Assembly (NCBI RefSeq): GCF_000970465.2
Contig: NZ_LAJE02000123.1
Location: 1-36,850, forward strand
Length of the DNA: 36,850 nucleotides
DNA from: Devosia insulae DS-56
GTDB taxonomy: Bacteria; Pseudomonadota; Alphaproteobacteria; Rhizobiales; Devosiaceae
Direction: 5' to 3'
Shown here piece after piece: positions 1 through 36,850 of this stretch. The stretch's first letter is position 1. Every line of letters begins with the position of its first letter. The notes under the pieces are model-generated. The model searched no databases. It saw only the letters and a list, made by a program, of their open reading frames with translations, and was not told the origin of the DNA. The position numbers and the translations under genes are program-made.

Positions 1-9
1 TTTTGGTCT

Positions 10-60
10 CCTCCCCCCTTGCGGGGGAGGGACAGGGTGGGGGGTACTCTTCCCGCACCG
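10..60. repeat. Partial intergenic palindromic repeat (family D)
   Basis: A G/C-rich hairpin at 10-30 (CCTCCCCC, loop, GGGGGAGG) is followed by a G-rich stretch. It lies just beyond the 3' end of the minus-strand GST operon, so it may also act in transcript ending, but there is no clear T-tract on that side. It resembles the short dispersed hairpins common between genes in alphaproteobacteria. The window edge may cut it off. Confidence 0.4.
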
Positions 61-84
61 GCCTAGCCGTAGGCTGGTGCTCCC

Positions 85-711
85 TTAAGGCGTCGCGTCG
101 CCCAGATACTTCCGCCCCGCCTCCGTCGCCTTCAACCGCTGATAGTGTTCTGTCACCGCCGGCAGTTCCGGCCGCTCGAACGGGGTTGAGAACCAGCGGT
201 GCGAGGACAGCGCCAGCGCCAGGTCCGCGAGGCTCAGCCGCCCATTGGCGACATAGCCGCCACCCTCGGCGAGCTGCGCTTCCAGCATCCGCATATTCCC
301 CGACCACTTGTCGACCGACTGCGCGATCCGCGCGGGATCGTCAAAGGCCGGGTTCCTGGCGAGGAACGCCGTCACCGCATAGAGCCACGAGGGCAGGAGT
401 TCGGTCGCCTGCCAGGTGAGCCACTGGTCGACCAACGCCCGCTGCCGCGCGTCCTCGGGCCACAGGTCGCTGCCCCACTTCTGCGCCAGATAGCGCATGA
501 TGGCGCTGCTCTCCCACAGGACGAACCCGTCGTCGACGATCACCGGCACCGTAGCATTGGGGTTGAGCGCGAGGAACTCCGGCACCTTGGGGTCGCGATG
601 CGGCATCCCCCAGATCTCGTGCTCGTAATCGATGCCGCAGAGGTCGGCCGTCCACAACACCTTGCGGACATTGCTCGAGGTGACCCGACCGAGGATCCTG
701 AGGCGCGTCAT
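85..711 (-). CDS. Glutathione S-transferase family protein (downstream copy)
   Basis: The 208-residue protein has the normal two-domain GST length. The N-terminal thioredoxin-like half carries the motif SSNVRKVLW (about residues 12-20), where a Ser is the likely glutathione-activating residue. NPNATVPVI supplies the cis-Pro, and ESSAIMRYLA (about 68-77) matches the glutathione gamma-glutamyl binding site. The C-terminal half is the helical domain. A cytosolic glutathione-conjugating or reducing role is likely, but the substrate cannot be read from the sequence. Its start overlaps the stop of the upstream GST gene by 4 bp (ATGA), so the two are probably translationally coupled. The proteins are close paralogues along their whole length, which indicates tandem duplication. 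Confidence 0.9.
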   Translation of the reverse strand: MTRLRILGRVTSSNVRKVLWTADLCGIDYEHEIWGMPHRDPKVPEFLALNPNATVPVIVDDGFVLWESSAIMRYLAQKWGSDLWPEDARQRALVDQWLTWQATELLPSWLYAVTAFLARNPAFDDPARIAQSVDKWSGNMRMLEAQLAEGGGYVANGRLSLADLALALSSHRWFSTPFERPELPAVTEHYQRLKATEAGRKYLGDATP

Positions 712-1334
712 GGCGTATCGGCGCTCATGTATTTCTGCCCTTCCGCCGTCGCCTTCAGCCGCTCGTAGTGCTCCTTCACCGCCGGCAACGCGGGCTTGTC
801 GAACGGGGTCGAGAACCAGCGGTGCGTCGAGACCGCGAGGCCGATATCGGCGATGCTCATCCGGCCATTGGCGGCAAAGCCCCCGCCCGCCACGAGCTGC
901 GCCTCGAGGATCTGCATCCTCGCCGTCCAGTTACGGATCGAATCGGCGATGCGCTGCTCGTCGGTATAGGCCGGGTTCTTGCGCATCAGCGCGTAGACCG
1001 CGTAGCCCCACTGCGCGTTGAGCTCGGCCACCTGCCAGGTCAGCCACTGGTCGACCAGCCCCCGCTCCTTCACCGCCACCGGCCAGAGCCCGCTACGCCG
1101 CGACTCCGACAGGTAGCGCATGATGGCATTGCTCTCCCACAGGACGAACCCGTCATCGATGATGACCGGTACCTGCGCATTGGGGTTGAGCTTGAGGAAT
1201 TCCGGCGCTTTGGGGTCGCGATGCGGCATCCCCCAGATCTCCACCTCGTAGCCGATGCCGATCAGGTCGCAGGTCCACATGACCTTGCGCACATTGATCG
1301 AGGTCACCCGACCCAGGATGCTCAGCGTTCCCAT
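708..1334 (-). CDS. Glutathione S-transferase family protein (upstream copy)
   Basis: This 208-residue protein is a paralogue of its downstream neighbour. It shares GRVTSxNVRKVxWT at the N terminus, EIWGMPHRDPK, NPNAxVPVIxDDGFVLWES and the HRWFSTPF segment near the C terminus. The order is an N-terminal thioredoxin-like glutathione-binding domain followed by an all-helical domain. I chose the ATG at 1334 because GGAG lies 8 nt upstream; the in-frame GTG at 1340 would be only 2 nt from it. It is the first gene of a two-gene minus-strand operon and is divergent from fliF, so the region 1335-1487 serves both directions. The substrate is unknown. Confidence 0.9.
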   Translation of the reverse strand: MGTLSILGRVTSINVRKVMWTCDLIGIGYEVEIWGMPHRDPKAPEFLKLNPNAQVPVIIDDGFVLWESNAIMRYLSESRRSGLWPVAVKERGLVDQWLTWQVAELNAQWGYAVYALMRKNPAYTDEQRIADSIRNWTARMQILEAQLVAGGGFAANGRMSIADIGLAVSTHRWFSTPFDKPALPAVKEHYERLKATAEGQKYMSADTP

Positions 1335-1397
1335 ACTCACGTCTCCTTAACCTCACCCGGCAAAGCTTGCCGCCTTTTTGCATTCTGCAACCGCCGG

Positions 1398-1413
1398 TTA
1401 ATCACTTGTTTAC
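1398..1413 (+). promoter_or_regulatory. CtrA-like binding site upstream of fliF
   Basis: TTAA (1398-1401), seven bases, then TTTAC (1409-1413) differs at one position from the CtrA consensus TTAA-N7-TTAAC. CtrA is known to activate early (class II) flagellar genes in Caulobacter. If the site overlaps a -35 region, transcription would start near 1430-1440, which favours the downstream fliF start at 1488. The assignment rests on motif match and context only. Confidence 0.5.
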
Positions 1414-1487
1414 CATCCACTGGGTAATTTTTGCCTATGGGCTCGGTGCGTTTGCGCGCACCCAAGAATAACAAGGGTACGGTCCGC

Positions 1488-3173
1488 GTGGACGGGTTGC
1501 TGCAGTTCTTCAACCGCCTCGGTTTGGCGCGCGTCGCCGCCATGGCCGTTATCGCCGTGCTGATGCTGGGGTTTTTTGCCTTCCTCATCATGCGCGCCTC
1601 GACGCCGCCGCTGGCGCCGCTTTACTCCGGCCTGTCGTTCGAGGATTCGGCGGCCATCGTCTCCGAACTCCAGACCCAGAACGTCAATTACGAAATCCGC
1701 GGCGAAGGCGACACCATATTGGTGCCGCGCGACCAGATCACCCAGATTCGCATGTCGCTGGCGCAGAACGGCCTGCCCAACAAGGGCCAGGTCGGCTACG
1801 AAATCTTCGACCAGCAGTCGACGCTCGGCGCCACCAGCTTCGTGCAGAACATCAACAACGTCCGGGCGCTCGAAGGCGAGCTCGCCCGCACCATCTCGTC
1901 GCTCGCCCGCATCAAGAGCGCCCGCGTCCATCTCGTCTTGCCCGAGCGCGCCCTGTTCAGCCGCGAGCAGAAGGACCCCACCGCCTCGATCGTCCTGGCG
2001 GTGCGCGGTCAACTCTCGGCCGGCGAAATCCGCGCCATCCAGCACCTCGCGGCATCCGCCATCGAGGGCCTGACGCCGGCCCGCGTCTCGGTGGTCGACG
2101 ATACCGGGCGCCTGCTCGCTTCCGGCGCCGGCAACGGCCCCGAGGACGTCATCGCCGGCGAGACCGAGGAGCGCACCCTCAATGTCGAGAATCGCCTGCG
2201 CAGCCGCGTCGAGGACCTGCTCGCCAACATTGTCGGCTCCGGCCGGGCCCGGGTGCAGGTTTCGGCCGAACTCGATCTCAACCGGCTGAGCAAGACCTCC
2301 GAGACGTTCGACCCGAACGGCCAGGTGATCCGCTCCACCCAGACCCGCGACCTCGCCAACTCCGCCCAGAACGGTGACAGCGGCCAGGTCAGCGTCTCGA
2401 ACGAACTGCCCGGCGCCTCGGCCAATTCGGGCAGCGGCACCTCGACCATGGAGCAGGGCTCGACCACCGAAGAGACCACCAATTTCGAGATCTCCAAGGT
2501 CACCGAAACCGCGCTCACCGAAGCCGGCGGCATCAAGCGGCTGTCGATCGCCGTGGTGGTCGATGGCACCTATGTCGCCGACGCCACCGGCAACTCGGTC
2601 TATACCCCGCGCGCCCAGGCCGAGATCGACCAGATCACCGCACTGGTGAAATCCGCAGTCGGCTTCTCCGATACTCGCGGCGACCAGGTGCAGGTCGCCA
2701 ACCTGCAGTTTGCCGATCGGCCGGAACTGGCCGCCGCCGGCACCAGCGAGCCGGGCCTGCTCGACTTCACCCGCGACGACCTGATGAACGGCGCCGAGAT
2801 GGCGGTGACCCTGCTGATCGCCCTGGCGCTGGTGTTCTTCGTGATCCGCCCGCTGCTGAAGCGCGTGCTGGCCCCCGAGGGCAAGACCCTGGCCCTACCC
2901 GCCAGCGCCGAGCTTGGCGGCGGCCCGGCTCACCACGGCCCGGGCGATTTCGGCTCCAACGCCATGGTTTCCTCGCTCCCCAACCTCAATGGCGGCAACT
3001 ACGTCGAGGAAGACGAGCAGCCGCGTAAGGCCCGCGTTCCGGCCTGGATGAACAGCGCCAGGGCGATGGGCGAAACCCAGGCCAATACCCTGAAGACGGT
3101 CGGCGAGCTGGTCGACGAAAACCCCAAGCAGGCCGCGCTGATCGTGCGCGACTGGCTGGCGAGCGCCACGTGA
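1488..3173 (+). CDS. fliF: Flagellar MS-ring protein FliF
   Basis: FliF forms the MS ring in the inner membrane on which the switch and export apparatus are built. The chosen start gives 561 residues, normal for the family. A short cytoplasmic N terminus is followed by a membrane segment (AAMAVIAVLMLGFFAFLIM), then the periplasmic YscJ/FliF ring domains (about residues 35-230) and a Ser/Gly/Glu-rich linker. A second membrane segment (MAVTLLIALALVFFVI, about residues 440-460) leads to a cytoplasmic tail ending in DENPKQAALIVRDWL, the FliG-binding motif. The frame is open from a TTG at 1431 and an ATG at 1437. I prefer the GTG at 1488 because AAGGG lies 10 nt upstream and a CtrA-like box sits at 1398. 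This start is uncertain. It is the first gene of the flagellar operon. Confidence 0.95.
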   Translation: MDGLLQFFNRLGLARVAAMAVIAVLMLGFFAFLIMRASTPPLAPLYSGLSFEDSAAIVSELQTQNVNYEIRGEGDTILVPRDQITQIRMSLAQNGLPNKGQVGYEIFDQQSTLGATSFVQNINNVRALEGELARTISSLARIKSARVHLVLPERALFSREQKDPTASIVLAVRGQLSAGEIRAIQHLAASAIEGLTPARVSVVDDTGRLLASGAGNGPEDVIAGETEERTLNVENRLRSRVEDLLANIVGSGRARVQVSAELDLNRLSKTSETFDPNGQVIRSTQTRDLANSAQNGDSGQVSVSNELPGASANSGSGTSTMEQGSTTEETTNFEISKVTETALTEAGGIKRLSIAVVVDGTYVADATGNSVYTPRAQAEIDQITALVKSAVGFSDTRGDQVQVANLQFADRPELAAAGTSEPGLLDFTRDDLMNGAEMAVTLLIALALVFFVIRPLLKRVLAPEGKTLALPASAELGGGPAHHGPGDFGSNAMVSSLPNLNGGNYVEEDEQPRKARVPAWMNSARAMGETQANTLKTVGELVDENPKQAALIVRDWLASAT

Positions 3174-3184
3174 GGAACAACTAG

Positions 3185-4261
3185 ATGGCCGCCGCCGCCG
3201 CACTCGACCAGACCACCGACCAGGTACTGAGCAAGCAACTGGTCGTCGGCGCCAATGCCAGCCAGCGCGCCCTCCTCGGCGACGAGAAGGCGGCCGTGCT
3301 GCTGTTGGCGCTCGGCCCGGATTTCGGCAAGCCGATCCTCGAAGAACTCGACGAGATGGAAATCCGCCAGCTGTCGCGCGCCATGGTGAAGCTCGGGCCG
3401 ATCACCCCGGATATGCTCGATTCGCTGCTCATCGAGTTCGTTACCCGCGTCTCGTCCAACGGCACCATCGCCGGCAACTCCGACACTACTGAGCGGCTGC
3501 TGCTGAGCTTTTTGCCGCAGGATCGCGTCGACTCGATCATGGAAGAAATCCGCGGCCCCGCCGGCCGCAACATGTGGGAAAAGCTGTCGAACGTTCAGGA
3601 GGACATCCTCGCCAGCTACCTCAAGAACGAGTACCCGCAGACCATCGCCGTGGTGCTCAGTAAGATTGCTACCGACCACTCCGGCAAGGTGCTCGCCTCC
3701 CTGCCCGAGGAGCTGGCGATGGAAGTGGTGCAGCGCATGCTGGCGCTCGATCCGGTGCAGAAGGAGATCCTCGAAAAGATCGAGACCACGCTGCGCACCG
3801 AGTTCATGTCGACCCTCAGCCACACCAAGCGCCGCGACAGCCACGAGCAGATGGCCGAGATCTTCAACTCGTTCGATCGCCAGACCGAAGCGCGCTTCAT
3901 CACTACGCTGGAGGAACGCGACCGCGACGGCGCCGACCGCATCAAGGCGCTGATGTTCACCTTCGAGGATCTGGCCCGGCTGGAAGCTTCGGCCATCCAG
4001 ACCCTGGTGCAGAAGATGGACAAGAAGGAGCTCGGCCTGGCGCTGAAGGGCGCCAACGACACGGTGAAAGAGGTGTTCTTCGCCAACATGTCGGCCCGCG
4101 CCGGCAAGATGCTGAAGGACGACATGGAGGCCATGGGTCCCGTGCGCTTGAAGGATGTCGACGAGGCGCAGGGCCGCATGGTCGCCACCGCCAAGGACCT
4201 CGCCGCCAAGGGCGAGATCATCATCACCAAGGGCAAGGCCGATGAGGAGATGATCGGCTGA
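3185..4261 (+). CDS. fliG: Flagellar motor switch protein FliG
   Basis: FliG is the C-ring protein that couples stator ion flow to torque and binds the FliF tail. The 358 residues are typical. The N-terminal domain contains [21 protein letters not shown], the middle domain contains ENEYPQT-type [16 protein letters not shown] (about residues 140-155), and the C-terminal domain contains [21 protein letters not shown] and [13 protein letters not shown], with the charged helix that faces the stator. AGGA lies about 8 nt upstream of the ATG, and the gap to fliF is 11 nt. The stop overlaps the fliH start by one base, so the two are tightly coupled. Confidence 0.96.
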
Positions 4262-4902
4262 TGAGCGCCGCGCCCGCCAAATTCACCTTCGACCTCGACC
4301 TCGGCCGCCGCCAGGAGCGCAACTCGCTGGTTACCGAGACCGCCATGGCGAGCCTGCTCGAGGAAGCTCGCCGCGAGGGCCGCGAGGCCGGCCTCGCCGA
4401 AGGCGAGCGCACCGCCGTCGCCAAAGCCGCCAAGGCCGAAGCCGCTGCCGCCGAAAGCCTTGCCATGCGGGTTGCCGCCATGGCGGCCAGCATGGACGAT
4501 GCGCGCAAGCAATCGATCGCCGAAGGCGTCGAGCTGTCGCTGTCGATTGCGCGCAAACTCGCCGGCGGCCTCATTGCCCGCGAGCCGACGGTCGAAATCG
4601 AACAACTGGTGGCCGAGTGCATGGCAACGCTCGATGGCGTGCCGCACCTGGTCATCCGCTGTGACCCGGCGCTGGCCGAAGCCGTGCGCGACATCGCCAC
4701 GGGCAAGATGACCACCTCGGGCTTCACCGGCCGGCTGGTCGTCCTCGGTGACCCCGACATCGCCATCGGCGATGCCCGCATCGAGTGGGCCGATGGCGGC
4801 GTGGTCCGCGATATCCGGAAGCTCAGCGCCGAGATCGACGCCCGCATCAGCCAGTATTTTGCCGCACGCGGCATCCGACTTAACGAGGAGACCGAGCAAT
4901 GA
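4261..4902 (+). CDS. fliH: Flagellar export regulator FliH (FlbE-like)
   Basis: FliH binds the export ATPase FliI and anchors it to the C ring through FliN. The 213-residue protein begins with a short leader (KFTFDLDLG) and continues as an Ala/Glu/Arg-rich helical region (about residues 28-90) of the kind that forms the elongated FliH stalk. A more conserved C-terminal domain follows, with the FliH/YscL-like stretch GGVVRDIRKLSAEIDARI near the end. Overall similarity in this family is low, so the call leans on position: fliF-fliG-[this]-fliN-flbD is the Caulobacter order, in which this gene was called flbE. It overlaps fliG by 1 bp and fliN by 4 bp. Confidence 0.85.
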   Translation: MSAAPAKFTFDLDLGRRQERNSLVTETAMASLLEEARREGREAGLAEGERTAVAKAAKAEAAAAESLAMRVAAMAASMDDARKQSIAEGVELSLSIARKLAGGLIAREPTVEIEQLVAECMATLDGVPHLVIRCDPALAEAVRDIATGKMTTSGFTGRLVVLGDPDIAIGDARIEWADGGVVRDIRKLSAEIDARISQYFAARGIRLNEETEQ

Positions 4903-5222
4903 GCACCGGCGATACCGGGGTCACCTTCGAGGAAATGGCCGCTCCCGGCCGCGAGGGCTACACCCCGCCCGGCGAGAAGACCGCCGCCGACCTCGAGGCC
5001 GTATTCGACGTTCCTGTCCGCATCTCGGTGGTGCTCGGCCGCGCCAAGGTGCCGGTGGCAAGCCTGCTCAAGATGGATGTCGGCAGCGTGGTCGAACTCG
5101 ACCGCCAGGTCGGCGAAGCCGTCGAGATCTACGTCAATGACCGCCTCGTCGCCCGCGGCGAAATCGTCCTCGTCGAGAACCGTCTCGGCGTCACCATGAC
5201 CGAAATCATCAAGGCAGCGTGA
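4899..5222 (+). CDS. fliN: Flagellar motor switch protein FliN
   Basis: FliN is a small C-ring protein and docks FliH-FliI at the switch. The 107 residues are at the short end for the family and consist of a variable leader followed by one SpoA domain (about residues 30-105). The signature is clear: VFDVPVRISVVLGRAKVPVASLLKMDVGS, then ELDRQVGEAVEIYVNDRLVARGEIVLVENRLGVTMTEII (split here for reading). The start overlaps the fliH stop as ATGA. A palindromic repeat follows before flbD, breaking the otherwise overlapping gene chain. Confidence 0.95.
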   Translation: MSTGDTGVTFEEMAAPGREGYTPPGEKTAADLEAVFDVPVRISVVLGRAKVPVASLLKMDVGSVVELDRQVGEAVEIYVNDRLVARGEIVLVENRLGVTMTEIIKAA

Positions 5223-5258
5223 TGGTGATGCTCCTTCAGTCCATGCCCACCCACCGCC

Positions 5259-5353
5259 GTCATTCCCGCGAAGGCGGGAACCTAGTGCCGAGCCCACCGC
5301 AGACGCGGTACGTGCGGCACCATCGCCTGGGTTCCCGCCTTCGCGGGAATGAC
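5259..5353. repeat. Palindromic repeat family A, copy 1
   Basis: Two 24-bp arms, GTCATTCCCGCGAAGG... (5259-5282) and its exact reverse complement (5330-5353), flank a 47-bp centre. Each arm is itself a small hairpin (CCCGC-GAAG-GCGGG). Related copies lie at 12207-12289, 12383-12408 (one arm) and 30061-30143. The right arm supplies an in-frame ATG at 5349 upstream of flbD, which should not be mistaken for the gene start. Confidence 0.85.
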
Positions 5354-5393
5354 ATCGCGGCCTTGGCCTCTCTCTCTCTGCGGCAGGAATAAC

Positions 5394-6764
<1,371 letters not shown>

Positions 6765-6780
6765 GGGGCCAACTGCTGGC

Positions 6781-6982
6781 AGACGGCCCCCTCCCATCCT
6801 CCCCCATGAAGGGGGAGGTGCCGCATCGAGCGTTTGGCACCATCGAGCCACGGGCCCAACTCTTCACCTCCCACTTCATGGGGGACTTCGAGCCGTCCCG
6901 TAGGGAAAATCGCTCCAGTGGAGCGATTTTAGGCGAGAAGGCCATGAGAGCTACGCTCGAATGGCGAGGGAGGGGGCCGTCT
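6781..6982. repeat. Structured palindromic repeat family C, copy 1
   Basis: This 202-bp element is shared with 32505-32708. The ends are perfect 15-bp inverted repeats (6781-6795 with 6968-6982). Inside are a 20-bp stem with one mismatch (6801-6820 with 6865-6884), a 7-bp stem TTCGAGC/GCTCGAA (6887-6893 with 6955-6961), and an 11-bp hairpin with loop AGT (6906-6930). Differences from copy 2 preserve pairing at three places. It fills the flbD-flhA gap, so it would be transcribed in the flagellar mRNA if there is no internal promoter. Confidence 0.9.
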
Positions 6983-7013
6983 CTATCAGTAGTCCTCTTG
7001 TCGGAGCCCACCC

Positions 7014-9143
7014 GTGGCTGATCTCTCCGCCCCCGGCCCATCCGGCCTGAAGCTTCCGACCTTCTCGATCCAGGGGCTGTGGAAGTCGTTCGGCACGTCC
7101 GATATCGGGCTCGCCATCGGCATCATGGGGATCATCGTCGTCCTCATCGTGCCGCTGCCGCCGCTGCTGCTCGACCTGCTGCTGGCCATCTCGATCGTCT
7201 TTTCAGTGCTGATCCTGATGACGGCACTGTTCATCCAGACGCCGCTCGAGTTCTCGGCCTTTCCCACGGTACTGCTGATCGCCGCCATGTTGCGGTTGGC
7301 GCTGAACCTCGCCACCACCCGCCTGATCCTCTCCGAGGGCCATAACGGCACCGATGCGGCCGGTCACGTCATCGAGGCGTTCGGCAACTTCGTCATGCGC
7401 GGCAACTTCGTCATCGGCGTCGTCGTCTTTGCCATCCTGATCATCGTCAACTTCATCGTCATCACCAAGGGCTCGGGCCGCATCGCCGAAGTCGCAGCGC
7501 GCTTCAACCTCGACGCCATGCCGGGCAAGCAGATGGCCATCGACGCCGACCTCTCGGCCGGCCTGATCGATGAGGCCACCGCGCGCAAACGCCGCGAAAA
7601 CCTCGAGGCGGAGAGCGCATTTTTCGGCAACATGGATGGTGCGTCGAAGTTCGTGCGCGGCGACGCCATCGCGGGCCTCCTCATCACCTTCATCAACATC
7701 ATCGCCGGCCTGATCATCGGCATGCTGCAGGAAGGCCTGACCTTCGCCGAAGCCGGCCATAACTATACCCTGCTCACCGTCGGCGACGGCCTCGTCAGCC
7801 AGATCCCGGCGCTGATCGTCTCGACCGCGGCGGGCCTCCTGGTCTCGAAAGCCGGCGTCACCGGCTCGGCCGACAAGGCGCTGGTCGCCCAGTTCACCGG
7901 CTACCCCAAGGCGCTCGGCATGTCGGCCGCCGTCATCGGCGCGCTGGCGCTGCTGCCGGGCATGCCGATCATCCCGTTCCTGGCGCTCGCCGCCGGCTGC
8001 GGCTGGCTCGCCTTCAAGTCGGGCAGGAAGAAAACCGCAACCGCCGATCGCGCCATCGTCGAGGCGGCCATGGAGCATGCCCAGGCCAACCCGGTCGCCA
8101 CGGAAGCGCCGATCTCCGACAGTCTCAGGATCGACGAGCTGAAGCTCGAGCTCGGGTACGGCCTGCTGTCACTGGTCAAGGAAGACGATACCGGCACCGA
8201 TCGGCTCACCGAGCAGATCAAGGCGCTGCGCCGGCAGCTCGCCACCGAGCTCGGCTTCATCATGCCGCCGGTTCGCATCCTCGACAACATGCAGCTCGAG
8301 CCCAACGACTATAAGGTCAAGATCAAGGAGGTCGATGCCGGCCGCGGCCAGATCTTCGCGCACCAGCTGATGGTGATGGATCCGATGGGCCGGGAGATCA
8401 ACCTGCCCGGCGTCCATACCACCGAGCCGACCTTCGGCCTGCCTGCCACCTGGATCGAGCCGGCGCTGCGTGACGAAGCGGAGCTGCGCGGCTACTCGAT
8501 CATCGACCCCTCGACCGTCATCTCGACGCACCTGACCGAGGTGCTGAAGGCCAACGTCTCGGACCTCCTGAGCTACGCCAACGTACAGTCGCTGCTTGCC
8601 GGGTTGTCGAAGGACCAGCAGAAGCTGGTCGAGGACATCGTCCCCAGCCAGATCTCGGTCTCGGGCGTGCAGCGCGTGCTGCAGACCCTGCTGATCGAGC
8701 GCATCTCGATCCGCGACCTGCCCACCATTCTCGAAGGCATCGCGGAGATCGCCGGCCCTGGCCGCACCGCCCAGACCATCGCCGAGCACGTGCGTTCGCG
8801 CCTCGCCCGTCAGCTCTGCGCCGCCAATCTGGGGCCGGACGGCAACCTGCCGCTGCTCACCCTGTCGCCGCAGTGGGAACGGGATTTCGCCGAGGCGCTG
8901 GTCGGTGACGGCAATGACCGCCACCTCGCCATGGCCCCGTCGCGCCTGCAGCAGTTCATCGTCGGCATCCAGCAGGGTTTTGAGAACGCCGCCCAGATGG
9001 GCGAAATCCCCGTCCTCATCACCAGCCCCGGCATCCGCCCACACGTCCGCGCCATCATCGAACGCTTCCGCCCGCAAACCGTGGTGATGAGCCAGAACGA
9101 AGTGCACCCGCGCGTCCGGCTGAAGACCATCGGGAGTGTTTGA
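7014..9143 (+). CDS. flhA: Flagellar export gate protein FlhA
   Basis: FlhA is the large membrane component of the flagellar type III export gate and receives substrate-chaperone complexes through its cytoplasmic domain. The 709 residues match the family. The N-terminal half has about eight membrane helices. The conserved FHIPEP-family cytoplasmic loop (about residues 140-220) includes GSGRIAEVAARFNLDAMPGK and the charged ARKRRENLEAESAFFGNMDGASKFV. From about residue 350 the soluble domain starts (LELGYGLLSLV). I take the GTG at 7014 as start because GGAG lies 7 nt upstream and the family's short cytoplasmic leader follows. It is the last gene in this flagellar block and is convergent with the next gene. 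Confidence 0.96.
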   Translation: MADLSAPGPSGLKLPTFSIQGLWKSFGTSDIGLAIGIMGIIVVLIVPLPPLLLDLLLAISIVFSVLILMTALFIQTPLEFSAFPTVLLIAAMLRLALNLATTRLILSEGHNGTDAAGHVIEAFGNFVMRGNFVIGVVVFAILIIVNFIVITKGSGRIAEVAARFNLDAMPGKQMAIDADLSAGLIDEATARKRRENLEAESAFFGNMDGASKFVRGDAIAGLLITFINIIAGLIIGMLQEGLTFAEAGHNYTLLTVGDGLVSQIPALIVSTAAGLLVSKAGVTGSADKALVAQFTGYPKALGMSAAVIGALALLPGMPIIPFLALAAGCGWLAFKSGRKKTATADRAIVEAAMEHAQANPVATEAPISDSLRIDELKLELGYGLLSLVKEDDTGTDRLTEQIKALRRQLATELGFIMPPVRILDNMQLEPNDYKVKIKEVDAGRGQIFAHQLMVMDPMGREINLPGVHTTEPTFGLPATWIEPALRDEAELRGYSIIDPSTVISTHLTEVLKANVSDLLSYANVQSLLAGLSKDQQKLVEDIVPSQISVSGVQRVLQTLLIERISIRDLPTILEGIAEIAGPGRTAQTIAEHVRSRLARQLCAANLGPDGNLPLLTLSPQWERDFAEALVGDGNDRHLAMAPSRLQQFIVGIQQGFENAAQMGEIPVLITSPGIRPHVRAIIERFRPQTVVMSQNEVHPRVRLKTIGSV

Positions 9144-9164
9144 CGGTGGGCCCCACACTCGGTG

Positions 9165-10202
9165 CTAGCGCAACCGGACAACCTCCCAAGCCGCCGCAAC
9201 CGCCCAACCCAGCCCGAGCATCAGCACCGGCGTGTAAAGCGCGCCCCAATAGGCGTTGAACGGCTTCCCCACCGCGGCGAACAGCCCGACGAACACCACC
9301 ACCGTCGCCAGCGCCAATGTCCCCTTCGGCCACGCCCACAGCCCCAATAGTCCGAGTGGCAGCAGCACCGCCGGCAGCCACACCGGGCCGAGGCTCCACA
9401 AGCCGTTGAACCCCGCCGTTGCGAGAATGAAACCAAGCCCGCCGAACTGCAGCCAGCCATCGCCATAGGCGCGGTCCATCGGCCCCAGCTGCTGGTTCAC
9501 CATCCACCAGTGCCAGCCGAAATAGGCGGCATAGGCGACGAGCCCCAGGGCCCACAGCCGGACTTCGCTCCAGCGTTTCTCGCGTAGCGCCAGGACGATC
9601 GCGACCACCACATAGGGCGCCGCCAGTTCGCGCAGGAACAGCGCCAGCACACCCACGAGCAGGCCGGCGAGCCGCCAGCCATTGCCGAATGCCGCGACCG
9701 ACACGAGGATCAGCGTTCCTGCCGCCACCTCCGAGAACACCACGCTCGACGGCGCGGCGATGCCGCCGAGGCTGATCCCCACCGCCAGCATGGACAGGCC
9801 GGCGACCAGCACGCCGCCATCCTCGCGCAGCATCCGGTAGACCAGCAGCAGCCCGCCGAGCGCCAACGCCGCCAAGACCCCCTGCCCCCAGCCCGGCGGC
9901 AGCGCTGCGAGCAGCAGCGGCCAGGCCGGCGTACGCCAGTTGAACACCGAGCGCGTGCCATAGCCGTCGGCCACCAGCACCTCATGCGCTGCGGTGTAAT
10001 AGTCTGCCCCGCCGCGCAGCCGCTCGATGATCCGCTGGTAGCTGACGAGATCGCCCTCCGGCGCCACCGTCGTCGCCGCATCGGCCGGCACCGCCGGCGC
10101 CCGCCCCATGGCGACCAGCAGCAGCAGCGCGATGGCGACCACGGTCAGCCCCAGCACGACAAGGGCCAGCGGTCGCGGCAATTCGTTGAGGCGCGTACGC
10201 AT
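9165..10202 (-). CDS. Multi-pass membrane protein of unknown function
   Basis: I do not recognise a named family. The 345-residue protein starts with a membrane helix (LALVVLGLTVVAIALLLLVAM). A loop of about 65 residues follows (YQRIIERLRGGADYYTAAHEVLVADGYGTRSVFNWRTPAWPLL), then about seven to eight further hydrophobic segments. A first extracytoplasmic loop with a Tyr/Asp-rich motif, followed by many short helices, resembles the GT-C class of membrane glycosyltransferases (ArnT/PMT-like), so transfer of a lipid-linked sugar is possible. No catalytic residue can be assigned. The gene is convergent with flhA (21 bp between stops) and divergent from the metallopeptidase gene. Confidence 0.75.
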   Translation of the reverse strand: MRTRLNELPRPLALVVLGLTVVAIALLLLVAMGRAPAVPADAATTVAPEGDLVSYQRIIERLRGGADYYTAAHEVLVADGYGTRSVFNWRTPAWPLLLAALPPGWGQGVLAALALGGLLLVYRMLREDGGVLVAGLSMLAVGISLGGIAAPSSVVFSEVAAGTLILVSVAAFGNGWRLAGLLVGVLALFLRELAAPYVVVAIVLALREKRWSEVRLWALGLVAYAAYFGWHWWMVNQQLGPMDRAYGDGWLQFGGLGFILATAGFNGLWSLGPVWLPAVLLPLGLLGLWAWPKGTLALATVVVFVGLFAAVGKPFNAYWGALYTPVLMLGLGWAVAAAWEVVRLR

Positions 10203-10325
10203 CGCGTTCAGAATGTCCCGGTAAACTGCACAGACAATGCCGCCGCGCCGTTAATATTTCGGGATGGCACGAGGAACCGCAGGCGAAACCGGGCATTGTT
10301 GACCTGCGTCACCACACGAGCCCCG

Positions 10326-11462
10326 ATGAAGCTCTTCCGCTGCGACCATTGCGGTCACCTGCTCTACTTCGAGAACACCCGCTGCGAGCGTTGCGGCCGA
10401 GCGCTCGGCTATGGCCCACTCACCAACAACCTGTTCTCGCTCGATGGCGGCCCCGGCATCTGGATGGCGCCGGCCTTCTTCAACCGGTCTTTCGTCTACT
10501 GCGCCAATGCGGCGCATGGCGCCTGCAACTGGCTGCTGCTGCATGCGCCGGGGGCCGATCCCTACTGCCTCGCCTGCCGCCACAACGGGCTGATCCCCGA
10601 TATCAAAAATCCGGTCGACCTCGGCCGCTGGCAGGTGATCGAGCGGGCCAAGAAGCGGCTGATCTACGCGCTGCTGCGGCTGCATTTGCCGCTCGCCACC
10701 CGCAATGAGGATCCGGTGCACGGCCTGAGCTTCCACTTCCTCAACGACGAAATCTCGCGCTCCCCCGTCCTCACCGGGCACGATAGCGGCGTCATCACCC
10801 TGTCGCTGCAGGAGGCCGACGACGCGGCCCGCGAATACCGCCGCACCCAGTTCAACGAACCCTACCGCACCTTGCTCGGCCATTTCCGTCACGAGATCGG
10901 CCACTACTATTGGGATTTGCTGGTCAGCGGCCGCCCGGCGCATGGGGAATTCCGCACTCTGTTCGGCGACGAGAGCGCTGACTACGAGAGCGCCCTCGCC
11001 GCCCACTACGCCAGCGGCGCGCCCGACGGCTGGCAGCAGCACTACATCTCGGCCTATGCCACCTCCCACCCCTGGGAGGATTTCGCCGAGACCTTCGCGC
11101 ACTACCTGCATCTGGTCGATACCACCGAGATGGCGGCGTCCTTCGGCCTCAACCTCCGGCCCGCCGTCGACCAGAGGGGAGAGCTGACCGCCCGACTCGA
11201 CTACGATCCCTATGGCGATGCCGACATCGAAGAGCTGATCGAAAACTGGATCCCGATCGCCTCGCTGATGAACAATCTCAACCGCGCGGTCGGCCAGCAC
11301 GACGCCTACCCGTTCGTCCTCACCCCCGAGGTGATCGCCAAGCTGGGCTTCGTCGCCCGGCTGGTGCACGATGCCGGCGCCGTGCAATGGACCGTCCCCA
11401 GCGCGGCCGGGCCGATCCCGATCAACGTGCCCACCGGTCCGGCCGAACTGCCCCGCACCTGA
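10326..11462 (+). CDS. Putative zinc-binding metallopeptidase with N-terminal zinc ribbon
   Basis: The 378-residue protein opens with a zinc ribbon, CDHC (residues 6-9) and CERC (20-23). A second Cys set follows (Cys in FVYCANAAHGAC and PYCLAC, about residues 60-92). The catalytic motif HEIGH starts at residue 189 (LLGHFRHEIGHYYWD), with a downstream acidic WEDFAETFAHYLH that could supply the third metal ligand. This architecture matches the DUF2248-type putative zinc-binding peptidases; its natural substrate is not known to me. The in-frame region upstream of the ATG at 10326 lies against the neighbouring gene's promoter, so I excluded it. The next gene starts 38 nt downstream. Confidence 0.85.
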   Translation: MKLFRCDHCGHLLYFENTRCERCGRALGYGPLTNNLFSLDGGPGIWMAPAFFNRSFVYCANAAHGACNWLLLHAPGADPYCLACRHNGLIPDIKNPVDLGRWQVIERAKKRLIYALLRLHLPLATRNEDPVHGLSFHFLNDEISRSPVLTGHDSGVITLSLQEADDAAREYRRTQFNEPYRTLLGHFRHEIGHYYWDLLVSGRPAHGEFRTLFGDESADYESALAAHYASGAPDGWQQHYISAYATSHPWEDFAETFAHYLHLVDTTEMAASFGLNLRPAVDQRGELTARLDYDPYGDADIEELIENWIPIASLMNNLNRAVGQHDAYPFVLTPEVIAKLGFVARLVHDAGAVQWTVPSAAGPIPINVPTGPAELPRT

Positions 11463-11500
11463 GGCTGGAGCGGTCGTCGCCGATGTGATCTCTATCCGGC

Positions 11501-11935
11501 ATGCACGACATCACGCTTCTCACCGTCCCGGTGTTCTCCACCCTCTGCAACGCCGCCTTCGCGCTGCGCCGCGAGGTCTTCGTCATTGAGCAGCAGATCC
11601 CCGAGGCCGAGGAGTTCGACGCCGACGACCTGACCGCTACGCATCTGGTGGCGATCGCCGCCGGCAACGTCGTCGGCACGCTGCGCATCATCTGGGCGCC
11701 GGAGCACGTGAAGCTTGGCCGGGTCGTCGTTGCGCAGCTCTGGCGCGGCCAGGGTATCTCGACCCTGCTGCTCCGCCACGCCATGGACCTGGCGCGTGAC
11801 AAGGGCCAGACCCGCTTCTATCTCACCGCCCAGCACGACAAGCTCGCCGTCTACGAAAAACTTGGCTTCGTCGCCTTCGGCGAGCCGTTCGACGATGGCT
11901 CCGGCATCCTCCACCTCAAGATGAAGACTTACTGA
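11501..11935 (+). CDS. GNAT family N-acetyltransferase
   Basis: The 144-residue protein has a single acetyltransferase fold. The N-terminal helix region contains ALRREVFVIEQQIPEAEEFD, typical of the ElaA/YjcF-like GNAT group. The acetyl-CoA binding motif A is LGRVVVAQLWRGQGISTLLL (about residues 73-92, RGQGIS in place of the usual R/QxxGxG/A). The C-terminal motif YLTAQHDKLAVYEKLGFVAFGEPFDDGSGILHLKM closes the fold (read in parts). It transfers an acetyl group from acetyl-CoA to an unknown small-molecule or protein amine in the cytoplasm. It follows the metallopeptidase gene by 38 nt and may be co-transcribed with it. Confidence 0.88.
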   Translation: MHDITLLTVPVFSTLCNAAFALRREVFVIEQQIPEAEEFDADDLTATHLVAIAAGNVVGTLRIIWAPEHVKLGRVVVAQLWRGQGISTLLLRHAMDLARDKGQTRFYLTAQHDKLAVYEKLGFVAFGEPFDDGSGILHLKMKTY

Positions 11936-11947
11936 GCCCTTACCCGA

Positions 11948-11972
11948 TTAACTCAAACTTTACCGGTTAACC
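11948..11972 (+). promoter_or_regulatory. CtrA-like box plus half site
   Basis: TTAA (11948-11951), seven bases, TTTAC (11959-11963) is the same one-mismatch CtrA-like box as the one before fliF. A further TTAACC half site lies at 11967-11972. It sits 13 bp past the GNAT gene with no protein gene starting downstream on the plus strand, so if functional it would drive the possible small RNA below. Confidence 0.4.
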
Positions 11973-12011
11973 CGGGAAACCGGGCGCTACCGTCAATTCT
12001 CCGCTAGCTTG

Positions 12012-12094
12012 CTGGATGTGGGGCGCCTCGCCGCCCCGACAGGACGCTGGGAGGCGTGGAAGGCCGGACCTCGGGAAACGGGGCCGGCCTTTTG
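12012..12094 (+). ncRNA. Possible small RNA with strong intrinsic terminator
   Basis: Downstream of the CtrA-like boxes, GCTAGC at 12003-12008 resembles the alphaproteobacterial -10 (GCTANA). After it come a GGGGCG/CGCCCC hairpin (about 12020-12037) and a long terminator hairpin at 12060-12091. The terminator has stem AAGGCCGG-CCTCG, loop GGAAA, then CGGGG-CCGGCCTT, and runs into TTTT. This would give a transcript of roughly 80 nt. No known RNA family was recognised, and the 5' end is a guess. The alternative is a long 3' UTR with terminator for the GNAT gene. Confidence 0.35.
12060..12094 (+). terminator. Intrinsic terminator downstream of the GNAT gene / possible sRNA
   Basis: The outer stem AAGGCCGG pairs with CCGGCCTT, and the inner CCTCG pairs with CGGGG around a GGAAA loop, with one bulged A. 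TTTTGATTTGAT follows. It is the best hairpin-plus-T-tract in this region. Confidence 0.75.
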
Positions 12095-12206
12095 ATTTGA
12101 TCGGGCCTTTGACCTCCCACTGGCGTAGCGGGTGGGGCGGCATCCAACTGCTCTCTACTAGGCACGCATCGGCGACCTTTCCACCACAAAACGCCCCAGG
12201 CTCGGT

Positions 12207-12289
12207 GTCATCCCCGCGAAAGCGGGGACCTCCGTTTGAGATGGTGCCGCAGGCAAGAAAACAGAGGTTCCCGCTTTCGCGGGAATGAC
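12207..12289. repeat. Palindromic repeat family A, copy 2
   Basis: Left arm GTCATCCCCGCGAAAGCGGG (12207 onward) and right arm ending CGCGGGAATGAC (to 12289) form an inverted repeat, with further pairing outside through CGGT/CCCAGTGGG. It is closest to the copy at 30061-30143: both have GACCTCCGTTTG after the left arm and AAAACAGAG before the right arm. Confidence 0.85.
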
Positions 12290-12382
12290 CCAGTGGGTGG
12301 AGCGCGGCCATAACTTCGCGCACGCGCGAGAGGCGGAACGCGGTGAAATTTCTCAGTCGTAGCGGGTGCTGCAACATCCCAC

Positions 12383-12408
12383 TAGGTTCCCGCCTTCGCG
12401 GGAATGAC
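12383..12408. repeat. Palindromic repeat family A, single arm
   Basis: This is a solitary arm (TAGGTTCCCGCCTTCGCG then GGAATGAC), the same as the right arm of the copy at 5259-5353. No partner arm is visible within 90 bp on either side apart from copy 2, so it is either a remnant or a half element. Confidence 0.75.
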
Positions 12409-12454
12409 ATCCGTGGTGGATTGAAACCGAGAGCTTACCGCTGGGCTCGTGAAC

Positions 12455-13003
12455 CTAACCCAGCCTCTTTACCCAAACCGAAACCTCGTCGCCGCTGCTC
12501 ATATCGGCCTGGACGATGCCGTCGATCATGAAACTCGGCGACACGTGGATGCCGTTCTGGCGTGCATAGCGCGCATCCCAGCGGGTCGATTTGTCGAGCT
12601 GCGGCTCATCGAACGCCGCCATCAGCTTAAGCCCTGTATAGCCTTCGATCCGCCGGATCAGGTCGTTCGGCGTCGCGTCGCGGTTCGGCCCGGTGGCGTG
12701 CTGCTCGAACTCGAACTCCTCGCGGTGCTCGTACACTGCCTGCATCACCTGCCTCGCCGCCGCCTTGCCCGCCGGCAGGCTCGCCGCGGCGTAGATCGCC
12801 CTGACGATCACCGGCGAGAACATGTGCCAGGGCTGCGAGTGGAGCCGGATCTTCACCGTCAGCCTGTCTTCACCCAGCTCGGCCAGCAGCTGCTCAAGCT
12901 TGCCGAAGGCCTTGGCCGAGTAGGGACAAGTCGGCTCGAGGAACACCTCGAGCTGTCTCGGCCCTTGCCCCCACACCAGCGGATCGACCCGGAACTCAGC
13001 CAC
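12455..13003 (-). CDS. DsbA-like thioredoxin-fold protein lacking the second active-site cysteine
   Basis: The 182-residue protein shows the DsbA/thioredoxin_4 pattern. A beta strand leads to VFLEPTCPYSAKAF (about residues 19-32), a helical insertion follows, and the cis-Pro loop VSPSFMIDG comes near residue 160. The active site reads CPYS instead of CxxC, so normal disulfide oxidation is unlikely; a glutathione- or monothiol-type role is possible. No signal peptide is seen, so it is probably cytosolic. I chose the GTG at 13003 because AGAGG lies 7 nt upstream; an ATG at 13018 is the alternative. It is a monocistronic gene between repeat-rich DNA and a divergent PRC-barrel gene. Confidence 0.75.
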   Translation of the reverse strand: MAEFRVDPLVWGQGPRQLEVFLEPTCPYSAKAFGKLEQLLAELGEDRLTVKIRLHSQPWHMFSPVIVRAIYAAASLPAGKAAARQVMQAVYEHREEFEFEQHATGPNRDATPNDLIRRIEGYTGLKLMAAFDEPQLDKSTRWDARYARQNGIHVSPSFMIDGIVQADMSSGDEVSVWVKRLG

Positions 13004-13127
13004 GGCAACACCTCTCATCAAATCGGAGCGCCAAGCTACCCGACCCGGCGGCCTGGCCTATCGGACATTGGTTGAAGTTCGCGCCGACCACGCTGGAAAC
13101 GGTCGGCCAGTTTGATTCCGGGGGGCC

Positions 13128-13152
13128 GGAACGCTCGCGTCGTGGTGACGTT
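13128..13152 (+). promoter_or_regulatory. Sigma-EcfG-like (general stress response) promoter
   Basis: GGAAC (13128-13132), a 16-bp spacer, then CGTT (13149-13152) matches the known GGAAC-N16/17-CGTT consensus of alphaproteobacterial EcfG sigma factors exactly. It would start transcription near 13160, about 80 nt before the PRC-barrel gene. Confidence 0.65.
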
Positions 13153-13240
13153 GTGTCTGCATCGGGCCGTGCGGCACGCCACAGCCAAGCGATGTGCCGC
13201 ACGGCCTTGTTCATGAAACCCACGAACGAGAGAACCATAG

Positions 13241-14206
13241 ATGTTCCGTACCCTTATGACCACCACTGCCGTCGTCGCCCTGCTCACCGCAGGCGCCATG
13301 GCACAGGACGCCGCCCCCGCAACCACGGAAGCTCCGGCCGTGACGACCGAAGCGCCGGCGGCTCCGCTCGACACCTCGATCCTCGCTTCCGGCTACTCGG
13401 TTACCGACAAGGATAATCTCGCGACCGAAATCATCGGCAAGCAGGTCTACTCGTCCAGCGCTGCCGACGCCGAGCATATCGGCGACGTCAACAACCTGGT
13501 GATCGGTGAAGGCGGCGAAGTCGCCGCCGTGGTCATCGGGGTCGGCGGCTTCCTCGGCATCGGCGAAAAGAACGTCGCTGTGAACTATGCCGAACTCGAA
13601 TGGGTCACCGCCGAGGACGGCAGCGAGCGTTTCGTACTGGCGACCTCCAAGGAAGCGCTGGAGACCGCCCCGACCTTCGAGACCACAGATGCGGCAGCCC
13701 CGGCAGCCGACGGCACGATGGCGCCAGCCGAACAGCCGGCAGATGCGATGGCTCCGGCCGACCAGCCCGCCGACGCCATGGCCCCGGCCGAACAACCATC
13801 AGATGCCATGGCTCCGGCCGACCAGCCCGCCGACACCATGGCTCCGGCCAGCCCGATCGATCGCGCCACGCTGACTGATGCGCCACTCACCGCTGAAGAG
13901 CTGATCGGCACCAATGCCTATGGCCCGGGTGACGAGCACCTCGGTGCCATTGGCGACGTGATCCTCGGCGCCGACGGCAAGGCCGTCGATGCGGTGATCA
14001 TCGATTTCGGTGGCTTCCTCGGCATCGGCACCAAGCCGGTGGCCGTTGCGGTTGAGAACCTGCGCTTCGCCACCAACGCGAACGGCGACAAGTTCCTGTT
14101 CCTCAACGTGACGCGCGATCAGCTCGACAAGGCCGTGGCCTACAACAAGGACACCTGGGAAGCCGAGCGCGACGCGCAGCTGCTGAAGACCGACGACCTG
14201 CAGTAA
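13241..14206 (+). CDS. Exported protein with two PRC-barrel-like domains
   Basis: A signal peptide (residues 1-21, TTTAVVALLTAGAMAQDA) is followed by an Ala/Pro/Thr-rich stretch. The first PRC-barrel-like domain comes next (about residues 55-140, IIGKQVYSSSAADAEHIGDV and VAAVVIGVGGFLGIGEKNVAV), then a low-complexity linker. The second domain (about 223-305) contains LIGTNAYGPGDEHLGAIGDV and VDAVIIDFGGFLGIGTKPVAV. The linker holds 4.4 copies of a 10-residue unit MAPAxQPxDA in which E and D alternate, encoded by 30-bp DNA repeats at 13718-13849. PRC-barrel proteins with signal peptides are common in Hyphomicrobiales and often stress-induced; the promoter upstream supports this. The molecular function is unknown. 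Confidence 0.85.
   Translation: MFRTLMTTTAVVALLTAGAMAQDAAPATTEAPAVTTEAPAAPLDTSILASGYSVTDKDNLATEIIGKQVYSSSAADAEHIGDVNNLVIGEGGEVAAVVIGVGGFLGIGEKNVAVNYAELEWVTAEDGSERFVLATSKEALETAPTFETTDAAAPAADGTMAPAEQPADAMAPADQPADAMAPAEQPSDAMAPADQPADTMAPASPIDRATLTDAPLTAEELIGTNAYGPGDEHLGAIGDVILGADGKAVDAVIIDFGGFLGIGTKPVAVAVENLRFATNANGDKFLFLNVTRDQLDKAVAYNKDTWEAERDAQLLKTDDLQ
13718..13849 (+). repeat. 30-bp in-frame tandem repeat in the PRC-barrel gene
   Basis: There are four full units (13718, 13748, 13778 and 13808) and a 12-bp partial unit, each encoding MAPA-(E/D)-QP-(A/S)-D-(A/T). Units 2 and 4 are nearly identical to each other, and units 1 and 3 share the E form. This suggests duplication of a 60-bp pair. Copy number may vary between strains. 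Confidence 0.85.
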
Positions 14207-14223
14207 TCGCACCCGCAAGCGCG

Positions 14224-14250
14224 AAAGGCCCGCTCCCGGCGGGCCTTTTC
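14224..14250. terminator. Intrinsic terminator between the PRC-barrel gene and fliJ
   Basis: AAGGCCCGC (14225-14233), loop TCCCG, GCGGGCCTT (14239-14247) and then TTC. It is 18 nt past the PRC-barrel stop and 22 nt past the fliJ stop on the other strand, so it could serve both convergent genes. The T-tract is better on the plus strand. Confidence 0.75.
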
Positions 14251-14271
14251 ATTGTCCGATCGCGGAATGCC

Positions 14272-14685
14272 TCAGCGGCGGATGTGCCGCAGGCGGCCGA
14301 TCTCGTCGTATTCCGCCTGCTCGGACTTGGCTTCCGCCGCAGTCTCGCGACCATGCTCGCGCTGGTCCAGCAGTTCGACCTTCTTGAGGTCTTCCACTGC
14401 TTCGGCCAGCGCGTCCTGCGCTGCCTCGAGATTGCCCTTCATGTCGTTGGCCGAGGCCAGCAGGTTGTCCCTGCGGGCGATCGCCGCCTTGGCGAAGGTC
14501 GAATAGGCGAAATGCGCGATATCCGAGATGCCGGTCTTCTGCTGCTCGATCTCGATCTGCTGGTCGAGTTCGGCGGCCATCCGCTCGAAATCGGCAATCA
14601 TCATCTCGATCTGCGTCACCTGGCGGCGCTTCTCGTCGACCTGAAACTTCTTAAGCCGGATCAGGCTCTCGCTGCGCGACTTCAT
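14272..14685 (-). CDS. fliJ: Flagellar export chaperone FliJ
   Basis: FliJ is a coiled-coil protein that fits in the centre of the FliI ATPase hexamer and links it to FlhA. The 137 residues are typical and nearly all helical. They start SRSESLIRLKKFQVDEKRRQ, the family's conserved N-terminal helix, and continue as heptad-rich coiled coil (EMMIADFERMAAELDQQIEIEQQK, read in parts) to the basic C terminus RLRHIRR. It lies 28 nt downstream of fliI on the same strand. Sequence conservation in this family is weak, so the operon partner is part of the evidence. Confidence 0.9.
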   Translation of the reverse strand: MKSRSESLIRLKKFQVDEKRRQVTQIEMMIADFERMAAELDQQIEIEQQKTGISDIAHFAYSTFAKAAIARRDNLLASANDMKGNLEAAQDALAEAVEDLKKVELLDQREHGRETAAEAKSEQAEYDEIGRLRHIRR

Positions 14686-14713
14686 GACTTGTACTCCTTA
14701 CACCTCAAGTCAT

Positions 14714-16054
14714 TCACTTCACTGACGCGGTCTGCTCGCCCACCTTGTCCAGAATTGCCTCCAGCATAACATAGCCGTCGGCAATCGAGGTGCGCTCTTC
14801 CCGCTGCTGGCTCAAAAACGCCTCCAGCGCCGGGTTGATCGCGATGGCACGGTCCACGCCTGGATCCGATCCCTTCCGGTATGCCCCCAGCCGGATCAGT
14901 TCCTCCATGTCGGCAAATGTCGACATGAGCTCCCGCGCCTTCTGCAGGGTGGGCCGCACGTTGACCGGCACACACCCAGGCATGGTTCGCGAGATAGACC
15001 GGAGCACATTGACCGCCGGATAGCGTCCCCGCTCGGCGATCGAGCGCTCCATCACGATGTGCCCATCGAGAATGCCGCGAACGGCGTCCGCAATGGGCTC
15101 ATTGTGATCGTCACCTTCCACCAAAACGGTAAATAGACCTGTAATGGAGCCCGATTCAGCAAGGCCTGGACCGGCTCTTTCGAGCAACCTCGGAAGCTCG
15201 GTGAAAACCGTCGGCGGGTAGCCCTTGGCGGTCGGCGGCTCGCCGATGGCGAGGCCGATCTCGCGCTGTGCCTGGGCGAAGCGGGTGAGGCTGTCCATCA
15301 TGCACAGCACCCGCTTGCCCTGGTCGCGAAAGTACTCGCTGAGCGTCAGCGTCAGGTAGGCTGCCTGCCGCCGCATCAGCGCCGCCTCGTCGGAGGTGGC
15401 GACCACCACCACTGCCTGCTGGATGCCGACCTCGCCCAGATAGTCGGTAACGAACTCCTGCACCTCGCGCCCGCGCTCGCCGATCAACCCGATCACCGCC
15501 ACGTCGACCTGGGCGTTGCGGGCGAGCATACTCATCAGCACCGACTTGCCGACGCCCGAGCCGGCAAAGATCCCCATGCGTTGGCCTTCGCACATGGTGG
15601 TGAAGGTATTGAGCGTGCGCACCCCCATATCGAGCGGATCGCCCACCCGCATGCGCTCATGCGCCGGCAGCGGCACCTGGCGCAGCGGGTAAGGCGTGGC
15701 GCCCGGCATCAGCGGGCCCTTGCCATCGATCGGCTCGCCATCGGCATTGATCACCCGCCCCAGCCAGTATTCGGAGGGCTGCACCGCCCCGTCATGGCTC
15801 TTGAACAGCGCCCGGCAACCGAGCCGCACCCCGTTCAGCGCTCCGAACGGCAGGCACAGCGCATGGCCATCGCGAAAGCCGATGATCTCGGCGCCCAGCA
15901 CCCCACCATTGGTGGTTTCAATTTCGACGCGCCCGCCGACGCGCAGCTCGCGCACCGGCCCGACCACTTCGATGAGCAGGCCCTGCACGGTTTTGACGCG
16001 CCCGAAGACTTCTACGTCCTCGATGGCGTCAATTGCGGCTTTCAGGGACTGCAT
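14714..16054 (-). CDS. fliI: Flagellar export ATPase FliI
   Basis: FliI is the F1-beta-like ATPase that unloads and unfolds substrates for the flagellar export gate. The 446 residues match the family. The N-terminal beta-barrel domain (about residues 15-90) is followed by the ATPase domain with Walker [15 protein letters not shown] (about 165-178), [10 protein letters not shown], Walker B-region [21 protein letters not shown], and the conserved [24 protein letters not shown] (read in parts). The C-terminal helical domain follows. It heads a fliI-fliJ operon divergent from ctrA. A CtrA-like box lies about 40 bp upstream of its start. Confidence 0.96.
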
Positions 16055-16093
16055 CGGCCTCTTTCACGCTGCCCGAATCGCTTGAGGACCACG

Positions 16094-16108
16094 GTAACCG
16101 AACGTTAA
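16094..16108 (-). promoter_or_regulatory. CtrA-like binding site upstream of fliI
   Basis: Read on the minus strand, TTAA (16108-16105), seven bases, TTAC (16097-16094) followed by C is one mismatch from TTAA-N7-TTAAC. It lies 40 bp before the fliI start, a plausible -35-region position. A separate half site TTAACCAT is at 16119-16126 on the plus strand. Confidence 0.45.
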
Positions 16109-16197
16109 GCAAAAAGCGTTAACCATAGGCCCCTACCCCGACATCCGCCTGGCGTGCCGCGAGCCGCTTTCCGAGCCCTCAAGGGCCCCAAATCCTT

Positions 16198-16211
16198 GAG
16201 TCGGCAGAGTC
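16198..16211. promoter_or_regulatory. Paired GANTC (CcrM methylation) sites in the ctrA promoter region
   Basis: GAGTC occurs at 16198-16202 and again at 16207-16211, nine bases apart from start to start. GANTC is the known target of the cell-cycle methyltransferase CcrM. In Caulobacter the methylation state of a GANTC site in the ctrA P1 promoter helps time ctrA transcription, and the arrangement here suggests the same logic. Confidence 0.5.
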
Positions 16212-16280
16212 GATTGAAGGGCTTTCTTAACCTAGTTTCTTAAGTCGGTTAGATGCGATTTCTGTAGCATTTTCAACGAT

Positions 16281-16296
16281 TTAACATATCACTAAC
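16281..16296 (+). promoter_or_regulatory. CtrA-like box in the ctrA upstream region
   Basis: TTAA (16281-16284), seven bases, CTAAC (16292-16296) is one mismatch from the CtrA consensus. It may be an autoregulatory site. A second TTAA pair at 16327-16340 has a 6-base spacer and fits less well. The whole interval 16220-16345 is strikingly A/T-rich compared with its surroundings. Confidence 0.4.
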
Positions 16297-16449
16297 GGGA
16301 GACCCATTGCATCTTGCGGATCAGAATTAAACTTTGTTAACTAATTGCGCTTAGGTTTGGGTCATATCCAGTAGGGTTCGGTTAAGGGTGAACGCGCAGG
16401 GCGCCTCATCCATAGTTCCAGCAGGGAACGGTTTAAGGGGATTGACGGC

Positions 16450-17160
<711 letters not shown>

Positions 17161-17237
17161 CGCGCCGTCTGGCGTTGCCTAGCGCGCTGTTCAGCGTCGC
17201 TTAACTCATTCAGTCCTGCGTTGCGGCAGACCTGGGG

Positions 17238-17266
17238 AACCCCGTACCAGAAGGTGCGGGGTTTTC
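17238..17266 (+). terminator. Intrinsic terminator of ctrA
   Basis: AACCCCGTACC (17238-17248), tetraloop AGAA, GGTGCGGGGTT (17253-17263) form an 11-bp stem with one T-G pair, followed by TTTCGCTATTTT. It lies 78 nt beyond the ctrA stop and next to the convergent parE gene. Confidence 0.8.
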
Positions 17267-17267
17267 G

Positions 17268-17585
17268 CTATTTTAGGTCACCAAACTCTGCGCGCAGCCA
17301 GCGTTCCTGGTGCATCCGCTCGTGAAGGATGGATACGACGCCCACGTCACCGTCCCGCAACCGCCGCCAGTACACGAAGTGATGCTCGTAGCGGATGAAG
17401 AAGCCCTGCACCCCAAAAGACGCGGGTACGGCACGCGACCTGGTCCTGCCGTCGGCAAGCCCCTCGATCGCCTCGAAGAGCCCGGTCAGGTAGAGCTCCG
17501 CCTGCGCCTCGCCCCAGCGATCGGCCGTGAACTGGTAGATCTCGTCAAACCGGACCGACGCCGTTTCAAGGATGATGACCGCCAT
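17268..17585 (-). CDS. parE: RelE/ParE-family toxin
   Basis: The 105-residue protein has the ParE pattern: an N-terminal strand and helix pair (AVIILETASVRFDEIYQFTADRWGEAQAE, read in parts), the middle helix LYLTGLFEAIEGLADG, and the C-terminal strands GFFIRYEHHFVYWRRL and VGVVSILHERM. In ParE the fold typically inhibits DNA gyrase, whereas RelE members cut mRNA; the distinction cannot be made here. The stop of the antitoxin gene touches this ATG directly (TAGATG), which is the usual coupled antitoxin-toxin layout. It is convergent with ctrA across the ctrA terminator. Confidence 0.85.
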   Translation of the reverse strand: MAVIILETASVRFDEIYQFTADRWGEAQAELYLTGLFEAIEGLADGRTRSRAVPASFGVQGFFIRYEHHFVYWRRLRDGDVGVVSILHERMHQERWLRAEFGDLK

Positions 17586-17843
17586 CTACTCGCGCCGGTT
17601 CCGGGCCAGGACTTCCTCGAGCGTCACGCGAACGAACGCGCTGTCGGGAGCTGAGAACGCCAGCTGCAGCTCGGCCTTCAGCTTCTCGAACGCCTCGTTC
17701 TCCACCCGTTCCTTGTCGCGCCGGATCAAGTCGCGGACATACTCGCTGACATTCTCGTAGGACCCGGTTTCGCTGACATTCGAAGCGACAAACTCGCTGA
17801 GCTCTCCGCTGATCCGCACCGTCATCGTCGTTGTTCGGGCCAT
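17586..17843 (-). CDS. parD: ParD-like antitoxin
   Basis: The 85-residue protein has an N-terminal ribbon-helix-helix domain (ARTTTMTVRISGELSEFVAS, then SYENVSEYVRDLIRRDKERVE, about residues 2-52). The acidic, helical C-terminal part (FEKLKAELQLAFSAPDSAFV) would wrap the toxin. It binds both its own promoter and ParE. I prefer the ATG at 17843 because GGAGAG lies just upstream (5-10 nt); the ATG at 17855 is in frame but lacks a ribosome site. It is divergent from a phosphotransferase gene, with about 120 bp between starts that should contain the autoregulated promoter. Confidence 0.85.
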   Translation of the reverse strand: MARTTTMTVRISGELSEFVASNVSETGSYENVSEYVRDLIRRDKERVENEAFEKLKAELQLAFSAPDSAFVRVTLEEVLARNRRE

Positions 17844-17964
17844 GTCACTCTCCATCGCGTCTTCAAGATACGCAATATCGAAGACACTTCAAGGCCGGCG
17901 TACCAATGAGGACGAGCTCGCAATCGCCCTTGAGCTGCCAGCGGGCCAATGGCAGCCTCAGACC

Positions 17965-18885
17965 ATGAGCGAGATCGAATGGATAGCGCCGAACCCGACG
18001 GCCGTCACCGCAGCCCTCGCCAGCATCGGCGTCGCCATCGATCCGGCCGAGATCACTCTTCTCGCTCGCGACAATCGCTTCGTCGCCCGCCTGCCTTGCC
18101 ACCGGATCGCCTGGTTCCCCACCGATCAGCACGGCCTGCAGCGCCTCGCACGCGAGGCCCACGCCCTCGCCCTCATCGAACGCCACTGCAGCTTCCGCGC
18201 CCCACGCCTAACTCACCGCTCAGTGGCCGGCTGGCAGCTGCGTGAGGAAGTGCCGGGGACGGCCGACCCGTTCGCCACCTACCACCGGGTTCGCGACGAT
18301 CGACGCTTGGCCTCCCAGCTGGGTGGCAATCTCGGCCGCTTGCTGGCCGACCAGCACCTCGGCATCCCCTCGGCAGAGCTCGGCGACTGGCTGTTGCCGC
18401 GCCCGAGCTGGCCATCGCCACTGCCGCAGGTGGCGGCCGACCTGCCCCGCGTCACCAGCGATGGCGAGCTGATTGATCGCGCGCTGACTATCCTGGCCCG
18501 TAGCGAAACGGCTGAGTTGGAGATCACCGACCGGGTGCTCGCGCATACCGACTTCGGTTTCCACAACATGGTGGTGACCTCGGAAGGCGCCGTCGCTGGC
18601 GTGTTCGATTACGACGAGGCATCGCTGACCGACCGCCATTACGACTTCCGCTACCTGCTGCTCGATACCGAGGACGAGGCGCTGTTCACCGCCGCCGTCG
18701 AAGCCTACGAGGCCGCCGGCGGCCAGCCGATCGACCTGGGCCGCGTTCGCCTGCTCAACGCCGCCGCCGCCGTCGCCTTCCTCGCCTTGCGTGGCGACGC
18801 GGCACCGGAGGAGAAGCCGGCTGGCCGCACACTCGATGAAGACCTGCGCTGGGTTCGCATGGCGCTGGAGCGCGCTGGGTCCTAG
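17965..18885 (+). CDS. APH-type phosphotransferase family protein
   Basis: The 306-residue protein has the aminoglycoside phosphotransferase/choline kinase fold. The catalytic loop LAHTDFGFHNMVV places His194, Asp196 and Asn201 in the HxDxxxxN motif, and the metal-binding Asp follows in VAGVFDYDEAS. A hydrophobic nucleotide-pocket strand lies near residues 30-50, and a helical substrate cap comprises the rest. Members phosphorylate many small molecules, so no antibiotic role should be assumed. The reading frame is open back to 17842, but that part overlaps the antitoxin gene on the other strand; I chose the ATG at 17965 (MSEIEW). It appears to be a single-gene unit, followed by a hairpin at 18920. 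Confidence 0.8.
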   Translation: MSEIEWIAPNPTAVTAALASIGVAIDPAEITLLARDNRFVARLPCHRIAWFPTDQHGLQRLAREAHALALIERHCSFRAPRLTHRSVAGWQLREEVPGTADPFATYHRVRDDRRLASQLGGNLGRLLADQHLGIPSAELGDWLLPRPSWPSPLPQVAADLPRVTSDGELIDRALTILARSETAELEITDRVLAHTDFGFHNMVVTSEGAVAGVFDYDEASLTDRHYDFRYLLLDTEDEALFTAAVEAYEAAGGQPIDLGRVRLLNAAAAVAFLALRGDAAPEEKPAGRTLDEDLRWVRMALERAGS

Positions 18886-18919
18886 ATTGGTTGAGGGCAC
18901 TCAGGCGACCTCAATCACG

Positions 18920-18952
18920 GTGTCACCCCGGCGACCTTCGCCGGGGTGACAC
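18920..18952. repeat. Perfect 15-bp hairpin (repeat family B)
   Basis: GTGTCACCCCGGCGA, loop CCT, then the exact reverse complement. Its flanking tract TGTGGGTGGGG resembles the CAGTGGGTGG outside the right end of family A copy 2, so it may be a shortened relative of family A. It could help end transcription of the phosphotransferase gene, but no T-tract follows. Confidence 0.65.
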
Positions 18953-19074
18953 TGTGGGTGGGGAAAATAGGGGCACTGTCAGGCAACGTCTGGCAGTGCA
19001 CTCAGCCACCGCCGGCTAGCCCGCGCGCCGATGTCGCATCGTACGCCGCGACCCGCGTGCGCACATTGGGGCTC

Positions 19075-19563
19075 ATGCGCGCTCGTCCCTTTCAGCTGCC
19101 GCTCACCAGCCTTTTGCGCAAGCGCATCGGGCCGGGTGATTTCGTCGATTCTTATGCCGTCCCGCTCGCCGACCCTGATCTGACCCCGCTGCAACTGGCC
19201 GAGCGGCTGACCGTCATGCCGGGCTGGGTCAACGGCCTGCTCTGGCTGCGCAACGGGCTGGTCTCGCCGCTTGGACTGAAAACCGGCGCCGACGTACCTC
19301 CCGCGAACCCGGACCCAGGCGTCGGCGACTACGTGAGCTTCTTCAGGCTCGAGGAGCTGTCGCCCAACGAGGCGATCCTCGGCGAAGATGACCAGCATCT
19401 CGATTTCCGTGTTTCGGTGCTGAAGACCGCGGGCCCGCATCCGCTCGCCGCCATCTCTACCTGGGTGCACCCGCACCATCTGGGTGGCCGGCTCTACCTG
19501 CTCGGCGTGCTGCCGTTCCACAAGCTGATCATTCGCAGGATGCTCGCCAACGTCGCTGCTTGA
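19075..19563 (+). CDS. DUF2867-like protein
   Basis: The 162-residue protein matches the DUF2867 pattern: FVDSYAVPL near the N terminus, a middle LNGLLWLRN-like segment (VNGLLWLRNGLVSPLGLKTG), then DQHLDFRVSVL and TWVHPHHLGGRLYLLGVLPFHKLI near the end. The biochemical role of this family is not established to my knowledge. I took the ATG at 19075 (MRARPF) because the upstream in-frame stretch from 18946 begins inside the repeat hairpin's flank and lacks family similarity. It is 127 nt from the next gene on the same strand. Confidence 0.7.
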   Translation: MRARPFQLPLTSLLRKRIGPGDFVDSYAVPLADPDLTPLQLAERLTVMPGWVNGLLWLRNGLVSPLGLKTGADVPPANPDPGVGDYVSFFRLEELSPNEAILGEDDQHLDFRVSVLKTAGPHPLAAISTWVHPHHLGGRLYLLGVLPFHKLIIRRMLANVAA

Positions 19564-19689
19564 CCCGATGTATCCAGGCGTCGAGCGGCACGATCATCGG
19601 AAGTCATTTTCATCGATCGGTTGCCGAGTTGCTTGTTTCTGGCGCCGCGCCCCTACGAAACACCACCCGTTCGATGTACAACCTGCGCC

Positions 19690-21222
19690 ATGGACGAGGC
19701 ACAACATCGGTTCGGCCCATTTGTTCTGACACCGGGCCGTGAGTTGCGGCGCGACGGCCAGCCCGTTGCGCTCGGCCCGAAGGCGCTGATGATGCTCGAG
19801 ACCATGCTCGAGGCTGAGGGCGAGATCGTCACCAAGGCCGAGATGCTGGAGCGGGTCTGGCCCGGCGTGACGGTCGAGGAAGGCAATATCACCGTGCAGA
19901 TCGCCGCGCTGCGCAAGGAGCTCGGATCCCGCCCGGGCGGCGAGGAGTGGATCGTCACCGTGCCGCGGGTCGGCTATCGGCTGGTGCGGGGTCCTGTCCC
20001 CACCCCCGCCGAAGCGCCGCCCGCCGACGCCGGCGGCAAGCCTAGCGTCGCCGTGCTCCCCTTCGTCAACCTCAGTGGCGACGCGACGCGCGATTACTTC
20101 GCCGATGGCCTGGTCGAGGACCTGATCACCGCCCTCAGCCGCTTCAAGTCCTTCGCCGTCGTCTCGCGCTACTCGTCCTTTGCCTACCGGAACCGCGCCG
20201 CCGACATCCGCCAGGTCGCCCGCGAGCTCGGCGTCCGCTACCTGCTCGAAGGCAGCGTCCGACTCTCCGGCGAGCGGGTCCGCGTCACCGTGCAACTGGT
20301 CGACGCCGTCAGCGGCACGCACCTCTGGGCCTCGAGCTTTGATGGCGAGATGGGCCAGATCTTCGAGTTTCAGGACAAGATCACCGAGTCCGTCGTTGGC
20401 CTCGTCGAACCGCAGCTCCGCCGGGCCGAGATCGAGCGTACCCGGCGCCGCTGGCCCGACAACCCGCAGGCCTATGACCATTTCCTCCGCGCCCTGCCCT
20501 ATTTCACCTCACGCGATCCCGCCGATTACCTCACGGCGCTCGAGCACCTGGAGCGCGCCATCGGGCTCGAGCCCGATTACTCCGCGGCACTCGCCTACGC
20601 CTCCTGGAGCCTGGCGCGCCACGGCACCGTTGCGCTGACGCTGCTCACCCCAGAACGCGCCGCCCACTGCCTCGCGCTGGCACGGCAGGCGCTGCACTAT
20701 GGCGACGATGACCCGGTGGTGCTGGCCATCTGCAGCCACTCCCTGCTCAGCATCGGCCGGATGCGGGCCGAAGGCCTCGCTATGTCCGACCGAGCGCTGG
20801 CCGCCAACCCGCACAATGTCATCGTCCAGGTGCTGGGCGGCATCTGCAACATGCTGGCCGGCGATCCCCAGAAGGCCGAAGCCTGCTACAGGCGCGCCTA
20901 CGCCCTCAGCCCTGGCGCCCCGGAGGCCTATGAAAGCCTCGCCGGCATCGGCTTCGCCCGCTTCTTCATGCGCGATTTCGAAGGCGCGCTCGTCTGGCTC
21001 GGCCGCTCGCGCGCCACCCAGGTGGACTGGCCGCCCACCTACTGGATCCAGACCGCCGCCTACGCGCATCTTGGCCGGCTTGACGAGGCCCGCGCGACGC
21101 TGGCGCGCCTGCAGGGCTTTGCCCCTTACACCTCCATCGCTGGCGTCGAGACAGTGGCGCAGCGCTCCGATGAACGCTTCGAGCTGATCATCGATGGCCT
21201 CAGAAAGGCGGGCCTCACCTGA
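19690..21222 (+). CDS. Winged-helix transcriptional regulator with TPR-type C terminus
   Basis: The 510-residue protein combines three parts. Residues 1-100 form an OmpR/CadC-type winged helix (FGPFVLTPGRELRRDGQPVA, LGPKALMMLETML, ITVQIAALRKELG, VPRVGYRLV). Residues about 115-230 match the TolB-like domain of adenylate-cyclase-associated regulators (KPSVAVLPFVNLSGD, YFADGLVEDLITALSRF, RYLLEGSVRLSGERVRVTVQ). Residues about 250-505 are helical TPR-like repeats. No membrane segment or cyclase catalytic domain is present. This architecture is common in Hyphomicrobiales; targets are unknown. The ATG at 19690 (MDEAQHRFGPF) begins right at the DNA-binding domain. Confidence 0.85.
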   Translation: MDEAQHRFGPFVLTPGRELRRDGQPVALGPKALMMLETMLEAEGEIVTKAEMLERVWPGVTVEEGNITVQIAALRKELGSRPGGEEWIVTVPRVGYRLVRGPVPTPAEAPPADAGGKPSVAVLPFVNLSGDATRDYFADGLVEDLITALSRFKSFAVVSRYSSFAYRNRAADIRQVARELGVRYLLEGSVRLSGERVRVTVQLVDAVSGTHLWASSFDGEMGQIFEFQDKITESVVGLVEPQLRRAEIERTRRRWPDNPQAYDHFLRALPYFTSRDPADYLTALEHLERAIGLEPDYSAALAYASWSLARHGTVALTLLTPERAAHCLALARQALHYGDDDPVVLAICSHSLLSIGRMRAEGLAMSDRALAANPHNVIVQVLGGICNMLAGDPQKAEACYRRAYALSPGAPEAYESLAGIGFARFFMRDFEGALVWLGRSRATQVDWPPTYWIQTAAYAHLGRLDEARATLARLQGFAPYTSIAGVETVAQRSDERFELIIDGLRKAGLT

Positions 21223-21373
21223 ATCGCGTCGCGATCTCCCGGAGCGCTCCATGCGCTGGAGCAGCTTTGTGGGATTTAGAAACTCATTTGGAACTGCCTA
21301 AGGACCCAAAGCACGCTGATGGGCCAGGTTTGTCCTCACAGCGCCACCGGGCGCCAACTGAGGAGGTTCGAAA

Positions 21374-21586
21374 ATGGACATGCTGCTTGCCGCCACGGCC
21401 AATGCACTGGCCCGCCTGGCCCCTGCCACCGAACGCCGCCCGCTGACGCCTGCCGCCGAGGACAGCTACTACGCCCAGCACACCCTGAACGTCATCGTAC
21501 CGGTCTGGGTGCTCGGCTTGCTTGCCCTGCTCCGCGGCAGCCACCGCACGGTGCCCGGGCGCATCCGCGCCGCGCGCCACGCCTGA
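21374..21586 (+). CDS. Small membrane protein, unknown function
   Basis: The 70-residue protein has one likely membrane segment (TLNVIVPVWVLGLLALL, about residues 37-53) followed by a basic tail (RGSHRTVPGRIRAARHA). A strong ribosome binding site, GAGGAGG, lies 7 nt upstream of the ATG, which is the main evidence that it is translated. It stops 26 nt before the start of the sulfotransferase-like gene and is probably co-transcribed with it. No family was recognised. Confidence 0.6.
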   Translation: MDMLLAATANALARLAPATERRPLTPAAEDSYYAQHTLNVIVPVWVLGLLALLRGSHRTVPGRIRAARHA

Positions 21587-21612
21587 TAGACGCACATCAC
21601 GAGGGGATGGAA

Positions 21613-22245
21613 ATGACACTTGAGATCATCGGCCCGGGTTTCGGCCGCACCGGCACCAACTCGTTGAAGGTTGCTCTCGAGCACCTGGGATATGGTCCTG
21701 CCCACCACATGTTCGAGGTCCGCGACCACCCCGAGCAACTGCCTGGCTGGCAGGCACTGGCCGACGGGGGCCGCCCCGATTGGGATGCCCTGTTCCGCGG
21801 TTACCGCTCCCAGGTCGATTGGCCTGGCGCCCGCTACTGGCGCGAACTTGCCGACCACTACCCTGATGCCAAGGTGATCCTCACGGTGCGCGACGCCGAT
21901 GAGTGGTTCGATAGTGTCGAAGCCACCATTGCCAGGTTCATCGCCGGCCGTGGCAGCTACGACGATCCGCATGCCAACGGCATCGCCAACATGGCCAACA
22001 GGCTCATCGTCGACGGCGTTTTCGATGGGCGGATGTTCGAACGACCTTACGCCACGGCGTTGTTCAACGCCCATATCGCCGAGGTGCAAGCCACCATTCC
22101 CGCCTCGCGCCTCCTGACTTTCGATGTTCGCGAAGGTTGGGAGCCGCTCTGCGCTTTTCTGGCTCTGCCGGTGCCGGGAATCTCCTTCCCGCGGCTCAAC
22201 TCTTCCAAGCAGTTCCTTACCGAGGAATGGGCGGAAGAGGCCTAG
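21613..22245 (+). CDS. Sulfotransferase-like protein (Sulfotransfer_4 type)
   Basis: The 210-residue protein begins with a P-loop-like PAPS-binding motif, IIGPGFGRTGTNSLKVALEH (about residues 4-23), followed by LGYGPAHHMFEV, the typical start of this family. DAKVILTVRDADEWFDSV (about residues 88-105) corresponds to the 3'-phosphate binding region with Arg and Ser, and FDVREGWEPLCAFLALPVP is the conserved C-terminal stretch. It may transfer sulfate from PAPS to an unknown acceptor, though many members have untested activity. GAGGGG lies 7 nt upstream of the ATG at 21613; an ATG at 21607 is in frame but overlaps that site's spacing. Confidence 0.8.
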   Translation: MTLEIIGPGFGRTGTNSLKVALEHLGYGPAHHMFEVRDHPEQLPGWQALADGGRPDWDALFRGYRSQVDWPGARYWRELADHYPDAKVILTVRDADEWFDSVEATIARFIAGRGSYDDPHANGIANMANRLIVDGVFDGRMFERPYATALFNAHIAEVQATIPASRLLTFDVREGWEPLCAFLALPVPGISFPRLNSSKQFLTEEWAEEA

Positions 22246-22281
22246 ATCGTTCAAGGCGCTCCGCGGAGCGCGTCGCGCACG

Positions 22282-22662
22282 TCAGGCGACGCTGGCGCGC
22301 TCGGCAGCCGCTACGGTGAACTTGCCCTCGAGGTGGTCGCGGTCGAACGGCTTCATCATATAGTCGTCGACCCCGGCCTTCAGCGCCAGTGCGATCTGCC
22401 CGATATCGTTCTCGGTGACCATGTAGACCACCCGCGGCGTGTGCCCGCCGACATAGCCGCGCAGCAGCTTGAGGAATTCGAGCCCGTTCATCACCGGCAT
22501 CTGCCAGTCGAGCAGGATCGCGTCCGGCATTTCCTGGCGACACTTGTCGAAGGCTTCCTGCCCGTCCTCCGCCTCGTCGACGATGTAGTCGAGATCCTCC
22601 AGGATGCGGCGCGCGACTTTGCGCACCACGCTGGAATCATCGACCACGAGGCAGGATTTCAT
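22282..22662 (-). CDS. Single-domain response regulator (CheY-like)
   Basis: The 126 residues form one receiver domain and no output domain. The acidic pair is Asp8-Asp9 (CLVVDDSSVVRKVARRILE), the phosphoacceptor is Asp52 (AILLDWQMPVMNGLEFLKLL), and the conserved Lys lies in DDYMMKPFDRDHLEGKF near residue 104. Stand-alone receivers act as phosphate carriers or as protein-binding switches, for example on the flagellar motor. The family shape is CheY rather than DivK or CpdR. No chemotaxis genes are next to it. GGGAGAAG lies just upstream of the ATG. It is convergent with the sulfotransferase-like gene. Confidence 0.88.
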   Translation of the reverse strand: MKSCLVVDDSSVVRKVARRILEDLDYIVDEAEDGQEAFDKCRQEMPDAILLDWQMPVMNGLEFLKLLRGYVGGHTPRVVYMVTENDIGQIALALKAGVDDYMMKPFDRDHLEGKFTVAAAERASVA

Positions 22663-22949
22663 GACGCTTCTCCCAAGTCAGCGGAAACGCGAGGCCTTTC
22701 AAAAGCGCCTGCCTATCCACCGCACAACCCGCCATCGCCCTGGCCCATTTGCCGAAATGCTTCGGGCACGGACCGACCGACGCGTGTTGTTCGCCCACAC
22801 TATCCCTCCAAATGTCCCTACGAATGGTTAGCGAAACTTCAACCCTTCTCCGCATCGGCAAGTTTTTTGAGAGCAACGCCGGGCTTGCCTGCTTGAGCCG
22901 CGTGAACTGGCCCAGTAGCGCGCCTGCGCAAAACTTGCGCGGCTGAACT

Positions 22950-23570
22950 CTACTCGATCGCCGCGTAGGTCGGGGCCGGCACCCGCATTTCGATCGGCGC
23001 GTTCCAGTAGCTGGCGAAGGCCAGCATGTCGAAATAGCCATTGCCATCGACCCCGGGCCCCATCGCCGCATCGAGGAAAGCCGACATCATCTCGACGCTG
23101 ATATTGAGCTTGCCCAGGTACCAGCCGAAGATAGCGATGGTCTTGTCGTCGGGCCGGCCGACGCTGGCGCCCTGAATCGCCACCGGCAGGTGGTTGGAAA
23201 TCTCTACCCCCTCGTCAGCGATCATCTTGAGGCCGGAGATCCAGATATAGGCGCAGGCCGAGAGACAGGTGCCCACGGCGTGCGTCCTGAGGTAGCGCTC
23301 ATGGATGATCACGCCGATCCGCACCGCGCTCAGCATATCGCCGCCCGGTCCTTCCAGCTCGATGATCCGCGGCTCGTGCTCACGCACTTCGGCGAGGAAG
23401 ATCGCCCCATCCATGGAGGTGATCCGCCCCGAAAGCCGCATCACCACCTCGTCGCGCTCGTTCGTCCGATAACTGTACTCGGCCGCACCTGCTCCTGAGA
23501 CATGCCCCGCGCCGAACGCCATAAGACCGGCAAGCAGCAACGCACGGCAACGATTCCACCTGTTGCGCAT
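22950..23570 (-). CDS. Exported ClpP-fold protein (COG3904-like)
   Basis: The 206-residue protein has a signal peptide (residues 1-30, CRALLLAGLMAFGAGHVSGAGA). A ClpP/crotonase-like core follows, with MRLSGRI, IIELEGPGGDMLSAVRIG and THAVGTCLSACAYIWISG. In ClpP-type enzymes the nucleophilic Ser sits in a similar turn; here the turn is TCLSACA and a full catalytic triad cannot be confirmed. COG3904-type proteins are annotated as predicted periplasmic proteins of unknown function. I chose the ATG at 23570 because AGGGAA lies 8 nt upstream and it starts directly at the signal peptide. It is divergent from the LuxR-type gene. Confidence 0.75.
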   Translation of the reverse strand: MRNRWNRCRALLLAGLMAFGAGHVSGAGAAEYSYRTNERDEVVMRLSGRITSMDGAIFLAEVREHEPRIIELEGPGGDMLSAVRIGVIIHERYLRTHAVGTCLSACAYIWISGLKMIADEGVEISNHLPVAIQGASVGRPDDKTIAIFGWYLGKLNISVEMMSAFLDAAMGPGVDGNGYFDMLAFASYWNAPIEMRVPAPTYAAIE

Positions 23571-23836
23571 CAGTCCATTCCCTGCGAATGCCGCCCGCCG
23601 ACGATCACCGAGATATCGCGCAAGCGCATCACCCGAATGGGGCATTACCGGCAGAAAACAACTGTGCTATGAAGACATTCGTCGATCCAGCCGCGCTTTT
23701 GGCCGTATTTCACTCCCGCTATTCGCATCAAATTCAATTCATGCCGAAAATTTCTGGCGGTCATATTTCGGTATCCTCCAGAATGACTGGGCGCGCTGAT
23801 CGACAAGGATGCGGATTGCATGATCGTGACTCGAAA

Positions 23837-23874
23837 TTGAAATCGATTACACGAGTTGTGAAATCGATTACACA
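23837..23874. promoter_or_regulatory. Tandem operator-like sites upstream of the LuxR-type gene
   Basis: GAAATCGATTACAC occurs at 23839-23852 and again at 23860-23873, exactly 21 bp apart. The second copy extends into a near-perfect palindrome, TGTGAAATCGATTACACA (23857-23874). The central AATCGATT with a CG dyad is the style of LacI/GalR-family operators. Two helical turns between sites suggest cooperative binding on one DNA face. They lie about 100 bp before the chosen LuxR gene start. Confidence 0.5.
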
Positions 23875-23953
23875 ATCGCCGGCAAGTATTTCCATGCGAC
23901 GCCACACCCGCATCCCAACCGATGGTGTGGCAACGCCGCGCGCCGGACGCGCC

Positions 23954-25051
23954 ATGAATGCCCCCGCCGAATTGATCGATCTGATCTATGAGGCGGCAGC
24001 CGTGCCCGAGCTATGGCCTACCGTGCTGTTGCAGCTGTGCGGTATGGCCGGGGCACACGCCGGGGCATTGACCTCCATGGATGCGTCCGGCCTCGCCGGC
24101 TACCTCGCGACCGACACCTACGAAGCGGCCTATCGGGATTACTGGGAGCACGGTAACGCCGTCGAGAACGTGCGGCTCGGGCGCTCGCTGCGCGACTATC
24201 CGATGGCCTTCTCATCCGACCTCGAACTCTGCTCCGAGGCGGAACTGGCCACCGACCCGCTCTATCTCCGCTTCCTCCGCCCGCACGGGCTGGAATGGAC
24301 CGCCGGCACGGTCATCCCGGTACCGAGCGGCGACATGCTGGTGTTCGACCTCGCCACCCGGGCCGGCGCCGGGCGGTTCGATCGCGAGGCGATGGCGCTG
24401 CTCGATCGCATTCGCCCGCATCTCGCCCGCGCCGCCCTGCTGTCGCACCGGCTTGGCCGCCGCGTCGCGGCCAATCAGGCCGCGGCTATGCAACTGGTGG
24501 GGCTGCCCTCTGCCGTCTGGGGCCACGCGGGGCGGCTGCTCGCCGCCAACGATCTGTTCGAGGCGCTGGCGCCACGCGTGCAGTTCGCGGCATTCGGGCG
24601 CCTCGCCTTTACCGACCCGGAGGTCGATCGGCTGGCCCAGGCCGCGATGGCGTCCATCGGCTCGGAAGCCGAGCCGATGGTGCGCTCGATCCCTATCCAC
24701 GCGGCGCCCGACGCTGCGGCGCTGGTCGTCCACCTGCTGCCGGTGCGACGCGCCGGCGGCGATATCTTCGTTGCAGCCGAGGGGGTCATCGTCGTCACGC
24801 CGGTGGCAGCCCCGGCCGCACCGCTGACCCAGGTGCTGATGGGCCTGTTCGACCTGACCCCGGCCGAGGCCAAGGTGGCCCGCGGCATTGCCTCGGGGCT
24901 GGATGTGCAGCACCTCGCCGCAACACTCGCCCTGTCGCGCGAAACGGTGCGCAGCCAGCTCAAAGCCGTGCTGGCCAAGACCGGCACGCGCCGGCAGGCC
25001 GAACTGGGGTTGATGCTGTCAGGCGCCCGGCCGCTGCCGGGCGCGAAATGA
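23954..25051 (+). CDS. LuxR-type helix-turn-helix transcriptional regulator
   Basis: The 365-residue protein has a long N-terminal sensory region (residues 1-290). It includes IDLIYEAAAVPELWPTVLLQ and a PAS-like part with HRLGRRVAANQAAAMQLVG. A C-terminal LuxR-type helix-turn-helix follows (about 300-355, FDLTPAEAKVARGIASGLDV, HLAATLALSRETVRSQLKAV). No receiver domain or acyl-homoserine-lactone domain is evident, so the signal is unknown. The frame is open upstream to 23588, but the part before 23954 contains the tandem operator-like sites and A/T-rich DNA and looks non-coding; an ATG at 23894 is the alternative start. It is convergent with chpT, with 2 bp between stops. Confidence 0.83.
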   Translation: MNAPAELIDLIYEAAAVPELWPTVLLQLCGMAGAHAGALTSMDASGLAGYLATDTYEAAYRDYWEHGNAVENVRLGRSLRDYPMAFSSDLELCSEAELATDPLYLRFLRPHGLEWTAGTVIPVPSGDMLVFDLATRAGAGRFDREAMALLDRIRPHLARAALLSHRLGRRVAANQAAAMQLVGLPSAVWGHAGRLLAANDLFEALAPRVQFAAFGRLAFTDPEVDRLAQAAMASIGSEAEPMVRSIPIHAAPDAAALVVHLLPVRRAGGDIFVAAEGVIVVTPVAAPAAPLTQVLMGLFDLTPAEAKVARGIASGLDVQHLAATLALSRETVRSQLKAVLAKTGTRRQAELGLMLSGARPLPGAK

Positions 25052-25053
25052 TC

Positions 25054-25728
25054 TCAGGCAGCGACCGCAACGGCCTTCGGCGTCGCCGAGAACTCGAACA
25101 CGTCGTTCTCGATGCCGATCTTCAGCTCCATGTCGGTCATCCGCGCCAGGATGCCGGTATAGAACGGCTGGATGCCGCGCGCATCGACGCCGCCTTCGGG
25201 CGAACCGGACAGCAGGCCCTCGGCGCCCGACGGCATCAGCGTCTTCTGCCGCTTCTCGGGGTCCGACCTTGAGGTCAGGGTGAACACTTCGGCGCCGGCG
25301 GCGCCCTCGATCTTCGCCGTCACCACGCCGCCGCGCGGCACCGCCATGGCGGCGATCAGCAGCATGTTCATGAACAGCTTGGCCTTGTGCTTGGGCAACA
25401 GGATCAGCGGCACCTGCCAGTCGAGGTCGGCCTTTTCAATCTCGAAATAGATCCGCGCTACCCGCTCGCACTCGCGGGTGTCGAAATCGGTGCCCGCCGT
25501 CGACGATGCACCATAGGCGAGGCGCGCGAATTCGAGCTTCGCTCGCGCCTGCTTGGCGGCATTGGCGATCAGCTCCTGCGCTCCATCGGCCATCGCCGTC
25601 TGCGTCGGGTCGGCCAGCACTTCGAGCCCGTTGCCGATCGCCCCCACCGGGTTGATCAGGTCATGGCAGACCCGAGAACACAGCATCGCCGCGAGGTCGG
25701 TCGCCTTGAGCTCGATGAAATCCGCCAT
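25054..25728 (-). CDS. chpT: Histidine phosphotransferase ChpT
   Basis: ChpT carries phosphate from the hybrid kinase CckA to CtrA and CpdR. The 224 residues match the family. A two-helix dimerisation domain with the phosphorylated His22 (MLCSRVCHDLINPVGAIGNG) is followed by a degenerate HATPase-like domain (about 90-215) that lacks the ATP-binding N, G1 and G2 boxes of true kinases. LLPKHKAKLFMNMLLIA and YTGILARMTDMELKI are typical family segments. It lies about 8 kb from ctrA, so two parts of the same phosphorelay are in the window. A GANTC site (GAATC, 25748-25752) lies 20 bp upstream of its start. Confidence 0.92.
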   Translation of the reverse strand: MADFIELKATDLAAMLCSRVCHDLINPVGAIGNGLEVLADPTQTAMADGAQELIANAAKQARAKLEFARLAYGASSTAGTDFDTRECERVARIYFEIEKADLDWQVPLILLPKHKAKLFMNMLLIAAMAVPRGGVVTAKIEGAAGAEVFTLTSRSDPEKRQKTLMPSGAEGLLSGSPEGGVDARGIQPFYTGILARMTDMELKIGIENDVFEFSATPKAVAVAA

Positions 25729-25876
25729 TCTATGGGTCCTTGCCGTCGAATCATTTTCGCGTAGCCTAACCGCAAGGGCGCGGCAGCCCTAGGGGGTGCG
25801 GCGACGAGCGGGTTGAGCACGAAGCCGCCCCGACCACCGGCTGTCGGTGGACTATCGGGGTTCTCGCTCCGTAGAC

Positions 25877-26464
25877 CTAGTGCCCCGTCCCTGCTTCCGT
25901 CTCAGCGGGCGCCACGTCCGCCGCCTTGCCCACCGCGTCCGCGACGCTGCCTTCTTCGCCGGTCAGCGTGCCCGAGAGCTTGGCCCAGCCGCTATTGGCG
26001 TCGAGCAGCGAGGTGTCCTCGCTCTGGAAGAACGCCTCGCGGTTGGCCACCGAGTAGAACAGGTAGAGCTTCATCCCCGAGATCACATAGAGCCGCGGCT
26101 TGCCATCGGAGAGATAGCCGCGAGCGAGGCTGGTGACGCAGTGGCCGCCAAACTGCGGGGCGTAGATCTCGGGGTTGCGCATGAACACATCGCGGTTCGC
26201 CGCCGAGGCGAAATACCACGGCACCCCGCCCCACTGATACTCGAAGTCGGCGACGCCCTGCACCGGCTCCGGCTCGGTGAAATAGCTCACCGGATCATAG
26301 CCCTCGAGCGCCACCCCGGTGAGTGGGTCTGTGACGATGGCGTCGACCAGTGCAGCGGCGCTTACCGGGGCACTAAGTAGAAGCCCAAGGGTCAACGCCA
26401 GAGCTACAAGAAGCCGGGTTATGGTTAAGTTTTGTTTACGCTTTTGCCGCATCATTGCCGCCAT
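25877..26464 (-). CDS. Exported YHS-domain protein
   Basis: The 195-residue protein has a basic N terminus and a signal peptide (RLLVALALTLGLLLSAPVSA, about residues 17-36). A YHS-type domain follows: DPLTGVALEGYDPVSYF (about 43-59), the aromatic VPWYFASAANRDVFMRNPE, YAPQFGGHC, and a C-terminal part rich in Ala/Glu. YHS domains often bind metal, and related exported proteins are of unknown function. The start is uncertain: ATG codons at 26464, 26455 and 26452 are all in frame. The CtrA-like box at 26425-26439 falls within its first codons. It is divergent from eipA. Confidence 0.78.
   Translation of the reverse strand: MAAMMRQKRKQNLTITRLLVALALTLGLLLSAPVSAAALVDAIVTDPLTGVALEGYDPVSYFTEPEPVQGVADFEYQWGGVPWYFASAANRDVFMRNPEIYAPQFGGHCVTSLARGYLSDGKPRLYVISGMKLYLFYSVANREAFFQSEDTSLLDANSGWAKLSGTLTGEEGSVADAVGKAADVAPAETEAGTGH
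26425..26439 (+). promoter_or_regulatory. CtrA-like binding site upstream of eipA
   Basis: TTAA (26425-26428), seven bases, TTAC (26436-26439) is one mismatch from the CtrA consensus. It lies about 140 bp before the eipA start. From memory of Brucella work, eipA transcription is directly activated by CtrA, which makes the site credible even though it overlaps the start of the divergent YHS gene. Confidence 0.35.
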
Positions 26465-26580
26465 GAACGCCTAGCTTGAGCACACCCTCAGGCAAGCCTG
26501 ATGCGCCGAACCTAGCGTCGTCATGGTAAGTACCGCGTAAATGGCCTGCCGCTCGAACTAAGCCCCTCCGGAGTGCCCTC

Positions 26581-27174
26581 ATGCTCGACCGCATGGTCTA
26601 CCTCATTCTTGCCGCCTTCGTCGCGCTGACCGCGGCCACGCTGGTGCTGACCCCGACCTTCAGCCAGGCGCAGGAGCAAGGTTCACTCTCCGACACCTTC
26701 TCCGGCGACGAGCTGGTCGATACCGGCCACCAGTTCTTCGGCTCCGTCGCCCAGGGCCTCGCCTCGCTGGTCGAGCGCGCCGTCAGCCAGTTCGGCTTGC
26801 CCAACGCCTACATCCTCGGCGAGGAAGCCGGCGGCGCCATCTTCGCTGGCGCCCGCTACGGCGAAGGCACCATGTACACCCGCAACCAGGGCGAGCACTC
26901 GCTGTTCTGGCAGGGCCCGACCGTCGGCCTCGATTTCGGCGGCGACGGTTCCAAGGTGATGATGCTGGTCTACAACCTGAACTCGGTCTCCGACGTCTAC
27001 GGCCGCTACCCTGGTGTCGATGGCTCCGCCTACGTCATCGGCGGGCTCGGCATGACGGTGATCAAATACGGCGATGTGGTGATGGTGCCGATCCGCTCCG
27101 GCGTCGGCGCCCGCCTCGGCGTCAATGTCGGCTACCTGAAGTTCACCCAGGAGCCGACCTGGAATCCGTTCTGA
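26581..27174 (+). CDS. eipA: EipA-like envelope protein (DUF1134)
   Basis: The 197-residue protein has an N-terminal signal peptide or anchor (VYLILAAFVALTAATLVL). The DUF1134 domain fills the rest: GLPNAYILGEEAGGAIFAGARYGEG, GEHSLFWQGPTVGLDFGGDGSKV, YPGVDGSAYVIGGLGMTV and IRSGVGARLGVNVGYLKFT (each read as a separate motif). In Brucella the homologue EipA is a periplasmic beta-barrel-type protein needed for envelope integrity. CGGAG lies 8 nt upstream of the ATG. The gene is monocistronic or leads into the coiled-coil gene 195 bp downstream. Confidence 0.85.
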   Translation: MLDRMVYLILAAFVALTAATLVLTPTFSQAQEQGSLSDTFSGDELVDTGHQFFGSVAQGLASLVERAVSQFGLPNAYILGEEAGGAIFAGARYGEGTMYTRNQGEHSLFWQGPTVGLDFGGDGSKVMMLVYNLNSVSDVYGRYPGVDGSAYVIGGLGMTVIKYGDVVMVPIRSGVGARLGVNVGYLKFTQEPTWNPF

Positions 27175-27368
27175 GCGGCCGGCGCTTCGATCGCGAAAAC
27201 CATTCGGAATCCGTTCAACCGCCGTTCATCGCAGCGGCGCATCGTGACCGCGTGCCCGTCTTCCGGTAAGGTTACGACCTGACAGCGATAGCCGGGGGCG
27301 GCCATTGCTGCCAACGTAACGGGCGCGAACACCCGGGACCGGGCAGTTGCCGGTGGCGGAGTTGAGTT

Positions 27369-28553
27369 ATGGTCATTGAAAACATTATGTATTTTGTGCT
27401 CGGCCTGCTCGTGGCCGGGCTTTTGGCGCTGATTATCATGCCGGCGGTGTGGCGCCGCGCCGTCCGCCTGACCAAAAAGCGCATCGAAGCCGCGACGCCG
27501 ATGACCATGGCCGAGTTCCGCGCCGACAAGGACCAGCTGCGCGCCGAGTTCGCCTTGTCCACCAGGCGCCTCGAGATGAACGTCGAGGCCCTGCGCCGCC
27601 GCCTCTCCGACCAGCTCCGCGACATCAATCGCAAGAAGAACGAGCTCGGCGGCATCAAGGGCGAGCGCGACAGCCACCTGCAGGTGGTGCGTGAGCTCGA
27701 AGAGCGCGAAGCCGAAGCCCGCCGCCGCATCCTCGAGCTGGAAAAGGAAGGCGCCGACCTCGCCCAGAAACTGCGCATGCGCGACCGGGAACTGGGCGAG
27801 AAATCCAGCCAGCTCGACGCCGCCCGCGAAACCCTGCGCGGCAGCGCCCCGCGGGCCTTTGCCATCGAAGGCAAGGCGCTGAGCGGCAACTACAACACCG
27901 ATATCGACGAGCTGCTGCAATATCTCGAGATCGAAAAAAAGCGCTCCGAATTCCTCGAAACGCAGAACCGCACGCTGATCGAGAGCCTCGAGAATTCCGA
28001 CAAGAGCGGCGCCGAAGCGCGGGCCGCGGCCACCGAACTGCGTGAAAAGCTGGCCAAGCGCGACGACGTGGTGAGCGACGCCCAGTCCGATCTCGCCGAG
28101 GCCGAAGCCCGTATCGCCGACGCCGAGAGCCGCGTCTCCACCCTCCTCGCCGAGACCACCAAGCTGGTCGGCGACGGCGAGGAAAAGCGCGACATGCTGC
28201 TGGCCGAAAAGCTTGGCCTCGAAGAAGAAATGGAAAAGCTCCGCGCCAAGGTGGCGAGCGTCGAAGGCACGGTGATGGCCGACTGGGACAGCGACCGCAT
28301 CGAGCAGTCGCACCTGCGCGAGCGCCTCAACGACATCGCTTCGGACGTCAGCCGCCTGGTCTACGCGCTGGAAGGCAATGGCCCGATCGACGAGGAAGAG
28401 AGCCTCGCCTCCCGCATGCAGAAATTCGTCGACGCCGAGGAAGCCGAGGCCCCGGCGGTCAAGGGCCCCAAGGCAAGAAAGGGCGGCGCCCCAGAGGGCC
28501 AGGCGGTGTCCGACCGGTTGAAGGCACTGCGCGAGCTGCAGGACGGGAACTGA
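27369..28553 (+). CDS. Membrane-anchored coiled-coil protein, unknown function
   Basis: The 394-residue protein begins with a single membrane helix (IMYFVLGLLVAGLLALIIMP, residues 6-25) and a basic stretch (WRRAVRLTKKRIE). A long, charged coiled coil follows (about residues 45-160 and 185-340), rich in Glu/Arg/Ala/Leu heptads and interrupted by a short non-coil segment (GSAPRAFAIEGKALSGNYNTD, read in two parts). The tail is Lys/Ala/Pro-rich. The shape suggests a cytoplasmic scaffold tethered to the inner membrane. I believe homologues are widespread in Hyphomicrobiales but know no assigned function. GGAG lies 7 nt upstream of the ATG. Confidence 0.8.
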   Translation: MVIENIMYFVLGLLVAGLLALIIMPAVWRRAVRLTKKRIEAATPMTMAEFRADKDQLRAEFALSTRRLEMNVEALRRRLSDQLRDINRKKNELGGIKGERDSHLQVVRELEEREAEARRRILELEKEGADLAQKLRMRDRELGEKSSQLDAARETLRGSAPRAFAIEGKALSGNYNTDIDELLQYLEIEKKRSEFLETQNRTLIESLENSDKSGAEARAAATELREKLAKRDDVVSDAQSDLAEAEARIADAESRVSTLLAETTKLVGDGEEKRDMLLAEKLGLEEEMEKLRAKVASVEGTVMADWDSDRIEQSHLRERLNDIASDVSRLVYALEGNGPIDEEESLASRMQKFVDAEEAEAPAVKGPKARKGGAPEGQAVSDRLKALRELQDGN

Positions 28554-28652
28554 GGGGCTTGGCCCCAGCTGATCGGCAAGGCACGACCTCGCCTCCAACG
28601 GGGGCGCAATACCCCGGGTAGCGATCCTACTAGCTGTCCCCCAGCCAGCGAC

Positions 28653-29003
28653 CTACTCGCTGACGACAGGCACTTCGCGGATCATCTCGCCCGACTTGCC
28701 ATCGAAAATGCGCACGCTGGTCAGTGGCCCGAGCTTGTAGGTGACGGTCACCCGGCCATCCGCCGCGACCGCCGAAACCACTTCGCCGCCGGCCGGAATC
28801 TTCAGCGCGGCGATCACATAGTCGCTGCCGGCTTTGCTGTCGCTCTGCGATGCGCGGTAGACCAGTGCGCCGCCGATGGCGATAAGGCCCACCACCAGTA
28901 GCCCCATCGATATGATGAAGGACTTTCGCGCCCGGTTGAGCACGGCCTTGGCTTCCGGCGTCAGTTCCGGGGTGGTTTCGGGTTTGTCTTGAGGAGCGCT
29001 CAT
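28653..29003 (-). CDS. Small single-pass membrane protein
   Basis: The 116-residue protein has an acidic/Pro-rich cytoplasmic leader (SAPQDKPETTPELTPEAKAV), one membrane helix (SFIISMGLLVVGLIAIGGALV, about residues 29-49), and a small extracytoplasmic domain of about 65 residues with alternating beta-like segments (YVIAALKIPAGGEVVSAVAA and VTVTYKLGPLTSVRIFDG). No family was recognised with certainty. Its start codon overlaps the rluD start codon on the opposite strand: the four bases CATG at 29001-29004 contain both ATGs. No strong ribosome site is visible for this gene; GGAAA lies about 12 nt upstream. Confidence 0.75.
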   Translation of the reverse strand: MSAPQDKPETTPELTPEAKAVLNRARKSFIISMGLLVVGLIAIGGALVYRASQSDSKAGSDYVIAALKIPAGGEVVSAVAADGRVTVTYKLGPLTSVRIFDGKSGEMIREVPVVSE

Positions 29004-30021
29004 GCAGGAAATTTCCGGCGAGGAACAGGAGTGGCAGTTGCTGGTCGATGCCGCCGACGCCGGCAGCCGGCTGGATGCCGCACTCGCCCGTGCCGTACCG
29101 GTCTTCTCGCGCAACCGGATCAAGGACCTGATACTGGCCGGAAGCGTCGCGATCAATGGGCGAGCTGTCACAGAGCCCAAATACAAGCTGCGCGACGGCG
29201 AGGAAGTGACACTCGTCGCCCCCGAGCCGATCGAGGCCGAGCCGACCCCCGAAAACATCCCGCTCGATATCCTCTATGAGGACGACCAGTTGATCGTCAT
29301 CAACAAGCCGGTCGGCATGGTGGTCCACCCTGCCCCCGGCAATTACACCGGCACGCTGGTCAACGCCCTGCTCTACCATTGCGGCGACAGCCTCAAGGGC
29401 ATTGGCGGAGTGAAGCGTCCAGGGATCGTCCACCGCCTCGACAAGGACACCTCGGGCGTCATGGTCGCCGCCAAAACTGAGCAGGCGCATAATCACCTCG
29501 CCGCCCAGTTCGCCGATCACGGCCGAACCGGGCCCCTCCACCGCGCCTACATGGCTTATTGCTGGGGCCGCACCCAGCAGGCCTCCGGCACCGTCGAGGC
29601 GCCGCTCGGCCGCGACCCGGCCAACCGGCTGAAGCAGGCGGTGCGCCAGGATGGCCGCGAGGCCATCACCCATTACTGGGTCGAGGCGCGCTTCGGCGAC
29701 GAGGGCTGGGACATCACCCGCATCCGCTGCGAACTCGAAACCGGCCGTACCCATCAGATCCGCGTCCACATGGCCCATATCGGCCACCCGCTGGTCTCCG
29801 ACATGGTCTACGGCCCGGGCTTCGCCACCAAGGTCAACCGGCTGCCCGACGCGGCAAAGGCCGCGGTCGCAGCGCTGGGCCGGCAAGCGCTGCACGCCGC
29901 CGAACTCGGCTTCGAGCACCCGGTGAGCGGCGACGAAATGCAGTTCGAAGCGCCGCTGCCGCCCGATCTCGAGGCGCTCGAGGCAGCCATCGAGCCGTTC
30001 GATCGGGCGTTTGCGCGGTAG
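29002..30021 (+). CDS. rluD: 23S rRNA pseudouridine synthase, RluD family
   Basis: The enzyme converts specific uridines of 23S rRNA helix 69 (RluD type) or related sites into pseudouridine. The 339 residues comprise an S4-like RNA-binding domain (about 15-75, GSRLDAALARAVPVFSRNRI, KDLILAGSVAINGRAV) and the RluA-class catalytic domain. The signature HRLDKDTSGVMV is at about residue 145 and contains the catalytic Asp. ETGRTHQIRVHMAHIGHPL and DMVYGPGF are also typical. GAGGAG lies 5 nt upstream of the ATG. Adjacency to rpoH is seen in many alphaproteobacteria. A family A repeat follows the gene. Confidence 0.92.
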   Translation: MQEISGEEQEWQLLVDAADAGSRLDAALARAVPVFSRNRIKDLILAGSVAINGRAVTEPKYKLRDGEEVTLVAPEPIEAEPTPENIPLDILYEDDQLIVINKPVGMVVHPAPGNYTGTLVNALLYHCGDSLKGIGGVKRPGIVHRLDKDTSGVMVAAKTEQAHNHLAAQFADHGRTGPLHRAYMAYCWGRTQQASGTVEAPLGRDPANRLKQAVRQDGREAITHYWVEARFGDEGWDITRIRCELETGRTHQIRVHMAHIGHPLVSDMVYGPGFATKVNRLPDAAKAAVAALGRQALHAAELGFEHPVSGDEMQFEAPLPPDLEALEAAIEPFDRAFAR

Positions 30022-30060
30022 GGCACTACTGAGAGGAACCGTTCCCTCCACCCACTCGGT

Positions 30061-30143
30061 GTCATCCCCGCGAAAGCGGGGACCTCCGTTTGCGATCTCG
30101 CGGGTGGCACCAAAACAGAGGTTCCCGCTTTCGCGGGAATGAC
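30061..30143. repeat. Palindromic repeat family A, copy 3
   Basis: The arms GTCATCCCCGCGAAAGCGGG... (30061-30085) and ...CCCGCTTTCGCGGGAATGAC (to 30143) are inverted repeats. Outer extensions CCACCCACTCGGT and CCGGTGGGT also pair partly. It is closest to the copy at 12207-12289. It lies between rluD and rpoH and may sit in the rpoH leader if transcription reads through. Confidence 0.85.
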
Positions 30144-30374
30144 CCGGTGGGTAAAGGCGAGACTGCTGGCAAGCTCCGCCGAGCGTCGCCGCAGGCCAAA
30201 TGCCCACCTGCAAGGTTCACGCAACCTTCGGGGTCTACCAACGTTTTCATGCAGGGTCGGTGGGTCTTATCAAGACCGATTTTCGACCTATATATCTCTG
30301 ACAGTCAGCCGTGTGCCGGACTGGACACGGCTGCGTATCTGCCCGTGACTACGGGGGAAAGACGAGGGTGCATT

Positions 30375-31262
30375 ATGGCCCAGACCAATCTGCCAATTCT
30401 TTCGGCTGAGGGTGGACTCAGCCGCTATCTCCAGGAAATTCGTAAGTTTCCGATGCTTGAGCCTGACGAGGAATATATGCTCGCCAAGCGCTACAAGGAG
30501 CATCAGGATCCCGGTTCCGCCCAGAAGCTGATCACCTCGCATCTGCGCCTCGTGGCGAAGATTGCGATGGGCTATCGCGGCTATGGCCTGCCCATCTCCG
30601 AGGTGATCTCGGAAGGCAATGTCGGCCTGATGCATGCGGTGAAGCGCTTCGAGCCCGAAAAGGGCTTCCGCCTCGCGACCTACGCGATGTGGTGGATCCG
30701 CGCCGCCATTCAGGAATACGTGCTGCGCTCGTGGTCGCTGGTGAAGATCGGCACCACCGCGGCACAGAAGCGGCTGTTCTTCAACCTCAGGAAGATCAAG
30801 GGGCAGATCGCCGCCCTCGATGACGGGAACCTGCATCCCGATCAGATCAAGCAGATCGCGACGACGCTGCACGTCACCGAAAGCGACGTCGTGTCGATGA
30901 ACCAGCGCCTCTCCGGCGACGCCTCGCTCAACGCGCCGATGCGCGCCGACGAAGGCGCCTCGGAGTGGCAGGACTGGCTGGTCGACGATACGCCGGACCA
31001 GGAGACTACCCTCGGCGAGACCGAGGAATTCTCCGAGCGCATGGGCCTGCTCACCAACGCGATGAGCGACCTTAACGAGCGCGAGAAGGCCATCTTCCAG
31101 GCCCGGCGCCTGCGCGACGAGCCGGCGACGCTCGAAGAGCTGGCGCAGGAATACAATGTCAGCCGCGAGCGCATCCGGCAGATCGAAGTCCGCGCCTTCG
31201 AAAAGGTGCAGGAAGCCGTGCAGAAGGCGGCACACGCGAAGTCGCGCGAAGCCAGCCTCTGA
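30375..31262 (+). CDS. rpoH: RNA polymerase sigma-32 factor RpoH
   Basis: RpoH directs RNA polymerase to heat-shock promoters. The 295 residues are normal. Region 1.2 is RYLQEIRKFPMLEPDEEY, region 2 is SHLRLVAKIAMGYRGYGLP through GFRLATYAMWWIRAAIQEYV, the RpoH box region is QKRLFFNLRKIKGQI (about residues 132-146), and region 4 ends with the helix-turn-helix LEELAQEYNVSRERIRQIEV. The ATG at 30375 was preferred over upstream frame extensions because those run through the family A repeat. The A/T-rich stretch before it (TTTTCGACCTATATAT, about 30280-30295) may hold a promoter. Confidence 0.96.
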   Translation: MAQTNLPILSAEGGLSRYLQEIRKFPMLEPDEEYMLAKRYKEHQDPGSAQKLITSHLRLVAKIAMGYRGYGLPISEVISEGNVGLMHAVKRFEPEKGFRLATYAMWWIRAAIQEYVLRSWSLVKIGTTAAQKRLFFNLRKIKGQIAALDDGNLHPDQIKQIATTLHVTESDVVSMNQRLSGDASLNAPMRADEGASEWQDWLVDDTPDQETTLGETEEFSERMGLLTNAMSDLNEREKAIFQARRLRDEPATLEELAQEYNVSRERIRQIEVRAFEKVQEAVQKAAHAKSREASL

Positions 31263-31283
31263 GCGTTTTCGCCTAAGTGAATG

Positions 31284-31316
31284 AAAGGGCCGCCCGATGG
31301 GCGGCCCTTTTGTTTG
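31284..31316 (+). terminator. Intrinsic terminator of rpoH
   Basis: AAAGGGCCGCCC (31284-31295), loop GAT, GGGCGGCCCTTT (31299-31310), then TGTTTG. It is a 12-bp perfect stem 21 nt past the rpoH stop. Confidence 0.9.
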
Positions 31317-31338
31317 TCGCGAGTTCGGCGGCCGCGAA

Positions 31339-31472
31339 CCCCTCACCCGTCTCGGCCTTCGGCCGATCCACCCTCTCCCCGACGGGGAGAGGAAAAGAGG
31401 TGATCGCCGCACTCTCGGGATTCTTCTCCCCGTCGGGGAGAAGGTGGCGCGTAGCGCCGGATGAGGGGTGAG
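31339..31472. repeat. Bipartite hairpin repeat (family E)
   Basis: This 134-bp element has outer inverted ends, CCCCTCACCC (31339-31348) and GATGAGGGGTGAG (about 31460-31472). It contains two separate hairpins, CTCTCCCCG/CGGGGAGAG (31373-31391) and TTCTCCCCG/CGGGGAGAA (31424-31442). It resembles a repeat type often found between genes in Hyphomicrobiales. It fills the gap between rpoH and the beta-lactamase gene. Confidence 0.75.
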
Positions 31473-31544
31473 CCACAATTTTCACGGGTGGCCGCAACGA
31501 CGGTCCTGGCCCAATCAGCTGTATGTGGCGAACACCCAGGCCAG

Positions 31545-32405
31545 TCAGCCGTTCTGCGGCGGTCCGATCACCGGTACCACCGCCGGACGCGGTTGTTGCG
31601 CCCAGGCGAACTCGCCCTTGCCCCATTTGGCGAACCGCGCCAGCAGCGCATCGCGGGCTCGCATGCCGGCCGGGCCGGCGGTCTTCTTGTTCTCGCGGAT
31701 CAGGTAGGCGAAGGCCAGCCGCTCGCCATCACGTTCGGCCCAGCCGACGAACCAGCCGGTCTGCCGGCGCGAGTTGAACGTTCCGTCGGCATTGCGCTCA
31801 TAATAGGTGCCGGTTTTGCCCGAGACGGTCCATTTGCCGGCCGTGAAGCTCGGCATGATGGCGACCACTGCCGCCTGTGCTTCAGCCGACGCCGGCAGTT
31901 CGCCGGCCAGCATCCGCCGCACGAACCGCACCTGCTCTTCCGGCGTGATCAGCAGCGACGAGTTGATCCACGAGCGCAGCAGACTGTTGTTCTTCCCCGG
32001 ATCGCCCGAGATATCGGCATTGCCATAGTCGAAATCGCTGACGTACTTGCCGAACCGCTCAGCACCCATCTCGGCCACCAGCACGCGCGAGTACCAGAGC
32101 ACCGAATCGCGCAACCAGGTGGTGGGTGTAGTGGTCACCTTCCAGTCGGCCCGGTTCGCGTCATACTCAGCTTTGTACGGCCAGGCCGGCTCGTCCGCGC
32201 CGGTGAGGATCCCGGCATCAAAACCCATCACCGCCAGCGGCACCTTGAACGTCGAGGCCGGCGAGGTCGGCGTGTCGCAACCGCCGCCCTCCTGCAACCG
32301 CACCGCGCTGCTCTGAGCGTCGACGATCAATGTGCACACCACTTCCGCCCGGCTCGCGGACACGGCGGCAAGGCTCAGCACTAAGGCTGCAATCAGAACT
32401 TTCAC
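31545..32405 (-). CDS. Class D (OXA-type) beta-lactamase
   Basis: The 286-residue precursor has a signal peptide (KVLIAALVLSLAAVSASRA, residues 2-20) and a serine beta-lactamase domain exported to the periplasm. The active-site motif is STFK (SPASTFKVPLAVMG), with SVL in DSVLWYSRV where class D enzymes usually have SxV, then YGN in SDFDYGNADISG and KTG in TVSGKTGTYY. Together these mark class D. The one departure is Leu for Val in the second motif. I chose the GTG at 32405, which begins right at the signal peptide; longer in-frame starts run into the family C repeat. There is no mobile-element gene nearby, so it looks like a resident chromosomal gene. Confidence 0.88.
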   Translation of the reverse strand: MKVLIAALVLSLAAVSASRAEVVCTLIVDAQSSAVRLQEGGGCDTPTSPASTFKVPLAVMGFDAGILTGADEPAWPYKAEYDANRADWKVTTTPTTWLRDSVLWYSRVLVAEMGAERFGKYVSDFDYGNADISGDPGKNNSLLRSWINSSLLITPEEQVRFVRRMLAGELPASAEAQAAVVAIMPSFTAGKWTVSGKTGTYYERNADGTFNSRRQTGWFVGWAERDGERLAFAYLIRENKKTAGPAGMRARDALLARFAKWGKGEFAWAQQPRPAVVPVIGPPQNG

Positions 32406-32504
32406 GAATGGCCCCAAGGTCTTAAAGACCGCGACATGTACCGGGGATTTGGGCGGAATTTCGCCGGAACCGCATTGACGCAGGGACTTTGTGAAGGCGG
32501 AAGC

Positions 32505-32708
32505 AGACGACCCCCTCCCATCCTCCCCCATAAAGCGGGAGGTGCCCGGCTGGTGTGTTTGGCACGATCGAAGACAGCGCCTCGACTCTTCACCTCCCCC
32601 TTTATGGGGGACTTCGAGCCGTCCCGAAGGGCAAATCGCTCCAGTGGAGCGATTTGAGGGGAGAAGGCCATGAGAGCTGCGCTCGAATGGCGAGGGAGGG
32701 GGTCGTCT
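32505..32708. repeat. Structured palindromic repeat family C, copy 2
   Basis: This 204-bp element is shared with 6781-6982. It has perfect 15-bp terminal inverted repeats (32505-32519 with 32694-32708), a 20-bp stem with one mismatch (32525-32544 with 32591-32610), a 7-bp stem (32613-32619 with 32681-32687), and an 11-bp hairpin with loop AGT (32632-32656). The right end stops 8 bp from the thiamine pyrophosphokinase stop codon. Confidence 0.9.
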
Positions 32709-32715
32709 CTATCAG

Positions 32716-33414
32716 TCAGCGCTTCTCCAACAGCAGCTTCGCGATCAACTGCGCCAGGTACTTCCGCGGCAGGATCAGGAGGTATGGCGCATGCACGCCC
32801 TCTTCCGGCACGATCCTGAACGGCCCGGTCAGCGCCTCGTTCGAGGTCCCGGTCCGCACTCCCGGCGCCAGCTTCACCGCGTCGAGCGGGTATTTCAGCC
32901 CTTCCGAGGTCCAGAAGGTTATCGCCGCCAGTGGGTGGATGGAGACGCGCTCGCCGGGATCGACCGTGAATGAGAACGCCTTGGTCAGCGGCAGCGCCAC
33001 GTCCTCTTCGTCGACCAGCACGATCTTGCGCTTTGCCGCGTACTTGGTCACCGCATCGAGCGCTGCCAGCGTGTGGTCGAAGCGTCGCCCGGTCATCCCC
33101 AGCGCCACCGTCACCGGCGCACGGGTCGAATACAGCGACTTCTCGAAATCGGTGGTTTCCTGCTCGCTGATCTGCATCAGCCGGGTCTTGCCCAGCCAGG
33201 AGTGCGGGTTCTTCAGCGAATCGAAATCGCCGATGATCAGCTCAGGCTTGAGGCCGGCCTCGACGATCTGGTCGGCTCCGCCATCGGCCCCGACCAGGTG
33301 GCCGCCCGAAGCGTAGAGCTCGCGCAGGAGGTCGAAATCGACCGTCCCGCCGCCAACGATGACCATCAGGTCGTCAAAGACCGCAACGGAAGTCTGGGGG
33401 GCACGCGCTTGCAC
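32716..33414 (-). CDS. Thiamine pyrophosphokinase
   Basis: The enzyme transfers pyrophosphate from ATP to thiamine, giving the cofactor thiamine diphosphate. The 232 residues fit the family. The catalytic domain contains MVIVGGGTVDFDLL, GADGGADQIVEAGLKPELII-GDFDS (metal- and ATP-binding Asp cluster), QETTDFEKSL and ALGMTGRRFDHTLAAL. The C-terminal beta-sandwich binds thiamine (about 140-230; GERVSIHPLA, GLKYPLDAVKLAPGV, GTSNEALTG). The frame is open to 33489, but that part overlaps the TPP riboswitch on the other strand. I took the GTG at 33414; ATG 33366 (MVIVGGG) is possible but would drop family-like residues. It is divergent from thiBPQ, which imports its substrate. Confidence 0.88.
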   Translation of the reverse strand: MQARAPQTSVAVFDDLMVIVGGGTVDFDLLRELYASGGHLVGADGGADQIVEAGLKPELIIGDFDSLKNPHSWLGKTRLMQISEQETTDFEKSLYSTRAPVTVALGMTGRRFDHTLAALDAVTKYAAKRKIVLVDEEDVALPLTKAFSFTVDPGERVSIHPLAAITFWTSEGLKYPLDAVKLAPGVRTGTSNEALTGPFRIVPEEGVHAPYLLILPRKYLAQLIAKLLLEKR

Positions 33415-33449
33415 GGAGGGAAAACTCTGTCTATCTGTCAGCTGTCTCG

Positions 33450-33525
33450 CTGGGGTGTTCCGGGTCTTCCGGAGCTGAGAGTTACCCATTGAACCTGAAC
33501 CAGGTCATGCTGGCGGAGGAAGTTC
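33450..33525 (+). promoter_or_regulatory. TPP riboswitch (THI element)
   Basis: The conserved blocks are all present in order: GGGGTG (33452-33457), CTGAGA (33475-33480), ACCC (33484-33487), TTGAACCTGA (33489-33498) and GGTCATGCTGGCGGAGGAA (33503-33521). The order and spacing match the thiamine-diphosphate aptamer. It stands 80 nt before thiB. No intrinsic terminator follows; instead GTCCCCTTC (33563-33571) can pair with GAAGGGAAC (33590-33598), which includes the thiB ribosome binding site, pointing to control of translation. Confidence 0.92.
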
Positions 33526-33603
33526 GAGATGGCAAGGGCGCGACAGCGTCCGATCCATTGACGTCCCCTTCATTCACATGGCCGCAACCGAAGGGAACGA
33601 CTT

Positions 33604-34608
33604 ATGCGCGCGTTCGCACACTTCGCGTTGGCGGCAGTCATCTGCGCCACCGCCCTGCCTGTCCTCGCCCAGGACACGCCAATCCTCAAGCCGATCCTCA
33701 ACATCTACACCTATGATGGCTTCGCCGCCGAGTGGGGGCCCGGCCCCGGCCTCAAGGCCGGCTTCGAAAAAACCTGCAACTGCACCATCGAGTGGACCAC
33801 CTCCGAGGACGCCATCTCGAACCTGAGGAAAGTGCAGCTCGAAGGCACCGCGACCAAGGCCGACGTGGTGCTCGGCCTCGACACCGCGACCTCGGGCGAA
33901 GCCCGCGCCACGGGCCTCTTCGCGCCGCACGGCCTCACTCCTGAGGGCCTGGTGCTGCCGTGGAACGACGCCGAGTTCGTGCCCTTCGACTACGGCTATT
34001 TCGCCTTTGTCTATGACAGGCAGAAGACGCCCAACCCGCCGACCTCGTTCGAGGAGCTCATTGCACTCCCCGCGAGCTTCAAGATCGTCATCGAGGACCC
34101 GCGCTCGTCGACGCCCGGCCTCGGCAATGTGCTGTGGGTCGAGGCCGCCTATGGCAACCGCGCGCCGGAGATCTGGAAGGGCCTGAAGCCGCACGTCCTC
34201 ACCATGACCCGCGGCTGGTCGGAAGCCTATGGGCTGTTCCTCGACGGCCAGGCCGACATGGTGCTGAGCTACACCACCTCGCCCGCCTACCACGCCATCG
34301 CCGAGGACAAGCACAACTATGCCTACGCCCCCTTCTCCGAGGGCTATGTCGCGCAGGTCGAGGTCGCCGGCGTGCTGAAGAGCTCCGATCAACCCGAGCT
34401 CGCCAAGGCCTTCCTCGCCTACCTGACGACGCCGGAAGCGCAGAAGATCATCCCCACCACCAACTGGATGTATCCGGTGATCGACCTTGGCGCCGACCTG
34501 CCGGCCGAGTTCGGCAAGCCGCCGGAGAAAGTCCTGACGATCGACGAAGCCGCGCTTGCCGCCAATGGCCGGGCCTGGGTCGATGCTGCTCTCGCCGCGC
34601 TCCAGTAA
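33604..34608 (+). CDS. thiB: Thiamine ABC transporter substrate-binding protein ThiB
   Basis: ThiB captures thiamine and its phosphates in the periplasm and delivers them to ThiPQ. The 334 residues begin with a signal peptide (AFAHFALAAVICATALPVLA, residues 3-22). The mature protein shows the family pattern LNIYTYDGFAAEWGPGPGLK, KADVVLGLDTATSGEA (family D/N substrate-contact segment), VPFDYGYFAFVYD, DPRSSTPGLG and VLSYTTSPAYH. GAAGGG lies 8 nt upstream of the ATG and is inside the possible sequestering hairpin. It overlaps thiP by 26 bp and is the first gene of a TPP-riboswitch-controlled operon. Confidence 0.94.
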   Translation: MRAFAHFALAAVICATALPVLAQDTPILKPILNIYTYDGFAAEWGPGPGLKAGFEKTCNCTIEWTTSEDAISNLRKVQLEGTATKADVVLGLDTATSGEARATGLFAPHGLTPEGLVLPWNDAEFVPFDYGYFAFVYDRQKTPNPPTSFEELIALPASFKIVIEDPRSSTPGLGNVLWVEAAYGNRAPEIWKGLKPHVLTMTRGWSEAYGLFLDGQADMVLSYTTSPAYHAIAEDKHNYAYAPFSEGYVAQVEVAGVLKSSDQPELAKAFLAYLTTPEAQKIIPTTNWMYPVIDLGADLPAEFGKPPEKVLTIDEAALAANGRAWVDAALAALQ

Positions 34609-36199
34609 CCTGGTGCTGCCGCACCGCCCGCTCCGGCTCATCGCCGGGGCGGGTATCGCAGCGGCCATCGCCGCGCTGGTGGCGCTGGTGCTGCTGGCCA
34701 TCCTCGCCACTGCGGCGGGCGAGCCGCCGCGGCAATCGCGTGTCGATGTCTGGCACCTCGTCGTCATGACCACCATCCAGGCCGGGCTCACCACCGTGCT
34801 GTCGCTGCTCGTCGGCACGGCGCTGGCCTGGGCGCTGAACCGGCTGCGTTTCCCGGGCCGCGACCTGATCGTCGGATTGTTCGCCTCCGCCATCGTCACC
34901 CCCGGCCTGATCGTTGCCTTCGGGCTGCTCGCCGTCTGGGGTCGGGCTGGTTGGGTCAACCAGGCCTCGCTGGCCATAACCGGCCACCCGCTCGAGGTGC
35001 CGCTGTTCGGCCTTGGCGGCATCCTCGCTGCCCATGTGATCCTCGATGCTTCGTTTGCCGCCCGCATCCTCCTGGCGCGGCTCGATGCCATCCCGGAAAA
35101 GCGCCTGAAGACCGGCCAGAGCCTCGGACTCGGCGCCTGGCCGCGCTTCAGGGTGATCGATTGGCCGATGCTGCGCACCACCCTGCCCGGCCTCGCCGCC
35201 ATCATCTTCCTCCTCGCCTTCACCAGTTTCCCGATTGTCTTGCTGCTCGGCGGCGGCCCGGCCAACCAGACGCTGGAAGTGGCGATCTATGCCGCGGTGC
35301 GGCTCGATTTCGATCTCCGCGGCGCCGTCACCCTGGCGCTGGTGCAGATCGGCATATGCTCCGCCATCATCATCGCCGCCTCGGCCTTTGCGCCGATCTC
35401 CGCCAGCACCGGCGGCTCGACCCCGCCGCGCTGGCGCGACGGCACTGGCGCGCGGCTGGCGCAATGGACGGTGCTGGTCTTCGGCATCGTCGGCTTCGCC
35501 CTGCCGCTGCTCGCCATCCTCATCGACGGCATCGGCCCCGGCATCATCGAGGTGGCAAGCCGCGCGAGCTTCTGGAAGGCGGTCGGCACCAGCCTGCTGC
35601 TCGGCTCGGGCTCCGCCATCCTGACGCTGCTCCTGGCGCTCGGCATCGGCATGGGCCGCGCCGCCTCCCGCATCCCGCTGCTCCGCGTCGGCATCGGCGC
35701 CCCGGCCTATGCCTATCTGGCGGTGCCCGCCGTGGTGCTGTCGCTCGGTGCCTTCCTCCTCGTCCGCAATGCCGGGATGCTGCCCGAAGCGGCTGCCCCA
35801 GTGGTGGTGCTGCTCGCCAACGCGCTGCTCTCCCTGCCCTTTGCGCTGGCGACACTGGCGCCGCCACTCGACGCCATTGCCGAACGCCGCGGCCGGCTGA
35901 TCCGCTCGCTCGGCCTCAGCGGCTGGCGGCAGTTCGTGACGGTCGAATGGCCGCTGCTCGGCCGCGAAGCCGGCGTCGTCGTGGCGCTGGCATTCTGCTT
36001 TTCGCTCGGCGATCTCGGCGTCATCGCACTGTTCGGCACCGAGGATTTCGCCACCCTGCCGCTGCTGATGTACCGGGCGCTCGGCGCCTATCGCAGCAAC
36101 GATGCGGCGGCGATCGCGGCGCTGATGCTGGTGATCACCATCGCCGCCTTCGTGCTGCTGCCAAAACTGTTCGGAAAGCTCACCGATGCTTCAAGCTGA
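34583..36199 (+). CDS. thiP: Thiamine ABC transporter permease ThiP
   Basis: ThiP is the inner-membrane channel of the thiamine importer. The 538 residues hold two fused permease domains, the normal ThiP design, with about 12 membrane segments. The first permease motif is KRLKTGQSLGLGAWPRFRVI (about residues 172-191) and the second is RLIRSLGLSGWRQFVTVEWP (about 438-457). Each EAA-like loop contacts the ATPase. I chose the ATG at 34583 (MLLSPRSS) rather than 34556 because it shortens the overlap with thiB to 26 bp and starts just before the first helix. It overlaps thiQ by 14 bp. Confidence 0.93.
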   Translation: MLLSPRSSNLVLPHRPLRLIAGAGIAAAIAALVALVLLAILATAAGEPPRQSRVDVWHLVVMTTIQAGLTTVLSLLVGTALAWALNRLRFPGRDLIVGLFASAIVTPGLIVAFGLLAVWGRAGWVNQASLAITGHPLEVPLFGLGGILAAHVILDASFAARILLARLDAIPEKRLKTGQSLGLGAWPRFRVIDWPMLRTTLPGLAAIIFLLAFTSFPIVLLLGGGPANQTLEVAIYAAVRLDFDLRGAVTLALVQIGICSAIIIAASAFAPISASTGGSTPPRWRDGTGARLAQWTVLVFGIVGFALPLLAILIDGIGPGIIEVASRASFWKAVGTSLLLGSGSAILTLLLALGIGMGRAASRIPLLRVGIGAPAYAYLAVPAVVLSLGAFLLVRNAGMLPEAAAPVVVLLANALLSLPFALATLAPPLDAIAERRGRLIRSLGLSGWRQFVTVEWPLLGREAGVVVALAFCFSLGDLGVIALFGTEDFATLPLLMYRALGAYRSNDAAAIAALMLVITIAAFVLLPKLFGKLTDASS

Positions 36200-36818
36200 A
36201 CACCTGCGCTTCATCCACCCCGGCGCCACCAGGCAGTTCGACCTGAGCATGGTGGCCAGACCCGGCGAGATCACCGCCGTGAGCGGCCAGTCCGGCTCCG
36301 GCAAGTCGACTCTGCTCGACCTGATCGCCGGGTTCCTCACCCCATCGGCCGGTCGCCTGACGCTCGACGGACAGGACCTGCTGCCGCTGCCGCCGGAGCA
36401 GCGACCGATCTCTATCCTGTTCCAGTCCGAAACCCTGTTCGAGCATCTCAGTGCCTACCAGAACCTCGAGCTCGGCCTGCCCCGCGGCGCCACCGACCTG
36501 CAACAGCAGATCGCGGCGGCGCTGGCCGAGGTGGGCTTGCCCGGCGTGCTGAAGCAGCGCGCCGACACGCTCTCGGGCGGCGAAAAGCAGCGCGTCGCCT
36601 TGGCCCGCACCCTGCTGCGCAACCGCCCGGTGCTGCTGCTCGACGAGCCGTTCTCCGCCCTCGACGACGACACCCGCGGCACCATCCGCACGCTGGTGAA
36701 ATCACTGACCGAACGGCACCGATGGATCACCCTGCTGGTGAGCCACCACGTCGACGACGTCGAGGCGCTGGCAACACGACGCTACCAGTTGCGCGACGGC
36801 ATGCTGTTCGAGGGGTAG
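36186..36818 (+). CDS. thiQ: Thiamine ABC transporter ATP-binding protein ThiQ
   Basis: ThiQ powers thiamine import by ATP hydrolysis at the cytoplasmic face of ThiP. The 210 residues are typical of ThiQ, which is shorter than many ABC ATPases because it lacks a regulatory tail. Walker A is GQSGSGKST (about residues 34-42), the Q-loop is in SILFQSETLFEHL, the signature is LSGGEKQRVALARTLL, Walker B is VLLLDEPFSALDD, and the switch His is in LLVSHHVDDVEAL. It is the last gene of thiBPQ; the remaining 32 bp of the window hold no visible feature. Confidence 0.94.
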   Translation: MLQAEHLRFIHPGATRQFDLSMVARPGEITAVSGQSGSGKSTLLDLIAGFLTPSAGRLTLDGQDLLPLPPEQRPISILFQSETLFEHLSAYQNLELGLPRGATDLQQQIAAALAEVGLPGVLKQRADTLSGGEKQRVALARTLLRNRPVLLLDEPFSALDDDTRGTIRTLVKSLTERHRWITLLVSHHVDDVEALATRRYQLRDGMLFEG

Positions 36819-36850
36819 AGGGCTGAGGGTCGCGTGGCACCCCATTGGCC

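Follow-up and report, generated by a model that had tools for sequence, protein, structure and literature searches.

Two copies of a ~203-bp inverted repeat lie in the window, that is, the whole stretch of 36,850 nt analysed here (Devosia insulae DS-56, contig NZ_LAJE02000123.1, positions 1-36,850, assembly GCF_000970465.2). A sequence-only reading of this DNA had pointed to three places, in the 15-bp terminal repeats, in a 20-bp stem and at the outer pair of an inner hairpin, where the copies differ on both sides of a base pair in a way that keeps pairing. Selection for a folded RNA or a cruciform, a replication mechanism that copies one arm from the other and a MITE-like element had been offered as explanations. 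Both copies and all three double differences are present in the sequence. The locus raises the question of what this repeat is and which part of it, if any, is kept for its fold. The features concerned are as follows.

5349..6764, + strand: flbD, sigma-54-dependent regulator, upstream of copy 1 (NF050807, 809.8 bits, cut-off 750)
6781..6982, + strand: copy 1, long form (202 bp) of the host inverted-repeat element, between flbD and flhA
6781..6795, + strand: left 15-bp terminal repeat of copy 1
6886..6965, + strand: nested 80-nt structured module of copy 1 (model R1, 105.6 bits on the 89-nt stretch 6878-6966)
6968..6982, − strand: right 15-bp terminal repeat of copy 1
7014..9143, + strand: flhA, downstream of copy 1 (TIGR01398, 890 bits)
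31545-32405: class D beta-lactamase family gene adjoining copy 2 (NF000270, 300.9 bits, cut-off 280); the longest frame reaches 32531
32505..32708, + strand: copy 2, long form (204 bp) of the host element, between the class D beta-lactamase gene and the thiamine diphosphokinase gene
32612..32691, + strand: nested 80-nt structured module of copy 2 (model R1, 100.5 bits on 32604-32692); one P1 pair is G.G
32716..33489, − strand: thiamine diphosphokinase gene, ending at copy 2 and antisense to the module (TIGR01378, 109.5 bits)

Copies 1 and 2 are 88% identical over their full length, and BLAST with one copy finds the other at E 1.3e-66, far beyond chance. The window genome (5.75 Mb, 410 contigs) holds at least nine further full-length or near-full-length copies, 11 in all, with 40 of 127 first-look candidates scored. 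The window also contains a second inverted-repeat family of the GTCATTCCCGCGAAGGCGGGAACC type (12192-12304, 30055-30152 and 5251-5353), unrelated to module or host, and tandem 30-bp repeats (13707-13856) that probably lie within a coding stretch.

The host element and its two forms

We searched the window genome for the terminal repeat, allowing at most one mismatch, and found 175 half-sites compared to 12 for a reversed-pattern control; the host element is present in ~85 copies. From the fetched part of 100 listed half-sites out of the 175, 61 end pairs could be parsed: 48 short forms of 122-128 bp that lack the module, 10 long forms of 201-204 bp and 3 others. In the long form, the right-arm GGCC/GGAT of the short form gives way to an 80-bp module (CTTCGAGC...GAATGGC) plus two bases. 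Comparison of the two forms thus shows the 203-bp repeat to be a nested composite, in which a ~124-bp MITE/ERIC-like host carries an 80-nt module in the right arm of some copies. Its composite nature explains why, among the matches listed, most span only query positions 1-105.

The true ends of the host element seem to lie ~8-12 nt further out, at GCTGACTGATAG or ...GAAGC as judged by eye. They are typically of two different types, GAAGC being paired with GATAG. The spacer separating the arms was found in both orientations (L009 and L011 in the window genome; L370, L371, L373), as if the middle flips or is exchanged. One apparent host element of 1452 bp proved to be two separate elements. The MITE-like interpretation fits the host, which has terminal inverted repeats, no coding capacity and many copies; no autonomous relative with the same ends was found among the 61 paired ends parsed (from 100 of 175 half-sites listed). 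ERIC is a 127-bp repeat of enterobacteria. By description, the host element resembles ERIC and MITEs as a ~124-bp intergenic inverted repeat with a version carrying an insert at a fixed site; a TA duplication and a cognate transposase were not found.

Is the whole 203-bp repeat selected as a single folded RNA or cruciform? It can be drawn with four stems, and in the 20-bp stem the variants of the two arms agree in 32 of 52 elements against 21.7 expected (9 of 61 elements were dropped, being too long or with both stem hearts not parsed). They disagree in the other 20 of 52, however, so the double change noted in this stem is weak as a sign of pairing. The terminal-repeat change turned out to be a coincidence: 60 elements carry 53 G-C, 5 A-C, 1 G-A and 1 A-T at this position, and the sole A-T is window copy 2 itself, a single kept pair among 7 changed elements. 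The 48-element alignment likewise has 6 unpaired rows here (5 A.C and one shifted by an inserted base) and no kept changes. Many copies with unpaired substitutions in the stems, which the sequence-only reading had itself named as speaking against a selected fold, are thus what the terminal repeats present. In the alignment of 48 short elements, double changes occur in just 3 of 38 pairs and 11 cells, compared to 6.2 in shuffles (3 of 500 as high); this host-element covariation is weak, and subfamilies may be its cause. The outermost 5 bases of both ends agree in 3 of 61 elements against 10.1 by chance, i.e. less often, and 48 of the 61 parsed elements have no module at all. We give almost no credence to a fold of the whole repeat; covariation of the terminal repeats and a whole-repeat cruciform were rejected because terminal changes are mostly one-sided and host pairs hardly covary.

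Fold and covariation of the nested module

The 80-nt module behaves differently from its host. Comparison of its copies shows four helices, with P1 enclosing hairpins P2 and P3, followed by P4, and with tandem G.A pairs in P1 and P4. In copy 1 the elements of this predicted fold are:

6886..6894, + strand: P1 5′ strand, CTTCGAGCC; in many solo modules it holds the stop codon of the upstream gene
6897..6905, + strand: small hairpin P2, CCC GTA GGG
6906..6930, + strand: hairpin P3; its outer pair A6906/T6930 is C32632/G32656 in copy 2
6932..6940, + strand: P1 3′ strand, GGCGAGAAG, forming tandem G.A with the 5′ strand
6941..6965, + strand: hairpin P4, GCCAT-GA-GAGC-TAC-GCTC-GA-ATGGC, with tandem G.A

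Across the aligned modules P1 reads CUUCGAGCC / GGCGAGAAG, P3 reads AAAUCGCUCC-NGU-GGAGCGAUUU and P4 reads GCCAU-GA-GAGC-UAC-GCUC-GA-AUGGC. P4 may resemble the widespread GCCCTGAGC...GTCGAAGGGC repeat of many alphaproteobacteria.

Among 41 module copies, double changes that keep pairing were observed in 16 of 34 pairs (122 cells), a result matched in none of 500 shuffles, while versions of the structure slid along the alignment gave 6-28 cells. With 119 model hits (117 distinct) they extend to 25 of 30 pairs and 334 cells (none of 500 shuffles; slid versions 22-59), and with other families included to 25 of 30 pairs and 205 cells (best slid version 31). P3 is a near-perfect palindrome with 99% of its cells paired, and its constancy in the alignments arises partly because loci were picked by the exact P3 pattern; once copies from other families join, it covaries in 9 of 11 pairs. 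These numbers are to be read with the construction of the alignments in mind: A4-A6 were fitted to the model, A2 and A4 loci were found by the exact P3 pattern and the shuffles ignore relatedness. For A2, 34 of 96 modules were dropped for a likeness of 86% or more to another one, and of the 62 left 23 were omitted by eye (odd length or poor alignment). A4 used 100 of 111 named loci, and two of its opposite-strand hits were dropped for the gene-setting and wobble counts, the covariation counts keeping all distinct rows.

The third double difference, at the outer pair of the inner hairpin (P3), is genuine: the 117 distinct rows comprise C-G 52, A-U 46, U-A 4, G-C 3, wobble 2 and unpaired 10. The idea of selection for a folded structure is therefore strongly supported by covariation for the nested module, though not for the repeat as a whole. 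Two copies had hinted at covariation in three places, of which one held across many copies.

We then considered whether the double changes could stem from DNA template switching in quasi-palindromes, with one arm being copied to the other and no selection on an RNA. The arms are almost perfectly Watson-Crick with few wobbles and P3 is a near-perfect palindrome, as this process would leave them. It should, however, convert tandem G.A into Watson-Crick pairs, yet GA/GA is kept in 36 of 41 copies in P4. In P1, GA/GA is found in 18 of the 41 copies, two Watson-Crick pairs in 10, one in 11 and neither in 2, and the counts of 18 and 10 exceed the maxima of 2000 shuffles (17 and 6). The P1 arms are moreover 37 nt apart in the window copies, and the stop-codon setting described below stays unexplained. 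Since the G.A tandems are kept, arm-copying cannot alone account for the double changes, and we judge template switching improbable as their source. On the opposite strand the tandems would be C.T, which are not known to be stable; the + strand, as RNA or single-stranded DNA, is therefore likely the folded one. Wobble pairs are rare (46 wobble and 27 A.C among cells that include 3201 Watson-Crick) and their excess is weak (P=0.03); the broad set reverses the contrast with 15 wobble against 24 A.C (P=0.20). Given this rarity, the usual sign of RNA-level selection on the module is thin.

At the gathering threshold, Rfam 15 matches only a TPP riboswitch in the window, away from the module (33441-33538, 55.3 bits, gathering 54.3), which adjoins the thiamine diphosphokinase gene on the other strand. 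Scans at low threshold covered window copy 2, L210 and 13 fetched relatives; their best match over a module was P33 in L210, with 18.9 bits compared to 45 required. The sequence-only reading had known of no named family with this layout, which holds for Rfam 15 as searched.

Distribution of the module and its setting at gene ends

The search of the window genome and its relatives for more copies, as the sequence-only reading had suggested, revealed a module family in 14 of 16 sampled Devosia-family genera. Devosia is placed in the Devosiaceae, within the Hyphomicrobiales. The 204-bp query matches 114 of 136 Devosia-family genomes in 13 of 16 genera, and among the matches listed many genomes of other genera are covered only from ~87-107 to 187-191 of the query. 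With the exact P3 pattern we obtained at least 111 named stretches, mostly from Devosia and also from Pelagibacterium, Arsenicitalea and others. Model R1 finds the module in 44 of 61 sampled Devosia-family genomes and in none of the other 17, with 65-71 matches in five genomes (G002, G017, G024, G029, G073; 72 candidates scored) and 21 in the window genome. In an order sample R1 was positive in 18 of 199 genomes. The broader model R2 was positive in 45 of 249 genomes and 28 of 112 genera of the order and in 10 of 289 genomes of the class, own family included in both, and in 26 of 299 genomes of the phylum, all 26 belonging to the same order or class. The order, class and phylum counts are lower bounds because 15-22 candidates were scored per genome under strict filters; at this sensitivity the majority of order and class genomes have no match. 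By comparison, the module family is shown to exist also solo, in the Devosia family at large and, with a patchy distribution, in other Alphaproteobacteria.

Judged by eye, the wider consensus is GGGUGAGnnnCG-P2-P3(CC[A/G]GUGG, with exceptions)-AGnnnCGAACGCCC-GAG...CGAAGGGC. In genus g76 of family f23 (L327, L330, L331, L334), P3 is GAAAAGCCAAT[T/C]GCTTGGCTTTTC with a different loop; P3 seems to be nearly uniform inside a lineage and to differ between lineages. Head-to-tail modules occur at several loci (L160, L165, L172, L188, L301, L304, L299) and are spaced by 77-80 bp in Devosia and by some 90-105 bp in other genera. In Arsenicitalea (L210 1-158) a module directly follows the ACCA end of a tRNA gene, and in Devosia indica (L245 647-735) one closes a terminase-like gene, named by eye. 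Four IMG/VR contigs carry the module hairpin pattern; at L261, L263 and L264, from IMG/VR, the module follows the flank that it has in D. indica, which may belong to a prophage or a gene transfer agent.

To determine the gene setting, genes were called by a simple codon-usage method at 100 named loci, mostly from Devosia. Only 1 of 117 modules overlaps a called gene. An upstream gene was identified for 109 modules, 70 on the same strand and 39 on the opposite one. In 34 of the 70 same-strand modules the stop codon ends at −7 to 0 relative to P1, i.e. inside its 5′ strand or just before it; the other 36 lie 9-290 nt past the stop, and two of these, at distances of 9 and 14 nt, follow ndk genes whose stop is included in the longer R2 hit. 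Outside the Devosia family, 23 of 43 fetched modules have the stop of an open frame (at least 80 codons) at P1 and 20 do not, compared to ~0.05 expected per locus; in 21 of these 23 the stop is at −4 (UGA in GUGAG, once UAA). The stop in P1 is a UGA in GUGAG...CGAAC in other families; in Devosia it is UAG/UGA, or the stop directly precedes P1. The setting is not needed for persistence, since 39 of 109 modules have an opposite-strand upstream gene and 36 lie past the stop.

Among 32 stop-locked modules, 10 are followed within 150 nt by an intrinsic-terminator-like site; on the control strand none of the 32 is, and of the 74 other modules 4 are. These separate sites argue against the proposal that the module is a bidirectional terminator or a nucleoid-protein site whose conserved P3 palindrome is active as double-stranded DNA or as a terminator hairpin. 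No helix is more constant than P3 (partly from locus selection), its A-U variant ends in a short T run and the palindrome is operator-like, but its sequence varies between families. Since covariation includes the P1 3′ strand and P4, both of them located beyond P3, a functional RNA must extend past P3, and we consider this proposal very improbable.

Certain gene ends with a module recur: ndk, lepA, dnaA, dnaN and ychF, two to six loci each and mostly with the stop in P1 (one of each was named by NCBIfam; L255, L311, L316, L317 and L320 were assigned by eye from flank or C-terminus). Comparison of orthologous gene ends in 8 groups yields 142 double differences that keep the pair, 18 wobble, 74 breaks and 7 unpaired in both, counts that are not independent of one another. 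The ychF pair shows 8 kept and 0 broken, and the dnaA group 0 double kept, 4 wobble and 6 broken. Whole-copy replacement could mimic in-place compensation at some of these ends. The gene-end setting also brought integron attC sites to mind, whose hallmarks are R and L boxes, an integrase and a cassette array; conservation at orthologous genes speaks against this identity.

In the window, the copy 1 module lies in sense ~120 nt past the flbD stop and the copy 2 module is antisense to both neighbouring genes, so neither is within 15 nt of a stop codon in sense. On account of these positions the two modules are probably passengers away from a stop codon, and they may be idle.

Probable capture and spread, and a possible role in translation termination

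For the flbD-flhA site, loci with both flanks could be recovered from 14 of the 18 relatives searched: the short form is present in G091 and G087, a related hairpin with other ends in G088, and the others have other repeats or nothing. At the copy 2 site both flanks were found in 5 of 8 relatives, with short forms whose spacer is reversed in G088, G094 and G087 and neither form in G091 and G099. None of the orthologous loci of either site (14 and 5 relatives) holds a P3- or P4-like stretch. The simplest account is therefore that the window lineage acquired the module at both of them, through insertion or replacement from a long copy. All 10 parsed long forms share the left junction GGGGGA|CTTCGAG, with right junctions varying by 1-3 bases; this common junction suggests that the host repeat captured the module once and then spread it. 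Long forms are also present in G087, G088 and G091 among the matches listed.

These observations bear on whether the module itself is a non-autonomous mobile element, REP/REPIN-like or PATE-like, folding as single-stranded DNA that is read by a transposase acting in trans; its fold would be kept for mobility and gene ends would be tolerated targets. Its copy number is high and very uneven (some genomes have as many as 71 matches among 72 candidates scored, others have none), tandem copies stand 77-80 bp apart, it nests in other repeats and it is present or absent at orthologous sites, with the host element at ~85 copies. However, a Y1 transposase (RAYT/IS200-605 TnpA type, PF01797) was found in 0 of 12 Devosia-family genomes, high-copy ones included, the controls being positive in 5 of 14. 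Blastn of window copy 2 against 72,556 records of plasmids and 50,697 of phages gave no match (records very near the window genome were possibly excluded), and the module copy of L330 none in the plasmid collection. A target-site duplication was not visible by eye at either window site; for copy 2, where relatives without the host element are at hand, the intergenic flanks are too diverged. The recurrence of the ndk, lepA, dnaA, dnaN and ychF ends, mostly with the stop in P1, also speaks against this explanation, which we regard as possible but doubtful.

A REP is a single imperfect hairpin. Like enterobacterial REPs and BIMEs, the module is dispersed, intergenic, palindromic, sometimes tandem and often in sense at gene 3′ ends, and it shares their broad characteristics of high copy number (up to 71 per genome) and tandem copies. 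It differs in having one four-helix fold with two tandem-G.A helices, in a stop that is often inside a helix and not before it, in double changes that keep pairs at orthologous genes and, compared to RAYT-mobilised REPs and REPINs, in the missing Y1 transposase (0 of 12 genomes). Liang, Rudd and Deutscher reportedly dealt in 2015 with REPs within 15 nt of a stop codon. A stop lies within this distance in the 34 of 70 modules at −7 to 0, in one more at 9 nt, in one at 14 nt and in 23 of 43 elsewhere; by analogy, a stop codon within the helix is a stronger form of the same geometry. REPs located 15 nt or less from the stop are described as stalling ribosomes (PMC5082802, PMC12306157), and REPs also as affecting mRNA decay and blocking 3′-5′ degradation (PMC5082802). 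The action on terminating ribosomes and mRNA decay that we propose for the module would be alike.

Other known systems are less close. Br-REP1 and Br-REP2 of Bradyrhizobium are described as 3′-UTR repeats with several palindromes, seen in RNA data (PMC5082802). They are likewise alphaproteobacterial, but their two printed consensus sequences are dissimilar by eye, and the accessible parts of that description do not mention stop embedding. The L17 downstream element and other Rfam motifs were likewise discovered as structures through comparison, and one kind has its place downstream of a gene, but the module is unmatched in Rfam 15. The Rhizobiales-1 motif, which the accessible part of its source lists without an Rfam number (Weinberg 2010, PMC2864571), could be the same family. 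Among open-licence papers, judged by titles and abstract openings, we found none on this element. By analogy, the module would act like a stop-proximal REP but with a four-helix tandem-G.A fold that is not in Rfam 15.

The explanation that we favour and hold to be probable is a captured 3′-UTR RNA element that resembles a stop-proximal REP and was spread in the window lineage by a MITE-like repeat. As to its function, we infer that the module would be transcribed and folded as part of the mRNA. A terminating ribosome would open P1, and its release would let P1 close over the stop codon. Closed P1 would give a compact 3′-end structure that slows or stalls terminating ribosomes, and the same structure would block 3′ exonucleases. 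In this way the module would set translation output and mRNA life, as reported for stop-proximal REPs of E. coli. In the window lineage the host repeat would have captured and multiplied it, with the two window copies as hitch-hikers.

More tentatively, we suggest that the module may represent an undescribed class of alphaproteobacterial mRNA elements in which the stop codon is part of a helix, with UGA in the tandem sheared G.A motif GUGAG...CGAAC. Such a 'stop-codon clasp' would close only without a terminating ribosome and thereby couple termination to mRNA fate. It would have been kept at the same housekeeping genes in several lineages, its number would have risen to 71 or more per genome in the Devosia family, and a second repeat, unrelated to it, would have captured it and spread it anew. 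If this is true, a large RNA family without an Rfam name stands at the ends of such basic genes as dnaA, dnaN, ndk, lepA and ychF, and translation termination would be a structural input to mRNA control. The window would then also offer an example of a transposable-type repeat that has captured an RNA module, probably a functional one, with module-free orthologous sites for comparison.
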